The notes beneath the pieces were generated by a model, which saw only the letters and a program-made list of their open reading frames with translations, ran no database searches and was not told where the DNA came from. From Pelagibacteraceae bacterium AG-447-N18 (GTDB lineage: Bacteria > Pseudomonadota > Alphaproteobacteria > Pelagibacterales > Pelagibacteraceae): a DNA stretch of 64,000 bases. A program made the translations under genes and the position numbers. Shown here one piece after another: positions 1-64,000 of the stretch (within the stretch, counting starts at the first letter, position 1; each line of letters opens with the position of its first letter). The stretch lies in NCBI GenBank assembly GCA_003212275.1, contig QCQE01000003.1, forward strand, positions 1 to 64,000. Direction: 5' to 3'.

Positions 1-859
1 AAATTCAATCTTAGAAATTTTACTTAATAAAAATTTTTCTAGAGAGGATAGTTTATTAACAATAGGGGGCGGTATAACTGGAGACGTTGGTGGTTTTGCT
101 GCAAGTTTATTTAAAAGAGGATTACATTTTATAAATATTCCCACAACCCTTTTGGCTCAAGTAGACTCATCGATTGGTGGCAAAACAGGAGTAAATTCTA
201 GGTATGGAAAAAATCTCATTGGTAGCTTCTATCAACCAAAATTAGTCATAAGTGATATAGATATTTTAAAAACACTTAATAGAAGAGAAATTGTTTGTGG
301 GTATGGTGAAATTTTAAAACACTCAATAATCTCAAAAAAAAAATTCTTTAAATATTTGGATCAGAATTTTGATGACATTATTAAACTTAAATCTCCTTAT
401 ATAGAAAAGGCAATATTTGAGAGTTGTAAAATTAAAAAAGATGTAGTCGAAAAAGATGAAAAAGAGAGCAACTTAAGAAAAAAATTAAATTTTGGTCACA
501 CATTTGGTCACTCATTTGAAGCTTCATTAGGATATTCTAAAAGATTAAATCATGGTGAAGCTGTTATTTTAGGAATGATGGTAGCTTTAAAATTTAGCAA
601 TAAGAATAAATTCCTAAATATTAATGATTATAAATTGATTTCTGATCATTATAAAAAATCAAAATTACCTTCGGAAATTAAAAAATATTTTAAAAGTAAA
701 GATCTTGATAAAATTATTAAATTTATGAAAACTGATAAAAAAAACAATTCTAACAAAATAAAGTTGGTATTATTAAAAAAAATAGGCCAAACAATTTTAA
801 ATCAAGAATACTCAGTAAAAAATTTAAATGGATTCTTAAAAAATGAATTAATTGATTGA
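1..859 (+). CDS. aroB: 3-dehydroquinate synthase, 5'-truncated by the window edge
   Basis: The frame is open from base 2 (NSILEILLNKNFSREDSLLTIGGGITGDVGGFAASLFKRGLHFINIPTTLLAQVDSSIGGKTGVN); ORF 152..859 starts at an internal Met. GGG.TGD..GF and PTTLLAQVDSSIGGKTGVN are AroB motifs. Confidence 0.95.
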   Translation, partial: NSILEILLNKNFSREDSLLTIGGGITGDVGGFAASLFKRGLHFINIPTTLLAQVDSSIGGKTGVNSRYGKNLIGSFYQPKLVISDIDILKTLNRREIVCGYGEILKHSIISKKKFFKYLDQNFDDIIKLKSPYIEKAIFESCKIKKDVVEKDEKESNLRKKLNFGHTFGHSFEASLGYSKRLNHGEAVILGMMVALKFSNKNKFLNINDYKLISDHYKKSKLPSEIKKYFKSKDLDKIIKFMKTDKKNNSNKIKLVLLKKIGQTILNQEYSVKNLNGFLKNELID

Positions 860-1108
860 AATTTGAATAGAATGAATATATTTTTTTAATTCCTCATTTA
901 AAATTTTGTAAATCTTTTTATCACTATCAATTCTTTTCATTTGCTTAAGTTCCTTTGACACTAAGGAAATTTTAAGATGAAATTTACCCACCTGGTTTCC
1001 AGCATGATTTTTATGGAGAAAAGATTTATCTTCAATTAATATATTCTCCAAAGCAATTTGATTTTGTAATTTTTTTTTTACGATTGCAATTAAATCATTT
1101 ATATTCAT
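848..1108 (-). CDS. BolA/IbaG family protein
   Basis: 86 aa with the size and HAGNQVGKFHLKISLVS pattern typical of the BolA family. Confidence 0.85.
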   Translation of the reverse strand: MNINDLIAIVKKKLQNQIALENILIEDKSFLHKNHAGNQVGKFHLKISLVSKELKQMKRIDSDKKIYKILNEELKKYIHSIQISIN

Positions 1109-1126
1109 AAGTATAATTATATTATC

Positions 1127-1660
1127 ATGAAAAATATTTGCGACTGGAATAATTGTAAAGAAATTGGTGAATATAAAGCGCCTGTTGAAAAGGATAATAG
1201 TAAAAAATATAGGATGTTATGTTTAGAACACGTCAAAGAATTTAATAAAAATTGGAATTATTTTTCTGGGATGAATGATGATCAAATAATTAATTTTTTA
1301 AAGTCAGATATGATTTGGCATAAACCTACTCAAAGTTTTAGTTCATCTGATAATTTTTTTAAAGTTCTATGGAATAACACCTTAAGAGATGAAATGGATA
1401 ATGATAAATTTAAAAGTGAGTTTAATCATATGCGTCAATTTAAATTTGATCATAAAGATATTAAAGCCTTTAGTATATTGGGTGTTTCCGTAGGTTTAAA
1501 ATGGCAAAAAGTTCAAGAAAAATTCAAAACACTTGTCAAAAAATTTCACCCTGATATGAATGCCGGAAATAAAAAATATGAAGAAAAACTAAAGTTAATT
1601 ACTTTAGCTTATACACAACTAAAAAATACATATAGGAAAAAAATTGACACCCAATCTTAA
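1127..1660 (+). CDS. J-domain (DnaJ-like) protein
   Basis: C-terminal J domain ([54 protein letters not shown]) including HPD; lies directly before cobS. Confidence 0.88.
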
Positions 1661-2618
1661 CATTCAGCCAGATATTAAAATTTCATTAAAACAATCATTT
1701 GGTATTGATTCTGAGATGGAAGTAAACGCATTCTCTGAAAAAAGTGAGTATGTTCCAGAAATAGATAAAAATTATAAATTTGATAGAGATACAACACTCG
1801 CAATTATCTCTGGATTTGCACACAACAAAAGAGTTCTAGTGCAAGGTTATCATGGTACAGGAAAATCTACACATATAGAGCAAATTGCAGCTAGATTGAA
1901 TTGGCCATGTATTAGAGTAAACTTAGATAGTCACATCAGTAGAATAGATCTAATCGGCAAAGATGCTATCGTTCTTAAAGAAGGAAAACAGGTTACACAA
2001 TTTAATGAAGGTATTTTACCATGGTCAATTCAAAATCCAGTAGCTTTAGTTTTTGATGAGTATGACGCTGGGAGACCTGATGTAATGTTTGTCATTCAAA
2101 GAGTTCTTGAAGCTGAGGGTAACTTTACTCTCTTAGACAAGAATAAGGTCATTAAGCAAAATAAATTTTTTAGATTGTTTGCTACATCAAATACAGTCGG
2201 TTTAGGAGATACAACTGGTCTTTACCATGGAACACAACAAATCAATCAAGGTCAAATGGATAGATGGAATATTGTAACAACACTAAATTACCTCAGTCTA
2301 GATAAAGAAATGGATATCATATTAGCTAAAAATAAATCTTTGAATAATCCTAAAGGTAAAGAAAAAGTATCAAATATGATAAAAGTTGCGTCATTAACTC
2401 GCAAAGGATTTATAGCCGGCGACATAAGCACTGTAATGAGTCCGAGGACAGTATTACATTGGGCTGAAAATGCAGAAATTTTTAAAGATGTAGGATACGC
2501 ATTTAGAGTCACTTTTCTAAATAAATGTGATGAAATTGAAAAAAATACAATTGCTGAATATTATCAAAGATGTTTCGGAGAAGAACTACCAGAGTCACTA
2601 GCAAATATTCAAATTTAA
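1644..2618 (+). CDS. cobS: CobS-like / MoxR-type AAA+ ATPase
   Basis: Walker [10 protein letters not shown], Walker B VFDEYDAG, CobS-like full length; TTG start overlaps the dnaJ-like gene by 17 nt. Confidence 0.88.
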
Positions 2619-4418
2619 ATGAAAAATAATAAGGCTGAAAACTTAAGAGAAAAACTTAAGCAGGCTTTAACTTCAACAGCAAGAGTTATTTCTGATGATA
2701 TTCATCTTAAAACTATTGATGAAAAAAATAAAAAAGATTTGAATTTTGTTGATATTGAAAATCTTAACTCGAAAAGAGATTTCATTAAAGCTAGAGCAGA
2801 GTCCGACTCATCTGCTTTAAAAAAAAAGTTTTCAAATGATGAGATTTATAAAAAGAATTTACCTTTAAATTCCTCATATAAGACTCTTTATTCTATCGCA
2901 GAAAAAGTAAGATATGAATGCCTGGGCTCAAAAATGTTAAAAGGTATATCAAAAAATCTTAAAGAAAATTATGATCAAATAATCCAATTAAAAAGAAAAG
3001 AACAATTAAATTCAAAAGAAGATGTTCCAGTAGTGGAAGCTTTTGAATTGTATATGTTAAAAAAATTTTTAAACGTTAAATTAAATACCTTAACCAATAA
3101 TATGTTAAATTTTTGGGAAAAAGACTTCGATAAAGTAATGAATAAACACATTGAATTTTTAAAAGAAAACTTAGAATATCAAAATGAATATTCCTCAAAG
3201 TTTTTAGAAATATTACAAGAAATGGATATTTTTAAAAATGAGGACAATGAAGAAACCAGGGAAGAAAACCAAGATGATGGTCAAAATAATCCTTCTAATG
3301 ATGACCAAGACAACAATTCAGATGATTCTAGAGATGAAAATGACAATGAAGAGACTGAAGCGAGCTTAGACTCTGAATATGACATAGATGAATACAAGCT
3401 TGATGAACAACTAATTGATAGTGAATCTGATCAAAAAAATAACGAACAAGTTATTCAAAAAAAATCAATTAATGATTTAAATACAGACTATAAGATCTTT
3501 ACAACTCAGTTTGATGAAATAACAAAAGCAGAAAATTTAGAAAACTCTGATGAAGCTTCAAAATTAAGAAAAACTTTAGATCAGCAACTTATAAGTTTTC
3601 AAGATGTAGTTACTAAACTTGCAAACAAACTTCAAAGACAACTTCTAGCAAAACAAAATCGAGCATGGGAATTTGATTTAGAAGAGGGATTGCTAGATAG
3701 TTCCAAATTACCAAGGATAATTATGGATCCTTACAATTCATTATCTTTTAAAAAGGAAAAGGATTTAGATTTTAAAGATACAGTTGTTACTCTTTTAATA
3801 GACAATAGTGGGAGTATGCGCGGCAAACCCATTACAATTGCGGCTATTTGTGCTGATATCTTATCAAGAACATTAGAAAGATGTTCTGTCAAAGTTGAAA
3901 TATTAGGTTTCACAACTAAAAATTGGAAAGGTGGAAAAAGTAGAGAGTTTTGGAATAAAGAGGGTAAACCAAAAACACCGGGTAGATTAAATGATTTAAG
4001 GCACATAATTTATAAAGGCGCTGACACACATTGGCGACAATGTAAAAATAATCTTGGTTTAATGTTAAAAGAAGGATTATTAAAAGAAAATATTGATGGA
4101 GAAGCAATTTCTTGGGCATTTAATCGATTAAAAAAAAGAAAAGAAGAAAGAAAAATATTAATGGTAATTTCTGATGGTGCACCAGTTGATGACTCAACTC
4201 TGTCAGTCAATTCAGGAGATTTTCTTGAAAAACATTTAAAGATGATTGTGAAATTTATCGAAGAAAAAACTGAAACTGAAATTTTAGCGATTGGAATAGG
4301 CCATGATGTATCAAGATACTATAATCGAGCAATAAAGATTACAGATGTCAATGAATTGGGAGATGTCATGATTTCTCAATTGAGTGAACTTTTTAAAAGT
4401 AAAAAAAATTTACATTAA
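2619..4418 (+). CDS. cobT: CobT-like protein with VWA (MIDAS) domain
   Basis: Acidic central region, then a VWA domain with [11 protein letters not shown]; directly follows cobS. Confidence 0.88.
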
Positions 4419-5683
4419 AGATTGAACAAATCATTATTTTTCCATTTTATTGTCACTTCAGCTCCACTTCTTGTTTGAGAATTCCAACAACTAACTGTGG
4501 CAAAATTTTTTTCTAATAAAGTCTTTCCTATAAATAATCCTAAACCTAATCCACTATTTTTATCAGATGATTTGAGATAAGGTTCTCCAATTTTTGATAA
4601 AATATCATTTGGATATCCATTGCCATCATCTTCGATGGTTATTTCTGTAAAATCATTATCACTTTTCAAATTTATAAAAACTTTGCTTTTACTAAACTTA
4701 TTCGCATTGCCAATAAAATTTCTTAAGCCATAAACAATTTCAATCGATTTATAAATTTTCTTTGAATTTAAATCTTGTTCTAAATTAAGACTAAATTCTT
4801 TTTTACTTGTTTCCTTAAATGATGAAATAATTTGTTTTAAATATTCTCTCATTGATAAGTCCTCATCAATAAATTCATCCTCCTGATCAGGATTTAAGGA
4901 TAATCTTTTTAATATTTCATTACACCTTTCAACTTGACTTAATAACAATTCAATATCTTGTGAAACATCTTTTTGATCTTTTAATTGTTTAAATAATTCC
5001 TGGGTAATTACCTTTATTGTTGATAAGGGTGTCCCTAATGAATGTGCGGCAGCAGCGGCTTGTCCACCTAAAGATAACATCTCATGCTCTTTAGCCATGA
5101 TCTCTTCCATTTTATTTAAAGCATCTTTTCTTAACTTGCTTTCAGCACCAAATATAATTGCAAAATAATTTAAAAAAAGGAGAGCAATTATTAAAGATAA
5201 AGGAATTGCATAGATATAATAATTGCTCACATGAAAGTGATCACTTAAGGGTCCGGGTAAATCTTTGGAGACAAAAGTTAAGCCTAAAATAGATAAAGTG
5301 GTTAATAAAACTAATAGTGAGTTAGTTTTAAAACTTAAATTTGATGAAGCAAAAACACTTGGTATAATTAAAAAAATGATAAAGGGGTTTTTTACACCGC
5401 CTGTTAGATAAATCAGTCCACTTAGCTGAATTATATCAATGAGTAAATGAATAAATGCTGATCTATCCGTCAACTGTGTTTTTTTGTAGATAAAAATTAA
5501 GTATAGATTGCTAATTATTCCAATTAAAATGAATAAATTAGAAAAAATAAAATCAAAATCAAAATCAAAATAAAAATAAACAAGATATACTGATATCAAT
5601 TGACCTATGATACCAATCCATCTTAAATTTATATAAATTGACTTTTTTAAAGAATATTGTTTTGAAGTTTCAAAAAACTTCAT
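4415..5683 (-). CDS. regB: RegB/PrrB/ActS-type redox sensor histidine kinase
   Basis: N-terminal TM helices; LTGGVKNPF quinone-type motif; H-box [15 protein letters not shown]; conserved Cys in [10 protein letters not shown]; HATPase [14 protein letters not shown]. Confidence 0.88.
5549..5578. repeat. short in-frame hexamer repeat (aaaatc)3(aaaata)2 inside regB
   Basis: Direct reading of bases 5549..5578; encodes a DFDFDF stretch between TM segments. Confidence 0.9.
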
Positions 5684-5685
5684 TA

Positions 5686-7794
<2,109 letters not shown>

Positions 7795-7897
7795 TTAATT
7801 AAAATTTAGATCAAATAGAAAAACAAAGTGAAAAATTGTTTAAAAATCAATGATTATTTAGATTATAATTTTTTTTAAAATATTTAAAATATATACG

Positions 7898-8599
7898 ATG
7901 ATTTATGTTCATATTGGTGCTGGTGCTGGTGATTTAGATGCTGGAGCACATTTTAGAGATGGATTTTCAGAATTTGTTAAACAAAATGATGATGGCGATA
8001 AAAGAGTATATGTTGTGGAGGCAAATCCATCCAACATTTCAAAGTTAGAAGAAACATGGAAAAATTATAAAAATGTAAATATTTTTAATTTTGCAATCTC
8101 TTCTTCACATCAAGATGAAAAAAAAATTAAATTTTATTATAGTTTGGATGATGCTCCGCATTACCAACAATTTTCAAATGATATTGACCATGTTAAAAAA
8201 CATTTCAAAGATTTAGATAGAATAAAATTTAAATATATTAATTGTGTAAAAATAAACAGATTCCTAGCTGAAAATTTAAATGACAAAACTATTGATTTTT
8301 TCTCTATTGATATAGAGGGTATGGATTATGATGTCATACAGGATATAGATCTTAGAAAATTTAAAATAAAAAACTTCTCTTTTGAGCATCTGCATCTAAA
8401 TTTTAATAAAAAAATTAATATATTTAAAAAATTTTTGAAGTTTAATTATTCATATAATGGCCCAGGAATTGATCATAATAATTTTGACTGGACATTTAAA
8501 AAAAATAAAAATTTTTGGAATAATTTTATTTTTTTTTTTATAATGTTTATTTCAAAAAAACATTACAAATTTCTAAATAAATTATTGATAAAAAATTAA
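7898..8599 (+). CDS. FkbM-family methyltransferase-like protein
   Basis: [45 protein letters not shown] match the FkbM methyltransferase pattern. Confidence 0.75.
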
Positions 8600-8602
8600 A
8601 AT

Positions 8603-8692
8603 TGGCGGAGAGAATGGGATTCGAACCCATGATAGAGTCACCCCTATACACGCTTTCCAAGCGTGCGCCTTCAACCACTCGGCCACCTCTCC
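8603..8692 (-). tRNA. tRNA-Ser (anticodon GGA), CCA encoded
   Basis: Reverse complement GGAGAGGTGGCCGAGTGGTTGAAGGCGCACGCTTGGAAAGCGTGTATAGGGGTGACTCTATCATGGGTTCGAATCCCATTCTCTCCGCCA: acceptor stem, long variable arm, T arm GGGTTCGAATCCC. Confidence 0.96.
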
Positions 8693-8702
8693 AAAAAGAT
8701 TA

Positions 8703-9524
8703 TTATAAAATAAACTTTTTAAATTTTGAACGATTATTAACTATATATTTAGGAAAACTATCATCTAATTTTACCTCTATATAATTATGTCCTCTATTGT
8801 AAAGATCTGATTTCATTTCAATTTTTTTTTTTATATTTTCTAAGGATGAAAATCTATTAGCTGAAAATTCAACATGTGCGAAAGTTTTTAATTTTAATGA
8901 AATTTCCTCATATGTTAAAATATTATTAAAATGCCATCCTGCATTTTCAAATAATTGAATATTTTTTTCTTTATCTATTCGTAAGAAACTATACTTAAGA
9001 TTTTTTGCTAAAACTTTTTGCCTCATAAAGTCAATTGATTTAAGATTCTTTTTTTTAACAACTTTTGTACCTTCCCACGGAGTTTCATGAGGGTTAAAAA
9101 GATTAAATTTATAGTTAAAACATTTAAGAAGAAAAATTCCATATTTGCTTTGTAACTCAAAATTAATCAAAATTTCTGGTTTGATTATTTCATCCGGATC
9201 AGAAAAAAAAATATAATCTTCAGAATTTGCAAAATCTAAATTCTTTAAGATAAAGTCTCTTTGAATAGCTTGATTTTCCCATCTATTTGTATTTTTGGGA
9301 AAAGGTTCATCCATGTACAAATACTTAATTTTATTTTGGTCAAAATATTCTTTGAATATAAATTTTTTACCTTTTTCATCCCCCTTGTGATCAAACTTTG
9401 ACTCACAAATTACAAAATAATCAATGTGATTTTCTAAAGTTTTATATCGTATATCGAACATGAAATTATTATCAAAAAAAGTTACACAATCTATAAATTT
9501 ATTTTTTTTCATAAATCCAATCAT
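8703..9524 (-). CDS. glycosyltransferase family 17-like protein
   Basis: [37 protein letters not shown] and [17 protein letters not shown] resemble GT17 (beta-1,4-N-acetylglucosaminyltransferase-like). Confidence 0.75.
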
Positions 9525-10536
9525 TTAAGATTTTTGTATTTATTAATGTTTCATTAAACGTTGTACCTGGGAATAAACAACAATTAGATTTATTTAAAAT
9601 GCTTTGTGAAACATTGTCTATTTCAAGAGTGTAAGGATTGATTGTATTATCAAATTTGTACTCCTTTTTATTATTATCTTTTACTAAACTTATAATTTTT
9701 CCATTAATCCATGTATCATCTATTATTATGGTTCCTTTTGTGCCTTTAATTATGCTTTTCCTACCAATATTTTTCTTAAAAGATGAAGCAACTTCAACAT
9801 TAATTTCATTGTCAAAGATATACTCAAGACTTGAATCAATTTCTACGCCAGTTTCTCCCACCTCTTTTTTACAATTAACGATGACAAATTTTTCAATATT
9901 GATCTCATTTTGAAGGGAAATTAATGAAGTAGAAAATGAAATTGGGTAACAACCTAAATCTAAAATACAACCACCCCCTAATTTTTTACTAAAAAGTCTG
10001 CCTTCTGGATCAATTTTTCTTTTTTTTTCAAAGAAAAAAAATTTTTTTTTTGTAATAAGATTTACACCAAATGTAGATTTAATAGAAATTATTTTTCCGA
10101 TTTCATTATTTCTGACTAATTCAATTATTTTTTTAAATTGAGGATTGAATTTGTACATAAATCCCTCTGAAAAAAAATTTTCTTCTTTTAAGATTTTATC
10201 TTCAACTTCTTTTGCATCTTTAAAATTATTAAAAGCAGGTTTTTCAACTAAAAATTTTTTTTTATAGAATAAACATTTATCTATCCATTCTTTATGAAAA
10301 GAATTTGGTAAAGATATGTAAACTACATCTACTTTGTCACATTTAATTAACCTCTCATAATCTTTAAAGCAAAAGTTACTTTCAATAAAATATTTTTTCT
10401 TAAATGTGTTTAATCTTTGATCATTTTTACTTGCGATAGCCAACAAATTTGAGTTTTTTGTATTCTGGAATGCTTCTCCAAATATATTTGAAATATTTCC
10501 CAGACCAATAAGCCCCCAGTTAATTTTCATTTTCAT
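9499..10536 (-). CDS. Gfo/Idh/MocA family oxidoreductase
   Basis: Rossmann [30 protein letters not shown] and FLVEKPAFN motifs. Confidence 0.88.
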
Positions 10537-12338
10537 TCTTTCTGAATTTTTAAAACTCCAATAAATGCCTCTTGGGGAATTTCAACTCTTCCAAACTGTT
10601 TTGATCTTGCTTTTCCTTTTTTTTGTTTTTCTAAAAGTTTTCTTTTCCTATCAGTTGCGCCACCACCATGTATTTTTGTTAAAACATCTTTTTTAAACCC
10701 TTTGATTGTTTCTCTAGCAATTATCTTTCCTCCAATGGCTGCCTGAACTGGAATCATAAAATTATGTCTTGGAATAAGATTTTTTAATTTTTCACAAACT
10801 TCTCTTCCAGTTTTCTGCGCAAATTCTTTATGTATCATCATAGCTAAAGCATCTACTGGTTCGCTGTTTACTAATATGCCTAATTTGACAAGATCCCCTT
10901 CTCTATGACCAATTATTTCGTAATCAAAGCTAGCATATCCACTTGTCATAGATTTTATTCTATCATTAAAATCAAACACAACTTCATTTAACGGGAGTTC
11001 ATAAGTCAAAACTGCTCGATTTCCAGAATAACTTAGATTTATTTGGATCCCTCTTTTATCCTGACATAATTTTATAATTGATCCCAGATACTCATCTGGT
11101 GTGATTACAGTAGCTTTTATCCATGGTTCTTCAATTTTTTTAATTTTAGTAGGATCAGGTAAACTTGATGGATTTTGTAAATCAACTATATTATCATTAT
11201 TTAGATACACTTTGTAAACAACTCCTGGGGTAGTTGTTAATAAATTTACATCAAATTCTCTTTCTAATCTTTCTGTGATAATTTCAAGATGTAATAATCC
11301 TAAAAAACCACATCTAAAACCTAAGCCTAAAGCAGACGAAGACTCTGCTTCAAATGAAAAACTAGCATCATTTAATTGTAATTTGGCTAAACCATCTTTT
11401 AATTTTTGATATTCAGAACTATCGACTGGAAATAAACCACAAAAAACTACTGGTTTACTTGGTTTAAAACCTGGTAATGGATCCAAAGGTTTTTTTGAAG
11501 CATCACAAATTGTATCACCAACCTTTGTGTCTGATAAAACTTTTATCCCAGTTGTTATAAATCCTATTTCACCAGAATTTAATTCATCTATATCTTTTGC
11601 TTTTGGAGTAAATACTCCTACTTTTTCAACTACGTAATCTTGGTTAGTCGAGAGCATTCTAATTTTCATATTTTTTTTTATCTTACCATTTATAATTCTA
11701 ACTAAAATTACAACACCGAGGTAAGTGTCATACCAACTATCAACAAGTAAACATTTTAGATCCTGCGTAACATCACCTTTGGGTCCAGGAAGCTGACTAA
11801 TAATTTGCTCTAAAATATTATCTATACCTTCTCCAGTTTTTCCTGAACATGGAACTGCATTTTCAGTATCTATACCTATAACATCCTCTATTTGTTTTTT
11901 GGTCCTTTCTAAATCTGAGGCAGGTAAATCAATTTTATTCAAAACAGGAATTATTTCATGGTTTATATCTAAAGCTTGGTAAACATTAGCCAATGTCTGA
12001 GCCTCAACCCCTTGTGTACTATCAACAATCAATATAGATCCTTCACAAGCATATAAAGATCTACTTACCTCATAACTAAAATCTACATGACCAGGAGTAT
12101 CTATAATATTTAAAACGTAATTTTTTCCATTTTTTGCTTTATAGTTTAACTTTACTGTCTGTGCTTTTATTGTGATACCTCTTTCTCTTTCTATATCCAT
12201 AGAGTCAAGCACTTGTGATTTCATTTCTCTCTCCGTCAAACCACCACATTTGTGGATTATTCTATCAGCTATTGTAGATTTCCCATGATCAATATGAGCA
12301 ATGATTGCAAAATTTCTGATATTATCAATTGTACTCAT
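10533..12338 (-). CDS. lepA: Elongation factor 4 (LepA GTPase)
   Basis: [37 protein letters not shown]-terminal [38 protein letters not shown]. Confidence 0.97.
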
Positions 12339-12345
12339 TTTAATT

Positions 12346-14751
12346 TTAAGATCGAATTTTAGCGCCAGTCTTATTTTCTACTGCTTCTATAATTGAATTA
12401 TTAATTTTCTCTAAATCCTTATCATTCAAAGTTTTTTCTGATGACTGAATTGTTATGCTGATAGCTATAGACTTTTGGTTATCTGGGATATTTTCACCTT
12501 CATAAACATCAAAAACTTTTATATTACTAATAAGATTTGGATTCACATTAGAAATTACACTTATTAACTCTTGTGCTTCTACATCTTTATTAACTACAAA
12601 TGCAAAATCTCGCTCTGATTTTTGAAAATCCGACACAGAAAACTTCAATTTTTGATCTTTCAATGTTTTTCTTGAAAGTTTTAAATTTTCTAAAAAGATT
12701 TCAAAACCTATTAAATTTTCAGTTTTAATATCAATTTTTTTTAAAATATTGGGATGAATTTCACCAAAATAAGCTACAACTTTATCTTTGCTATGATTTA
12801 AGAAAATTCTACCAGACTTGCCTGGATGATAATAATTGGGTGTTTTGCTATCAATAAAAAAATGATCAGAATCATAACCTGCCTCGCTTAACGTTTGCAC
12901 TACATCTCTTTTTGCATCAAATAGATCAATATTTCTCTCTTTATCAATCCAAGAAAGTCTTGATTTTTTACCGGCTGACAAACCACAAACTACTGTCTTT
13001 TGTTCACCTGGGTTTGAACCCGTAAAAACAGGACCTATCTCAAATATAGATAAATCTTTAAAGCCTCTATCCAAATTTTTACTCATATACATGATTAAAT
13101 TTGAAAATATGGAATTTCTTAAAACTCCCAATTCAGAACTTATAGGGTTTACAATTTTTATCTCTTTATTGGTTTCTCTAAAGTGATCGTTATAACTTTG
13201 GTCTGTAAATGACCATGTTATTGTCTCTAAATAACCCTTTGAAGCAATTGCTCTTTGTAAGAAATGGAATAATCTTTGGGTTTGAGTTAAAGTAGATTTA
13301 GATCTATCTTTAATTGGGTCAATTGTTTTAATTTTATTATAACCACTTATTCTCACCAACTCTTCAATAATATCTATTTGCTGTGAAATATCTGGTCTCC
13401 AAGAAGGAACTATCAATTTTAAAAATTTTTTTTCTTTTTTGATTACAAAACCAAGATCAATCAAAATTCTTTGGATTTCATTTTCAGAAATTTTAAATCC
13501 AACTATATTTTCAAAAGAATTAACATCAAAGTTTATGGTTTTGGTTTTATAAGACTCAATTTTTTGTATATCGATTTTACTAACTTCTCCACCACAAATT
13601 TCTTGAATTAGTGATGCTGCTTTCTTTAAACCAGTTTCGATGGATAATGGGTCAATTCCTCTTTCAAATCTAAATTTTGCATCTGTATCTAAATTCAATT
13701 TTTTTGCCGTATTTCTAATTGATCTTGGATCAAAATAAGCAGACTCTAATAATATATTTTTAGTATCAAATTCTGTACCTGATCTTGTGCCCCCAATAAT
13801 TCCACCTAATCCTAAAACTCCTTTGTTGTCAGTAATAACACACATACCTTTTTCTAACTTATAAATCCTATTGTCCAGTGCTGTAAATTCTTCTCCAGAT
13901 TTTGAGTTTCTTACGATTATCCCTTTTTCAATTTTGTCAGCATCATATGCGTGTAATGGTCGATTAATATCTAGCATTACATAATTTGTTATATCAACAA
14001 TAGCTGAAATAGGTTTTTGACCAACTGAAATTAATTTATCTTTGAGCCATTGAGGACTCTCGGTATTTTTTACATTTTTAATTAAACAACTTCCAAAAAC
14101 ACTACACCCTTGTCCTTTCTCCTTATTAATCTTTACTTTTAAAGTTTGTTTTGTTTTTAATTTAATTTTTTTTTCTTTAGATGCTATTAACCTTCCAAAA
14201 CCTGAAGCTGCAAGATCTCTAGCTATTCCCTTCACACCAAGACAATCTGGTCGATTAGGTGTAATAGATAAATCAATAAGATTAGATTTTGATTTTGAAA
14301 AATAACTCTTACCAATATTTTTTTCATATTTTTTAGATAATTCGGTAATACCATCACTCTCATCAGATAAATTTAACTCAGACTCAGAGCAAAGCATTCC
14401 GTAAGAGGTTACACCTCTAATTTTTGCTATTTCTAATTTTGTGTTAGTCTTTGGGATAATTGCACCTGGGGGTGCATATATAGTAATAAGTCCTTCACTC
14501 GCATTGGTGGCACCACACACAACTTTTTTAAGCTCTTTCTCACCGACATTTACGTCACAAACTTTAAGTCGATCTGCGTTTGGATGTTTTTCTGTCTTGA
14601 TAATTTTTGCAACTTTAAATAGTTGATTATCAGATGAAAGACTTTCCACACTTTCTACCTCTAGCCCTATATTGGTAAGTTGTTCTAAAAGATTTTTTTC
14701 TTTCAGATTAGTTTTTAAATGATCTTTTAACCAATCAAATGTGATTTTCAT
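12346..14751 (-). CDS. pheT: Phenylalanine--tRNA ligase beta subunit
   Basis: N-terminal tRNA-binding domain, B3/B4 and B5 domains, C-terminal anticodon-binding domain; adjacent to pheS. Confidence 0.96.
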
Positions 14752-15815
14752 CTACTTAAGCCTCTATAGTTCGTAGGTACGTCTAAAGGATCAAATCCAA
14801 AATGGTTTAACCATCTATAATCACAATCAAAAAAAGCTCTAAGATCATTAATTCCATATTTCAACATCGCTAATCTATCAATTCCTATTCCAAACGCATA
14901 ACCTTGAAACTTAGTTGGATCAACCTTAACATTTTTTAAAACATTTGGATGAACCATCCCGCAACCTAGTATTTCTAGCCACTGATCACCTTCCCCTATA
15001 ATAATTTTTCCATCTTTGATTTCATATCCAATATCAACTTCGGCAGATGGTTCTGTGAAAGGAAAATGACTTGGCCTAAATCTCATCTTTATTTTTTTAA
15101 CTTCAAAAAATTCTTTGATAAAATAATTCAAACAACCTTTTAGGTGACCCATATTTATATTTTTGTCTATATGAAGACCTTCAACTTGGTGAAACATTGG
15201 TGAATGTGTTTGGTCACTATCCGATCTGTATGTTCTGCCAGGTGCAATTATTTTAAAAGGTGGTTTGTCTTTTAGCATTGTTCTAATTTGAACAGGAGAC
15301 GTATGAGTACGTAACAATCTTTCTTTTTTTTCATCAAGATAAAATGTATCATGCATATCTCTTGCTGGATGATTGTCTGGAGTATTTAAAGCAGTAAAAT
15401 TGTTGTATTCATTTTCAACATCTGGTCCTTCCTCTACACTAAAGCCTATTTCAGAAAATATAGAAGATATTTCATCAATTGTTTGTGATACAGGATGGAT
15501 TTTACCCCTTACAAATGATCGCTCTGGTAAAGTAACATCAACTTTTTCTTTTTCCAATTTTTCATTAATATTTGCTTTTTCTATTTCGTTTATTTTTAAA
15601 TTTATATGATCATGAAGTTCATCTTTAATTATATTCAAATCAGATGCGAATTTTTTTCTTTCTGAGACATCAATAGTACCTATTTTTTTAAATTGAGATG
15701 AGACCAACCCATTTTTACCAAATAGATCAGATTTAATTTGATTAAGTTCTGCTAGATCTAATTTACCTTTTAATTTTGATATAAATTCATCTCTTATTTT
15801 TTTTAGATCAGACAT
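14748..15815 (-). CDS. pheS: Phenylalanine--tRNA ligase alpha subunit
   Basis: [42 protein letters not shown] typical of PheS. Confidence 0.96.
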
Positions 15816-15858
15816 TTTTACAGATTATTTCTTCAGCGAAATAAAACAATAGTGAAGA

Positions 15859-16215
15859 TTAATTTAAAGCAGATTGTGCTTTTTGAACAATAGTTTTAAA
15901 GGCTTCTGGGCTATCATAGGCTATCTCAGCTAAAATTTTTCTATCAATTTTAATTCCACATTTATTTAAACCATAAATAAACTTAGAATATGTCAAACCT
16001 TCAGCTCTTACACCCGCATTGATTCTTTGTATCCACAATGATTTGAAATCTCTTTTCTTATTTCTTCGATCTCTGTATGCATATTGCATAGCTTTTTCCA
16101 TAGCTTGCTTTGCAACTCTAATAGTATTCTTTCTTCTTCCCCACTGACCTTTTACAGCTTTTAAAACTTTTTTATGTTTAGCTCTACTTGTTACACCTCT
16201 TTTAACTCTTGCCAT
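15859..16215 (-). CDS. rplT: 50S ribosomal protein L20
   Basis: [30 protein letters not shown]...[20 protein letters not shown]. Confidence 0.97.
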
Positions 16216-16216
16216 T

Positions 16217-16423
16217 TTAACCCCTTAAGCTGTAAGGCATATACGATTTAACAATTTTACCATCTTGTTTTGACATCGCAGTAGTGCCCCTAAGTTTTCT
16301 TATTTGAGAATTAGTTCTTTTTATCATGCCGTGCCTCTTTCCAGCTTGGGCCATCATAACTTTTCCTCTAGCCGAAATTTTAAATCTTTTTTTTGCTGAG
16401 CTTTTTGTTTTTAATTTTGGCAT
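16217..16423 (-). CDS. rpmI: 50S ribosomal protein L35
   Basis: [22 protein letters not shown], syntenic with rplT and infC. Confidence 0.96.
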
Positions 16424-16476
16424 AATTGAACGAGGTTATACAAAGAATGTAGAAAATTTACAACCTATATTAAAGC

Positions 16477-17022
16477 CTATAAAGGTTGAATTACCATAAT
16501 CATTTGCTTCCCATCAAACTTGGGGTGCGATTCGACTTTACCAATATCTTTCATATCCTCTTTAATTTTGGCCATCAATTCATTTCCTAAATGAGAGTGT
16601 TGAAGTTCACGTCCTTTAAATCTGATGGTGAACTTTACCTTATCACCTTTGGCAATAAATTTTTTAGCATTTTTTACTTTAAACTCATAATCATGCGTTT
16701 CAGTTACTGGTCTCATTTTAATTTCTTTTAAAGCAATTATTTTTTGTTTCTTTTTTGCAAGGTTTGCTTTTTTTTGTGCATCATATTTATATTTTCCCAT
16801 GTCCATAATTTTACAAACTGGGGGATTGGCATTTGGGGCAATTTCAATTAAATCCAAATCTTGATTTTTTGCCATTGATATTGCCTCATTAGTATTTAAA
16901 ACACCTAAATTTTCTCCATCGCTAGCGATAACTTGGACCTCTGGTGAGGAAATTCTATTATTTGATCGAGGTCCACGATCCTTAGTTCTTCTTTGAAAAT
17001 AGTTTTGCTTAAAATCTGCCAC
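16477..17022 (-). CDS. infC: Translation initiation factor IF-3 (GTG start)
   Basis: DLDLIEIAPNANPPVCKIMDMGKYKYDAQKK, FTIRFKGRELQHSHLG; the start codon reads GTG on the minus strand directly after the thrS stop. Confidence 0.96.
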   Translation of the reverse strand: MADFKQNYFQRRTKDRGPRSNNRISSPEVQVIASDGENLGVLNTNEAISMAKNQDLDLIEIAPNANPPVCKIMDMGKYKYDAQKKANLAKKKQKIIALKEIKMRPVTETHDYEFKVKNAKKFIAKGDKVKFTIRFKGRELQHSHLGNELMAKIKEDMKDIGKVESHPKFDGKQMIMVIQPL

Positions 17023-18945
17023 TTAAATATTTGAAGGTGCTTTATTTAAAGCAGAAAATTTTTTTAGAAATGAGTTTAGTTCCATATTTTCTTGTTTATT
17101 TGAATCCAATCTTCTAATGGTTACTGAGTTACTGTCAACTTCTTTTTTACCACAAATTATTAAAAGAGGTATTTTTGCTAATGAATGATCTCTTATTTTA
17201 TAATTTAAATTATGATTTTTTAAATCAACCATTGATGTAATACCAGCTTCTCTTATCTTATTAGAAACTTTTTTTGCATATTCTTCGAAGTCTTCGGAAA
17301 TAGGTATAACAACTGTTTGTAATGGAGATATCCAAAATGGAAATTTTCCAGCATAATTTTCAATCAGAATACCTATAAATCTCTCAAGTGATCCAAATAA
17401 TGCACGATGTAACATGACAGGAACTTTCTTAGTACCATCTTTATCTACATATGATGCATCCAATCTACCTGGTAAATTTAAATCAACTTGAACTGTTCCA
17501 CATTGCCAATCTCTTCCTATTGCATCTCTTAAAACAAATTCTATTTTTGGACCGTAAAATGCTCCCTCACCTTTATTTATACTATACTCAAGTTTAGAAG
17601 CTTTCACTGCCTTTAACAAAGATGCTTCAGCCTTGTCCCAAATCTTATCCTCACCAACTCTTACCTCTGGCCTATCAGCATATTTAAGAATTACATTTTC
17701 GAAACCTAGATCTTTATAAATTTCTAATATCAAATTTGTAACATTTAAACATTCACTTGTGATTTGATCTTCGGAACAAAAAATATGAGCATCATCTTGA
17801 GTGAATGCTCTTACTCTTAATAACCCATGTAAAGCACCAGATGGTTCATATCTATGAACTTTTCCAAACTCAGTAATTCTTAGAGGTAAATCTCGATAAC
17901 TTTTAAGACCTTGATTAAAAACTTGTATGTGTCCAGGGCAATTCATTGGTTTAATTGCAAAAACTTTTTCATCAGGAGTTTCTGAGGTATACATATTTTC
18001 CCCATATTTTTCCCAATGACCTGATTTTTCCCATAATAATCTGTCTAATACCTCTGGTGTGTTCACCTCTTTGTATCCGGCTAGGTCCTGTTTAGCTCTC
18101 ATGTAATTAATTAATTTTTGAAATAACGTCCAACCTTTCTCATGCCAAAAAACAGAACCCGGACTTTCTTCTCTAAAATGAAACAAATCCATTTCTTTGC
18201 CCAATTTACGATGATCTCTTTTTTCTGCCTCTTCAATTCTTTTTAAATAATCGTCTAAATCTTTCTGGGAGGCCCAACTTGTTCCGTAGATCCTTTGAAG
18301 CATTTCATTTTTTGAGTCACCTCGCCAATATGCGCCTGAAACTTTTGTAAGTTTAAAGGCTTTGCCAATTTTACTAGATGATACTAAATGAGGTCCTCTA
18401 CATAAATCATACCAAGTATCACCATGATGATAGACTGAAAGTTCTTCAGTTTCCGGAATACTTTCAATAATTTCTGCCTTATATTTTTCTCCAATTTTTT
18501 TAAAATGCTTAATTGCTTTATCTCTTTCCCATACCTCTCGTCTTGTTTTTAAATCTTTGTCAATTATTTCTGACATCCTTTCTTCAATTTTTTTGAGATC
18601 GTCATTTGTAAATGGCTCCTTTCTGGCAAAGTCATAATAGAATCCATTTTCTATAACTGGTCCGATAGTAACTTGGGTGCCTGGATACAATTCTTGAACT
18701 GCCATAGCCATTATATGTGCAGCGTCATGTCTAATAACTTCTAAACCCTCTGGGTCTTTTGCTGTAAAAATTTTAACGGAACAATCTTTATCAATCGAAA
18801 AATATAAATCTTTTAATTCTCCATTCACACTCATTATCAAGGCTTGTTTTGCTAATGATTTGCTAATTTTTTCAGCAATCTCTAGGCCTGTCACTTTTTT
18901 TGGAAAATCTAAATTGTTTCCGTCTGGTAAAGTAATTATGGGCAT
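17023..18945 (-). CDS. thrS: Threonine--tRNA ligase
   Basis: TGS and catalytic domains; DAAHIMAMAVQELYPG, KPMNCPGHIQVF, GTVQVDLNLPGRLDA. Confidence 0.97.
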   Translation of the reverse strand: MPIITLPDGNNLDFPKKVTGLEIAEKISKSLAKQALIMSVNGELKDLYFSIDKDCSVKIFTAKDPEGLEVIRHDAAHIMAMAVQELYPGTQVTIGPVIENGFYYDFARKEPFTNDDLKKIEERMSEIIDKDLKTRREVWERDKAIKHFKKIGEKYKAEIIESIPETEELSVYHHGDTWYDLCRGPHLVSSSKIGKAFKLTKVSGAYWRGDSKNEMLQRIYGTSWASQKDLDDYLKRIEEAEKRDHRKLGKEMDLFHFREESPGSVFWHEKGWTLFQKLINYMRAKQDLAGYKEVNTPEVLDRLLWEKSGHWEKYGENMYTSETPDEKVFAIKPMNCPGHIQVFNQGLKSYRDLPLRITEFGKVHRYEPSGALHGLLRVRAFTQDDAHIFCSEDQITSECLNVTNLILEIYKDLGFENVILKYADRPEVRVGEDKIWDKAEASLLKAVKASKLEYSINKGEGAFYGPKIEFVLRDAIGRDWQCGTVQVDLNLPGRLDASYVDKDGTKKVPVMLHRALFGSLERFIGILIENYAGKFPFWISPLQTVVIPISEDFEEYAKKVSNKIREAGITSMVDLKNHNLNYKIRDHSLAKIPLLIICGKKEVDSNSVTIRRLDSNKQENMELNSFLKKFSALNKAPSNI

Positions 18946-20100
18946 TTAATTTAGTAATCTCTTATACTCTGAATAAGTAGAAAAACACATTTTTTCAACA
19001 TTAAATTTTTTTATAATATTTTTTCTTCCCTCCTTACCCATTAATTTTAAGGAAGTTTCATCCATTGTCATTGCTTGAATGATTTTTTTACTCAAGGAGC
19101 CTGCGTCACCAGATTCAAATAATAACCCAGTTTTTTGATCTAAAATTGTCTCATTTGATCCTCCAATATTACTAGCAATAATTATTTTTTCCATAGATTG
19201 TGCCTCTACTGCAACTCTTCCAAAAGCTTCAGGTTCAATCGATGCTGAAACTATAATATCAGAAACCTTATAAGCTAAAGCCATATCCTTACAATGGTCT
19301 ATGAATTTAAATTGATTGGTCAGATTATACTTTTCAGTTAATTTGATAAGTTTTTCTTTATAAGAATCTCTTCCCTGATCACTGCCTAATATTACAACAT
19401 GAAATGCTTCGTATCCTAATTCAATTTTAACTAAATTTATTGCTTCAATAAATAATTCTTGACCTTTCCATGACGTAAGTCGACCTGGCATAAGAATTAT
19501 TTTTTTTTTATCAGTAATATTCCACTCATTTAAAAGTTTTTTTTCATCAGTTTCAATTTTGGTTGTTGGATCAAAATAATCTACATTAATGCCCCTAAAA
19601 ATTACTAAAAATTTTTTTTTAGAATTCAAGAATTCCTGATAATTCTCTTGAATATGTGAAAAGATAAAGTTTGATCCTGCTATTACCAAATCTGACCTTA
19701 CCATTACTGAATTATAAAATTTTTTTAATCTACCTCTAAAATTATAAGTCCCATGAAATGTAGTAACAAACTTTCTTCTAGTTAATTTTGTTGCAAATAA
19801 ACACGACCAAGCTGGTGCTCGACTTCTTGCATGAACAATTGAAATATTAAAAATCAAAATTATTGCTATTAAAATAATTGAATTTATCAAAATCAATAAT
19901 GGATTTTTACTATGGACAGGAAGCCTTATTAATTTAACTTTTTTTTTATCAATAAACTTAGTTAACTCTCCACCACTTGTAACAATGTAAGATTTACAAT
20001 TATTTTCAGGTAAAAAATGTGCAATATCATAGCAACCAGTTTCTGCACCTCCGTAACCTAATTTTGGGATTACTTGCAAAACATTTAAATTAGATGACAT
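18946..20100 (-). CDS. Glycosyltransferase (GT4/GT1-like)
   Basis: VLQVIPKLGYGGAETGCYDIA, IILMPGRLTSWKGQELFIEAI, ASIEPEAFGRVAVEAQSM. Confidence 0.88.
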   Translation of the reverse strand: MSSNLNVLQVIPKLGYGGAETGCYDIAHFLPENNCKSYIVTSGGELTKFIDKKKVKLIRLPVHSKNPLLILINSIILIAIILIFNISIVHARSRAPAWSCLFATKLTRRKFVTTFHGTYNFRGRLKKFYNSVMVRSDLVIAGSNFIFSHIQENYQEFLNSKKKFLVIFRGINVDYFDPTTKIETDEKKLLNEWNITDKKKIILMPGRLTSWKGQELFIEAINLVKIELGYEAFHVVILGSDQGRDSYKEKLIKLTEKYNLTNQFKFIDHCKDMALAYKVSDIIVSASIEPEAFGRVAVEAQSMEKIIIASNIGGSNETILDQKTGLLFESGDAGSLSKKIIQAMTMDETSLKLMGKEGRKNIIKKFNVEKMCFSTYSEYKRLLN

Positions 20101-20142
20101 TTAAGATAATTATATAATAATAGACAAAACTAATAAACTTTT

Positions 20143-20889
20143 ATGACAAATTTTAATTACTTAAAAATTTCCACTACCAGAAAAATAAGATATTTGAAAC
20201 TACTTCAAAAAAATGCCACCTACATTGTTTTTTTGCATGGTTTTATGTCAGATTTGGAAGGAAAAAAACCTCAAGCATTTTTGAAATTTGCAAAAAAAAA
20301 TAAATTAGGTTTTCTTGCTTTAGAATATTCAGGTCATGGTAAATCATCAGGAAAATTTATTAATGGTAATATTTCAAAATGGACTAGGGATACTACTTTA
20401 GTAATTCAAAAAGTTGTCAAAAAAAACGATATTATATTTATCGGATCAAGTATGGGGGCTTGGATTTCTTTAAACCAGTTTAGTCTTATCAAAAACAAAA
20501 TTAAAGGTTTTTTAGGAATAGGTTCAGCACCAGAATTTCTTGATAAACTAATGTGGAATAAATTTTCTAATAAAATGAAGATTGAAATCAAAAAAAAAGG
20601 TTTTATAAATTTAAAACATGGTGATTATGAATACCCGATCACTTACCAATTGATTAAAGATGGAAGAAAAAATAAAATTTTAAATAAAAAAATAAATCAA
20701 AATGTAAATGTAACAATGGTTCATGGGAGTAAAGATAAATCTGTACCTGTAATTTACTCAAAAAAAATTTTGAAAATATTTCAATCTAAGAAAAAGAAAT
20801 TAGTAATTGTAAAAAATGGTGATCATAGTTTATCTTCACCAAAATGGCTAAAGATATTGAAAAAAGAGTTAAAATTAATAATTAACTAA
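20143..20889 (+). CDS. alpha/beta hydrolase
   Basis: FLHGFMSDLEGKK, IGSSMGAWISL nucleophile elbow, C-terminal KNGDHSL. Confidence 0.82.
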   Translation: MTNFNYLKISTTRKIRYLKLLQKNATYIVFLHGFMSDLEGKKPQAFLKFAKKNKLGFLALEYSGHGKSSGKFINGNISKWTRDTTLVIQKVVKKNDIIFIGSSMGAWISLNQFSLIKNKIKGFLGIGSAPEFLDKLMWNKFSNKMKIEIKKKGFINLKHGDYEYPITYQLIKDGRKNKILNKKINQNVNVTMVHGSKDKSVPVIYSKKILKIFQSKKKKLVIVKNGDHSLSSPKWLKILKKELKLIIN

Positions 20890-23800
20890 CTTTTTTTATT
20901 TTTGTTTTTGTAGAGATTGGATTTTTAAGCTTATCTATCATTTCTTTTGGACAAACCTGTACAAAATTCTTTAACTCGTTTTCAAAGTCATCAATTATTC
21001 TTTTTGATAAACTGGACTCTGTTTCATTACTATGTTCGAGTACCAATTCTTTTAAAAATTTTGACCAATACTCAGTTTCAACATTTTGCCATACAACTGA
21101 GTCCGGATTAACTTTTTTTTCAAATTCCTTTGATTTATCGTAAATAAAAGCCATTCCCCCTGTCATGCCGGCTGCAAAATTATCTCCAACATCTCCAAGA
21201 ATTACTGCTGTACCACCGGTCATATATTCACAACCATTAGAATCACAGCCTTCGATAACAGTTATGGCACCAGAATTTCTTACCGCAAATCTATCCCCAG
21301 CTTGACCAGCTGCAAAAAGTTTACCTGACGTTGCCCCATAAAGAACTGTGTTCCCAATAATAGTATTCTCATTGGAAATTAAATTGCTTTCATCAGGTAG
21401 TTTTATTGAAATAGTTGCTCCCGACAAACCTTTCCCAACATAATCATTTGCATCGCCTTTTAAATTAAGTTTAAGTCCTTTTGCTGTAAATGCACCAAAC
21501 GATTGTCCAGCTGAGCCTTTAAAATCTAGAGTTAAAAAATTTTCCTCTAATTTTTCATAACCATATTTTTTATATAAGTGATGTGAAATTCTAGTACCTA
21601 CAGCTCTATTAGTATTTTTAATTAAAAACTCGTTATTTATTTTTTCTGAGTTATCTAAAGCCTTTTCTATTTGAGGCCAAATTTCTTGATCCAGTGTATC
21701 AGGAACTTGATTAATTTCCGATACCTCACAATACCTCTTATTATTGCCAGGGTCTGCTTGGACGAATAATGGATTAAGATCTAAATCATCTAGATTAGGC
21801 GAGGCTTTACTTACCTGCATTAATAAATCAGTTCGACCGATAACCTCATTTAAAGATTTAAAACCAAGTGAAGCTAAAATTTCTCTTACCTCTGTAGCAA
21901 TAAATGTAAATAAATTTACAACTTTATCAGGAGTTCCAGTAAATTTTTCTCTTAATTTTTCATCCTGTGTACATACTCCTACAGGACAAGTATTAGAGTG
22001 ACATTGCCTTACCATGATACAACCCATCGCTACTAGAGCGGTAGTTGCTACACCATATTCCTCTGCACCCATCATAGCTGCGATAACAACATCTCTTCCA
22101 GTTTTAATACCCCCATCAGTTCTTAAAGTAACTTTATGTCTTAGATTATTTAATGTTAAAACCTGGTTAGCCTCAGTTAGCCCCATTTCCCAAGGTATAC
22201 CTACGTATTTTACACTTGTTTGAGGTGTAGCCCCGGTTCCTCCATTATGTCCTGAAATTAAAATTATATCAGCTTTTGCTTTTGCAACACCAGCTGCAAT
22301 AGTACCAACACCAGAAGATGCAACTAATTTCACTCCAATTCTTGCCTTAGGATTGATTTGTTTTAAATCATAAATAAGCTGAGCTAAATCCTCAATTGAA
22401 TAAATATCATGATGCGGAGGTGGGGAAATTAGTGTTACACCTGGTGTTGAATGTCTTAGCTTGGCAATCTCATCTGTTACTTTAAATCCTGGTAATTGGC
22501 CACCTTCGCCAGGTTTTGCACCTTGAGCAATTTTAATCTCAATTTCATTACAATTATTTAAATAATTAACTGTTACACCAAATCTTGCTGACGCAATTTG
22601 TTTTACTCTCGAATTTGCACTATCACCAGAGTCCATGATCTTAAATCTATTTGCATCTTCACCACCTTCTCCACTACAGGATGCACCTTTAATTCTATTC
22701 ATCCCAATAGCTAATGTTTCATGTGCCTCCTTGGATAATGCTCCGTGAGACATACTTCCACTACCAAATCTTTTTAATATTTTTTCTATTGGTTCTACCT
22801 CAGAAATTTGAATAGATGGTCCTAATTTTTTTTTTCTAAAATCTATCAAATCCCTTAAGTTAATTGGTGGCAAGTTATATATTCCCTCAGCATATTTTTT
22901 ATAAGCTGTATACGAGTTTGATCCTACAGCACTTTGTAATAAGTGGATTAATCTGCCCTGATATTGGTGTGTTTCTCCATTTTTTCTGTATCTATAAATC
23001 CCACCAATAGGTAAAACTGTATCGGTGCTTTCAAATGCCTCTTTATGTATTGCACGTATTTTTTTTTCGATTCCTGACAATCCAATACCAGAAATTTTTG
23101 AAGTCACTCCTGGAAAATAATCATCAACTATTGATCTGCTTAGACCAACAGTTTCAAAATTACATCCGCCTCGATACGAACTTAAAACAGATATACCCAT
23201 TTTTGACATGATCTTTAATAATCCTGCATTCACTGATTTGATATATCTTTCAACACATTCATCAAAACTATACTGGCCAAATAACTTTTTCTCATGCCTT
23301 TGGTATAAACTATCAAAAGCTATATATGGATTAACTGTTGTTGCTCCAACACCTATTAATGTTGCAAAAGAATGAGTGTCCAAAGCTTCGCCAGATTGAA
23401 CGTTAATTGAAACATACCCTCTTAATTTTTTATCAATTAAAAAAGTATTAATCGCACCAACGCATAACAACATTGGCATAGGCATCCTTGTATCTGAAAT
23501 AGCTTTGTCGCTTAAAACTAATTGTGTTACACCCTGTCTAACGGCAATTTCCGACTCTTTTTGGATCCTTTTAATAGAGTCAAATAAACTTTGATCATTT
23601 GAGAAAGTACAATCTATAGAGACAGAGTTTTTTCCAAAAAAATTAATAAATTTGTTAAATTGCGAATTCGATAATATCGGACTATTTAAAACATAAATAT
23701 TTTCTTTAGTTAAAGTATCAAAATCTAAAATATTCCCAAGATTACCAAATCTAGTTTTCAAACTCATAACTTTATTTTCTCTTAAAGAGTCAATCGGTGG

Positions 23801-25387
23801 ATTGGTCACTTGGCTAAAGTTTTGTCTAAAAAAGTGATAAAGTGGTCTGTATTTGTCTGATAGAACTGCTAAAGGTGTATCATCACCCATGGAACCCGTC
23901 GCTTCTTTTGCATCTTCAGCCATTGGATGTAAAATTAGCTCTAAGTCCTCTAAACTAATTCCAAAAGTGTGTTGTCGTCTCCTTAGATCTTCACCATCAA
24001 AATTATGTTTTTCATTAGAAATAGATAATTTTTCATCTAAATCTATTATCTGAGAATTGAAATGCTTATATTCTTTTGCCAAATAGTCTTTAATTTGATT
24101 ATTCGTAAACACTTTGCCTTTTTCAATTCTAACACCAATTATCTCCCCTGGGCCAAGTCTTCCTTTTGATAAAATTCTTTTTTCATTTAATTCAATCATT
24201 CCAGTTTCAGATCCGGCAAAGAGAAACTTATCTTTTGTTATTGCGTATCTTAAAGGTCTTAAACCATTACGATCATTTGCTGCAATGACCCATTCGTTAT
24301 CTGTTGCAGCAATAGCGGCAGGTCCATCCCAAGGTTCCATAGTACTATTTAAAAAATTAAACAGTTGTTGATGGCTTTTTGGAAGAGTTTTATTTCTTTT
24401 TGACCAAGCATCAGGGATCATCATTAATTTTGCTAAAGGTGCAGGTTGGCCAGATTTATTTAATAACTCAAAAACATTATCTAGTGCCGCAGAGTCAGAA
24501 ACTCCTTTTTGTATAACTGGCTTTAAATTTTCAACATTTTCAAAAAGAGGGCTACTCATCTCTTGTTCATGAACTCTCATCCAGTTTTTATTTCCTTTGT
24601 AAGTATTAATTTCACCATTATGGGCAACTGCTCTAAATGGTTGTGCCAAACTCCAGCTTGGAGCAGTATTAGTTGAAAATCTCTGATGAAAAATTGCAAA
24701 TCTTGAAATAAATCTTTCGTCTTTTAAATCCAAGAAAAAATCTGAGATAGCCTCAGCTAAAAACATGCCCTTATAGATGATTGATTTAGAACTTATTGAG
24801 CAAATATAAAAATTATTTAATGATAAATTGAATGCTTTATTCTCAATTTTTTTTCTTGTTTCATAAATTTTTCTTTCAAGCTCTTTATCAAGCAAATTTT
24901 TATCATTCGATTTAAAAAGCACTTGAATTATCTCTGGCATAGTTTGGAAAGCTTTTTCTCCTAAAACTTTTGGATTAACAGGCACCTGTCTCCATCCATA
25001 GATACTAAAATCGTTTTTAGTTAACTCACTTTCTACAATCGTTTTACAGCTTTCTTGTGAGGAGTAATCATTTCTTGGTAAAAAAATCATTCCAACACAA
25101 ATATCAGAGCCATCATGTGTGTGACCTGTAACCTCTATTTTTTCAACAAAGAAATCTTTGGGAATTTCTAAATGTATTCCTGCCCCATCACCTGTTTTTC
25201 CATCAGCATCAACAGCTCCTCGATGCCAAACAGCCTTTAAAGCTTCAATTCCATATTCTACAACCTCTCTTGATTTTTTTCCCTCTGTTGATGCAATTAA
25301 CCCTACGCCACATGCATCATGTTCCATTTCCTTAGAATAAACATTGTTTTTAATAAGTAATTCTAAATTTTTTTTATATATACTCAT
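20882..25387 (-). CDS. gltB: Glutamate synthase (NADPH) large subunit
   Basis: 1501 aa; ACGVGLIAST Ntn-type N-terminus, FMN/FeS region with CHSNTCPVGVCTQ, C-terminal GXGXG repeat domain; paired with gltD. Confidence 0.97.
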   Translation of the reverse strand: MSIYKKNLELLIKNNVYSKEMEHDACGVGLIASTEGKKSREVVEYGIEALKAVWHRGAVDADGKTGDGAGIHLEIPKDFFVEKIEVTGHTHDGSDICVGMIFLPRNDYSSQESCKTIVESELTKNDFSIYGWRQVPVNPKVLGEKAFQTMPEIIQVLFKSNDKNLLDKELERKIYETRKKIENKAFNLSLNNFYICSISSKSIIYKGMFLAEAISDFFLDLKDERFISRFAIFHQRFSTNTAPSWSLAQPFRAVAHNGEINTYKGNKNWMRVHEQEMSSPLFENVENLKPVIQKGVSDSAALDNVFELLNKSGQPAPLAKLMMIPDAWSKRNKTLPKSHQQLFNFLNSTMEPWDGPAAIAATDNEWVIAANDRNGLRPLRYAITKDKFLFAGSETGMIELNEKRILSKGRLGPGEIIGVRIEKGKVFTNNQIKDYLAKEYKHFNSQIIDLDEKLSISNEKHNFDGEDLRRRQHTFGISLEDLELILHPMAEDAKEATGSMGDDTPLAVLSDKYRPLYHFFRQNFSQVTNPPIDSLRENKVMSLKTRFGNLGNILDFDTLTKENIYVLNSPILSNSQFNKFINFFGKNSVSIDCTFSNDQSLFDSIKRIQKESEIAVRQGVTQLVLSDKAISDTRMPMPMLLCVGAINTFLIDKKLRGYVSINVQSGEALDTHSFATLIGVGATTVNPYIAFDSLYQRHEKKLFGQYSFDECVERYIKSVNAGLLKIMSKMGISVLSSYRGGCNFETVGLSRSIVDDYFPGVTSKISGIGLSGIEKKIRAIHKEAFESTDTVLPIGGIYRYRKNGETHQYQGRLIHLLQSAVGSNSYTAYKKYAEGIYNLPPINLRDLIDFRKKKLGPSIQISEVEPIEKILKRFGSGSMSHGALSKEAHETLAIGMNRIKGASCSGEGGEDANRFKIMDSGDSANSRVKQIASARFGVTVNYLNNCNEIEIKIAQGAKPGEGGQLPGFKVTDEIAKLRHSTPGVTLISPPPHHDIYSIEDLAQLIYDLKQINPKARIGVKLVASSGVGTIAAGVAKAKADIILISGHNGGTGATPQTSVKYVGIPWEMGLTEANQVLTLNNLRHKVTLRTDGGIKTGRDVVIAAMMGAEEYGVATTALVAMGCIMVRQCHSNTCPVGVCTQDEKLREKFTGTPDKVVNLFTFIATEVREILASLGFKSLNEVIGRTDLLMQVSKASPNLDDLDLNPLFVQADPGNNKRYCEVSEINQVPDTLDQEIWPQIEKALDNSEKINNEFLIKNTNRAVGTRISHHLYKKYGYEKLEENFLTLDFKGSAGQSFGAFTAKGLKLNLKGDANDYVGKGLSGATISIKLPDESNLISNENTIIGNTVLYGATSGKLFAAGQAGDRFAVRNSGAITVIEGCDSNGCEYMTGGTAVILGDVGDNFAAGMTGGMAFIYDKSKEFEKKVNPDSVVWQNVETEYWSKFLKELVLEHSNETESSLSKRIIDDFENELKNFVQVCPKEMIDKLKNPISTKTKIKKVS

Positions 25388-26826
25388 TATGCAACTTTAG
25401 ATTTTTTTAATTCGATATTTTCAAGATAAGATTTGATTGATAAAGCAGCATCTCTACCATCTTTAATTGCCCAAACAACTAAAGATGCACCTCTTACAAT
25501 ATCCCCGGCAGCAAAGACACCTTTAATATTAGTTTCCATAGTGTCAAAGTCTGTTTTAATTGTTCCCCATTTTGTAACTTGTAATTCTTGTGCCTCAAAT
25601 AATAATGGCAAGTTTTCTGGATCAAATCCTAAAGCTTTTATTACCATATCTGCTTTAATTTCAAATTCGGATCCTTGTTTAATTTCTGGTCTTCTTCTAC
25701 CTGAGTCATCTGGATCTCCAAGTTGAATTTGATCTACAATTAATTTTTCAATTTTATTTTTCCCTCTAAATTCTTTTGGACTAGACAACCAAACAAATTC
25801 GACACCCTCTTCTTCTGCATTAGCTACTTCTCTTGCAGATCCAGGCATGTTATCTTTATCTCTTCTATATAAACATTTAACTGAATTAGCTTTTTGTCTT
25901 ACAGATGTTCGAACACAATCCATTGCGGTATCTCCACCTCCAATAACAACTACATCTTTACCTTCAGCATTTAATATACCTTTATCGAATAAATCAACTT
26001 TATCTCCCAACCCTTTTTTGTTTGATGCCGTTAAAAACTCCATAGCAGGAAAAATATTATCTAAATCATTACCTGGTAGATTAATTTCTCTTGGTTTATA
26101 AACTCCAGTAGCAATTAAAATTGCATCATGTTTTTTTCTCAATTGCTCTAAAGTTGCATCCTTACCAACCTCAAAATTTTGTTCAAATTTAATTCCACCA
26201 TCTTTCAACAATTTTGTTCTCCTCTCGACCACATGTTTTTCTAATTTAAAATTTGGAATTCCATAAATTAACAAACCGCCCGCTCTGTCATATCTGTCAT
26301 AAACAGTAATTTGATATCCATTTTTCCTAAGTTGTTCAGCAGCTGCCAGTCCAGCGGGTCCAGCACCAATTATTCCAACACTTTGGTCTTTTTCGTGTTT
26401 GATTGATATAGGCTTTACCCATCCGTTCTCCCAAGCACTATCAGTAATATATTTTTCAACTGATCCAATTGTTACAGTGCCATGACCTGACTGCTCAATA
26501 ACACAATTACCCTCACATAATCTGTCTTGAGGGCATATTCTGCCACAAACCTCAGGCATATTATTTGTACTTTGAGATAATTCATAAGCTTCCTTCAATC
26601 TGCCTTCAGCAGTCAATTTAAGCCAATCAGGAATGTTGTTACTTAAAGGACAATGGACTTGGCAAAAAGGAACGCCACATTGAGAGCATCTACTTGATTG
26701 CTCTTGTGCTTTTTGAGTGATAAATTCATCATAGATTTCATTAAAATCGTCTTTCCTATTATCAACTCCTCTTTTAGGTGGGGTTTGTTGACCTATTTTT
26801 ACGAATTTTAGCATTTTATCAGTCAT
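25387..26826 (-). CDS. gltD: Glutamate synthase small subunit
   Basis: RCSQCGVPFCQVHCPLSNNIPDWL, GAGPAGLAAAEQLRKNGYQITVYDR, VIGGGDTAMDCVRTSVR. Confidence 0.96.
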   Translation of the reverse strand: MTDKMLKFVKIGQQTPPKRGVDNRKDDFNEIYDEFITQKAQEQSSRCSQCGVPFCQVHCPLSNNIPDWLKLTAEGRLKEAYELSQSTNNMPEVCGRICPQDRLCEGNCVIEQSGHGTVTIGSVEKYITDSAWENGWVKPISIKHEKDQSVGIIGAGPAGLAAAEQLRKNGYQITVYDRYDRAGGLLIYGIPNFKLEKHVVERRTKLLKDGGIKFEQNFEVGKDATLEQLRKKHDAILIATGVYKPREINLPGNDLDNIFPAMEFLTASNKKGLGDKVDLFDKGILNAEGKDVVVIGGGDTAMDCVRTSVRQKANSVKCLYRRDKDNMPGSAREVANAEEEGVEFVWLSSPKEFRGKNKIEKLIVDQIQLGDPDDSGRRRPEIKQGSEFEIKADMVIKALGFDPENLPLLFEAQELQVTKWGTIKTDFDTMETNIKGVFAAGDIVRGASLVVWAIKDGRDAALSIKSYLENIELKKSKVA

Positions 26827-27010
26827 AAATTTTTATAAATTTATCGCAAAATATACATAGTTTTTATTAGTAAAAGAAATAAATAGGTCAGTTATTATTA
26901 CCTAATTACAATAATATTTAGCTTAAAATCTACTTAATCTGATTTTTGCATACCTAATATGATTAAATCGAATTGTTTAAAATGAATATTTTTTAAGCTA
27001 CGACACATGT

Positions 27011-27778
27011 ATGTTGCAAGATTTTATAGAAATTTTGATTCTTTCTGCTGTTCAAGGAATTTCTGAGTTTTTACCCATAAGTTCGTCAGCTCATTTAATA
27101 TTGGTGTCAAATTTTTATGATTTAGAAACAAGTTCTTTATTAATAGACATAAGTCTACATTTAGGCTCATTAATTGCAGTAATTTTTTATTTTAGAAAAG
27201 AGCTATTTGATCTAAGAAATAATAATAGGTTATTAAGTTTAATAATTATTGGCTCCTTGCCTTTAATATTTTTTGGATACATTTTATATTCCACTGAATT
27301 TATTCATCTTTTAAGAAACACAAAAATAATTGCATCAACAACACTATTTTTTGGTTTCATACTTTTCTTTGCTGATCAAAGAAAAATTGATCGGAATATT
27401 TCTACAGATTTAAATATTAAATCAGTTTTATTAATTGGTATATTTCAAATATTAGCGTTGATACCAGGAGTTAGTAGGGCTGGAATAACGATTACGGCAG
27501 CAAGATTTTTGAATTTCAATAGAACAGACGCTAGTAAAATTTCTTTTTTACTGTCTATACCTGCATTAGCAGGAGCAAGCTTCCTAGGTTTAAGAGAGGC
27601 TTTTGAACAATCAATAGAAATTAATTATTTATTATTAATTGCTACTTTTTTATCATTTATGTTTTCATTTTTTACAATTAAGTATTTTCTTAAATTTATA
27701 AGTAAAATTTCTTTTAATGTATTTGTAATTTATCGGATAATTCTTGGCTTAATTTTATTTTATATAATATATATTTAA
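27011..27778 (+). CDS. uppP: Undecaprenyl-diphosphatase
   Basis: AVQGISEFLPISSSAHLIL and PGVSRAGITITAARF (BacA/UppP motifs). Confidence 0.94.
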   Translation: MLQDFIEILILSAVQGISEFLPISSSAHLILVSNFYDLETSSLLIDISLHLGSLIAVIFYFRKELFDLRNNNRLLSLIIIGSLPLIFFGYILYSTEFIHLLRNTKIIASTTLFFGFILFFADQRKIDRNISTDLNIKSVLLIGIFQILALIPGVSRAGITITAARFLNFNRTDASKISFLLSIPALAGASFLGLREAFEQSIEINYLLLIATFLSFMFSFFTIKYFLKFISKISFNVFVIYRIILGLILFYIIYI

Positions 27779-28665
27779 CTTGCTTTCCTTATTAATGGAA
27801 CTAATTGAGATAATAAAACTCCACTTAATATAAAAAAACAACCAAGTAAATTATTAATGCCTAATATTTGATTTAAAAGAAACCAGGCAGCAATTGTTGC
27901 AAATACACCCTCCAAAGAAAAAATTATTGCTGCTGGTGCTGGAGTTATATTTCTTTGAGCATAAATTTGTAAAACAAATGCAAAACCACCTGATAAAATA
28001 CCAGCATATAAAATCGAGTCTATTTCATTTAATATATTATCGATTACAAATTCTTCAGAAAATAAACCTATTATAAATGAGAATAGAGCAACTAGCAGAG
28101 TTTGAATTGCACCAATGGTCAATGGTAGATTGTACTTTTTGACAATCATACCAGTAAAAATAATATGTGTACTCCAAAATAAAGCTCCTAATACCACAAG
28201 GGTATCACCTAATCTTACAGTTGCATCTTGAAAATTTGTTAATAAATATCCGCCAATTAAACATAAAATTACTGATGGCCATACACTCCAGTGTAAAAAA
28301 TCTTTTTTAAAGATGAAAATAATTATTGGGACCATTGGCACATAAAAAATTGTAAAAAAAGCAGCATTTGCTACATCAGTGTAAAGCAACGCAACCTGTT
28401 GTAATGCTGAGCCCAAAAATAATGATAGTCCGATTAAAAAGGACAGGATAGCGAATGTTTTTGTATCAAACCTAAATTCTTTTTTTAGTTTTTTTGCTTC
28501 AAACATTAATGCTAAAGGAACAATTGCTAAAAAACCCACAAAAAATCTTACTGAATTAAAAGTGAATGGGCCGATGTCGTCCATGCCTGTATCTTGTGCA
28601 ATAAATGTAGTCCCCCAAATGAAAGTGCATAATAGTGCACTAAATAATGAGAGAGTTTTTGACAT
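27775..28665 (-). CDS. DMT-superfamily (EamA) transporter
   Basis: About 10 predicted TM segments; FIWGTTFIAQ and SLEGVFATIAAW EamA patterns. Confidence 0.85.
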   Translation of the reverse strand: MSKTLSLFSALLCTFIWGTTFIAQDTGMDDIGPFTFNSVRFFVGFLAIVPLALMFEAKKLKKEFRFDTKTFAILSFLIGLSLFLGSALQQVALLYTDVANAAFFTIFYVPMVPIIIFIFKKDFLHWSVWPSVILCLIGGYLLTNFQDATVRLGDTLVVLGALFWSTHIIFTGMIVKKYNLPLTIGAIQTLLVALFSFIIGLFSEEFVIDNILNEIDSILYAGILSGGFAFVLQIYAQRNITPAPAAIIFSLEGVFATIAAWFLLNQILGINNLLGCFFILSGVLLSQLVPLIRKAS

Positions 28666-28669
28666 ATTT

Positions 28670-29944
28670 TTACACAGCTAATTTGTAAGCAAAATTTTTT
28701 CCAAGATTGTCTTTCAAATCGTTGTTAAATCGAGCTGCTTCAGCTCCATCAATTATTCTGTGATCATATGATAAAGATAAAGGTAACATTGTTCGTGTAA
28801 TAAATTTTCCATCAATAAAAATTTGTTTTTTTTGAGATTTGCCAACTCCCAAAATTGCAACTTCAGGATAATTAATTATAGGTGTAAAAAAAGAACCGCC
28901 AATACCTCCTAGACTTGTTATTGTCATGGAACCACCAAATAATTCTTTTTTATCAATTTTAAGATTCCTGCACTGATCACTTAATTTTTTAAGTTCGTTG
29001 CCAATTAATGAAATATTCTTATTATCAGCATTTCTTAGTTTTGGAACCATAAGTCCATGCTTCGTATCTACTGCTATTCCAATATGGTAATACTTTTTTA
29101 AGGTCATTTTTCCTTTATCAATTTCATCTATAGATGAATTAAAATTTGGAAATTTTTTAAGTGATGCAGTTAATGCTTTGACGATAAAAGCTAAAGGAGT
29201 AATTTTTTTTTTTTCTCCAGTGTAAATATCTGTAAGAGATGTTCTAAACTCCTCTAATTCAGTTATATCTGCTTCATCATGATTGGTCACATGGGGAATA
29301 TTGGTCCAAGAATTCATTAGATATTTAGACGAAAGTCTCTTCACTCTTGGAATATCCTTTATTTCTGTTTTTCCAAATTCAGAGTGAGGATATTCTAGTT
29401 CTATCGTTTCATCTTTTTTGAATTCTTTTTCAGAATTTCTTCTAGGTTTATTTGCGACAAATGACTTTACATCACTTTCAATTACTCTTCCTAGTCTTTC
29501 ACTACCTTCAACTTTACTAATATCAACACCAAGTTCTCTTGCAAATTTTCTGACTTTTGGTGAGGCTGCAGTTTTTTTAGAAAAATCTGTTACGATAACA
29601 TTTTTTGATCCAACTTCTCTTCTAATTTCTATTTTTTTTTCCTTAGTATTTTCTTTTTTAATTGTTTTTATTTCTTCAGTTTTTAATTGAGTTTCTACTT
29701 GATTGTCTTTTAATTCAATTTCTAATATTTTATCACCCTCAGAAACCTTATCCCCAACATTTAAATTTAATTCTGTAACTATTCCATTATGTAATGAGGG
29801 TATTTCAACACTCGATTTATCACTTTCAATTGTTATTAAAGGATCATTTTTTTTAATCTCTTGACCCTTTTTGACTATAATTTCAATAACCTCTACATCT
29901 TTAAATTCACCAATATTTGGAACTTTTATATCTTTTTTGGGCAT
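28670..29944 (-). CDS. aceF: Pyruvate dehydrogenase E2 (dihydrolipoyl acetyltransferase)
   Basis: Lipoyl domain IESDKSSVEIPS, peripheral-subunit-binding region, catalytic SYDHRIIDGAEAARF. The supplied ORF starts at 30022, but the MPKKDIKVPNIGEF start at 29944 fits better because it clears the aceE 3' end. Confidence 0.93.
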   Translation of the reverse strand: MPKKDIKVPNIGEFKDVEVIEIIVKKGQEIKKNDPLITIESDKSSVEIPSLHNGIVTELNLNVGDKVSEGDKILEIELKDNQVETQLKTEEIKTIKKENTKEKKIEIRREVGSKNVIVTDFSKKTAASPKVRKFARELGVDISKVEGSERLGRVIESDVKSFVANKPRRNSEKEFKKDETIELEYPHSEFGKTEIKDIPRVKRLSSKYLMNSWTNIPHVTNHDEADITELEEFRTSLTDIYTGEKKKITPLAFIVKALTASLKKFPNFNSSIDEIDKGKMTLKKYYHIGIAVDTKHGLMVPKLRNADNKNISLIGNELKKLSDQCRNLKIDKKELFGGSMTITSLGGIGGSFFTPIINYPEVAILGVGKSQKKQIFIDGKFITRTMLPLSLSYDHRIIDGAEAARFNNDLKDNLGKNFAYKLAV

Positions 29945-29945
29945 T

Positions 29946-32900
29946 CTATAATTTTGTTGGCATAGGTTTATCAATATCAATCTTATACTTTTTGATTGCT
30001 TCTTTTGCATATTTTGATGCAATAAGCTGTTCCTTAGCTAAAATACTTAAACCATATGTTGTGATATGTTCCTTATCAACTTCAAAAAATTTTCTTAACT
30101 TCTTTCTTGTATCACTTCGACCAAATCCATCCGTTCCTAATGAATAAAAACTTTTATTTACGTATGGTCTAATCTGGTCAGAATTCATTCTCATATAATC
30201 AGAAGCTGCTAAAATTGGTCCTTCAGTATTACCCAAACATTTTTCTACATAGCTTTTTTTAGGCTCTTTATCAGGATTTAGAAGATTGTATCTCTCTACC
30301 TCAAGGCCATCCCTTCTTAATTCATTAAAGCTGGTTACACTCCAAATCTCACTATCGATTTGATACTCATTTTGTAATATTTCGGCACCAGCTATCATTT
30401 CTCTTAAGATTGTGCCAGATCCAAGAAATTGAATTTTAGTTTTTTTATACTTGTTAAACTCCTTTATTTTATACATTCCTTTTAAAATACCATCCTCACA
30501 TGATTTATCTTTTGGCATTTCTGGATGAGGATAATTTTCATTCATGGTCGTAATGTAATAGAAAATATTCTCTTTTTTCTCATGCATTCTTCTTAAACCT
30601 TCTCGAAAAATGACTGCAAGCTCGTAGTGAAATGTTGGATCGTATGATCTGCAATTAGGAATAGTTGAAGCCATCAAATGACTATGACCATCTTGATGTT
30701 GTAAACCTTCCCCAGCAAGAGTTGTTCTTCCAGCGGTTGCTCCGATCAAAAACCCTCTGGACTGGCTATCAGCACCCGCCCAAGCAAAATCACCAATTCT
30801 CTGAAAGCCAAACATTGAGTAAAAAAGATAAATTGGGATCATTTCTATATCATGGTTTGTATATGAAGTTCCTGCAGCGATCCAAGATGACATCGCTCCA
30901 GCCTCGTTAATTCCTTCCTCTAAAACTTGACCACTCTTTTCCTCTTTATACGAACTTAATTGAGCAGAATCTTCTGGCTCATATTTTTGACCTTCATGAG
31001 CATAAATTCCTATTTTTTGGAAAAAACCCTCCATTCCGAATGTTCTAGCCTCATCAGGTATGATTGGAACCAGTCTTGGTGCAACATTTTTATCTCTCAA
31101 AAGGTTTGTTAACATTCTGACCAATGCCATTGTGGTCGACATTTCTTTTTCACCTGTAGAAACTTTCATATTATCGAAAATATCTTTTGGTGGTGCTTTA
31201 ACAGGTTTCGCATAAGTTGTTCTTTCAGGAATAAAACCACCCAGTTGAATTCGTCTTTCATTTATGTATTTAATCTCTGGAGAATTTTGATCAGGCTTGT
31301 AGTATTCAATATTCTTAACTTGTTGATCTGTTAATGGAACATCAAACCTATCTCTGTAATACATTAAGTCGTCGATATCTAACTTCTTAGTCTGGTGAGT
31401 TGTATTTACACTCTCACCACTTTTGCCCATTCCATAACCCTTAATAGTTTTTGCAATTACAACTGTAGGACTTCCAACATTTTTAGATGCTTTATCATAA
31501 GCTGCAAAAACTTTATGAGGGTCGTGACCACCCCTGTTTAATCGCCAAATATCTTTGTCTGAAAGACTGGAAACCAACTCTTTGGTCTCTAAATATTTTC
31601 CAAAAAATTTTTCTCTCACATACGCACCGTCCCTTGCTTTCATTGCTTGATACTCGCCATCGACAGTCTCATTCATTGTTTTAACTAAATGACCTGTTTT
31701 ATCATTGGCAAGCAATGGATCCCAATAAGAGCCCCAAATAACTTTTATAACATTCCATCCTGCACCTCTAAATATTCCCTCTAATTCCTGAATTATTTTT
31801 CCGTTTCCTCGAACTGGTCCGTCTAGTCTTTGAAGATTACAATTTACAACAAATATTAAGTTATCTAATTTTTCTCTTGCAGCTAAACCAATCGCGCCTA
31901 AAGATTCAGGTTCATCCATTTCTCCATCACCTAAAAATGCCCAAACTTTTCTACCTTCATCTTTGATGAGACCTCTGTTGATCAAGTACTTCATGAATCT
32001 TGCTTGATAAATTGCAAGCATTGGACCTAATCCCATGGACACTGTTGGAAATTGCCAAAAATTCGGCATTAGCCAAGGATGAGGATATGAGGAAAGACCA
32101 CCAGGGTTTACTTCTTGTCTAAAACTATCTAATTGTTTTTCGTTAAGTCTACCTTCTAGATAAGCTCTAGCGTACATACCTGGAGCGCTATGACCTTGAA
32201 AATAAATTAAATCTCCACCAAATTTATTATTTTTAGCTCTCCAAAAATGATTCATACCAACATCGTAAAGAGTTGCAGCAGACGCAAAAGTTCCAATATG
32301 CCCTCCAAGTTCTGGGAATTTTTTATTTGCTCTAACTACCATTGCGGCAGCATTCCATCTAATTAAAGATCTAATTCTTCTCTCTATGTTTTGATCTCCA
32401 TTAGATTTTTTTTCCTCGTTGACTGGTATAGTGTTTATATAAGGAGTATTTTGCGTATAGGGTATATTGGCACCCTCCATATAAGCTTTGTTAATAAGTT
32501 CTTTAATTAAATAATGTGCCCTCTGATTTCCGTCTTTTTCTATTACTGCTGACAAAGACTCTAGCCATTCACTTGTTTCTAGTGGATCGATATCCCCTTC
32601 TTTAACTACTTGGATTATTTTTGGTTTTTCGGTCTCAATTATCTTTTGTGGAATATTATGGTCCTGATGTTTTCTTAAAGTGCTCTCAGCTTCTTGAATT
32701 AAATTTTCAGTTTCTTTTGGAACACTTTCTTTTTGAGATAATGATTGATTTGAAGAAATATTTATTAATAGATCTCCCTTTGAAACCTTATCTCCAACTT
32801 TAACATTTACAGACTCGACTTTGCCAGAAAATATTGATGGTATTTCAACACTCGATTTATCACTTTCAATAGTAACAACAGGATCATTTTTTTTAATATC

Positions 32901-32981
32901 TTGACCCTCTTTTACTAAAAGTTCTATAACTTCCACGTTCTCAAAATCACCTATGTCAGGAACTAACAATTTTTCAGTCAT
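29946..32981 (-). CDS. aceE: Pyruvate dehydrogenase E1 (homodimeric AceE type) with N-terminal lipoyl domain
   Basis: Residues ~1-80 are a lipoyl domain (TEKLLVPDIGDFENVEVIELLVKEG...IESDKSSVEIPS), followed by full-length AceE (WLESLSAVIEKDG, FLGDGEMDEPES, HDPHKVFAAY). Confidence 0.94.
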   Translation of the reverse strand: MTEKLLVPDIGDFENVEVIELLVKEGQDIKKNDPVVTIESDKSSVEIPSIFSGKVESVNVKVGDKVSKGDLLINISSNQSLSQKESVPKETENLIQEAESTLRKHQDHNIPQKIIETEKPKIIQVVKEGDIDPLETSEWLESLSAVIEKDGNQRAHYLIKELINKAYMEGANIPYTQNTPYINTIPVNEEKKSNGDQNIERRIRSLIRWNAAAMVVRANKKFPELGGHIGTFASAATLYDVGMNHFWRAKNNKFGGDLIYFQGHSAPGMYARAYLEGRLNEKQLDSFRQEVNPGGLSSYPHPWLMPNFWQFPTVSMGLGPMLAIYQARFMKYLINRGLIKDEGRKVWAFLGDGEMDEPESLGAIGLAAREKLDNLIFVVNCNLQRLDGPVRGNGKIIQELEGIFRGAGWNVIKVIWGSYWDPLLANDKTGHLVKTMNETVDGEYQAMKARDGAYVREKFFGKYLETKELVSSLSDKDIWRLNRGGHDPHKVFAAYDKASKNVGSPTVVIAKTIKGYGMGKSGESVNTTHQTKKLDIDDLMYYRDRFDVPLTDQQVKNIEYYKPDQNSPEIKYINERRIQLGGFIPERTTYAKPVKAPPKDIFDNMKVSTGEKEMSTTMALVRMLTNLLRDKNVAPRLVPIIPDEARTFGMEGFFQKIGIYAHEGQKYEPEDSAQLSSYKEEKSGQVLEEGINEAGAMSSWIAAGTSYTNHDIEMIPIYLFYSMFGFQRIGDFAWAGADSQSRGFLIGATAGRTTLAGEGLQHQDGHSHLMASTIPNCRSYDPTFHYELAVIFREGLRRMHEKKENIFYYITTMNENYPHPEMPKDKSCEDGILKGMYKIKEFNKYKKTKIQFLGSGTILREMIAGAEILQNEYQIDSEIWSVTSFNELRRDGLEVERYNLLNPDKEPKKSYVEKCLGNTEGPILAASDYMRMNSDQIRPYVNKSFYSLGTDGFGRSDTRKKLRKFFEVDKEHITTYGLSILAKEQLIASKYAKEAIKKYKIDIDKPMPTKL

Positions 32982-33077
32982 TTTTAAAAGTTTTATACAT
33001 AAAAAAAATTTACTTAATCTTTAATTTTAACACATTCTATCCAATTTTTTGACACTCTTTATTGAAATACTCAAATA

Positions 33078-33188
33078 ATGATTAAAAAGTTATTAAATAT
33101 ATTTATTCAACCAAAATTCAACACATATAAAGATGCTAATGTGTGGATCCAAAAAATCTTGTTAGAGGAAAAATACGGAAAAATTAAT
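33078..33188 (+). CDS. possible 36-aa small protein MIKKLLNIFIQPKFNTYKDANVWIQKILLEEKYGKN
   Basis: Uninterrupted ATG..TAA in the gap between aceE and the thiolase; no clear RBS; not in the supplied ORF track (below its length cutoff). Confidence 0.3.
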
Positions 33189-33190
33189 TC

Positions 33191-34366
33191 CTAAATTTTT
33201 TCTACACATAGCGCAATTCCCATACCGCCACCTATACAAAGTGCGGCACAACCTCTTTCTTTATTCTGTTTTTTCATTTCATGTATAAGTGTCACAAGTA
33301 TTCTTGCTCCAGATGCACCTATTGGGTGACCTAAAGCAATAGCCCCACCATTTACATTAACTTTGTTTTCATCAATACCCAATTCACTGATAACTGCTAT
33401 AGCTTGAGCAGCAAAAGCCTCATTAATTTCAAATAAATCGATTTCATTTAAATTCCAATTTACTTTTTTTGATGCTTGGCGGATAGCTTCTATAGGACCA
33501 AGACCCATTAAAGACGGTTCCAAACCAACAGATGCCCAGGAAATAATTTTAGCCAATGGTTTAAGTGAATTTTGTTGAGCTTCCTTAAATGTAGTTAATA
33601 ATAAAGCAGCTGCTCCATCATTTATACCAGATGAGTTTCCGGGTGTCACAGTCCCACCATCTTTAAAAGCTGTTTTTAATTTTTCTAAATCAGATAATTT
33701 TAAATCTTTTCTTGGGTGTTCATCTTTTTTTAAAATAATACCTTTGTGATTTATCTGCACTATTTCATCATCAAATTTATTATTTTCAATTGCAATTTCT
33801 GTTTTTTTTTGGGATTTAAGAGCAAATTCATCTTGTTGTTTTCTGGAAATATTAAACTTTTTTGCAACATTTTCAGCTGTAACTCCCATGTGGTAATTTT
33901 TAAAAGCATCAGTTAAACCATCGTGAATCATAGTATTGATTAATTGATCTTTTGAAATTTCTTTTTTCTCTGAATTAAAATAAGAGTAAGGTGTCATCGA
34001 CATATTCTCTTGACCCCCGCAAATTACATTATTTGCATCTCCTAATTTAATTTGTTGATAACCTGAAATAATGGCCCTTAGTCCTGATCCACAAACTTGG
34101 TTTACTAAATAAGCAGGTTTGGATACAGGGATCCCAGCATTTACTGCTGCTTGTCTCGCAGGGTTCTGTCCTCCAGCAGCAGTCAAAACCTGGCCCATTA
34201 TTACTTCATCAATTTCATTATTAGATATTTTACTTCTTTTCAAAACCTCATTTATCACGATAGTACCAAGTTGATCTCCTTTCAAATCTTTTAATGATCC
34301 CTTATAAGTGCCTATAGGAGTCCTAACTGCACTACAAATGACCACGTCATCAGGTTTGTTGTTCAT
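33191..34366 (-). CDS. Acetyl-CoA C-acetyltransferase (thiolase)
   Basis: ICSAVRTPIGTYKGSL, NQVCGSGLRAI, NEAFAAQAIA, GGAIALGHPIGASGARI, CIGGGMGIA. The ORF track start is 34423; MNNKPDDVVICSAVRTP at 34366 is the likelier start. Confidence 0.94.
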   Translation of the reverse strand: MNNKPDDVVICSAVRTPIGTYKGSLKDLKGDQLGTIVINEVLKRSKISNNEIDEVIMGQVLTAAGGQNPARQAAVNAGIPVSKPAYLVNQVCGSGLRAIISGYQQIKLGDANNVICGGQENMSMTPYSYFNSEKKEISKDQLINTMIHDGLTDAFKNYHMGVTAENVAKKFNISRKQQDEFALKSQKKTEIAIENNKFDDEIVQINHKGIILKKDEHPRKDLKLSDLEKLKTAFKDGGTVTPGNSSGINDGAAALLLTTFKEAQQNSLKPLAKIISWASVGLEPSLMGLGPIEAIRQASKKVNWNLNEIDLFEINEAFAAQAIAVISELGIDENKVNVNGGAIALGHPIGASGARILVTLIHEMKKQNKERGCAALCIGGGMGIALCVEKI

Positions 34367-34437
34367 AAATTTTAATTTTATCTTATCATTAAAATACACT
34401 AAATATTGATATACTATAAACAAATATATTTATAAAT

Positions 34438-34514
34438 GCGCCTGTAGCTCAATTGGATAGAGCGCTTGGCTACGGACCAGGAGGTTCTGGGTTCGACTCC
34501 TAGCAGGCGCACCA
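34438..34514 (+). tRNA. tRNA-Arg (anticodon ACG), CCA encoded
   Basis: gcgcctgtagctcaattggatagagcgcttggctacggaccaggaggttctgggttcgactcctagcaggcgcacca: cloverleaf, loop CTACGGA. Confidence 0.96.
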
Positions 34515-34529
34515 TAAAAAAGGAAAATT

Positions 34530-34628
34530 ATGTTAAAATGGTTAGAAAAAATATCTCTTCAAATGTCAGTAATATATTTTTTTGTTTCTATTTTTGTAAT
34601 TATATTAATCTTAACTTTTGTATTATAA
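34530..34628 (+). CDS. 32-aa single-TM small protein MLKWLEKISLQMSVIYFFVSIFVIILILTFVL
   Basis: ATG preceded by aggaaaatt; hydrophobic helix; lies between tRNA-Arg and the thioesterase gene; below the ORF-track cutoff. Confidence 0.5.
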   Translation: MLKWLEKISLQMSVIYFFVSIFVIILILTFVL

Positions 34629-34634
34629 AAAATT

Positions 34635-35045
34635 ATGTCTAATCAATTTGAACAAATCAGTCTCAAACCAGGTTTTATGAAACATAACGGAGGCCTTTTA
34701 TTTAGAAATATCTCTGAAAATGAATACGAATTTAAATCAACGATTAATAATAATCATTTAAATGCTGCGGGAATTACTCATGGGGGTTATTTGTCTGCAC
34801 TGATAGATGCTGGTGCCGGCACAGCAGCACATAGATCAGCTGATAATGCACCCTGCGTAACAATTTCTTTAGATATAAAGTTTATTGGATCATCAAAAGT
34901 TAATGATGAAATCTACGGGAAAGTTAAAATATTAAAAAAAACAAAAACTCTTGTATTTTTATTTTGTGAGTTAAATTGTAATGGCAAGATAATTACGTCA
35001 GCATCAGGAATTTGGAAAATTTTAAAAATCAAAACAACCGACTAA
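34635..35045 (+). CDS. PaaI-family (hotdog) thioesterase
   Basis: NAAGITHGGYLSALIDAGAGTAAHRSA hotdog-fold pattern. Confidence 0.88.
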   Translation: MSNQFEQISLKPGFMKHNGGLLFRNISENEYEFKSTINNNHLNAAGITHGGYLSALIDAGAGTAAHRSADNAPCVTISLDIKFIGSSKVNDEIYGKVKILKKTKTLVFLFCELNCNGKIITSASGIWKILKIKTTD

Positions 35046-35215
35046 GCATTCAGCACATAATCTTTATAATTAATTTAATTATGTTAAGTTAAATTATTAT
35101 TTAAAAAAAAAATGAGAACTTTTTATCCATCGATTCGGTCATGTTTTAGTCTATTTTTGTTCTTTAACAACAACTACATCTGGTAGATAAAAATTAAGAT
35201 ATACCAAAGATAGAA

Positions 35216-37693
35216 ATGACAAAAAATAAAATTACAGCTGTCCTTGGCCCAACAAATACAGGTAAAACTCATCTTGCTATTGAGACTATGCTGTCGTTTG
35301 ACACTGGAATGATAGGTTTTCCTTTGAGATTGTTAGCTAGAGAAGTTTACGACAAGGTAATTAAAAAGGTAAGTTTAGATAAAGTTGCATTAATTACTGG
35401 TGAAGAAAAAATAATTCCTACAAATGCAAAGTATTATCTGTGTACTGTTGAATCTATGCCTATTGATAAAGAATTAGATTTTGTAGGTGTGGATGAAATT
35501 CAAATGTGCGCAGACCATGAGCGAGGTCATATTTTTACAGACAGATTATTGAACTTAAGAGGAATAAAATTAACAATGTTAATGGGATCAAATACTATAA
35601 GACCAATTATTTCTAATCTTGATGATGACATCGAATTTATAAATCGAACTAGACTTTCAAAACTTTCTTATGTTGGTCATAAAAAAATTTCAAGAATTCA
35701 AAGAAAAACTGCAATTATAGCATTTTCTGCAGAGGAAGTTTACGCCATCGCTGAACTTATAAGAAGACAAAAAGGAGGAGCTTCTATTGTTATGGGATCT
35801 CTAAGCCCAAAGACAAGGAATGCACAAGTAGAGCTGTATCAATCCGGAGATGTTGATTTTCTAGTAGCAACTGATGCTATTGGTATGGGAATTAATATGG
35901 ATCTTGATCACGTTTATTTTTCCAATTTAAAAAAATTTGATGGAAAAAAATTAAGAAAGCTAAATTTAGCAGAAATTGGCCAAATAGCTGGTAGAGCAGG
36001 AAGATATTTGAACAATGGAAATTTTGGTATAACAGGAGAATGCAAAGAAATAAATGCTGATGAAGTAGATTTATTGGAAAATCATAAATTTGAGGAAATC
36101 CAATCTTTATTTTGGAGAAATTCAAATTTAAACTTTGAGAGTCCTTTTAAATTATTAAAGTCTTTAGAAGAGAAGCCTGGTAGAAGATGGTTAAGAAAAA
36201 TACATGAGTGCGAAGATGAAAAAGCCTTAAAATTTTTTTTAAGAGATAAAAATTTAGAAAATATTAAATTTGATAAAGATAAATTAAGTCTTTTATGGGA
36301 ATGTTGCCAAATACCAGATTTTGTTAAAAAAACCTATGGCAATCATTATGAAGTGATTGAAAATGTTTTTAAATATTTAACAAGTGAAAAAGGTAAAATT
36401 ACAGATGATTATATGCGACTTCAACTCGTCAAACTTGATAAATTAGATGGAAATGTAGATTCTTTATCAAATAGAATTGCAAATGTAAGAACTTGGTCAT
36501 ATGTTTCAAATAAAAACAATTGGATAGAAAATCAAAACTATTGGATAGAAAAAACAAAACACTTAGAGGATAAGTTATCAGATAGATTACATGAGGAGCT
36601 TACAAAAACTTTTATTGACAAAAGGGCAAGTGTCCTAGCAAGAGGCTTAAAGCAAGATATGGAATTTGATACTAAAATTTTAGAGAATAACGAAGTAATG
36701 ATTGATAATCAATTTATTGGAAAGATAAATGGACTTAAATTAGAACTTGATTTAAAAAAGGGTGCTTTAGAAACAGATATCAAATCGCTCAAAAAAGCAG
36801 CAAGACAGACAGTTGGTCCAGAACTTCAAAAAAGAATAGATACAATAATCGAGACAGGTTTAATAGAACTAAACGAGGATTTTAAAATTTATTGGAGAAA
36901 GTCTCCAATAGCAAAATTGCAACCAGGTAGAGATTATTTAAATCCAAATATTGTTCTTATAGTTGATGATATTCTGGAAACAGATCAATTAAAAAAATTA
37001 AATAATTATTTAATGAAATGGCTAAAAAATAAAATACAAAATGTTTTGAGCAGTTTAATTGATTTGAGTAACCTTAAGGAAAAAAATTCATCAATTAAAG
37101 CTCTTGCATATCAATTGTATGAGAACAATGGAGTCCTTCAAAGAAATCAGGTTACAGATTATCTAAAAATATTGGGACAAAATGAGAGGAAATTTTTGAG
37201 AGATCAAGGAGTTAAATTTGGAAGATATCATGTATTTTTACACAAATTAATCAAACCAGAGGCTGTGTCCTTAAGAACTTTACTTTGGAAAAATTATCAT
37301 CAAAAATATTTTAATTTAAAACCTCCTGTGTTTGGTTTAAATTTTTTAGAAAACGACAAAATTAAAAACAGAAATTTTATGTTACTTTGTGGATTTGAAA
37401 AATTTGACAATTTTTACGTAAGAATTGATATTTTAGAGAGATTATTTGTTCAAATTATTAATTCAAACACAGAAAAGAATGAAATTAAGTTAATTCCTGA
37501 AATGTTGAATTTACTTGGATGTAATAAGGACAACTTTAAAAAGCTTTTAAAAATTATGGGTTATAAAATTTTTGAAAAAAAAAATGATATATTTTTTAAA
37601 TACAATCCAAGAAAAAACTCAAAAAAAGTAAGTAAAAAATTCATCAAAGAAAGTCCTTTTAAAGTGTTAAAAAATTTAAATTTAAACCAGTAA
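35216..37693 (+). CDS. Suv3-like superfamily II helicase
   Basis: LGPTNTGKTHLAIETML, VDEIQMCADHERGHIFTDRLL, TDAIGMGINMDLDHVYFSNLKKFDG, QIAGRAGR. Confidence 0.88.
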   Translation: MTKNKITAVLGPTNTGKTHLAIETMLSFDTGMIGFPLRLLAREVYDKVIKKVSLDKVALITGEEKIIPTNAKYYLCTVESMPIDKELDFVGVDEIQMCADHERGHIFTDRLLNLRGIKLTMLMGSNTIRPIISNLDDDIEFINRTRLSKLSYVGHKKISRIQRKTAIIAFSAEEVYAIAELIRRQKGGASIVMGSLSPKTRNAQVELYQSGDVDFLVATDAIGMGINMDLDHVYFSNLKKFDGKKLRKLNLAEIGQIAGRAGRYLNNGNFGITGECKEINADEVDLLENHKFEEIQSLFWRNSNLNFESPFKLLKSLEEKPGRRWLRKIHECEDEKALKFFLRDKNLENIKFDKDKLSLLWECCQIPDFVKKTYGNHYEVIENVFKYLTSEKGKITDDYMRLQLVKLDKLDGNVDSLSNRIANVRTWSYVSNKNNWIENQNYWIEKTKHLEDKLSDRLHEELTKTFIDKRASVLARGLKQDMEFDTKILENNEVMIDNQFIGKINGLKLELDLKKGALETDIKSLKKAARQTVGPELQKRIDTIIETGLIELNEDFKIYWRKSPIAKLQPGRDYLNPNIVLIVDDILETDQLKKLNNYLMKWLKNKIQNVLSSLIDLSNLKEKNSSIKALAYQLYENNGVLQRNQVTDYLKILGQNERKFLRDQGVKFGRYHVFLHKLIKPEAVSLRTLLWKNYHQKYFNLKPPVFGLNFLENDKIKNRNFMLLCGFEKFDNFYVRIDILERLFVQIINSNTEKNEIKLIPEMLNLLGCNKDNFKKLLKIMGYKIFEKKNDIFFKYNPRKNSKKVSKKFIKESPFKVLKNLNLNQ

Positions 37694-37696
37694 GTA

Positions 37697-38107
37697 ATGT
37701 TTTTTAAAGAAAAAAAAGGAGATACTAGAACTAGTGATTTAGCAAGAGTTGCGGCATTATTGATACATGCCGCAAAAATTGATGAGAACTTCTCAAAAGA
37801 AGAAGAGGTTATAATAAGTAAGGCACTTTTGAAAATAGGTGCAGACCAAGATAATTTAGAAAATATTTTAAAAGAAGGTAAAGAAATAGAAGAAAACTCT
37901 AACCAAATTTTGGATTTTACAAGGGAAGTTAAAAATATGGATGATAAAAAAAAAATTGAAATTATAGAAACCCTTTGGAGAATAATTTACTCAAATAAAG
38001 AAGCAGATATGTTTGAAACTAATTTGATGAGACGACTTGCAGGCTTATTGTATATTGACAATAAGATAATGGGAGATATCAAAGAAAAAATTAAAAGAGA
38101 AAATTAA
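37697..38107 (+). CDS. TerB-like family protein
   Basis: [31 protein letters not shown] and [28 protein letters not shown] match the TerB-like helical pattern. Confidence 0.8.
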
Positions 38108-38109
38108 TA

Positions 38110-38436
38110 ATGACATATATAGTTAATGACAAATGCATTAAATGTAAATTAATGGATTGTGTTGAAGTATGCCCTGTTGATTGTTTCTATGAGGGAAAAA
38201 ATATGCTTGTAATTAAACCTGATGAGTGTATAGATTGTGGCGTTTGTGAGCCTGAGTGTCCTGTTGATGCAATAAAAGCTGATACAGAGCCAGGATCTGA
38301 AAAGTGGCTAGAAATCAATAAACAATATTCAGAAATCTGGCCAAATATAACAGTTAAGAAAGATCCTCCATCGGATCACGAAAAATATAAAGATGAGCAA
38401 AATAAGTTTGAAAAGTATTTTAAAGAAAACCTTTAA
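38110..38436 (+). CDS. fdxA: 7Fe-type ferredoxin (FdxA family)
   Basis: [18 protein letters not shown] and [16 protein letters not shown]. Confidence 0.92.
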
Positions 38437-39265
38437 AAAAAGTAAAGCTACTAAATCAAAAAAAAAGGTAAAACCCAAAAAGGTTGTTCAATTAAAAAAA
38501 GTAAAAAAGAAAATTAGTAAATTACCAAAAAAATTAATTAAAACTAAAAAAGTACCTTCAAAAAAATCTATAAAATCTGAAGTCAAAACTACAGAGCAGA
38601 AAAGTGATAGTTTAAGAATTACAAAAAGTAATGAAGCTAAACCAGAAATTAAAAAAGTAAAAAAACAAGCAACAGAAAAAAGAGAATATAAAATCAAAGA
38701 TTACGTCGTATACCCAAAACACGGCGTTGGGCAAATTACCGAATTTAAAAAAATAAATATTGGAGGAATAGACGTTGAAACGTACGTTATAAAATTTGAA
38801 AAAGATAAAGCAAATGGAATGGTGCCTGTTAACAAGCAATTACACTTAAGACCATTAGCTACTATTAATCAGGTAAACAAATGCATCTCAATATTAAAAA
38901 GTAAACCTAAAATAAAAAGATCCATGTGGAGTAGGAGAGCACAAGAGTATGAAGCAAAGATTTCGTCAGGTAAAATTTATGAGTTAGCTGAAGTAGTAAG
39001 AGATCTTAATAAGGGGGATGATTTGATGGTCGACCAATCTTATAGTGAAAGACAATTATTTGAAAAAGCATATGAAAGAATTCTTTCAGAATTTCAAATA
39101 ATTCTAAATCTATCATTAGAGGATACTCAAAAAAAATTAGATAAAGCTTTAAAAAGAAACTTAAATACTCAACCTAAATCAGAAGCAACACCAATGAAGC
39201 AAGCTTCATCAGATTTGCCTGAAGAAGAGGCTGTTTCAGAAAATGAGGAAGATATAGAGGATTAA
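38393..39265 (+). CDS. carD: CarD-family transcriptional regulator with Lys-rich N-terminal extension
   Basis: CarD domain from about residue 97 ([26 protein letters not shown]...[28 protein letters not shown]); preceded by a Lys/Ser-rich tail; overlaps fdxA by 44 nt if this start is used. Confidence 0.88.
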
Positions 39266-39270
39266 AAAAA

Positions 39271-39310
39271 AACGCCTCTCACACGTAAATCGTTATGAGA
39301 AGCGTTTTTA
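39271..39310. terminator. bidirectional Rho-independent terminator between carD and the microprotein gene
   Basis: aacgcctctca ... tgagaagcgtttttaa; T run on the plus strand, A run (T run on the minus strand) before the 5' arm. Confidence 0.85.
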
Positions 39311-39328
39311 ATAAAGAATACTAAGTAA

Positions 39329-39406
39329 TTATCTTCTTCTTCTTTTTTTAGCTTTTTTCTTAGCTTTTTTCTTAGCCTTCTTTGCTTTTTTTCTTCTCTT
39401 AGGCAT
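39329..39406 (-). CDS. 25-aa ultra-basic microprotein MPKRRKKAKKAKKKAKKKAKKRRRR
   Basis: ATG..TAA on the minus strand; GGGAG Shine-Dalgarno 6 nt upstream of ATG; promoter-like elements upstream and a terminator downstream; below the ORF-track cutoff. Confidence 0.75.
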   Translation of the reverse strand: MPKRRKKAKKAKKKAKKKAKKRRRR

Positions 39407-39430
39407 CTTTAGCTCCCTTTTTAAGTTAAA

Positions 39431-39446
39431 CGAATCAATTGATTCG
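39431..39446. promoter_or_regulatory. 16-bp perfect palindrome cgaatcaattgattcg in the microprotein leader
   Basis: Sequence equals its own reverse complement; lies between the predicted start of transcription and the RBS. Confidence 0.7.
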
Positions 39447-39457
39447 CTATTAATCTA

Positions 39458-39486
39458 TTTTTATTTTTTTATGTGCCTTATGTCAA
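39458..39486 (-). promoter_or_regulatory. sigma70-like promoter for the microprotein gene
   Basis: On the minus strand TTGACA (39486-39481), 17-nt spacer, TAAAAA (39463-39458). Confidence 0.6.
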
Positions 39487-39606
39487 ATCTTAAATTTTTA
39501 AGAAAATTTTTAAATTGAAATTAAAATTCAAATTTTTTTTATAAAAATTTTTAATTGTAAAAAAGTTAGTGTTTATGCGCTTAATAATCAAATATTTTGT
39601 AAAAAA

Positions 39607-41304
39607 TTAATAAAGTTTTTCTAAATCTTCTTTATATTTTTCTAGAATTTTTTTTCTTTTTAGTTTTAAAGTTGGTGTTAACATTCCATTTTCAATTGTA
39701 AATTCTTTTTCAATTAATTTAATTTTTTTTACTCTTTCAACAAGAGATAAGCTTTTATTTAGATCATCTATATATAATTCAATTTCTTTTTTATTTTTTT
39801 CACTATCACTTACAATTAAAGCAACTAAATATGTTTTTTTGTCTCCATAAACAAAACTTTGTTTAATTTTTTCATCAAGACACAATAAATTTTCAATTTT
39901 TGAGGGTGAAATGTTGTCACCACCAGAATTTACAATAATTTCTTTTTTTCTGTCAGTAATTTTCAAATTTCCTTCTTTTGTAATTTCACCTATATCTCCT
40001 GTGTGTAACCAACCATTTTTAAGTATATCGTCTGTTTCCTTTTTCATGTTCCAATAACCAAGCATGACATTTTCACCTTTAACCAGAATTTCACCGTCCT
40101 GTGCAATCTTCACCTCATTAGTTTTAAAAGGAGGTCCAACTGTATCAATCTTGATTTTTTCAGGTATATTGCAACTTACTACTGGGGATGCTTCTGTAAG
40201 TCCATAACCTTGCAAAGTTGGCAGTCCGATAGAATTCAAAAATTCACCAATTTTTTGATCTAAAGCACCCCCTCCAGAAACAAAAGCCTTTAAATTTCCA
40301 CCAAACTGATTTTTGATTTTTCGTCTTACTAATTTTTCACATAAATAATTTAATATATTTTCTATATAGCTCATATTCTCATTATTTAGTTTTTTTATTC
40401 CAAGCGAAATCGTTGAGGATATTAATTGTTTCTTGAGACCTGTTTGCTTTGAAAAATTAATCGAAATCTTGCTATACAAATTTTGATAAAATCTAGGTAC
40501 AGCAGTCATTATAGTTGGTTTAGCAACTGCGATATTAGATAATAATTTTTCTAAACTTTCAGCATAATAAATTTTTGCTCCTAATGTGATTTGTACAAAT
40601 TGAACAGCATGTTCATATGAATGAGATAAAGGTAGCCAAGTCAAAAATACAGGTTCACTATCTTTAACTAACGAATTCAAAATTTCTTGCGCACCTTCAC
40701 AATTAGATAAAATACCCCCATGACTCAGCATTACACCTTTTGGGTTACCAGTTGTTCCTGATGTGTAAATGATACAAGCGAGATCTTTTCTCTCAATATT
40801 TTGGTTAAAGCTTAAATGATCTAAAGTTTTTTCTTTATAAAATTTTTCAAAAATATTTTCTATACTATCAATTTGGTTATCTATATTTTCTATTGATAAT
40901 ATTTTTATCTTATCTGTAATGAATTTATCTATTTTTTTTAATTGAATATTATTTGAGACAATACAAATTTTTGGATTACAATCATTTATGATATATTCAT
41001 AATCTTTTTCAGAGTAAGTTGTAAATAAAGGAACTGTTACCCCACCAGCGTTCATTATAGCGATATCAGAGATAAGCCATTCAGGTCGATTTTCAGATAA
41101 TAATATGCATCTATCCCCTTTAGATAAATTTTTTCTTAAATATTCAGATAAAATTTGAATATTTTTTTCAACTTGTTTCCAAGTTATAAAATCTCCCTTA
41201 TTATCTTTTAACCACTTTAAAAATGGTTTCTCCGAAGTAGATTTTACCTCTTCATATTTCGTGAAAAAAAGTTCTACTAAACTGTTAATTTTACTTAATT
41301 CCAT
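39607..41304 (-). CDS. Long-chain acyl-CoA synthetase (AMP-binding)
   Basis: IIYTSGTTGNPKGVMLSHGG, LQGYGLTEASPVVS, GWLHTGDIGEITKEGNLKITDRKKEIIVNSGGDNISP. Confidence 0.92.
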   Translation of the reverse strand: MELSKINSLVELFFTKYEEVKSTSEKPFLKWLKDNKGDFITWKQVEKNIQILSEYLRKNLSKGDRCILLSENRPEWLISDIAIMNAGGVTVPLFTTYSEKDYEYIINDCNPKICIVSNNIQLKKIDKFITDKIKILSIENIDNQIDSIENIFEKFYKEKTLDHLSFNQNIERKDLACIIYTSGTTGNPKGVMLSHGGILSNCEGAQEILNSLVKDSEPVFLTWLPLSHSYEHAVQFVQITLGAKIYYAESLEKLLSNIAVAKPTIMTAVPRFYQNLYSKISINFSKQTGLKKQLISSTISLGIKKLNNENMSYIENILNYLCEKLVRRKIKNQFGGNLKAFVSGGGALDQKIGEFLNSIGLPTLQGYGLTEASPVVSCNIPEKIKIDTVGPPFKTNEVKIAQDGEILVKGENVMLGYWNMKKETDDILKNGWLHTGDIGEITKEGNLKITDRKKEIIVNSGGDNISPSKIENLLCLDEKIKQSFVYGDKKTYLVALIVSDSEKNKKEIELYIDDLNKSLSLVERVKKIKLIEKEFTIENGMLTPTLKLKRKKILEKYKEDLEKLY

Positions 41305-41308
41305 AATT

Positions 41309-41393
41309 TGGTGGGCGAAGAGAGAATCGAACTCTCACTTCTTGCGAAACACGATTTTGAGTCGTGCGCGTCTACCAGTTCCGCCATTCGCCC
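41309..41393 (-). tRNA. tRNA-Leu (anticodon CAA), CCA encoded
   Basis: Reverse complement GGGCGAATGGCGGAACTGGTAGACGCGCACGACTCAAAATCGTGTTTCGCAAGAAGTGAGAGTTCGATTCTCTCTTCGCCCACCA; loop CTCAAAA. Confidence 0.96.
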
Positions 41394-41451
41394 TAATTGT
41401 TTAATAATTTATTAAATAGTATAAGAACTAAAATTATATTAAAACCAAAAA

Positions 41452-42057
41452 ATGTTTAAAAATCTTTACAAAAAATGTTTAGATTTAGCAGCTCACAAAA
41501 GTTCTAAATATTATTTGGCAATAGTCTCTTTTATTGAAAGTTCGTTTTTTCCTATTCCGCCAGATGTGATGGTTGTTCCAATGGTAATATCAAAAAAAAA
41601 TGATTTTATTAAAATCTTTATAATAGCTACAATTTTTTCAGTTTTGGGTGGTATGCTAGGTTACCTAATTGGTGCATTCTTTTTCGAATTTGGAACGCAT
41701 ATTGTGAGTTTTTATGGTTATGAGGATAAGTTATTTAAAATTAAAGAAAGCTTAATTAGTAGTGATGGTTTTTATGCTTGGTTAGGAGTACTTTTTTTAG
41801 CTGGTTTTACTCCTCTTCCATATAAAGTTTTTACAATTGCAAGCGGCCTGATAGGATTTAACTTTTTAATCTTTGTTTTAATAAGTTTAATTTCCCGAGG
41901 ATTAAGATTTTTTATCGTATCATTTCTTTCCTATAAGTTCGGTGATTTATTTAATGAATACATGGATAAGCATGGGTCAAAATGGTTTACAATAATTGGA
42001 ATATTAATTGTTATTATTGGCTTAATAATTTATCTGATTTTTAAATCTAATGTTTAA
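41452..42057 (+). CDS. YqaA/DedA-family membrane protein
   Basis: IVSFIESSFFPIPPDVMVVPMV, FTPLPYKVFTIASGLIGFNF. Confidence 0.85.
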   Translation: MFKNLYKKCLDLAAHKSSKYYLAIVSFIESSFFPIPPDVMVVPMVISKKNDFIKIFIIATIFSVLGGMLGYLIGAFFFEFGTHIVSFYGYEDKLFKIKESLISSDGFYAWLGVLFLAGFTPLPYKVFTIASGLIGFNFLIFVLISLISRGLRFFIVSFLSYKFGDLFNEYMDKHGSKWFTIIGILIVIIGLIIYLIFKSNV

Positions 42058-42535
42058 TCTTAAAGCTGAAATTTACTTGAGAATAATTTTTCTATTTAGT
42101 TTAATAGCTTTGATTTCTGCTTATCTTATAGAACATGTTCTAGGACACCAACCATGTAATTTATGTTTGATAGAGAGAATCCCTTACGGGTTAAGTATAA
42201 TTTTGATATCTTTAATGTTTATTATAAAAAAAAATGAAAATTTCTTTATTTTGCTTTTAATACTAACTTTTATTTTTTCTTTTTTTATCTCATTGTATCA
42301 TTTAGGTATAGAACAAGGCATTTTTCAAGAATCAACTGTTTGTGGTGTAAAAAACTTTTCTGAAAATTTAAGTAAAGAGGAATTACTTAATAAACTAAGT
42401 GAAAAGACTATAAGCTGTAAAGATGTGACATTTAGGATTTTAGGGTTATCACTTACTACTATTAATATTGTAATAAGTATATTATTTATTATAACCCTAG
42501 CAAAAATTTTTACTAAATATGAAAAAAACAGATAG
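42050..42535 (+). CDS. dsbB: Disulfide bond formation protein B family
   Basis: EHVLGHQPCNLCLIERIPYG and periplasmic Cys pair (TVCGVKN...TISCKD). Confidence 0.88.
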   Translation: MFNLKAEIYLRIIFLFSLIALISAYLIEHVLGHQPCNLCLIERIPYGLSIILISLMFIIKKNENFFILLLILTFIFSFFISLYHLGIEQGIFQESTVCGVKNFSENLSKEELLNKLSEKTISCKDVTFRILGLSLTTINIVISILFIITLAKIFTKYEKNR

Positions 42536-43049
42536 TAGAGTTGAAGAATTTATTAGAGTTGACCATGCAGGCGAGAGAGGTGCTGTCAAAATTTATGAGG
42601 GTCAGTTATTAGCTTTAAATACAATTGTTAAGAATGATAATCTAAAAAAAACAATTGAAGATATGAAAGAACATGAAATTGAACATTGTCAATTTTTTGA
42701 AAACGAAATAAAAAAAAGAAATATTGAGCCAACAAAATTTTTACCTTTGTGGGATCTACTAGGTGTAGGTTTAGGTTTTGGATCTACTATTCTTGGAAAA
42801 AAAGCAGCTATGCTATGCACTGCCTCCGTTGAGGAAGTAATAGATAAACATTATCAAGATCAAATAAATCAACTTGGTCCTGAAGAAAAAAATCTTAAAA
42901 AGAAAATTATAAAATTCAGAGAAGACGAGCTCCATCACAAAGATATAGCTTATGAAAAAGGAGCTACCAAAAAAGGAATTTACTCAATTATGGACAAGAT
43001 AATAAAAACAGGTTCAAAAATAGCTATTCGAATATCAGAAAAAGTATAA
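42519..43049 (+). CDS. coq7: Demethoxyubiquinone hydroxylase (COQ7 family)
   Basis: RVDHAGERGAVKIYEGQL, EHEIEHCQFF, REDELHHKDIA di-iron motifs. Confidence 0.93.
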   Translation: MKKTDSRVEEFIRVDHAGERGAVKIYEGQLLALNTIVKNDNLKKTIEDMKEHEIEHCQFFENEIKKRNIEPTKFLPLWDLLGVGLGFGSTILGKKAAMLCTASVEEVIDKHYQDQINQLGPEEKNLKKKIIKFREDELHHKDIAYEKGATKKGIYSIMDKIIKTGSKIAIRISEKV

Positions 43050-43052
43050 AAC

Positions 43053-43622
43053 TTAAGCTTCTAATTCAACATCCCAATATAAATAATCCATCCAGCTTTT
43101 ATGTAAATAATTTGGGGGAAAATTTTTTCCATTACGATGTAAGTCTTCTGTAGAGGGTTGATAAGGGTATTGCGACAGTTTCATGCCCGATAATTTTAAT
43201 AGTTTGCCTCCTTTTTTAACATTACAAGCTGAACATGCTGTAACAACGTTATCCCAATTGGTTTCTCCACCTTTTGATCTAGGCAATAAATGATCAAAAG
43301 TTAATTCCTCGTTGCTACCACAATACTGGCAGGAAAACTTATCTCTAAGAAAAACATTAAATCTTGTAAAACTTGGTTTAGATTGAGGAACAATATAATC
43401 TTTTAGAGCAATTACACTAGGCAATTGCATATTAAATGAAGGACTTCTCACTACACGATCGTAGTTACTGACTATAATTACACGATCTAAAAAAACTGAT
43501 TTCACAGTATCTTGCCATGACCATAGCGATAGAGGATAGTAGCTTAATGGTCTATAATCAGCGTTTAAAACTAGTGCAGGACATTTTTCTAATGAAACAT
43601 CTTGATCAATAAAATTATTCAT
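43053..43622 (-). CDS. HNH endonuclease domain protein
   Basis: CQYCGSNEELTFDHLLPRSKGGETNWDNVVTACSACNVKKG. Confidence 0.92.
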   Translation of the reverse strand: MNNFIDQDVSLEKCPALVLNADYRPLSYYPLSLWSWQDTVKSVFLDRVIIVSNYDRVVRSPSFNMQLPSVIALKDYIVPQSKPSFTRFNVFLRDKFSCQYCGSNEELTFDHLLPRSKGGETNWDNVVTACSACNVKKGGKLLKLSGMKLSQYPYQPSTEDLHRNGKNFPPNYLHKSWMDYLYWDVELEA

Positions 43623-43659
43623 ATCAAATTTTAACTTAAATAAAAATTTTTTTCAATAT

Positions 43660-44319
43660 TTAGGAATTATTAAATTTTTTTAAGATATAATTCAATGCAA
43701 TACTTGAAGCATTTATAGGAATATGATGGTCACAATTTTTTATAAGATGCGTCTCAATGTCTATATTATTTCTCATAAAAAAATCTTTTGCCTCTAACAT
43801 AAAATTTGGTGAGACAACTTGATCAGAATCGCCATGAATAAGTAAAATACTTGATGAGTTTTTTTTTCTTAATTTCAAATCCTTTTCATCAATAATTTTT
43901 CCAGAAAAACCCACAACACAATTGAAAGGTTTTTCGGAGGTGAGTCCTAAGTTTATTGACATCATGCAACCTTGGCTAAAACCAGATAAACAAATTTGAT
44001 TATTTTCAAAATTAAATTCTTTTTTAATTTCGTCAATAAATTTTGATAATTTTTTTTCAGCCTTTAAAGCTTGATCCAAAATATAATCTGGATCATCACG
44101 GCTTAAATCAAACCACTGATATCCGTTCGGATTTATACTACATGGTTCATGACCATTAGGGCAAATAAAAATAGTATTAGGTAAATGTCTTTTCCAGTTC
44201 AATGAGAGCATACTAATATCCTTACCATCACCACCATAACCATGAAGTAGGATAATAGCATTTTTAATCTTAGTATTAGCCTCTGGTTTGACCATTACTG
44301 AATCTAGACAAAATGTCAT
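43660..44319 (-). CDS. Carboxylesterase/phospholipase-type alpha/beta hydrolase
   Basis: ILLHGYGGDGKDI, CLSGFSQGCMMSINLGL, LIHGDSDQVVSPNFM. Confidence 0.88.
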   Translation of the reverse strand: MTFCLDSVMVKPEANTKIKNAIILLHGYGGDGKDISMLSLNWKRHLPNTIFICPNGHEPCSINPNGYQWFDLSRDDPDYILDQALKAEKKLSKFIDEIKKEFNFENNQICLSGFSQGCMMSINLGLTSEKPFNCVVGFSGKIIDEKDLKLRKKNSSSILLIHGDSDQVVSPNFMLEAKDFFMRNNIDIETHLIKNCDHHIPINASSIALNYILKKFNNS

Positions 44320-44368
44320 AGTGTGTGAATTATGTTTTTTTATTTTTAAAACACCCTACAATAACTTC

Positions 44369-44572
44369 ATGTTATCTGGAATAGTAGTTAAAATATTATC
44401 TATAGTTTTGTTAATGGCAGTTGGGATTGTTTTAATTCTTGGTATCGGAACTTTATTTAAAGGTGGTGAAACCAGCAAAAAATATTCTAATAAATTAATG
44501 CAGTTAAGAGTTTTGCTCCAATTTATTGCAATAATTGCTTTGGTTGGTTTTGCATATTTTTTCAAAAATTAG
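44369..44572 (+). CDS. HIG1-domain-like twin-TM protein
   Basis: MLSGIVVKILSIVLLMAVGIVLILGIGTLFKGGETSKKYSNKLMQLRVLLQFIAIIALVGFAYFFKN; start revised from 44288. Confidence 0.75.
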   Translation: MLSGIVVKILSIVLLMAVGIVLILGIGTLFKGGETSKKYSNKLMQLRVLLQFIAIIALVGFAYFFKN

Positions 44573-45078
44573 TTGTAACTAGCCAACCATTCAACAAAAT
44601 TTTTTTCCTTAAAATCGATTGACCCAACAATTCTTGCAAACTCATATCCATCCTTGTTTATCAAAATTGTGGTGGGCACTCCTCTTAGTCCAAACTTTTT
44701 CGCTAAGGTAATTGGTGAGTCGAAATATATCTTAAGATTATTAATGCCTAAATCCTTAAAAAATTTAGAGGCTTTTTCTAAATTATCCTGACCAACATTA
44801 ATCGGAAATATTTTTAAATTATTTAAATTTTTTTGAGATTGCAATTGATCAAGAGATGGCATTTCCTCTTTACATGGGGTACACCAAGTTGCCCAAAAAT
44901 TGAGTAAAACCAAATTGCCTTCAAATTGATCAAGTTGAATTTCATTACTCTGATCATCTAAAAACGTTAATCCATCATATTTTTTAAGCTCTTTATTGAT
45001 AACAAGATTTTTTATGTCTTTGATTTCTGCTGCAACACAATTAGATATTAAAAAAGCAAATATTATTAAAAATCTCAT
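44569..45078 (-). CDS. TlpA-like thioredoxin-fold protein
   Basis: Signal peptide and VLLNFWATWCTPCKEEMPSLDQLQ. Confidence 0.9.
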   Translation of the reverse strand: MRFLIIFAFLISNCVAAEIKDIKNLVINKELKKYDGLTFLDDQSNEIQLDQFEGNLVLLNFWATWCTPCKEEMPSLDQLQSQKNLNNLKIFPINVGQDNLEKASKFFKDLGINNLKIYFDSPITLAKKFGLRGVPTTILINKDGYEFARIVGSIDFKEKNFVEWLASYN

Positions 45079-45102
45079 GTTAAATAGGTATAATTAATTA
45101 TC

Positions 45103-46494
45103 ATGTCGAAAAATAAAAACAACCAGACAATATGGGGCAATAGAATAAAAAAAAACACCTCGTCAATTTTTCAAAAAGTGGGAAGTTCTATTGATATTGA
45201 TAAGAGACTATATAAAGAGGATATAATTGGATCTATTGCACATGTCGAAATGTTATTTAAACAAAAGATTATTACTTTTAAAATAAAGAATAAGATTGTT
45301 TATGGTTTAAACAAAATCAAAAAAGAAATAACAAACAAAAAATTTGAATTTAATAAAAAGTATGAGGATATTCATATAAATATTGAAAAAAGACTTTTCG
45401 AAATAATTGGTGAAGATGCAGGTTTTATTCACACAGCACGATCAAGAAATGATCAAGTGATTACAGACTTGAAAATTTGGATGAAATCATCAACCAAAGA
45501 AATTAATATTTTATTAGATACTATTATTAAAAGTGTAATAAGAGCAGCAGAAAAAAATATATATACTCTTATGCCCGGATTTACTCATTTAAAAAATGCT
45601 CAGCCAGTTTCATTTGGCCACTATTTGATGGCTTATGTTGAAATGTTTAAAAGAGATAAAAACAGATTCATAAATAATCTAGATAGTTTAAATGAAAATC
45701 CTTTAGGTGTTGCCGCTTTAACTGGAACATCTTTTAACATTGATAGAAATTACACTACAAAAAAACTTGGATTTACAAAACCAACTAATAACTCCATAGA
45801 TACAATTTCTGACAGGGATTTTGTGCTAGATTTTCTTTACTCTATTTCAGTTTGTTCCATGCATATTTCTAGAATAGCTGAGGAACTTATCATATGGAAC
45901 TCTGATGCTTTCAAGTTAATAAATTTATCAGATAAAGTTGTAACTGGTTCTTCGATAATGCCACAAAAAAAAAATCCAGATCTATTGGAATTTTTACGAG
46001 GAAAGTCTGGAATTATTTATGGTAATTTGTTTTCTATGCTTACAGTTTTAAAAAGTTTACCTTTATCTTACTACAAAGATCTTCAAGATGATAAAGAAAT
46101 TGTTTTTAAATCCAATGATACACTGCAAAATTGTTTAAAGATACTTGATGAGATTCTTAAAAATTTTACGCCAAATAAAAAACAAATGGTAGAATTAGCT
46201 AACACAGGATATTTGACTGCAACTGATCTTGCAGATTATCTCGTAAAAAATCACTCAATGCCATTCAGAAAAGCATACAAAGTGACAGCTAATATTGTGA
46301 ACTTTGCAGAAAAAAAGAAAAAAAATCTCGATCAATTAACGCTAGCTGAACTTAAAAAAATCGAACCAAAACTATCAAATGATGTATTAAAAGTGTTTGA
46401 TTTAAAGAATTCTGTAAATTCTAAGAAATCATATGGTGGAACATCTTTTGATAATATTAAAAAAATGATATTGAAATATAAAAGAAAAAAATGA
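45103..46494 (+). CDS. argH: Argininosuccinate lyase
   Basis: IHTARSRNDQVITDLKIWM, GSSIMPQKKNPDLLEFLRGKSG. Confidence 0.97.
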   Translation: MSKNKNNQTIWGNRIKKNTSSIFQKVGSSIDIDKRLYKEDIIGSIAHVEMLFKQKIITFKIKNKIVYGLNKIKKEITNKKFEFNKKYEDIHINIEKRLFEIIGEDAGFIHTARSRNDQVITDLKIWMKSSTKEINILLDTIIKSVIRAAEKNIYTLMPGFTHLKNAQPVSFGHYLMAYVEMFKRDKNRFINNLDSLNENPLGVAALTGTSFNIDRNYTTKKLGFTKPTNNSIDTISDRDFVLDFLYSISVCSMHISRIAEELIIWNSDAFKLINLSDKVVTGSSIMPQKKNPDLLEFLRGKSGIIYGNLFSMLTVLKSLPLSYYKDLQDDKEIVFKSNDTLQNCLKILDEILKNFTPNKKQMVELANTGYLTATDLADYLVKNHSMPFRKAYKVTANIVNFAEKKKKNLDQLTLAELKKIEPKLSNDVLKVFDLKNSVNSKKSYGGTSFDNIKKMILKYKRKK

Positions 46495-46622
46495 AAAAAA
46501 AAATTATTTTAGCAATAATTGTATTTTCTACACTGATCGCTTGTGGAAAAAAAGGAGACCCAATATATAAAGAATCTCAAAGTAATTCAAAAATATCGAG
46601 CTACCTTCTAAATAAAGCTTAA
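46491..46622 (+). CDS. lptM: LptM (YifL)-like lipoprotein, 43 aa
   Basis: MKKKIILAIIVFSTLIACGKKGDPIYKESQSNSKISSYLLNKA: signal peptide, lipobox LIAC, CGKKGDP; ATGA overlap with argH and stop overlap with lysA; below the ORF-track cutoff. Confidence 0.9.
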   Translation: MKKKIILAIIVFSTLIACGKKGDPIYKESQSNSKISSYLLNKA

Positions 46623-47833
46623 TGAAATTTTTAAATAGTAAACTTAAGATTGAAAATACAATCCTGCAAAATATTGCTAAAAAATATGGAACACCTGCAT
46701 ATTGCTACTCGTATAAACAACTTAGAGAAAATATAAATGATTTTAAAAAAAATTTTAAATCCATCTCACCATTAATTTGTTTTGCTATTAAATCTAATAC
46801 TAACTTAAATTTAATAAAAGAAATAAAAAAATTTGGACTTGGGGCAGATGTTGTATCAATGGGTGAATTAATGCTAGCTCTTAAAGCTGGAATTAGTCCA
46901 AAGAAGATTGTTTTTTCAGGAGTTGGTAAGACTTCAAAAGAAATTAATTTTGCAATAGATAAAAATATTTTATTAATTAATTCAGAATCCAAAAGCGAAA
47001 TCATAGAAATTGATAAAATTGCTAAAATAAAAAAAAAACAGGTTAATATTGGTATTAGATTGAACCCAAATACCGATGCGAAAACTTTGAGCCAAATATC
47101 GACAGGTAAAAAAGATAATAAATTTGGAGTTAATGATAAAACATTTTTTGAACTCGTAAGATATTGTAAGAGTTCTAAAAATATTAATTTAAAATGTTTA
47201 AGTGTTCATATTGGAAGTCAAATTTTAGATCATAAACCATATGAAAAAATGTTAAGAACATTGGATAAAATCATCAAAAAAACTCAATATAAATTTGATT
47301 TTATTGACCTTGGGGGGGGTATGGGCATCCCATACAATAATGATAAAAAACTAAATTATAAAAAATATCATTCAGCAATTAAAAAATTTTTAAAGAATAA
47401 AAAATCTCAGATTATATTTGAGCCAGGTAGATCAATAGTCGGCAATACAGGAGTTTTAATATCAAAAGTAATTTACATAAAAGAGAGTTATAAAAAAAAT
47501 TTTGTAATTATAGATGCTGCTATGAATGATTTAATGAGACCCGCACTTTATGGTGCAGTACATCGCATCTTACCTCTATTAAAAAGAGGTAAGAAAGCCA
47601 AAAAAATTTATGAATTTGTTGGCCCAATTTGTGAAAGCACAGACAAGTTTACGACCATAAAAAATTTTCAAGAGCTAAAAGAGAAAGATTTTATCGCAAT
47701 TTGCGATGTAGGTGCTTATGGTATATCACTCAGTTCTAATTATAATCTAAGACCTAAACCTATAGAAATATTAATTAATGGATCTAAAATAAAAGTAGTA
47801 AAAAAAAGACAAAAGCATCATGAGATAATTTAG
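46622..47833 (+). CDS. lysA: Diaminopimelate decarboxylase
   Basis: PAYCYSYKQLRENI, CFAIKSNTNLNLI, SVHIGSQILD, DLGGGMGIPY, GPICESTDKF, CDVGAYGISLSSNYN. Confidence 0.96.
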   Translation: MKFLNSKLKIENTILQNIAKKYGTPAYCYSYKQLRENINDFKKNFKSISPLICFAIKSNTNLNLIKEIKKFGLGADVVSMGELMLALKAGISPKKIVFSGVGKTSKEINFAIDKNILLINSESKSEIIEIDKIAKIKKKQVNIGIRLNPNTDAKTLSQISTGKKDNKFGVNDKTFFELVRYCKSSKNINLKCLSVHIGSQILDHKPYEKMLRTLDKIIKKTQYKFDFIDLGGGMGIPYNNDKKLNYKKYHSAIKKFLKNKKSQIIFEPGRSIVGNTGVLISKVIYIKESYKKNFVIIDAAMNDLMRPALYGAVHRILPLLKRGKKAKKIYEFVGPICESTDKFTTIKNFQELKEKDFIAICDVGAYGISLSSNYNLRPKPIEILINGSKIKVVKKRQKHHEII

Positions 47834-47846
47834 CTTTTGATAATTA

Positions 47847-48548
47847 ATGATAAGAAACTTTCTATTTTCAATTTTCTTTTTTTCAGGAATAATTCTAATT
47901 TCAATTATTTTTCTGCCAGCGTTAATCTTACCACAAAAATTTACACTTTTTGGTGGGAAATTAATGGGTTATTGGGCTGCTATTTGTTTAAAAATTTTCT
48001 TGTCCACAAAAATCATTGTTAAAGGTGAAGAAAATTTAATTAAAAATGAAAAATTTTTTATTGCTTCCTCTCATCAATCTATGTTTGAAACTTTTTTCCT
48101 ACAAACGATTTTTAATTCTCCTGTATTTATTTTAAAAAAAGAATTACTTAAGATACCTATTTTTGGCTGGTACTTAAAAAAAATAGGATCAATTTCTATC
48201 AAAAGAAATAAGGTATCGAAAGAAAACATCAATTTTTTTGAAGATATTTCTAAAATAATTGCAAACACAAATCGTCCAATAATAATTTTTCCTCAAGGAA
48301 CTCGAGTATTACCCCACGAACAACCTCCATTTAAAAAAGGTGCATCAAGGATTTATGAAGAATTGAAAATAAAATGCCAACCGGTTGCTATTAATTCTGG
48401 TTACGTCTGGCCAAAAAAAGGAAAAAAAGATATTAATAAAACAATTACAATTTCAATTTTGGAACCTATCAAACCTGATTATTCCAAGGAAGAATTTTTA
48501 GAGATTTTAGAGAAAACTATATATTCTGAACTTAAATTGCTAAATTAA
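47847..48548 (+). CDS. plsC: 1-acyl-sn-glycerol-3-phosphate acyltransferase
   Basis: SSHQSMFETFFLQ and IIFPQGTRVLP acyltransferase motifs. Confidence 0.9.
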   Translation: MIRNFLFSIFFFSGIILISIIFLPALILPQKFTLFGGKLMGYWAAICLKIFLSTKIIVKGEENLIKNEKFFIASSHQSMFETFFLQTIFNSPVFILKKELLKIPIFGWYLKKIGSISIKRNKVSKENINFFEDISKIIANTNRPIIIFPQGTRVLPHEQPPFKKGASRIYEELKIKCQPVAINSGYVWPKKGKKDINKTITISILEPIKPDYSKEEFLEILEKTIYSELKLLN

Positions 48549-49657
48549 CCTTTCATAGGCATAACTACAAAAATACTATCGAAATCACCAGGATCTTTGA
48601 TTAGCGCAGGTGAACCTGAATCATTTAAAAACATCTCAATATTGTTTCCATCTAACTGTGAAGCAACATCTATCAAATATTTAGAATTAAAACTAATTTC
48701 TAAATCATGATCAAATTTCACTACAAGGGATTCTTTTCCATCACCGCTGTTGGTATTATTTACAGACAAATCTAGTTTATCTTTACTTAAACTAAATTTT
48801 ACACCATCTTTTTTATCAAGCGATACTGAGGCTACTCTATCCACCGAACTTTGAAAAATTTTAAGGTCAATTTCTAATTTTTTTTGATTATTTTTTGGAA
48901 TTACTTGAATGTAATTAGGAAATTTTCCATCTATTAACTTAGAAATTAAAATACTATTATTTAATTCAAATTTTATCTTAGATTTCATATTTGAAATTTT
49001 TACGTCGCCATCATAATTTTCTAATAATGAACTTAATTGAAAAATAGTCTTCTTAGGTAATATAATTGGTTCAAAAATTTTTTTTTCATTTAATCTGAGT
49101 TTAGAAATGGACATACGATGACTATCAGTTGATACAGCAGTTAAGTAATTCTTATCCTCAACCTCTGTTTGATGAAAATAAATTCCACTTAAATAATGTC
49201 TGGTCTCATCATTTGACACAGAAAATTTACATTTATTTAGAAGCTTTAAAAGGTCTTTTGATTTAAGGCTAAATTCATTCTCATTAAAATTTTCATCTGT
49301 TAAAGGAAATTCCGAAGCAGGCATACAATTTAAATTAAAAATAGATTTTTCTGATTCTAGATGAAGTTTACTATTGTCTGTTAAAGTTAAATTTATTTTT
49401 TTTCCTGATGAGAGTTTTCTAACAATATCATACATAGTAGACGACGTAGTGGTTGTTTTTCCTTCCTCTATGACTTCGACGTTATTTATTTGATTAATAA
49501 ATATTAAGTCTAAATCTGTCGCTGTTATAGTGAGTTTTGAATTTTGTGCATCGAGTAATATGTTTGACAATATTGGAAGTGTACTTCGTTTTTCTATGAC
49601 TCCTTGACAATAATTTAATGCTTGCTGTAGGTCTTGTTGGTTTACATTAAATTTCAT
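48545..49657 (-). CDS. dnaN: DNA polymerase III beta subunit (sliding clamp)
   Basis: KRSTLPILSNILLDA, C-terminal FDSIFVVMPMKG; adjacent to dnaA. Confidence 0.96.
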   Translation of the reverse strand: MKFNVNQQDLQQALNYCQGVIEKRSTLPILSNILLDAQNSKLTITATDLDLIFINQINNVEVIEEGKTTTTSSTMYDIVRKLSSGKKINLTLTDNSKLHLESEKSIFNLNCMPASEFPLTDENFNENEFSLKSKDLLKLLNKCKFSVSNDETRHYLSGIYFHQTEVEDKNYLTAVSTDSHRMSISKLRLNEKKIFEPIILPKKTIFQLSSLLENYDGDVKISNMKSKIKFELNNSILISKLIDGKFPNYIQVIPKNNQKKLEIDLKIFQSSVDRVASVSLDKKDGVKFSLSKDKLDLSVNNTNSGDGKESLVVKFDHDLEISFNSKYLIDVASQLDGNNIEMFLNDSGSPALIKDPGDFDSIFVVMPMKG

Positions 49658-51065
49658 TTTCTTTATTGCTATATAATATTTGATTTTTTAGTTTATCTAT
49701 ATTTGCAATCATATCTGGATCTTTTTCTTTTAATTTTTCAATAGTTTTAACTGAGTGAATTATAGTTGTGTGGTCTCTATTTGAAAATTCTCTTCCAATT
49801 TCAGGCAGAGATTTTGAAGTCAAAATTTTTGTTAGATAAATTGCTGTTTGCCGTGGTCTTACTAGGTACCTAGATCTTCTTGATGAAAGCATTTCATTTT
49901 TACTAATCTTAAAAAATTTACACACAATAGTTTGAATGAGATCAATAGTTACTTTATTTTCATTTAAATTAAGCAAATCTTTTAATATTACTTTAGTCTC
50001 AGCTAAGCTTGGTATTTTGTTATAAATTCTTGAAAAAGATATAATTCTATTTATTGCACCCACCAATTCTCTTACACTCGTTGTGATTTTAATACTAATA
50101 AAATCCTTAATTTCCTCAGGTATATCAAACTTTTCAGGATACAAATTATTTAAGTCACTTATTTTACTTTCAAGGATTTTTTTTCTGAGTGCTAAATCAG
50201 TTTTTTGAATATCCACAACTAGACCTCCTGCAAATCTTGACTTTATTCTCTCCTGAATTCTTGACAGCTTATTAGGAGATCTATCAGCAGAAATTATAAT
50301 TTGAGAACCTTTGTCTAATAATGCATTAAAAGTATGAAAAAATTCTTCTTGCATTGCCTCTTTACCATTCATGAATTGTATATCATCAATTAACAAAATA
50401 TCTGTATTACGAAAATACTCTTTAAATTTTACCATATCATTAGATTTTATTGATTTTACAAATTGATACATAAAACGTTCTGCCGATATAAACATAACCT
50501 TATTATCTTTTTTTAAGTGATGACCAATTGCATTTAAAAGATGTGTCTTGCCCATTCCAACACCACCATAAAGATAAAGAGGGTTATAATGTGAAATATT
50601 CTCTGTCACTTTTACAGAGGCTTCGTATGCTAATCTATTACTGGAGCCAGTAATAAAGTTTTCAAAATTTTTGTTAGGATCTATACGATTATATTGTAAA
50701 TAAGAGTCTTTTATAAAAGAAACATTTTCTTTATTTTCTATGACATTAGTATTATTTTCATCCTGAGTTGAAGTAGGTTTATTTTCAGTTATTTTGAATT
50801 CAATTCGAATAATTTCTTTTTTATAATTTTTTATAATTTTCAAGATTTGATCTAAATATCTAGATGTAATCCAATCACGAATGAATCTAGTAGGTACAGA
50901 TAATAAGATATAATTATTGATTTCCTCGACAAAAGTTATTTTTTTAAGCCAACTCTCGTAAATATCTAGTCCTAATTTATTTTTCATTTCAGCTTGAACT
51001 AAATTCCAATCAAGAATATCGGATTTAGAATCTTTTAAACTATTATTATTTATAGAATTGTTCAT
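49647..51065 (-). CDS. dnaA: Chromosomal replication initiator DnaA
   Basis: NPLYLYGGVGMGKTHLLNAIGH, DILLIDDIQFMNGKEAMQEEFFHTFNAL, SNRDHTTIIHSVKTI. Confidence 0.97.
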   Translation of the reverse strand: MNNSINNNSLKDSKSDILDWNLVQAEMKNKLGLDIYESWLKKITFVEEINNYILLSVPTRFIRDWITSRYLDQILKIIKNYKKEIIRIEFKITENKPTSTQDENNTNVIENKENVSFIKDSYLQYNRIDPNKNFENFITGSSNRLAYEASVKVTENISHYNPLYLYGGVGMGKTHLLNAIGHHLKKDNKVMFISAERFMYQFVKSIKSNDMVKFKEYFRNTDILLIDDIQFMNGKEAMQEEFFHTFNALLDKGSQIIISADRSPNKLSRIQERIKSRFAGGLVVDIQKTDLALRKKILESKISDLNNLYPEKFDIPEEIKDFISIKITTSVRELVGAINRIISFSRIYNKIPSLAETKVILKDLLNLNENKVTIDLIQTIVCKFFKISKNEMLSSRRSRYLVRPRQTAIYLTKILTSKSLPEIGREFSNRDHTTIIHSVKTIEKLKEKDPDMIANIDKLKNQILYSNKENEI

Positions 51066-51328
51066 AAATGTGGAGACTATTCAGTTAGAACCATAATAAA
51101 ATTATTGCAACAAATAATTTTCAAAAATAAAAAAAAAATAAAATCTAGGATTGTGTAATTTTTTTTTTTTTTAAAAAAAGTATTTGACAAAAAAAAAATA
51201 AAGAAAAATAAAAAAAAAATATAAATAAAATTTATAATTGAATTAAATAAGTTTGTTTATTTACTAAATCTAAATATTGTGTGGAGAATTTTTAAGATCA
51301 CAGATTTTGTAGATTTAAAAGTTGTATT

Positions 51329-51342
51329 AGGTTTAACAACCT
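51329..51342 (-). terminator. weak hairpin downstream of rpsT (AGGTT-GTTA-AACCT)
   Basis: 5-bp stem, no long T run on the minus strand. Confidence 0.3.
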
Positions 51343-51356
51343 GAAGTGTAATTAAA

Positions 51357-51617
51357 CTAGATTGATGCTATTTTTTTGGTAAACCTTGAAACGTTTCTAG
51401 AAGCGTTTTGTTTCTTTACGATGCCTGTTTTAGATATTTTCATCAACTCAGAATTCAACTTAGGTAAGAACTTTAAAGCCTCAGACTTCTTTTTAGCTTC
51501 AATTAAAGAATTCATTTTCTTCAAAGCATTTTTATATCTACTTTTTCGAGCCTTATTAACAGCTGTTTGTTTTGAAATTCTTCTAATTCTTTTGATTGCT
51601 GATTTTGTGTTAGCCAT
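51357..51617 (-). CDS. rpsT: 30S ribosomal protein S20
   Basis: MANTKSAIKRIRRISKQTAVNKARKSRYKNALKKM. Confidence 0.95.
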   Translation of the reverse strand: MANTKSAIKRIRRISKQTAVNKARKSRYKNALKKMNSLIEAKKKSEALKFLPKLNSELMKISKTGIVKKQNASRNVSRFTKKIASI

Positions 51618-51666
51618 ATGCGCAGGGGTATAACTTGAGAATGAATTTTGGTCAATTAAATAATTA

Positions 51667-52530
51667 TTATATTTGGCAGATATTACAAAAAAAAGAAGAT
51701 CTGTTGGAAATCATTTTTTTTTTTATAATTCCGTTGCATCCAGACCTCTTACAATTAAGTCCTTTTCTCTCATAAACATTAAAATTCTTTTGGAAATTTC
51801 CTGATTTACCTGATGTGTTTTTAAAATCTCTAATACTTGATCCTCCCTTTTTGATAGCATTAATCAAAACCTTTTTAGAATTGAATATTATTTTTTTACA
51901 ATCTTCTTTATTTAATAAAGATACTTTTTTATCAGGTTTAATTTTACATAAAAATAAAATTTCACTTGCATAAATGTTTCCTATCCCTGATACAAAATTT
52001 TGATCTAATAGAAAGTTTTTTATATTTTTTGTTTTTCCTTTTAAAAAAGAATAAATATAACTTAAGTTAAATTCTGATTGAAAAGGTTCTGGTCCAAGTT
52101 TAGAGAATCTTTTATCCAAAAAATGTTTATTAACCACTATTTCAAAAAAACCAAATCTTCTTGGATCGTTATATACAATTTTAAGATCATCAAAAACTAT
52201 TTCTACGTGATTATGTTTTTTAGGTAATGTAGGTGAGCTATAAAAACTAGTATTAGTTACCAAACTTTTTTTTTGATTATAAATTAGATGAATAGTTCCT
52301 GACATACCCAGATGTAAAAGACAATAACTTTGATTTGACAGGCAAATAATCAGATATTTTGAAAATCTTTTTATTTTGATTATTTTTTTGCCTTCAAGGA
52401 ATCTTGGAAAATTAAGTGGGATTTTAGTTCTTAAATTTCTATTTCTAACTATTACTTTTTTGACCTTTTTTTGTTTAATCTTTTTGTCCAAAGATTGACG
52501 TACAATTTCTACTTCTGGTAATTCTGGCAT
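51667..52530 (-). CDS. mutM: Formamidopyrimidine-DNA glycosylase
   Basis: MPELPEVEIVRQSLD, GIGNIYASEILF, C-terminal Cys4 zinc finger. Confidence 0.95.
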   Translation of the reverse strand: MPELPEVEIVRQSLDKKIKQKKVKKVIVRNRNLRTKIPLNFPRFLEGKKIIKIKRFSKYLIICLSNQSYCLLHLGMSGTIHLIYNQKKSLVTNTSFYSSPTLPKKHNHVEIVFDDLKIVYNDPRRFGFFEIVVNKHFLDKRFSKLGPEPFQSEFNLSYIYSFLKGKTKNIKNFLLDQNFVSGIGNIYASEILFLCKIKPDKKVSLLNKEDCKKIIFNSKKVLINAIKKGGSSIRDFKNTSGKSGNFQKNFNVYERKGLNCKRSGCNGIIKKKMISNRSSFFCNICQI

Positions 52531-52562
52531 TTAATACTATATTGATTATATATCTTTGAATT

Positions 52563-53267
52563 ATGCAACAATATCTACAAAATAAAAAAGGATTAGTCCA
52601 ACATGTGTTTAATCAAGTGTACGATCGTTATGATCTAATGAATGATTTTATGTCATTAGGGATTCATCGATTATGGAAAAAAAGTCTATTAAATATGATG
52701 AATCCATCCAGTAATCAAAATTTAATTGATGTTGCTTGTGGTACTGGAGACATAGCTAAACTATTTGTTAAACACGTAAATAAATTATCTCGTATTGCAT
52801 GTGTCGATCCAAATAAAGGGATGATAAGTAAAGGGAAAGAAAAGTTATCTAAGTTTAAAAATATAAATTGGATTATATCTCCAGCCGAAAAAATTCCGTT
52901 ATCTGATAATTTATTTGACTTTTATACTATAAGCTTTGGTTTAAGAAACACTGCCAATATAAGTAAGGCTCTTTCTGAAGCTTATAGAGTTTTAAAACCA
53001 GGGGGTCGTTTTTTATGCTTAGAGTTTTCAAAAATTCAGAATACAAATTTAGAAACCCTTTATAAAAATTACTCTAAGCTAATACCTTCTATTGGCAAGT
53101 TTGTTGTTGGTGAAAAACAGCCGTATGAATATCTAATTAAAAGTATTGAAGATTTTTTAAACCAGGAGGAATTAATTGATGCAATGGTTAAAAACAATTT
53201 TAAAAAATGTACTTATAGAAATTTATCAGGTGGAATAGTTTCTATTCATAGTGGATGGAAATTTTGA
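52563..53267 (+). CDS. ubiE: Ubiquinone/menaquinone biosynthesis C-methyltransferase
   Basis: VFNQVYDRYDLMNDFMSLGIHRLWKK, DVACGTGDIA, FGLRNTANISKALSEAYRVLKPGGRFLCLEFS. Confidence 0.96.
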   Translation: MQQYLQNKKGLVQHVFNQVYDRYDLMNDFMSLGIHRLWKKSLLNMMNPSSNQNLIDVACGTGDIAKLFVKHVNKLSRIACVDPNKGMISKGKEKLSKFKNINWIISPAEKIPLSDNLFDFYTISFGLRNTANISKALSEAYRVLKPGGRFLCLEFSKIQNTNLETLYKNYSKLIPSIGKFVVGEKQPYEYLIKSIEDFLNQEELIDAMVKNNFKKCTYRNLSGGIVSIHSGWKF

Positions 53268-54835
53268 TGGTAAAAAAATTAATCATTCTCTTTAAACTTG
53301 GAAGAAAAGTAGCTTGTTCTGATATTTTAAATATTGTATCAAAATTTAAGGAACCACCTTTGGCTATAAAGATTTTATTTAAGATATTATCATTTTCCTT
53401 TTCACCAAAAAAACAAATAGATGCAAATAAAGATGAGGGAGAGAGATTGTCTGACTCTTTAGAGTCAATGGGAACAACTTTTATTAAACTTGGTCAATTC
53501 TTAGCTACCAGACCTGATATAATTGGTGAAGAACTTTCCAAAAAACTTGAAAACCTTCAAGATAAATTGCCACCATTTTCTCTGTTACAGGCTAAAGAAA
53601 TAATTAAAAATGATCTAGGTAATGAAAGTTATGACTCTATAATAAATTTAAGTGAACCAGTTGCTGCTGCTTCAATTGCTCAAGTCCACAAAGCTCAAAT
53701 AAATGACAATGGAGTTCTTAAGGACGTTGCAATTAAAATTCTAAGACCAAACATAAAAAAAATATTTAATGAGGAAATTGATGCAATAATGCTTTTTGCT
53801 TTTTTAATAGAATCATTTATTAAAAAGACAAAAAGACTCAAGCTGGTAGAAGTAGTATTTTTATTAAAAGAAATCACAAATCTAGAGATGGATTTAAGAT
53901 TTGAAGCAGCTGCTGCAAATGAATATGCTGAAAATACAAAGAATGATGTTGGATTTAGAGTTCCTCAAATTTATTGGAATTATACAAGCGAAAATGTAAT
54001 GACCCTAGATTGGGTGGATGGAATATCTATTAGAGAAACGGAAGAACTAAAAAATAAAGAATTTAATACTGAAAAAATTGCAGAGGATATTATTCAAAAT
54101 TTTTTAAGACATGCTGTAAGAGATGGTTTTTTTCATGCAGATATGCACCAAGGCAATATTTTCATAGATAATGATGGTCAAATTGTTCCGATTGATTTTG
54201 GAATTATGGGTAGATTAGATAAAATGAGTAAAAGATTTTTAGCTGAAATTTTATTTGGTTTTATTCAAAGAGACTATCGTAAAGTTGCTGAAGTACATTT
54301 GATTGCAGGTCTTGTGCCAAAAGAAGTTCCAATAGATGATTTAGCTCAAGCCCTAAGATCCATCGGTGAACCAATTTTTGGTCAAGCAGTTAAAGATATT
54401 TCTGGAGGAAAATTATTAAAGCAACTATTTGATGTCACAGAAAAATTTAATATGCAAACTCAACCTCAGCTTCTAATGTTACAGAAAACAATGGTTGTTG
54501 TTGAAGGTGTAGCTAGAAAATTAAATCCAAACACAAATATTTGGACCACTTCAAAACCAGTTCTTGAAAGTTGGCTAAAAGAAACAAAAGATCCAATGAC
54601 AAAACTAAATGAGACACTTCAAAATACATCTGAAGTAATAAAAAGATTACCAGAATTTCCTGAAATTATGGATAAAGCTAATCAAGCTCTTACTTATCTT
54701 GCTAGTGGACAAATCCCACAAAACTCAAATTCCTATACGGCCTTAAATACTCAAAAATCAGAAATGACTGCTTTTAGAAACCAATCTATTATTGGTTTAT
54801 TAATCCTTGTAATTTTTGGTCTTTTAATATTTTAA
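53255..54835 (+). CDS. ubiB: UbiB-family kinase-like protein
   Basis: FIKLGQFLATRPDIIGEELSKKLENLQDKLPPF, PVAAASIAQVHKA, HADMHQGNIFI. Confidence 0.95.
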   Translation: MEILMVKKLIILFKLGRKVACSDILNIVSKFKEPPLAIKILFKILSFSFSPKKQIDANKDEGERLSDSLESMGTTFIKLGQFLATRPDIIGEELSKKLENLQDKLPPFSLLQAKEIIKNDLGNESYDSIINLSEPVAAASIAQVHKAQINDNGVLKDVAIKILRPNIKKIFNEEIDAIMLFAFLIESFIKKTKRLKLVEVVFLLKEITNLEMDLRFEAAAANEYAENTKNDVGFRVPQIYWNYTSENVMTLDWVDGISIRETEELKNKEFNTEKIAEDIIQNFLRHAVRDGFFHADMHQGNIFIDNDGQIVPIDFGIMGRLDKMSKRFLAEILFGFIQRDYRKVAEVHLIAGLVPKEVPIDDLAQALRSIGEPIFGQAVKDISGGKLLKQLFDVTEKFNMQTQPQLLMLQKTMVVVEGVARKLNPNTNIWTTSKPVLESWLKETKDPMTKLNETLQNTSEVIKRLPEFPEIMDKANQALTYLASGQIPQNSNSYTALNTQKSEMTAFRNQSIIGLLILVIFGLLIF

Positions 54836-54843
54836 TTCAGTCG

Positions 54844-56049
54844 ATGAAAGATTTATCAAACAAAAAAGTTCTTTTTATAATATGTGGTGGAATTTCTGCT
54901 TTCAAAAGTCTTGAAACGATAAGAATGTTTAGAAAGAATAATGCTGAAATAAAAACAATACTAACTAAAAGTGCAAAGGAGTTTGTAACTCCATTATCTG
55001 TAGCCTCTTTATCTCAAGGTAAAGTTTATGATGATTTATTTAGCCTAGAAAATGAGACAGAAATGGACCATATTTCTTTATCAAGATGGGCCGATGTAAT
55101 CATCGTCGCTCCAGCAACTGCCAATACCATTTCCAAATTAAGCCAGGGTAACTCAGAAGACTTAGCATCTACAGTTATATTAGCTTCAAATAAACAAGTT
55201 TTTTTAGCTCCAGCAATGAATGTTAGAATGTGGGAACATCAGTCGACACAAAATAATCTAAAAACATTGAAAGGTTTTGGCTACAAAATTATTGGGCCTG
55301 AAATAGGTGATATGGCTTGTGGTGAATATGGTGAGGGTAAAATGTCTGAACCTTTAGTTATTTATGAAGAAATTCAAAATTTTTTATTTAGTAAAATCAA
55401 AAATAATAAACTCAAAGCCCTAGTAACTGCGGGTCCTACTAATGAATATATAGATCCTATAAGATTTATTACAAATAAATCTAGCGGTAAACAGGGTTAC
55501 GAGATAGCAAAATCGCTCTATAAAAGAGGTTTTGATACCACTTTAATATCTGGACCTACAAACCTAAAAATAGATGAAAATATTAGATTAATCAAAGTTG
55601 AGACTGCTGAAGAAATGTTTAAGGCCACTCAAAAAAATCTTCCAACTGATATAGCTATATTTGCTGCTGCTGTTGCTGATTTCAAAGCTAGTTATGAACA
55701 TAAAGAAAAGATTAAAAAAGTTGATAATTTAACATTAAATTTAGAAAGGAATATCGATATTTTGAACTATGTTTCTAATCATAACTCTATGAGACCAAAA
55801 ATGGTTATAGGTTTTGCTGCTGAAACAACAAGTTTAGAGAAAAATGCTGTGCAAAAATTAAAAAATAAAAATTGCGACTGGATAATAGCTAACGACGTCT
55901 CAAAAGATGAAAGTGGTTTTGATAATGAAAATAATGAAGTTACAATTTTCTATAAAAATAAAAAAATGAAAAAGGAGAAACTTTCATTAAAAAAGAAGTC
56001 AGAGATTTCAGAGGAAATTGTAGATAGAATAGTTGCTCAAATAAATTAA
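54844..56049 (+). CDS. coaBC: Phosphopantothenoylcysteine decarboxylase / phosphopantothenate--cysteine ligase
   Basis: CoaC-type PAMNVRMWEHQSTQNN, CoaB-type TAGPTNEYIDPIRFITNKSSGKQGYEIA. Confidence 0.96.
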   Translation: MKDLSNKKVLFIICGGISAFKSLETIRMFRKNNAEIKTILTKSAKEFVTPLSVASLSQGKVYDDLFSLENETEMDHISLSRWADVIIVAPATANTISKLSQGNSEDLASTVILASNKQVFLAPAMNVRMWEHQSTQNNLKTLKGFGYKIIGPEIGDMACGEYGEGKMSEPLVIYEEIQNFLFSKIKNNKLKALVTAGPTNEYIDPIRFITNKSSGKQGYEIAKSLYKRGFDTTLISGPTNLKIDENIRLIKVETAEEMFKATQKNLPTDIAIFAAAVADFKASYEHKEKIKKVDNLTLNLERNIDILNYVSNHNSMRPKMVIGFAAETTSLEKNAVQKLKNKNCDWIIANDVSKDESGFDNENNEVTIFYKNKKMKKEKLSLKKKSEISEEIVDRIVAQIN

Positions 56050-56486
56050 TGGTTAAAGTTCTAATCAAAAAACTTGACCCAGATGTACAATTACCCGAAT
56101 ATAAAACCAGTGGCGCATCAGGTGTAGACTTAATCGCATTTATAAAAGAACCCATTAATCTAGAACCTAAAACATCTGTTTTAATTCCTACAGGATTATC
56201 TGTTGCTTTCCCAGAAGATTACGAGATTCAAATAAGACCAAGATCAGGTTTAGCAGCCAAAAATAATATTAGTGTGTTAAACACTCCAGGAACAATTGAT
56301 AGTGATTACAGAGGAGAAATAAAGGTTATCATCTATAATCATGGTAATGAAAATTTTTTAATTAATAATGGTGATAGAATTGCTCAAATGATATTAGCAC
56401 CTGTGGTCAAGATGGAATTAGAAGAAAAAAATGATTTACCTAAGTCTATCAGAGGTAAAGGTGGATTTGGTTCAACAGGTAAATGA
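56049..56486 (+). CDS. dut: dUTP diphosphatase
   Basis: TSGASGVDL, RPRSGLAAKNNISVLNTPGTIDSDYRGEIKVI, RGKGGFGSTGK. Confidence 0.96.
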   Translation: MVKVLIKKLDPDVQLPEYKTSGASGVDLIAFIKEPINLEPKTSVLIPTGLSVAFPEDYEIQIRPRSGLAAKNNISVLNTPGTIDSDYRGEIKVIIYNHGNENFLINNGDRIAQMILAPVVKMELEEKNDLPKSIRGKGGFGSTGK

Positions 56487-57244
56487 ATATCAATTTAGAT
56501 AAAAATCAAATAGAGAGATTTTCAAGACAAATAGTTTTAAAAAATATTGGAAGCTTAGGCCAAAAAAAAATTATTGGAGCAAAAGTTTTAATTATTGGAA
56601 TGGGAGGTTTAGGTTGTCCCGCGGCTGAGTTTTTAGCAAGAGCAGGGGTAGGTGTTTTGGGCATTGTTGACCCTGATATTGTTAATTTATCAAATATTCA
56701 CAGACAAAGTCTTTACAGCGTCGAAGACTTAAAAAAATCCAAAGTAAAGTCGGCTCAAAAAAAATTAAAAAAGATAAACTCAAAAATAAAAATAAACTCT
56801 CATAATATAAGATTAAATATTAATAATTATCAAAAAATTATAAAAAATTATGACTACATAATTGATGGATCAGATAATTTTGAAACAAAATTTTTAATTA
56901 ATGATGTTTCAAGAAGATATAAAAAATTTCTTGTAACTGGCGCGATAAGTAAATTTGATGGTCATGTTTTTAGTTTTGATTTTAAAAATAAAAAAACACC
57001 TTGTATAAGATCTTTTTATCAAGAGTATGAGATTTCAGACGATATATTAAATTGTGAATATGAAGGCATCTTGGGTACAGTAGCTGGTATAATAGGAATT
57101 ATGCAAGCGAATGAAATTTTAAAAAAAATTTTATCTATCGGTAAAAATTTAAATGGCCAAGTTTTGGTTTTAGATTTATTAAATCTAGATTTTAGAAAAA
57201 TTAAATTTAAAAAGTTAAAAAATGTTAAAAAAAAAAGAATTTAA
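56483..57244 (+). CDS. HesA/MoeB/ThiF family adenylyltransferase
   Basis: RFSRQIVLKNIGSLGQKKI, VLIIGMGGLGCPAAEFLARAGVG, DGSDNFETKFLINDVS. Confidence 0.9.
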   Translation: MNINLDKNQIERFSRQIVLKNIGSLGQKKIIGAKVLIIGMGGLGCPAAEFLARAGVGVLGIVDPDIVNLSNIHRQSLYSVEDLKKSKVKSAQKKLKKINSKIKINSHNIRLNINNYQKIIKNYDYIIDGSDNFETKFLINDVSRRYKKFLVTGAISKFDGHVFSFDFKNKKTPCIRSFYQEYEISDDILNCEYEGILGTVAGIIGIMQANEILKKILSIGKNLNGQVLVLDLLNLDFRKIKFKKLKNVKKKRI

Positions 57245-57680
57245 ACTTTTTCTTGTAACTTTATTTTTATTATCTTTTGTCTCACTAAGTTGTGCTCAAG
57301 AAACTTTCTTGTCTCTAAAGAAAAGTAAAGTCAATGTAAGGTATGGACCAAGTTTTGAGTCTCCCATAAAATTCATTTATAAAAAAGTTAATTTGCCTCT
57401 AAAGCAAATTGATAAAAAAGAGAACTGGCGAAGAATAATTGATTTTAAAAACAATAGTGGATGGATACATTGGTCTCAATTAAAAAAAATAAATTCAATC
57501 ATTCCTATAAAAGATAAAATTTTATTCGAAAATCCGACAAATTTTTCTAAACCATTGGCTAAAATTAAAAGTGGAAGGGTTCTAATAGTTCAAAAATGCA
57601 ATGGGATTTGGTGCAAAATAAATACGGATGATTTTGAAGGTTGGATAAAGACAGACAATATTTGGGGTGTATTAGATTAA
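57222..57680 (+). CDS. SH3-domain secreted protein
   Basis: Signal peptide and bacterial SH3 repeats (KSKVNVRYGPSFESPI, GWIHWSQL, GWIKTDNIWGVL). Confidence 0.85.
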   Translation: MLKKKEFKLFLVTLFLLSFVSLSCAQETFLSLKKSKVNVRYGPSFESPIKFIYKKVNLPLKQIDKKENWRRIIDFKNNSGWIHWSQLKKINSIIPIKDKILFENPTNFSKPLAKIKSGRVLIVQKCNGIWCKINTDDFEGWIKTDNIWGVLD

Positions 57681-57919
57681 GAATTTTTTGATTTACTCGC
57701 CCACCACTTATCTAAAATAAAATACCATATAGAATTAGCTATTGGTTCTACTATTGCGTCTGTTAGTGCTATCATAAAGCTGACATCAGCAACAAACATT
57801 AAAACAGTTATAGCTATAGCAAAATGACCGATTGTGTAAATAATGGTTCTTAAAATTGAACCTCTATTATTTGTGTAAATCTGTCCAGCAGCTTTGAATA
57901 TGCCGGTTGTTAATTCCAT
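57677..57919 (-). CDS. DUF2061-like small membrane protein
   Basis: ILRTIIYTIGHFAIAITVLM...DAIVEPIANSIWYFILDKWW. Confidence 0.75.
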   Translation of the reverse strand: MELTTGIFKAAGQIYTNNRGSILRTIIYTIGHFAIAITVLMFVADVSFMIALTDAIVEPIANSIWYFILDKWWASKSKNS

Positions 57920-58515
57920 TATTTTTTAAACGGACTATCAAGCACACACGCAACTAGGTGTACTCTAGCCTGTTCTCCACCATTAAAAAAATTATGATAT
58001 TTTGTATTATTTGTTATCCATACCTTGCCATCAGCCGGAAGATGTTTTGCTACATTTTCAATAACCATTGAACAGCCTTTATTAGTTATAATGGGAACAT
58101 GCAGTCTGCATTCAGGATCTTTATGCCAGCTTAATGTCGATCTTGGCTCTTTTAATAATAATCTAACTCTACCTAGTTTAAACCTTTTACTTAAAGTCTC
58201 GTAAACTTCTTTGAAATAGGTATTTTCAAATTCAGGAACTAATTGAGTATATTTTGTCTCATCAATATCAACATCTCTAGAAACTTCTTTTCCAGTTTCA
58301 TCAGCAATTGTCCAATATTTTCCTCTAATATTATTTCCCTCGATAGAACTTCTATCATTTGGGATTTGATTTAATGGTATTGCTCCAAAGTGGGTAACTC
58401 CTGGAGAGTCAAACTTTTTAGCTTTTAAAACTTTATCCAAATCATTTCTTAACTTTGATATATCAAAATTTAGATTAGGAACTTCGTAGAAGTCCTCAAA
58501 ATTTTCTGTTCCCAT
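57919..58515 (-). CDS. Aspartyl/asparaginyl beta-hydroxylase-like Fe(II)/2OG protein
   Basis: HKDPECRLHVPIITNKG with later TKYHNFFNGGEQARVHLV: HxD...H...R layout. Confidence 0.75.
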   Translation of the reverse strand: MGTENFEDFYEVPNLNFDISKLRNDLDKVLKAKKFDSPGVTHFGAIPLNQIPNDRSSIEGNNIRGKYWTIADETGKEVSRDVDIDETKYTQLVPEFENTYFKEVYETLSKRFKLGRVRLLLKEPRSTLSWHKDPECRLHVPIITNKGCSMVIENVAKHLPADGKVWITNNTKYHNFFNGGEQARVHLVACVLDSPFKK

Positions 58516-58539
58516 ATTTTTTTATCCTGTTTTATAGAA

Positions 58540-60777
58540 TTAGTTTAATTTCAAATCAAATCGATCGGAATTCATAACTTTTACCCATGCCGCGATAAAA
58601 TCTTTAATAAATTTATCACCTGAATCTTCACATGCATAAACTTCCGCTAGAGCTCTTAGTTGAGAATTTGAACCAAAAATTAAATCAACTCTTGTCGCCT
58701 TCCATTTAGTTTTTTGAGTTTTTCTATCTTTACCAATAAACGTTTGTTCAGATTTATCTTCTTCTTTCCAAGTCGTATTCATGTCTAAAAGATTTATGAA
58801 ATAATCGTTAGTAAGAGAACCAGGTCTGTTAGTAAAAACACCATGTTTTGAACCATCAAAATTTGTGTTTAATACTCTCATACCACCCATAAGTGCAGTC
58901 ATTTCTGGAGCTGTTAAACCCATCAATTGAGCCTTATCAACTAGTTTTTCCTCTGCTGAAACATTCGAAGCTCCACCATTTAGGTAGTTTCTAAAACCAT
59001 CTGCTTGTGGTTCTAGAAGACCAAATGAGTTAATATCAGTCTGATCTTGTCTTGCATCTCCCCTTCCTGCTGAAAATGGAACTTGGACTTTATGGCCAGC
59101 TTTTTTAGCAGCCATTTCAATACCAACACCACCAGCTAGTACAATTAAGTCTGCCATTGAAACACTTTTCTTTTTACTATCAAATTTGCTTTTAATTTTT
59201 TCTAAAGCTTTAATTACAATCGATAATTTTTTTGGATTGTTCACTTTCCAATTTTTTTGTGGTTCCAACATTATTCTTGCGCCATTTGCACCGCCTCTTT
59301 TATCAGAGCCTCTAAACGTAGATGCTGAAGCCCATGCAGTAGAGACTAAATCTGGAATTGATATTTTTGATTTAGAGATTTTACTTTTTAAATCTTTAAT
59401 ATCCTTTGATTTAAGTTTATATTTAGGCTTATCAATTGGATCCTGCCAAATTAGTTGTTCTTTTGGAACCTCACTACCAAGATAGCAAACTCTTGGCCCC
59501 ATATCTCTGTGAGTTAATTTAAACCATGCTCTCGCAAAAGCATCGTGAAATTCTTTTGGATTTTGGTGAAAATGTTTTGTGATGGGTCCATAACTAGGGT
59601 CAACTTTCATCGATATGTCGGTTGTTTGCATCATTGGTGGATGAAGCACACCTTTTTGATGTGCATCGGGAACCATTTTAATCTCCTGCCCATTTTTCTT
59701 CGGAGTCCATTGGTGAGCACCAGCTGGGCTTTTTGTAAGTTCCCACTCATGTCCATATAAACAATCCAAATAACCCATATCCCATTGAATTGGATTTTGA
59801 GTCCAAGCGCCCTCAATACCACTACTTATTGTATCAACACCTTTTCCAGATTTATATCCACTATTCCACCCAGTTGACTGGTCTTGAAGTTTTGAAGCCT
59901 CAGGGTCTGGTCCTTTAAATGACTCTGATGCTGCACCATGAGATTTTCCAAACGTATGTCCTCCAGCAACTAATGCTGCTGTCTCATAGTCATTCATAGC
60001 CATTCTGCCAAATGTTTCTCTAATATCATGTGCTGCTAGTTTTGGATCTGGATTAGCGTCAGGACCTTGCGGATTTACATAGATTAAACCCATATGTGAA
60101 GCTCCTAATGGCTGTTCTAAATCTCTTTTTCCACTATATCTTTCCACACCTAACATTTCTTTTTCTGAACCCCAATAAATATCATCTTCTGGTTCCCAAA
60201 TATCAGTTCTACCAGCTCCGAAACCAAAAGTTTTAAAACCCATAGAGTCTAAAGCCACGTTTCCAACAAGTATGAATAAATCTGCCCATGAAATTTTTCT
60301 TCCATATTTTTTTTTAATAGGCCATAAAAGTAATCTGGCTTTATCTAGGTTCACATTATCTGGCCAAGAATTAAGTGGCGCAAATCTCTGGTTACCTGTT
60401 CCCGCTCCACCTCGACCATCACCAGTTCTATAAGTTCCTGCGGCATGCCAAGCTAATCTAATAAATAACGGACCATAATGACCATAATCTGCTGGCCACC
60501 ATTCTTGCGAGTCTGTCATTAATTTTTTTAAATCTTTTTTTAATGCTTTGTAATTTAGTTTTTTAAATTCTTTTGCATAATTAAATTTTTGATCCATAGG
60601 ATTAGATAAACTTGAGTGCTGACTAAGAATTTTAAGGTTTAAACTATTTGGCCAAAAGTCTCTTACTGTTTGACCTCTTCCTGCAGAAAACTTTGCAGGT
60701 GTTCCTGCACCGGTAAATGGACATTTGCTCATTTGATTAGCTTTAAAAGACTTATTTTTGAAATTTTCAGTACTCAT
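58540..60777 (-). CDS. katG: Catalase-peroxidase
   Basis: [68 protein letters not shown]; 745 aa. Confidence 0.97.
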
Positions 60778-60816
60778 AATTTATATATTTCTCCCATGGT
60801 TATTAGAATTGTTAAT

Positions 60817-60831
60817 TTATAATAATTCTAA
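60817..60831. promoter_or_regulatory. PerR/Irr-like box upstream of katG (ttataataattctaa)
   Basis: Identical to the 15-mer at 61322..61336; one mismatch from the B. subtilis Per box TTATAATNATTATAA. Confidence 0.6.
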
Positions 60832-60847
60832 ACTAAATGTCAACAGT

Positions 60848-60862
60848 TTAGAATGATTATAA
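60848..60862. promoter_or_regulatory. second PerR/Irr-like box upstream of katG (ttagaatgattataa)
   Basis: One mismatch from TTATAATNATTATAA; 31 bp from the first site. Confidence 0.55.
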
Positions 60863-60886
60863 TATAAATTTAGAGCGAAGGATTTT

Positions 60887-61315
60887 TTAATTTTGATTTT
60901 GAGTATCACTCGCAACTCTTACTAAAACTTCAACAGAACTAATTTTTTTTCCTGTAATATTATTTTTGATATTAACTTTTCCAATTTCGTTATCATTACA
61001 ATCTATAAGTAAATTTGTGTCCTCATCATAAAAATGATGATGTTTAGTAATATTTGTATCAAAATAACTTTTATCGCTACTGATCGTAATTTCTTTTAAA
61101 TATCCTTTATCTTTAAAAGCATGAACTGTGTTGTAAATTGTAGCTAAAGATATTTTTTCATTAAAATTTTCTGAAATGTTTTTTGCTAAATCATTAATTG
61201 TAAAGTGAAATGTTTTGTCCCTATTAAATAAGACTTCACAAATTTTAAGTCTTTGTTTAGTGGGTCTAAGACCAGAATTTCTTAATTTGCTAACAAATTC
61301 GCTATTTTTTAACAT
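60887..61315 (-). CDS. Fur-superfamily regulator, Irr-like
   Basis: [55 protein letters not shown]; lacks CxxC zinc motifs; divergent from fabA-fabB-fabI. Confidence 0.85.
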
Positions 61316-61321
61316 TGTTAA

Positions 61322-61336
61322 TTATAATAATTCTAA
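61322..61336. promoter_or_regulatory. PerR/Irr-like box between the Fur-family gene and fabA (ttataataattctaa)
   Basis: Identical to the katG-upstream 15-mer at 60817..60831. Confidence 0.6.
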
Positions 61337-61388
61337 ACTTTATGTATATTATAATGGTTTAAAATCAAGTATTAAGGTGATCTATTTT

Positions 61389-61889
61389 ATGAAAAAAAAC
61401 TCCTACTCTTATGAAGAACTTATAAGTTGCGGAAAAGGAGGTCTTTTTGGTCCCGGAAATGCAAAATTACCGCTTCCACCAATGTTAATGTTTGATAGAA
61501 TTACAGAAATTAATGACAATGATGGTGCTTTTAAAAAAGGCTCATTAAAAGCTGAACTAGATATAAAGAAAGACCTTTGGTTTTTTGATTGTCATTTCAA
61601 AGAAGATCCTGTGATGCCAGGATGTCTTGGACTTGATGCCATGTGGCAACTTGTAGGATTTTATTTGGGCTGGATTGGAAATCCAGGGAAGGGAAGAGCC
61701 TTAGGTGTTGGCACAGTAAAATTTACAGGCGAGGTTTTACAGAATGTTAAATTAGTCAAATATGAAATTGATATGAAGAAAATTATGTCCCCTGGTGGTA
61801 CAACTGTCGGTTTGGCTAATGGTATATTATTAGCAGACGAAAAAAAAATTTATTCAGCAGACAATTTAAAAGTGGGATTATTTAAATAA
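61389..61889 (+). CDS. fabA: 3-hydroxydecanoyl-ACP dehydratase/isomerase
   Basis: [35 protein letters not shown]. The ORF track begins at 61215, but [28 protein letters not shown] at 61389 is the proper start. Confidence 0.94.
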
Positions 61890-63100
61890 TGAGAAGAGTT
61901 GTAATAACTGGTTTAGGTGTAGTTTCTTGTTTAGGTAATAATCAAGAAGAAGTTTATAAATCTTTATTAAATTCAAAATCAGGTATCTCATTTGCTGAGG
62001 AATATAAGGAGCATAACTTAAAAAGTCATGTGCATGGTAAACCGAACATCAAACTTGAAGATCACATAGATAGAAAAACAATTCGATTTATGGGCTCTGG
62101 TTCAGCTTATAACTATATTGCAATGAAAGAGGCAATTGAAGATTCTGGTCTAGAGGAAAAAGAAGTAAGTAACTTCAATACTGGTATAGTAATGGGGTCT
62201 GGAGGGCCTTCAATAGAGAACGTGATTTTAGCAGCTGACAAAACAAGAGCAAAAACCCCAAAATTAATGGGTCCTTTTATAGTTCCGAGAACCATGGCAA
62301 GTACCGCTTCTGCTACTTTAGCAGTTCCATTTAAAATCAAAGGAACTAACTATACAATGAGTTCTGCATGCGCAACTAGTGGTCACTGCATTGGAAATTC
62401 AATGGAACTAATTCAAATGGGTAAACAGGATATTGTTTTTGCAGGTGGAAGTGAGGAAATACATTGGGCAATGACAGCTATGTTTGATGCTATGACTGCA
62501 CTATCATCAAAATATAATGACACACCTAAATCAGCATCAAGAGCATATGACAAAACTAGAGATGGATTTGTAATCGCTGGTGGAGCGGGTGTGTTGGTTT
62601 TAGAGGAATTTGAGCATGCAAAAGCTAGGGGAGCCAAAATTTATGCAGAATTAACAGGTTATGGTGCTACTTCAGATGGATACGACATGGTAGCCCCATC
62701 TGGAGAAGGTGCTGTCAGATGTATGAAAATGGCAATGGCTACAACTAAAAACAAAATTGATTATATTAATACTCATGGAACTTCTACGCCAGTAGGTGAC
62801 ATAACTGAACTAAAAGCTATTAAGGAAACTTTTGGGGAAAAAATTCCAAAAATAAGTTCAACAAAGTCTTTATCGGGTCACCCTTTAGGTGCTGCGTCAG
62901 TTCATGAAGCTATATATTGCTTAATTATGATGAAAAATAATTTTATTGCTGGATCAGCAAATATTTCTGAAATGGACGAGGATGCTAAAAAATTTCCAAT
63001 AGTTTCGAAAACCGAAACCAACTCCACTTTAAATACAGTGATGTCAAATAGTTTTGGTTTTGGTGGAACTAATGCTGCTTTAATTTTTGAGAAAGTGTAA
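61889..63100 (+). CDS. fabB: beta-ketoacyl-ACP synthase I
   Basis: [56 protein letters not shown]. Confidence 0.96.
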
Positions 63101-63102
63101 TA

Positions 63103-63888
63103 ATGAGTTTAATGAAAGGTAAAAAGGGATTGATAATGGGTGTTGCGAATGAGAGGTCTATTGCATGGGGTATTTCTCAAAAATTATCTGAAGCAGGGGC
63201 TGAACTAGCATTTACGTATTTAGGTGATGCCTTAAAAAAAAGAGTAGTTCCCTTAGCTGAAAAATTAAACTCAAATATAACTTTTAGTTGTGATGTTGAA
63301 AAAAAAGAAGACGTAATAAAATTATTTGAGGATATAAAATCAAAATGGAATGAAATTGATTTTGTGGTTCACGCAGTTGCCTTTTCAGATAAATCAGAAC
63401 TATCAGGTGAATATTTAAACACCACTAGAGAAAACTTTTTAAGAAGTATGTTAATATCATGTTTCTCATTTACTGAAGTTGCAAAAGAAGCATCAAAAGT
63501 AATGAAACAAGGTGGCAGTTTGTTGACTTTAACTTATGAGTCCACCAAAGCTATTCCAAATTATAATGTTATGGGTGTTTGTAAATCAGCATTAGAGGCT
63601 AGTGTTAAATATTTAGCAAGAGATCTCGGTGCAAAAGGGATGAGAGTAAATGCAATAAGTGCAGGGCCGATTAAAACATTAGCTGCCTCTGCAATCGGTG
63701 ATGCAAAATTTTTATATAAATGGAATGAAGATCACTCTTTTCTAAAAAGAAATGTTGATATTCATGATGTGGGAAATTCAGCTTTATATCTTTTAAGCGA
63801 TCTTGCTAATGGTGTAACTGGTGAAATTCACTATGTAGATGCTGGATATAATAAAGTGGGTATGCCTGATCCTAAGAATATAACTTAG
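63103..63888 (+). CDS. fabI: Enoyl-ACP reductase (NADH)
   Basis: KGLIMGVANERSIAWGISQKL, YNVMGVCKSALEASVKYLARDLG, RVNAISAGPIKTLAA. Confidence 0.95.
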   Translation: MSLMKGKKGLIMGVANERSIAWGISQKLSEAGAELAFTYLGDALKKRVVPLAEKLNSNITFSCDVEKKEDVIKLFEDIKSKWNEIDFVVHAVAFSDKSELSGEYLNTTRENFLRSMLISCFSFTEVAKEASKVMKQGGSLLTLTYESTKAIPNYNVMGVCKSALEASVKYLARDLGAKGMRVNAISAGPIKTLAASAIGDAKFLYKWNEDHSFLKRNVDIHDVGNSALYLLSDLANGVTGEIHYVDAGYNKVGMPDPKNIT

Positions 63889-63892
63889 TAAA

Positions 63893-63927
63893 ATGGCAGG
63901 ATTTAATCCTGCCATCTCAATTTTTTT
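63893..63927 (+). terminator. Rho-independent terminator after fabI
   Basis: atggcagga-tttaa-tcctgccat stem-loop followed by ctcaattttttt. Confidence 0.85.
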
Positions 63928-64000
63928 ATTCGGAAGCTTGTTTCATTGAGAGTTTTACTTTTCCTCTATCGAAACCAATAACTTTTACTTTTACTTCGTC
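63926..64000 (-). CDS. pnp: C-terminal end of an S1-domain protein, likely polynucleotide phosphorylase (truncated by the window)
   Basis: Minus strand reads DEVKVKVIGFDRGKVKLSMKQASE*, an S1-domain end like that of PNPase. Confidence 0.65.
   Translation of the reverse strand, partial: DEVKVKVIGFDRGKVKLSMKQASE

Follow-up and report, generated by a model that had tools for sequence, protein, structure and literature searches.

Between carD and a gene of the acyl-CoA ligase type, the analysed DNA (hereafter the window, positions 1-64000, 64 kb) leaves a gap of 341 bp, which an earlier note on the same DNA had put at about 340 bp. On the minus strand of this gap lies an ORF whose 25-residue translation (window 39329-39406) is Lys or Arg at 19 of 25 positions, exactly as that note had described it, and the GGGAG it had placed 6 nt from the ATG is found at 39413-39417. 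The locus comprises the following elements.

38393..39265, plus strand: carD, convergent neighbour and synteny anchor (Pfam PF21095 and PF02559; convergent in 160/160 informative loci)
about 39268..39309, no strand assigned: inverted repeat between the carD and microprotein stop codons, a probable bidirectional terminator (from sequence; hairpins with T-runs in relatives)
39329..39406, minus strand: microprotein ORF, 25 aa, MPKRRKKAKKAKKKAKKKAKKRRRR (translation; conserved, length changes being in frame and substitutions falling at third positions)
39405..39417, minus strand: GGGAGCUAAAGAU, complementary at every base to the 13-nt apical loop of rhtB, RF01814 (loop comparison; sub-threshold rhtB match on the window's opposite strand)
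39413..39417, minus strand: Shine-Dalgarno sequence GGGAG, 6 nt 5′ of the microprotein ATG (from sequence)
39431..39446, no strand assigned: palindrome CGAATCAATTGATTCG, with the extended GANTC site TGATTCG once on either strand (unique in the genome; in the mRNA, a stem close to the inferred 5′ end)
39457..39462, minus strand: candidate −10 box AAAAAT, its exact position uncertain in an A-rich stretch (from sequence)
39481..39486, minus strand: promoter −35 box TTGACA (from sequence; TTGAC leads CGAATC by 39-42 nt in 157/157 loci)
39607..41304, minus strand: AMP-binding gene (acyl-CoA ligase type), upstream co-directional neighbour (Pfam PF00501; co-directional in 138/138 loci)

Within the window, the microprotein is the sole ATG ORF of 20-99 aa with a K+R fraction of at least 0.45, and ORFs with a fraction of at least 0.6 numbered zero across 40 simulated 64-kb sequences under a first-order Markov null. 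The terminator that had been attributed to the gene is the inverted repeat at 39268..39309; an automatic scan of the window did not flag it, but relatives have clear ACGC...GCGTTTTTT hairpins 3′ of the ORF.

CarD itself carries a Lys-rich N-terminal extension of ~95 residues (window 38393-38680, plus strand), preceding its RNA-polymerase-interaction domain, and a single carD from another part of the class (L095) likewise shows, upstream, a stretch rich in Lys and Ala. On contig C11 of the same genome, a 418-aa protein (L002 685-1941, plus strand) combines a secretion-type N-terminus with a long Lys/Ala repeat tail, and its DNA is similar to the microprotein gene by composition.

Conservation of the microprotein gene in SAR11

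Loci were sampled with CarD as the anchor, which is independent of the microprotein ORF. Across two families of the order, the microprotein was present in 54 of 56 CarD-anchored SAR11 loci, the other two stopping at contig edges. In the same genus the ORF lies at the same place in 30/30 loci; outside the genus, in six further genera of its family and in a second SAR11 family, 24/26 loci have it, the remainder being those contig edges. Additional loci were obtained by a start-site pattern, a sample biased toward that pattern yet in agreement, and the named matches it returned all belong to Pelagibacteraceae, Pelagibacterales or Candidatus Pelagibacter. Taking both sources together, the ORF is intact in 162 of the 166 loci examined, the four exceptions being the rhtB sRNA locus discussed below (L066), two contig ends (L091 and L092) and one locus truncated where its retrieved stretch stops (L168).

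The length of the microprotein ranges from 21 to 99 aa, and every length change is in frame. Within the 25-aa class, 17 DNA alleles have 1, 0 and 7 variable codon sites at positions 1, 2 and 3, respectively, with a pN/pS of 0.058; since the alleles are related, both the site counts and the ratio are descriptive. The Shine-Dalgarno stretch is similarly stable, reading GGGAGCTAAAG in 29/30 of the unbiased same-genus loci and GGGAGTTAAAG in 1/30. Of the checks that the earlier note had called for, those on sequence come out in favour of its proposal of a real but unlisted gene: in ~160 loci the ORF is intact, with no frameshift, lost ATG or lost Shine-Dalgarno sequence, synteny with both carD and the ligase gene is kept throughout, and substitutions are biased to third positions. 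On this sequence evidence, the microprotein ORF is a genuine gene, and a core gene of SAR11 (Pelagibacterales).

Beyond the order, 40 loci from 40 families elsewhere in Alphaproteobacteria yielded no convincing homologue beside carD. A class-wide search with an 85-aa form missed genomes known to carry the gene and is hence uninformative. Neither the microprotein start context nor the rhtB sRNA was found in viral contigs or phages.

The promoter and its GANTC element

The promoter-like site, TTGACA-18-AAAAAT, spans 39486-39457. In AT-rich DNA, chance alone is expected to produce matches of this kind; the stronger evidence that the gene has its own promoter is that TTGAC is conserved across the order. 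In each of the 157 loci that reach far enough upstream, CGAATC follows TTGAC by 39-42 nt, extended to CGAATCA in 156 of them; these seven bases are invariant in 25 representatives spanning genera, and 95/157 loci have the motif in both orientations, forming a palindrome. Read on the other strand, CGAATCA is TGATTCG, the extended GANTC motif which, when methylated, has been proposed to serve GcrA activation in Caulobacter (PMC7987155). Within the 64-kb window TGATTCG occurs only at the microprotein promoter palindrome, GANTC as a whole being depleted there (111 found against ~190 expected from dinucleotide shuffles), and no copies of the promoter architecture were found elsewhere in the same genome.

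Both putative regulators are encoded in the genome: GcrA (PF07750 above the Pfam cut-off) and a CcrM-like methyltransferase ORF of 370 aa with a RAMA domain (PF18755 above cut-off). A CcrM homologue has been reported in SAR11 (PMC3973325); on the other side of the balance, a published survey of Ca. P. ubique found that probable targets of GcrA are few. From its sequence elements, the microprotein promoter looks like the carrier of a cell-cycle methylation switch. The same CGAATCA stretch also folds as a short stem close to where the mRNA is inferred to begin, making its DNA and RNA roles inseparable here. This stem shows some compensatory changes (C-G or T-A at the eighth position, A-T or T-A at the ninth, G-C or G-T at the second) and beat shuffles in most representatives, not all. 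The conservation of CGAATCA could also reflect its hairpin.

The start site and the rhtB sRNA

The pattern match at L066 proved to be the rhtB sRNA (RF01814, 74.9 bits). The 13 nt of its apical loop, AUCUUUAGCUCCC, are complementary to GGGAGCUAAAGAU, the stretch of the microprotein mRNA that runs from the Shine-Dalgarno sequence to the start, and the Rfam consensus has the same letters. In this genome, GGGAGCTAAAG stands ahead of the start codon of the microprotein only. The 14-nt exact match between rhtB and the microprotein mRNA is the longest found in the genome, and in a ranking of duplexes with rhtB the microprotein mRNA reaches −31.3 kcal/mol, the next of 1,062 other ORFs reaching −24.2 kcal/mol. 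In relatives whose second codon is GCT (MAK start), the duplexes with rhtB reach −38 to −41 kcal/mol. At codon 2, which pairs to the inner stem of rhtB, no co-variation was seen among five near-identical sRNAs, none of which comes from a genome with an altered Shine-Dalgarno sequence (e.g., L022).

The sRNA was found in five relatives' genomes, all of which also carry the microprotein gene; at least six U residues follow the hairpin in four, and one hairpin folds at −17.9 kcal/mol (z −5.6). With exact matches in five of some 200 sampled Pelagibacter genomes, rhtB is accessory and the microprotein gene core. The hairpins (L066 1467-1547, minus strand; L279, L280, L281 and L282) lie beside a small conserved gene, which we take to be of the TIGR03643 type. 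In this assembly, a model search did not find rhtB; the best matches (E 0.002 and 0.1) were rejected as ordinary terminators, hairpins lacking the loop. In the syntenic region, the usual neighbour gene of rhtB is here abruptly fused, through a short word common to both sides, to ABC-transporter sequence (contig C11, L317 17760-17950), a junction that represents either a deletion or an assembly/amplification chimera removing the rhtB region; loss of rhtB is therefore indistinguishable from an assembly fault.

Meyer et al. described the rhtB motif in 2009, on the basis of about 1,250 sequences from metagenomes, and gave no target for it (PMC2704228); searches of the literature found none either. 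The supplement of that paper may mention the present ORF among misannotated ORFs. In lineages with rhtB, the loop would probably pair with the Shine-Dalgarno-to-start stretch and repress translation of the microprotein. The invariant GcrA/CcrM-like promoter element and this antisense sRNA, both recognized from sequence, are what the present analysis adds to the earlier note.

Other lineages have leader structures of their own. In family f2 (L082-L090), a second small hairpin adjoins the Shine-Dalgarno sequence, with CCC/GGG changed to CGC/GCG in L084, and in genus g4 (L075-L078) a CUCC stretch can pair with GGAG. Translational autoregulation by these leaders is possible.

Protein character, probable function and likeness to known systems

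Pfam, NCBIfam and the Protein Data Bank held no match to the microprotein, and family profiles gave none up to E 1-10, a weak negative, as low-complexity queries are poorly handled by profile searches. The claim that the microprotein is without recognisable homology nevertheless has to be given up, because its longer orthologues are recognisable as Lys/Ala/Pro-repeat proteins with a composition like that of histone H1 tails: 76-99 aa in family f2 (e.g., MEELKVIFAKARKKAKKKAAPKKKRKAAKRKPAKKK...) and 37-58 aa in genus g4. These long forms are ~50% Lys, 25% Ala and 7-9% Pro. Pelagibacter forms retain the Lys/Arg/Ala core alone, with little Pro, at protamine size (21-32 aa). Of the two likenesses suggested previously, that to histone tails agrees with the composition of the f2 and g4 orthologues; that to Thx is not favoured, given the 21-99 aa range and the lack of a family match. 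A helical periodicity of Ala (P 0.012 in the 25-mer, a weak P 0.037 in a 30-mer) was dropped as a feature, not being significant in other variants. Complete tryptic cleavage of the 25-aa form leaves peptides of 3 aa at most, so absence from proteomes would be expected.

The best explanation, to which we give about an even chance, is a cell-cycle-timed, sRNA-restrained nucleic-acid binder of the H1-tail or protamine kind. The microprotein would be a disordered, phosphate-backbone-binding chain, built like the C-terminal tail of histone H1. It would most likely bind the chromosome non-specifically and help compact or organise the nucleoid, as a supplement to ordinary nucleoid proteins, given that the genome already has three HU/IHF-family genes, a point that also weighs against this reading. 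TTGAC and the invariant extended GANTC site 39-42 nt on make it probable that GcrA activates transcription on CcrM-methylated DNA, thereby tying expression to chromosome replication. We infer translation, DNA binding, cell-cycle timing and rhtB repression from these sequence features; nucleic-acid binding in particular, which would be electrostatic, is suggested by composition and by analogy with Hc2, BpH1 and AlgP. The full proposal, that of a SAR11 chromatin peptide, an H1 tail at protamine size whose transcription is set by GcrA/CcrM methylation and whose translation is shut off by rhtB in some lineages, is offered tentatively, its probability lying somewhat short of even.

Composition by itself does not decide between DNA, RNA and polyphosphate as the target. 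A general polyanion binder, whose main target would be RNA or polyphosphate (in dampening translation, in condensates or in granules) rather than chromatin, has precedents in Hc2, which binds RNA and represses translation (PMC2848022), and in AlgP, an organiser of polyphosphate granules that carries an H1-like tail (PMC9239181); the replication-linked element in the promoter speaks instead for a role at the chromosome, and we regard this alternative as rather unlikely. Doubtful, too, is a lineage-specific basic ribosomal peptide of the bTHX/bL37 size class, threading into rRNA. Size and charge would fit, as would the strong Shine-Dalgarno sequence, the gene's own promoter and the structured leader of some genera, a feature common among ribosomal protein genes. 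Yet a length that varies by repeats is at odds with ribosomal proteins fitted to a fixed cavity, the gene lies outside ribosomal operons, neither a bTHX, bS22 or bL37 profile match (nor any other in Pfam or NCBIfam) nor a fixed-length conserved sequence was found, and the promoter element suggests cell-cycle rather than growth-rate control. That the short, low-complexity, AT-rich ORF is not a protein gene at all is highly improbable: the kept frame, frame-preserving length changes and third-position substitutions, together with the zero count of the Markov null, argue against a chance ORF, the codon-position pattern and in-frame indels rule out a structured RNA in place of protein (Rfam matches being below threshold only), and a leader peptide is ruled out, as nothing but carD antisense lies downstream in the ORF's direction.

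SAR11 are among the sea's most numerous bacteria and have minimal genomes, in which this core gene, matching no Pfam or NCBIfam family, was missed by standard annotation and is nearly invisible to tryptic proteomics. Should the microprotein prove to be a peptide of chromatin, it would mark how far an H1-like protein can shrink, and SAR11 would gain a conserved candidate GcrA/CcrM target. Independent of that reading, the rhtB sRNA, so far without a known role, gains a testable target.

Among known systems, ribosomal bTHX, bL37 and bS22 are likewise very short and very basic, but the microprotein is variable in length, has no family match and conserves Ala as its only non-basic residue. Sperm protamines are similar to it in size and share its extreme basic charge; the microprotein is Lys-rich, not Arg-rich, lacks Cys, and is, so far as one can judge, no homologue of theirs. 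The conserved 13-nt rhtB loop (PMC2704228) is exactly antisense to the microprotein start, but belongs to a gene of its own, located elsewhere in a small number of related genomes, with no reported target. With promoters under GcrA/CcrM control in Alphaproteobacteria, the gene has in common TGATTCG, the extended GANTC motif, within its promoter region and a genome that encodes both regulators; the present site is putative, known from sequence, and lies ~40 nt downstream as counted from where the −35 box starts. Bacterial H1-like proteins (chlamydial Hc1/Hc2, Bordetella BpH1, and the AlgP and PhaF tails) differ in that the Pelagibacter forms are far shorter, have a higher K+R fraction and lack a separate folded domain and a Pfam match, for which reason membership in this family is not assigned, and DNA binding is putative here. 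What the microprotein shares with them is a Lys/Ala/Pro-rich, low-complexity chain, in the f2 and g4 orthologues, and a length that varies in frame with repeat number (PMC2848022, PMC9239181), as in the DNA-binding Hc2 and BpH1 (PMC2848022).
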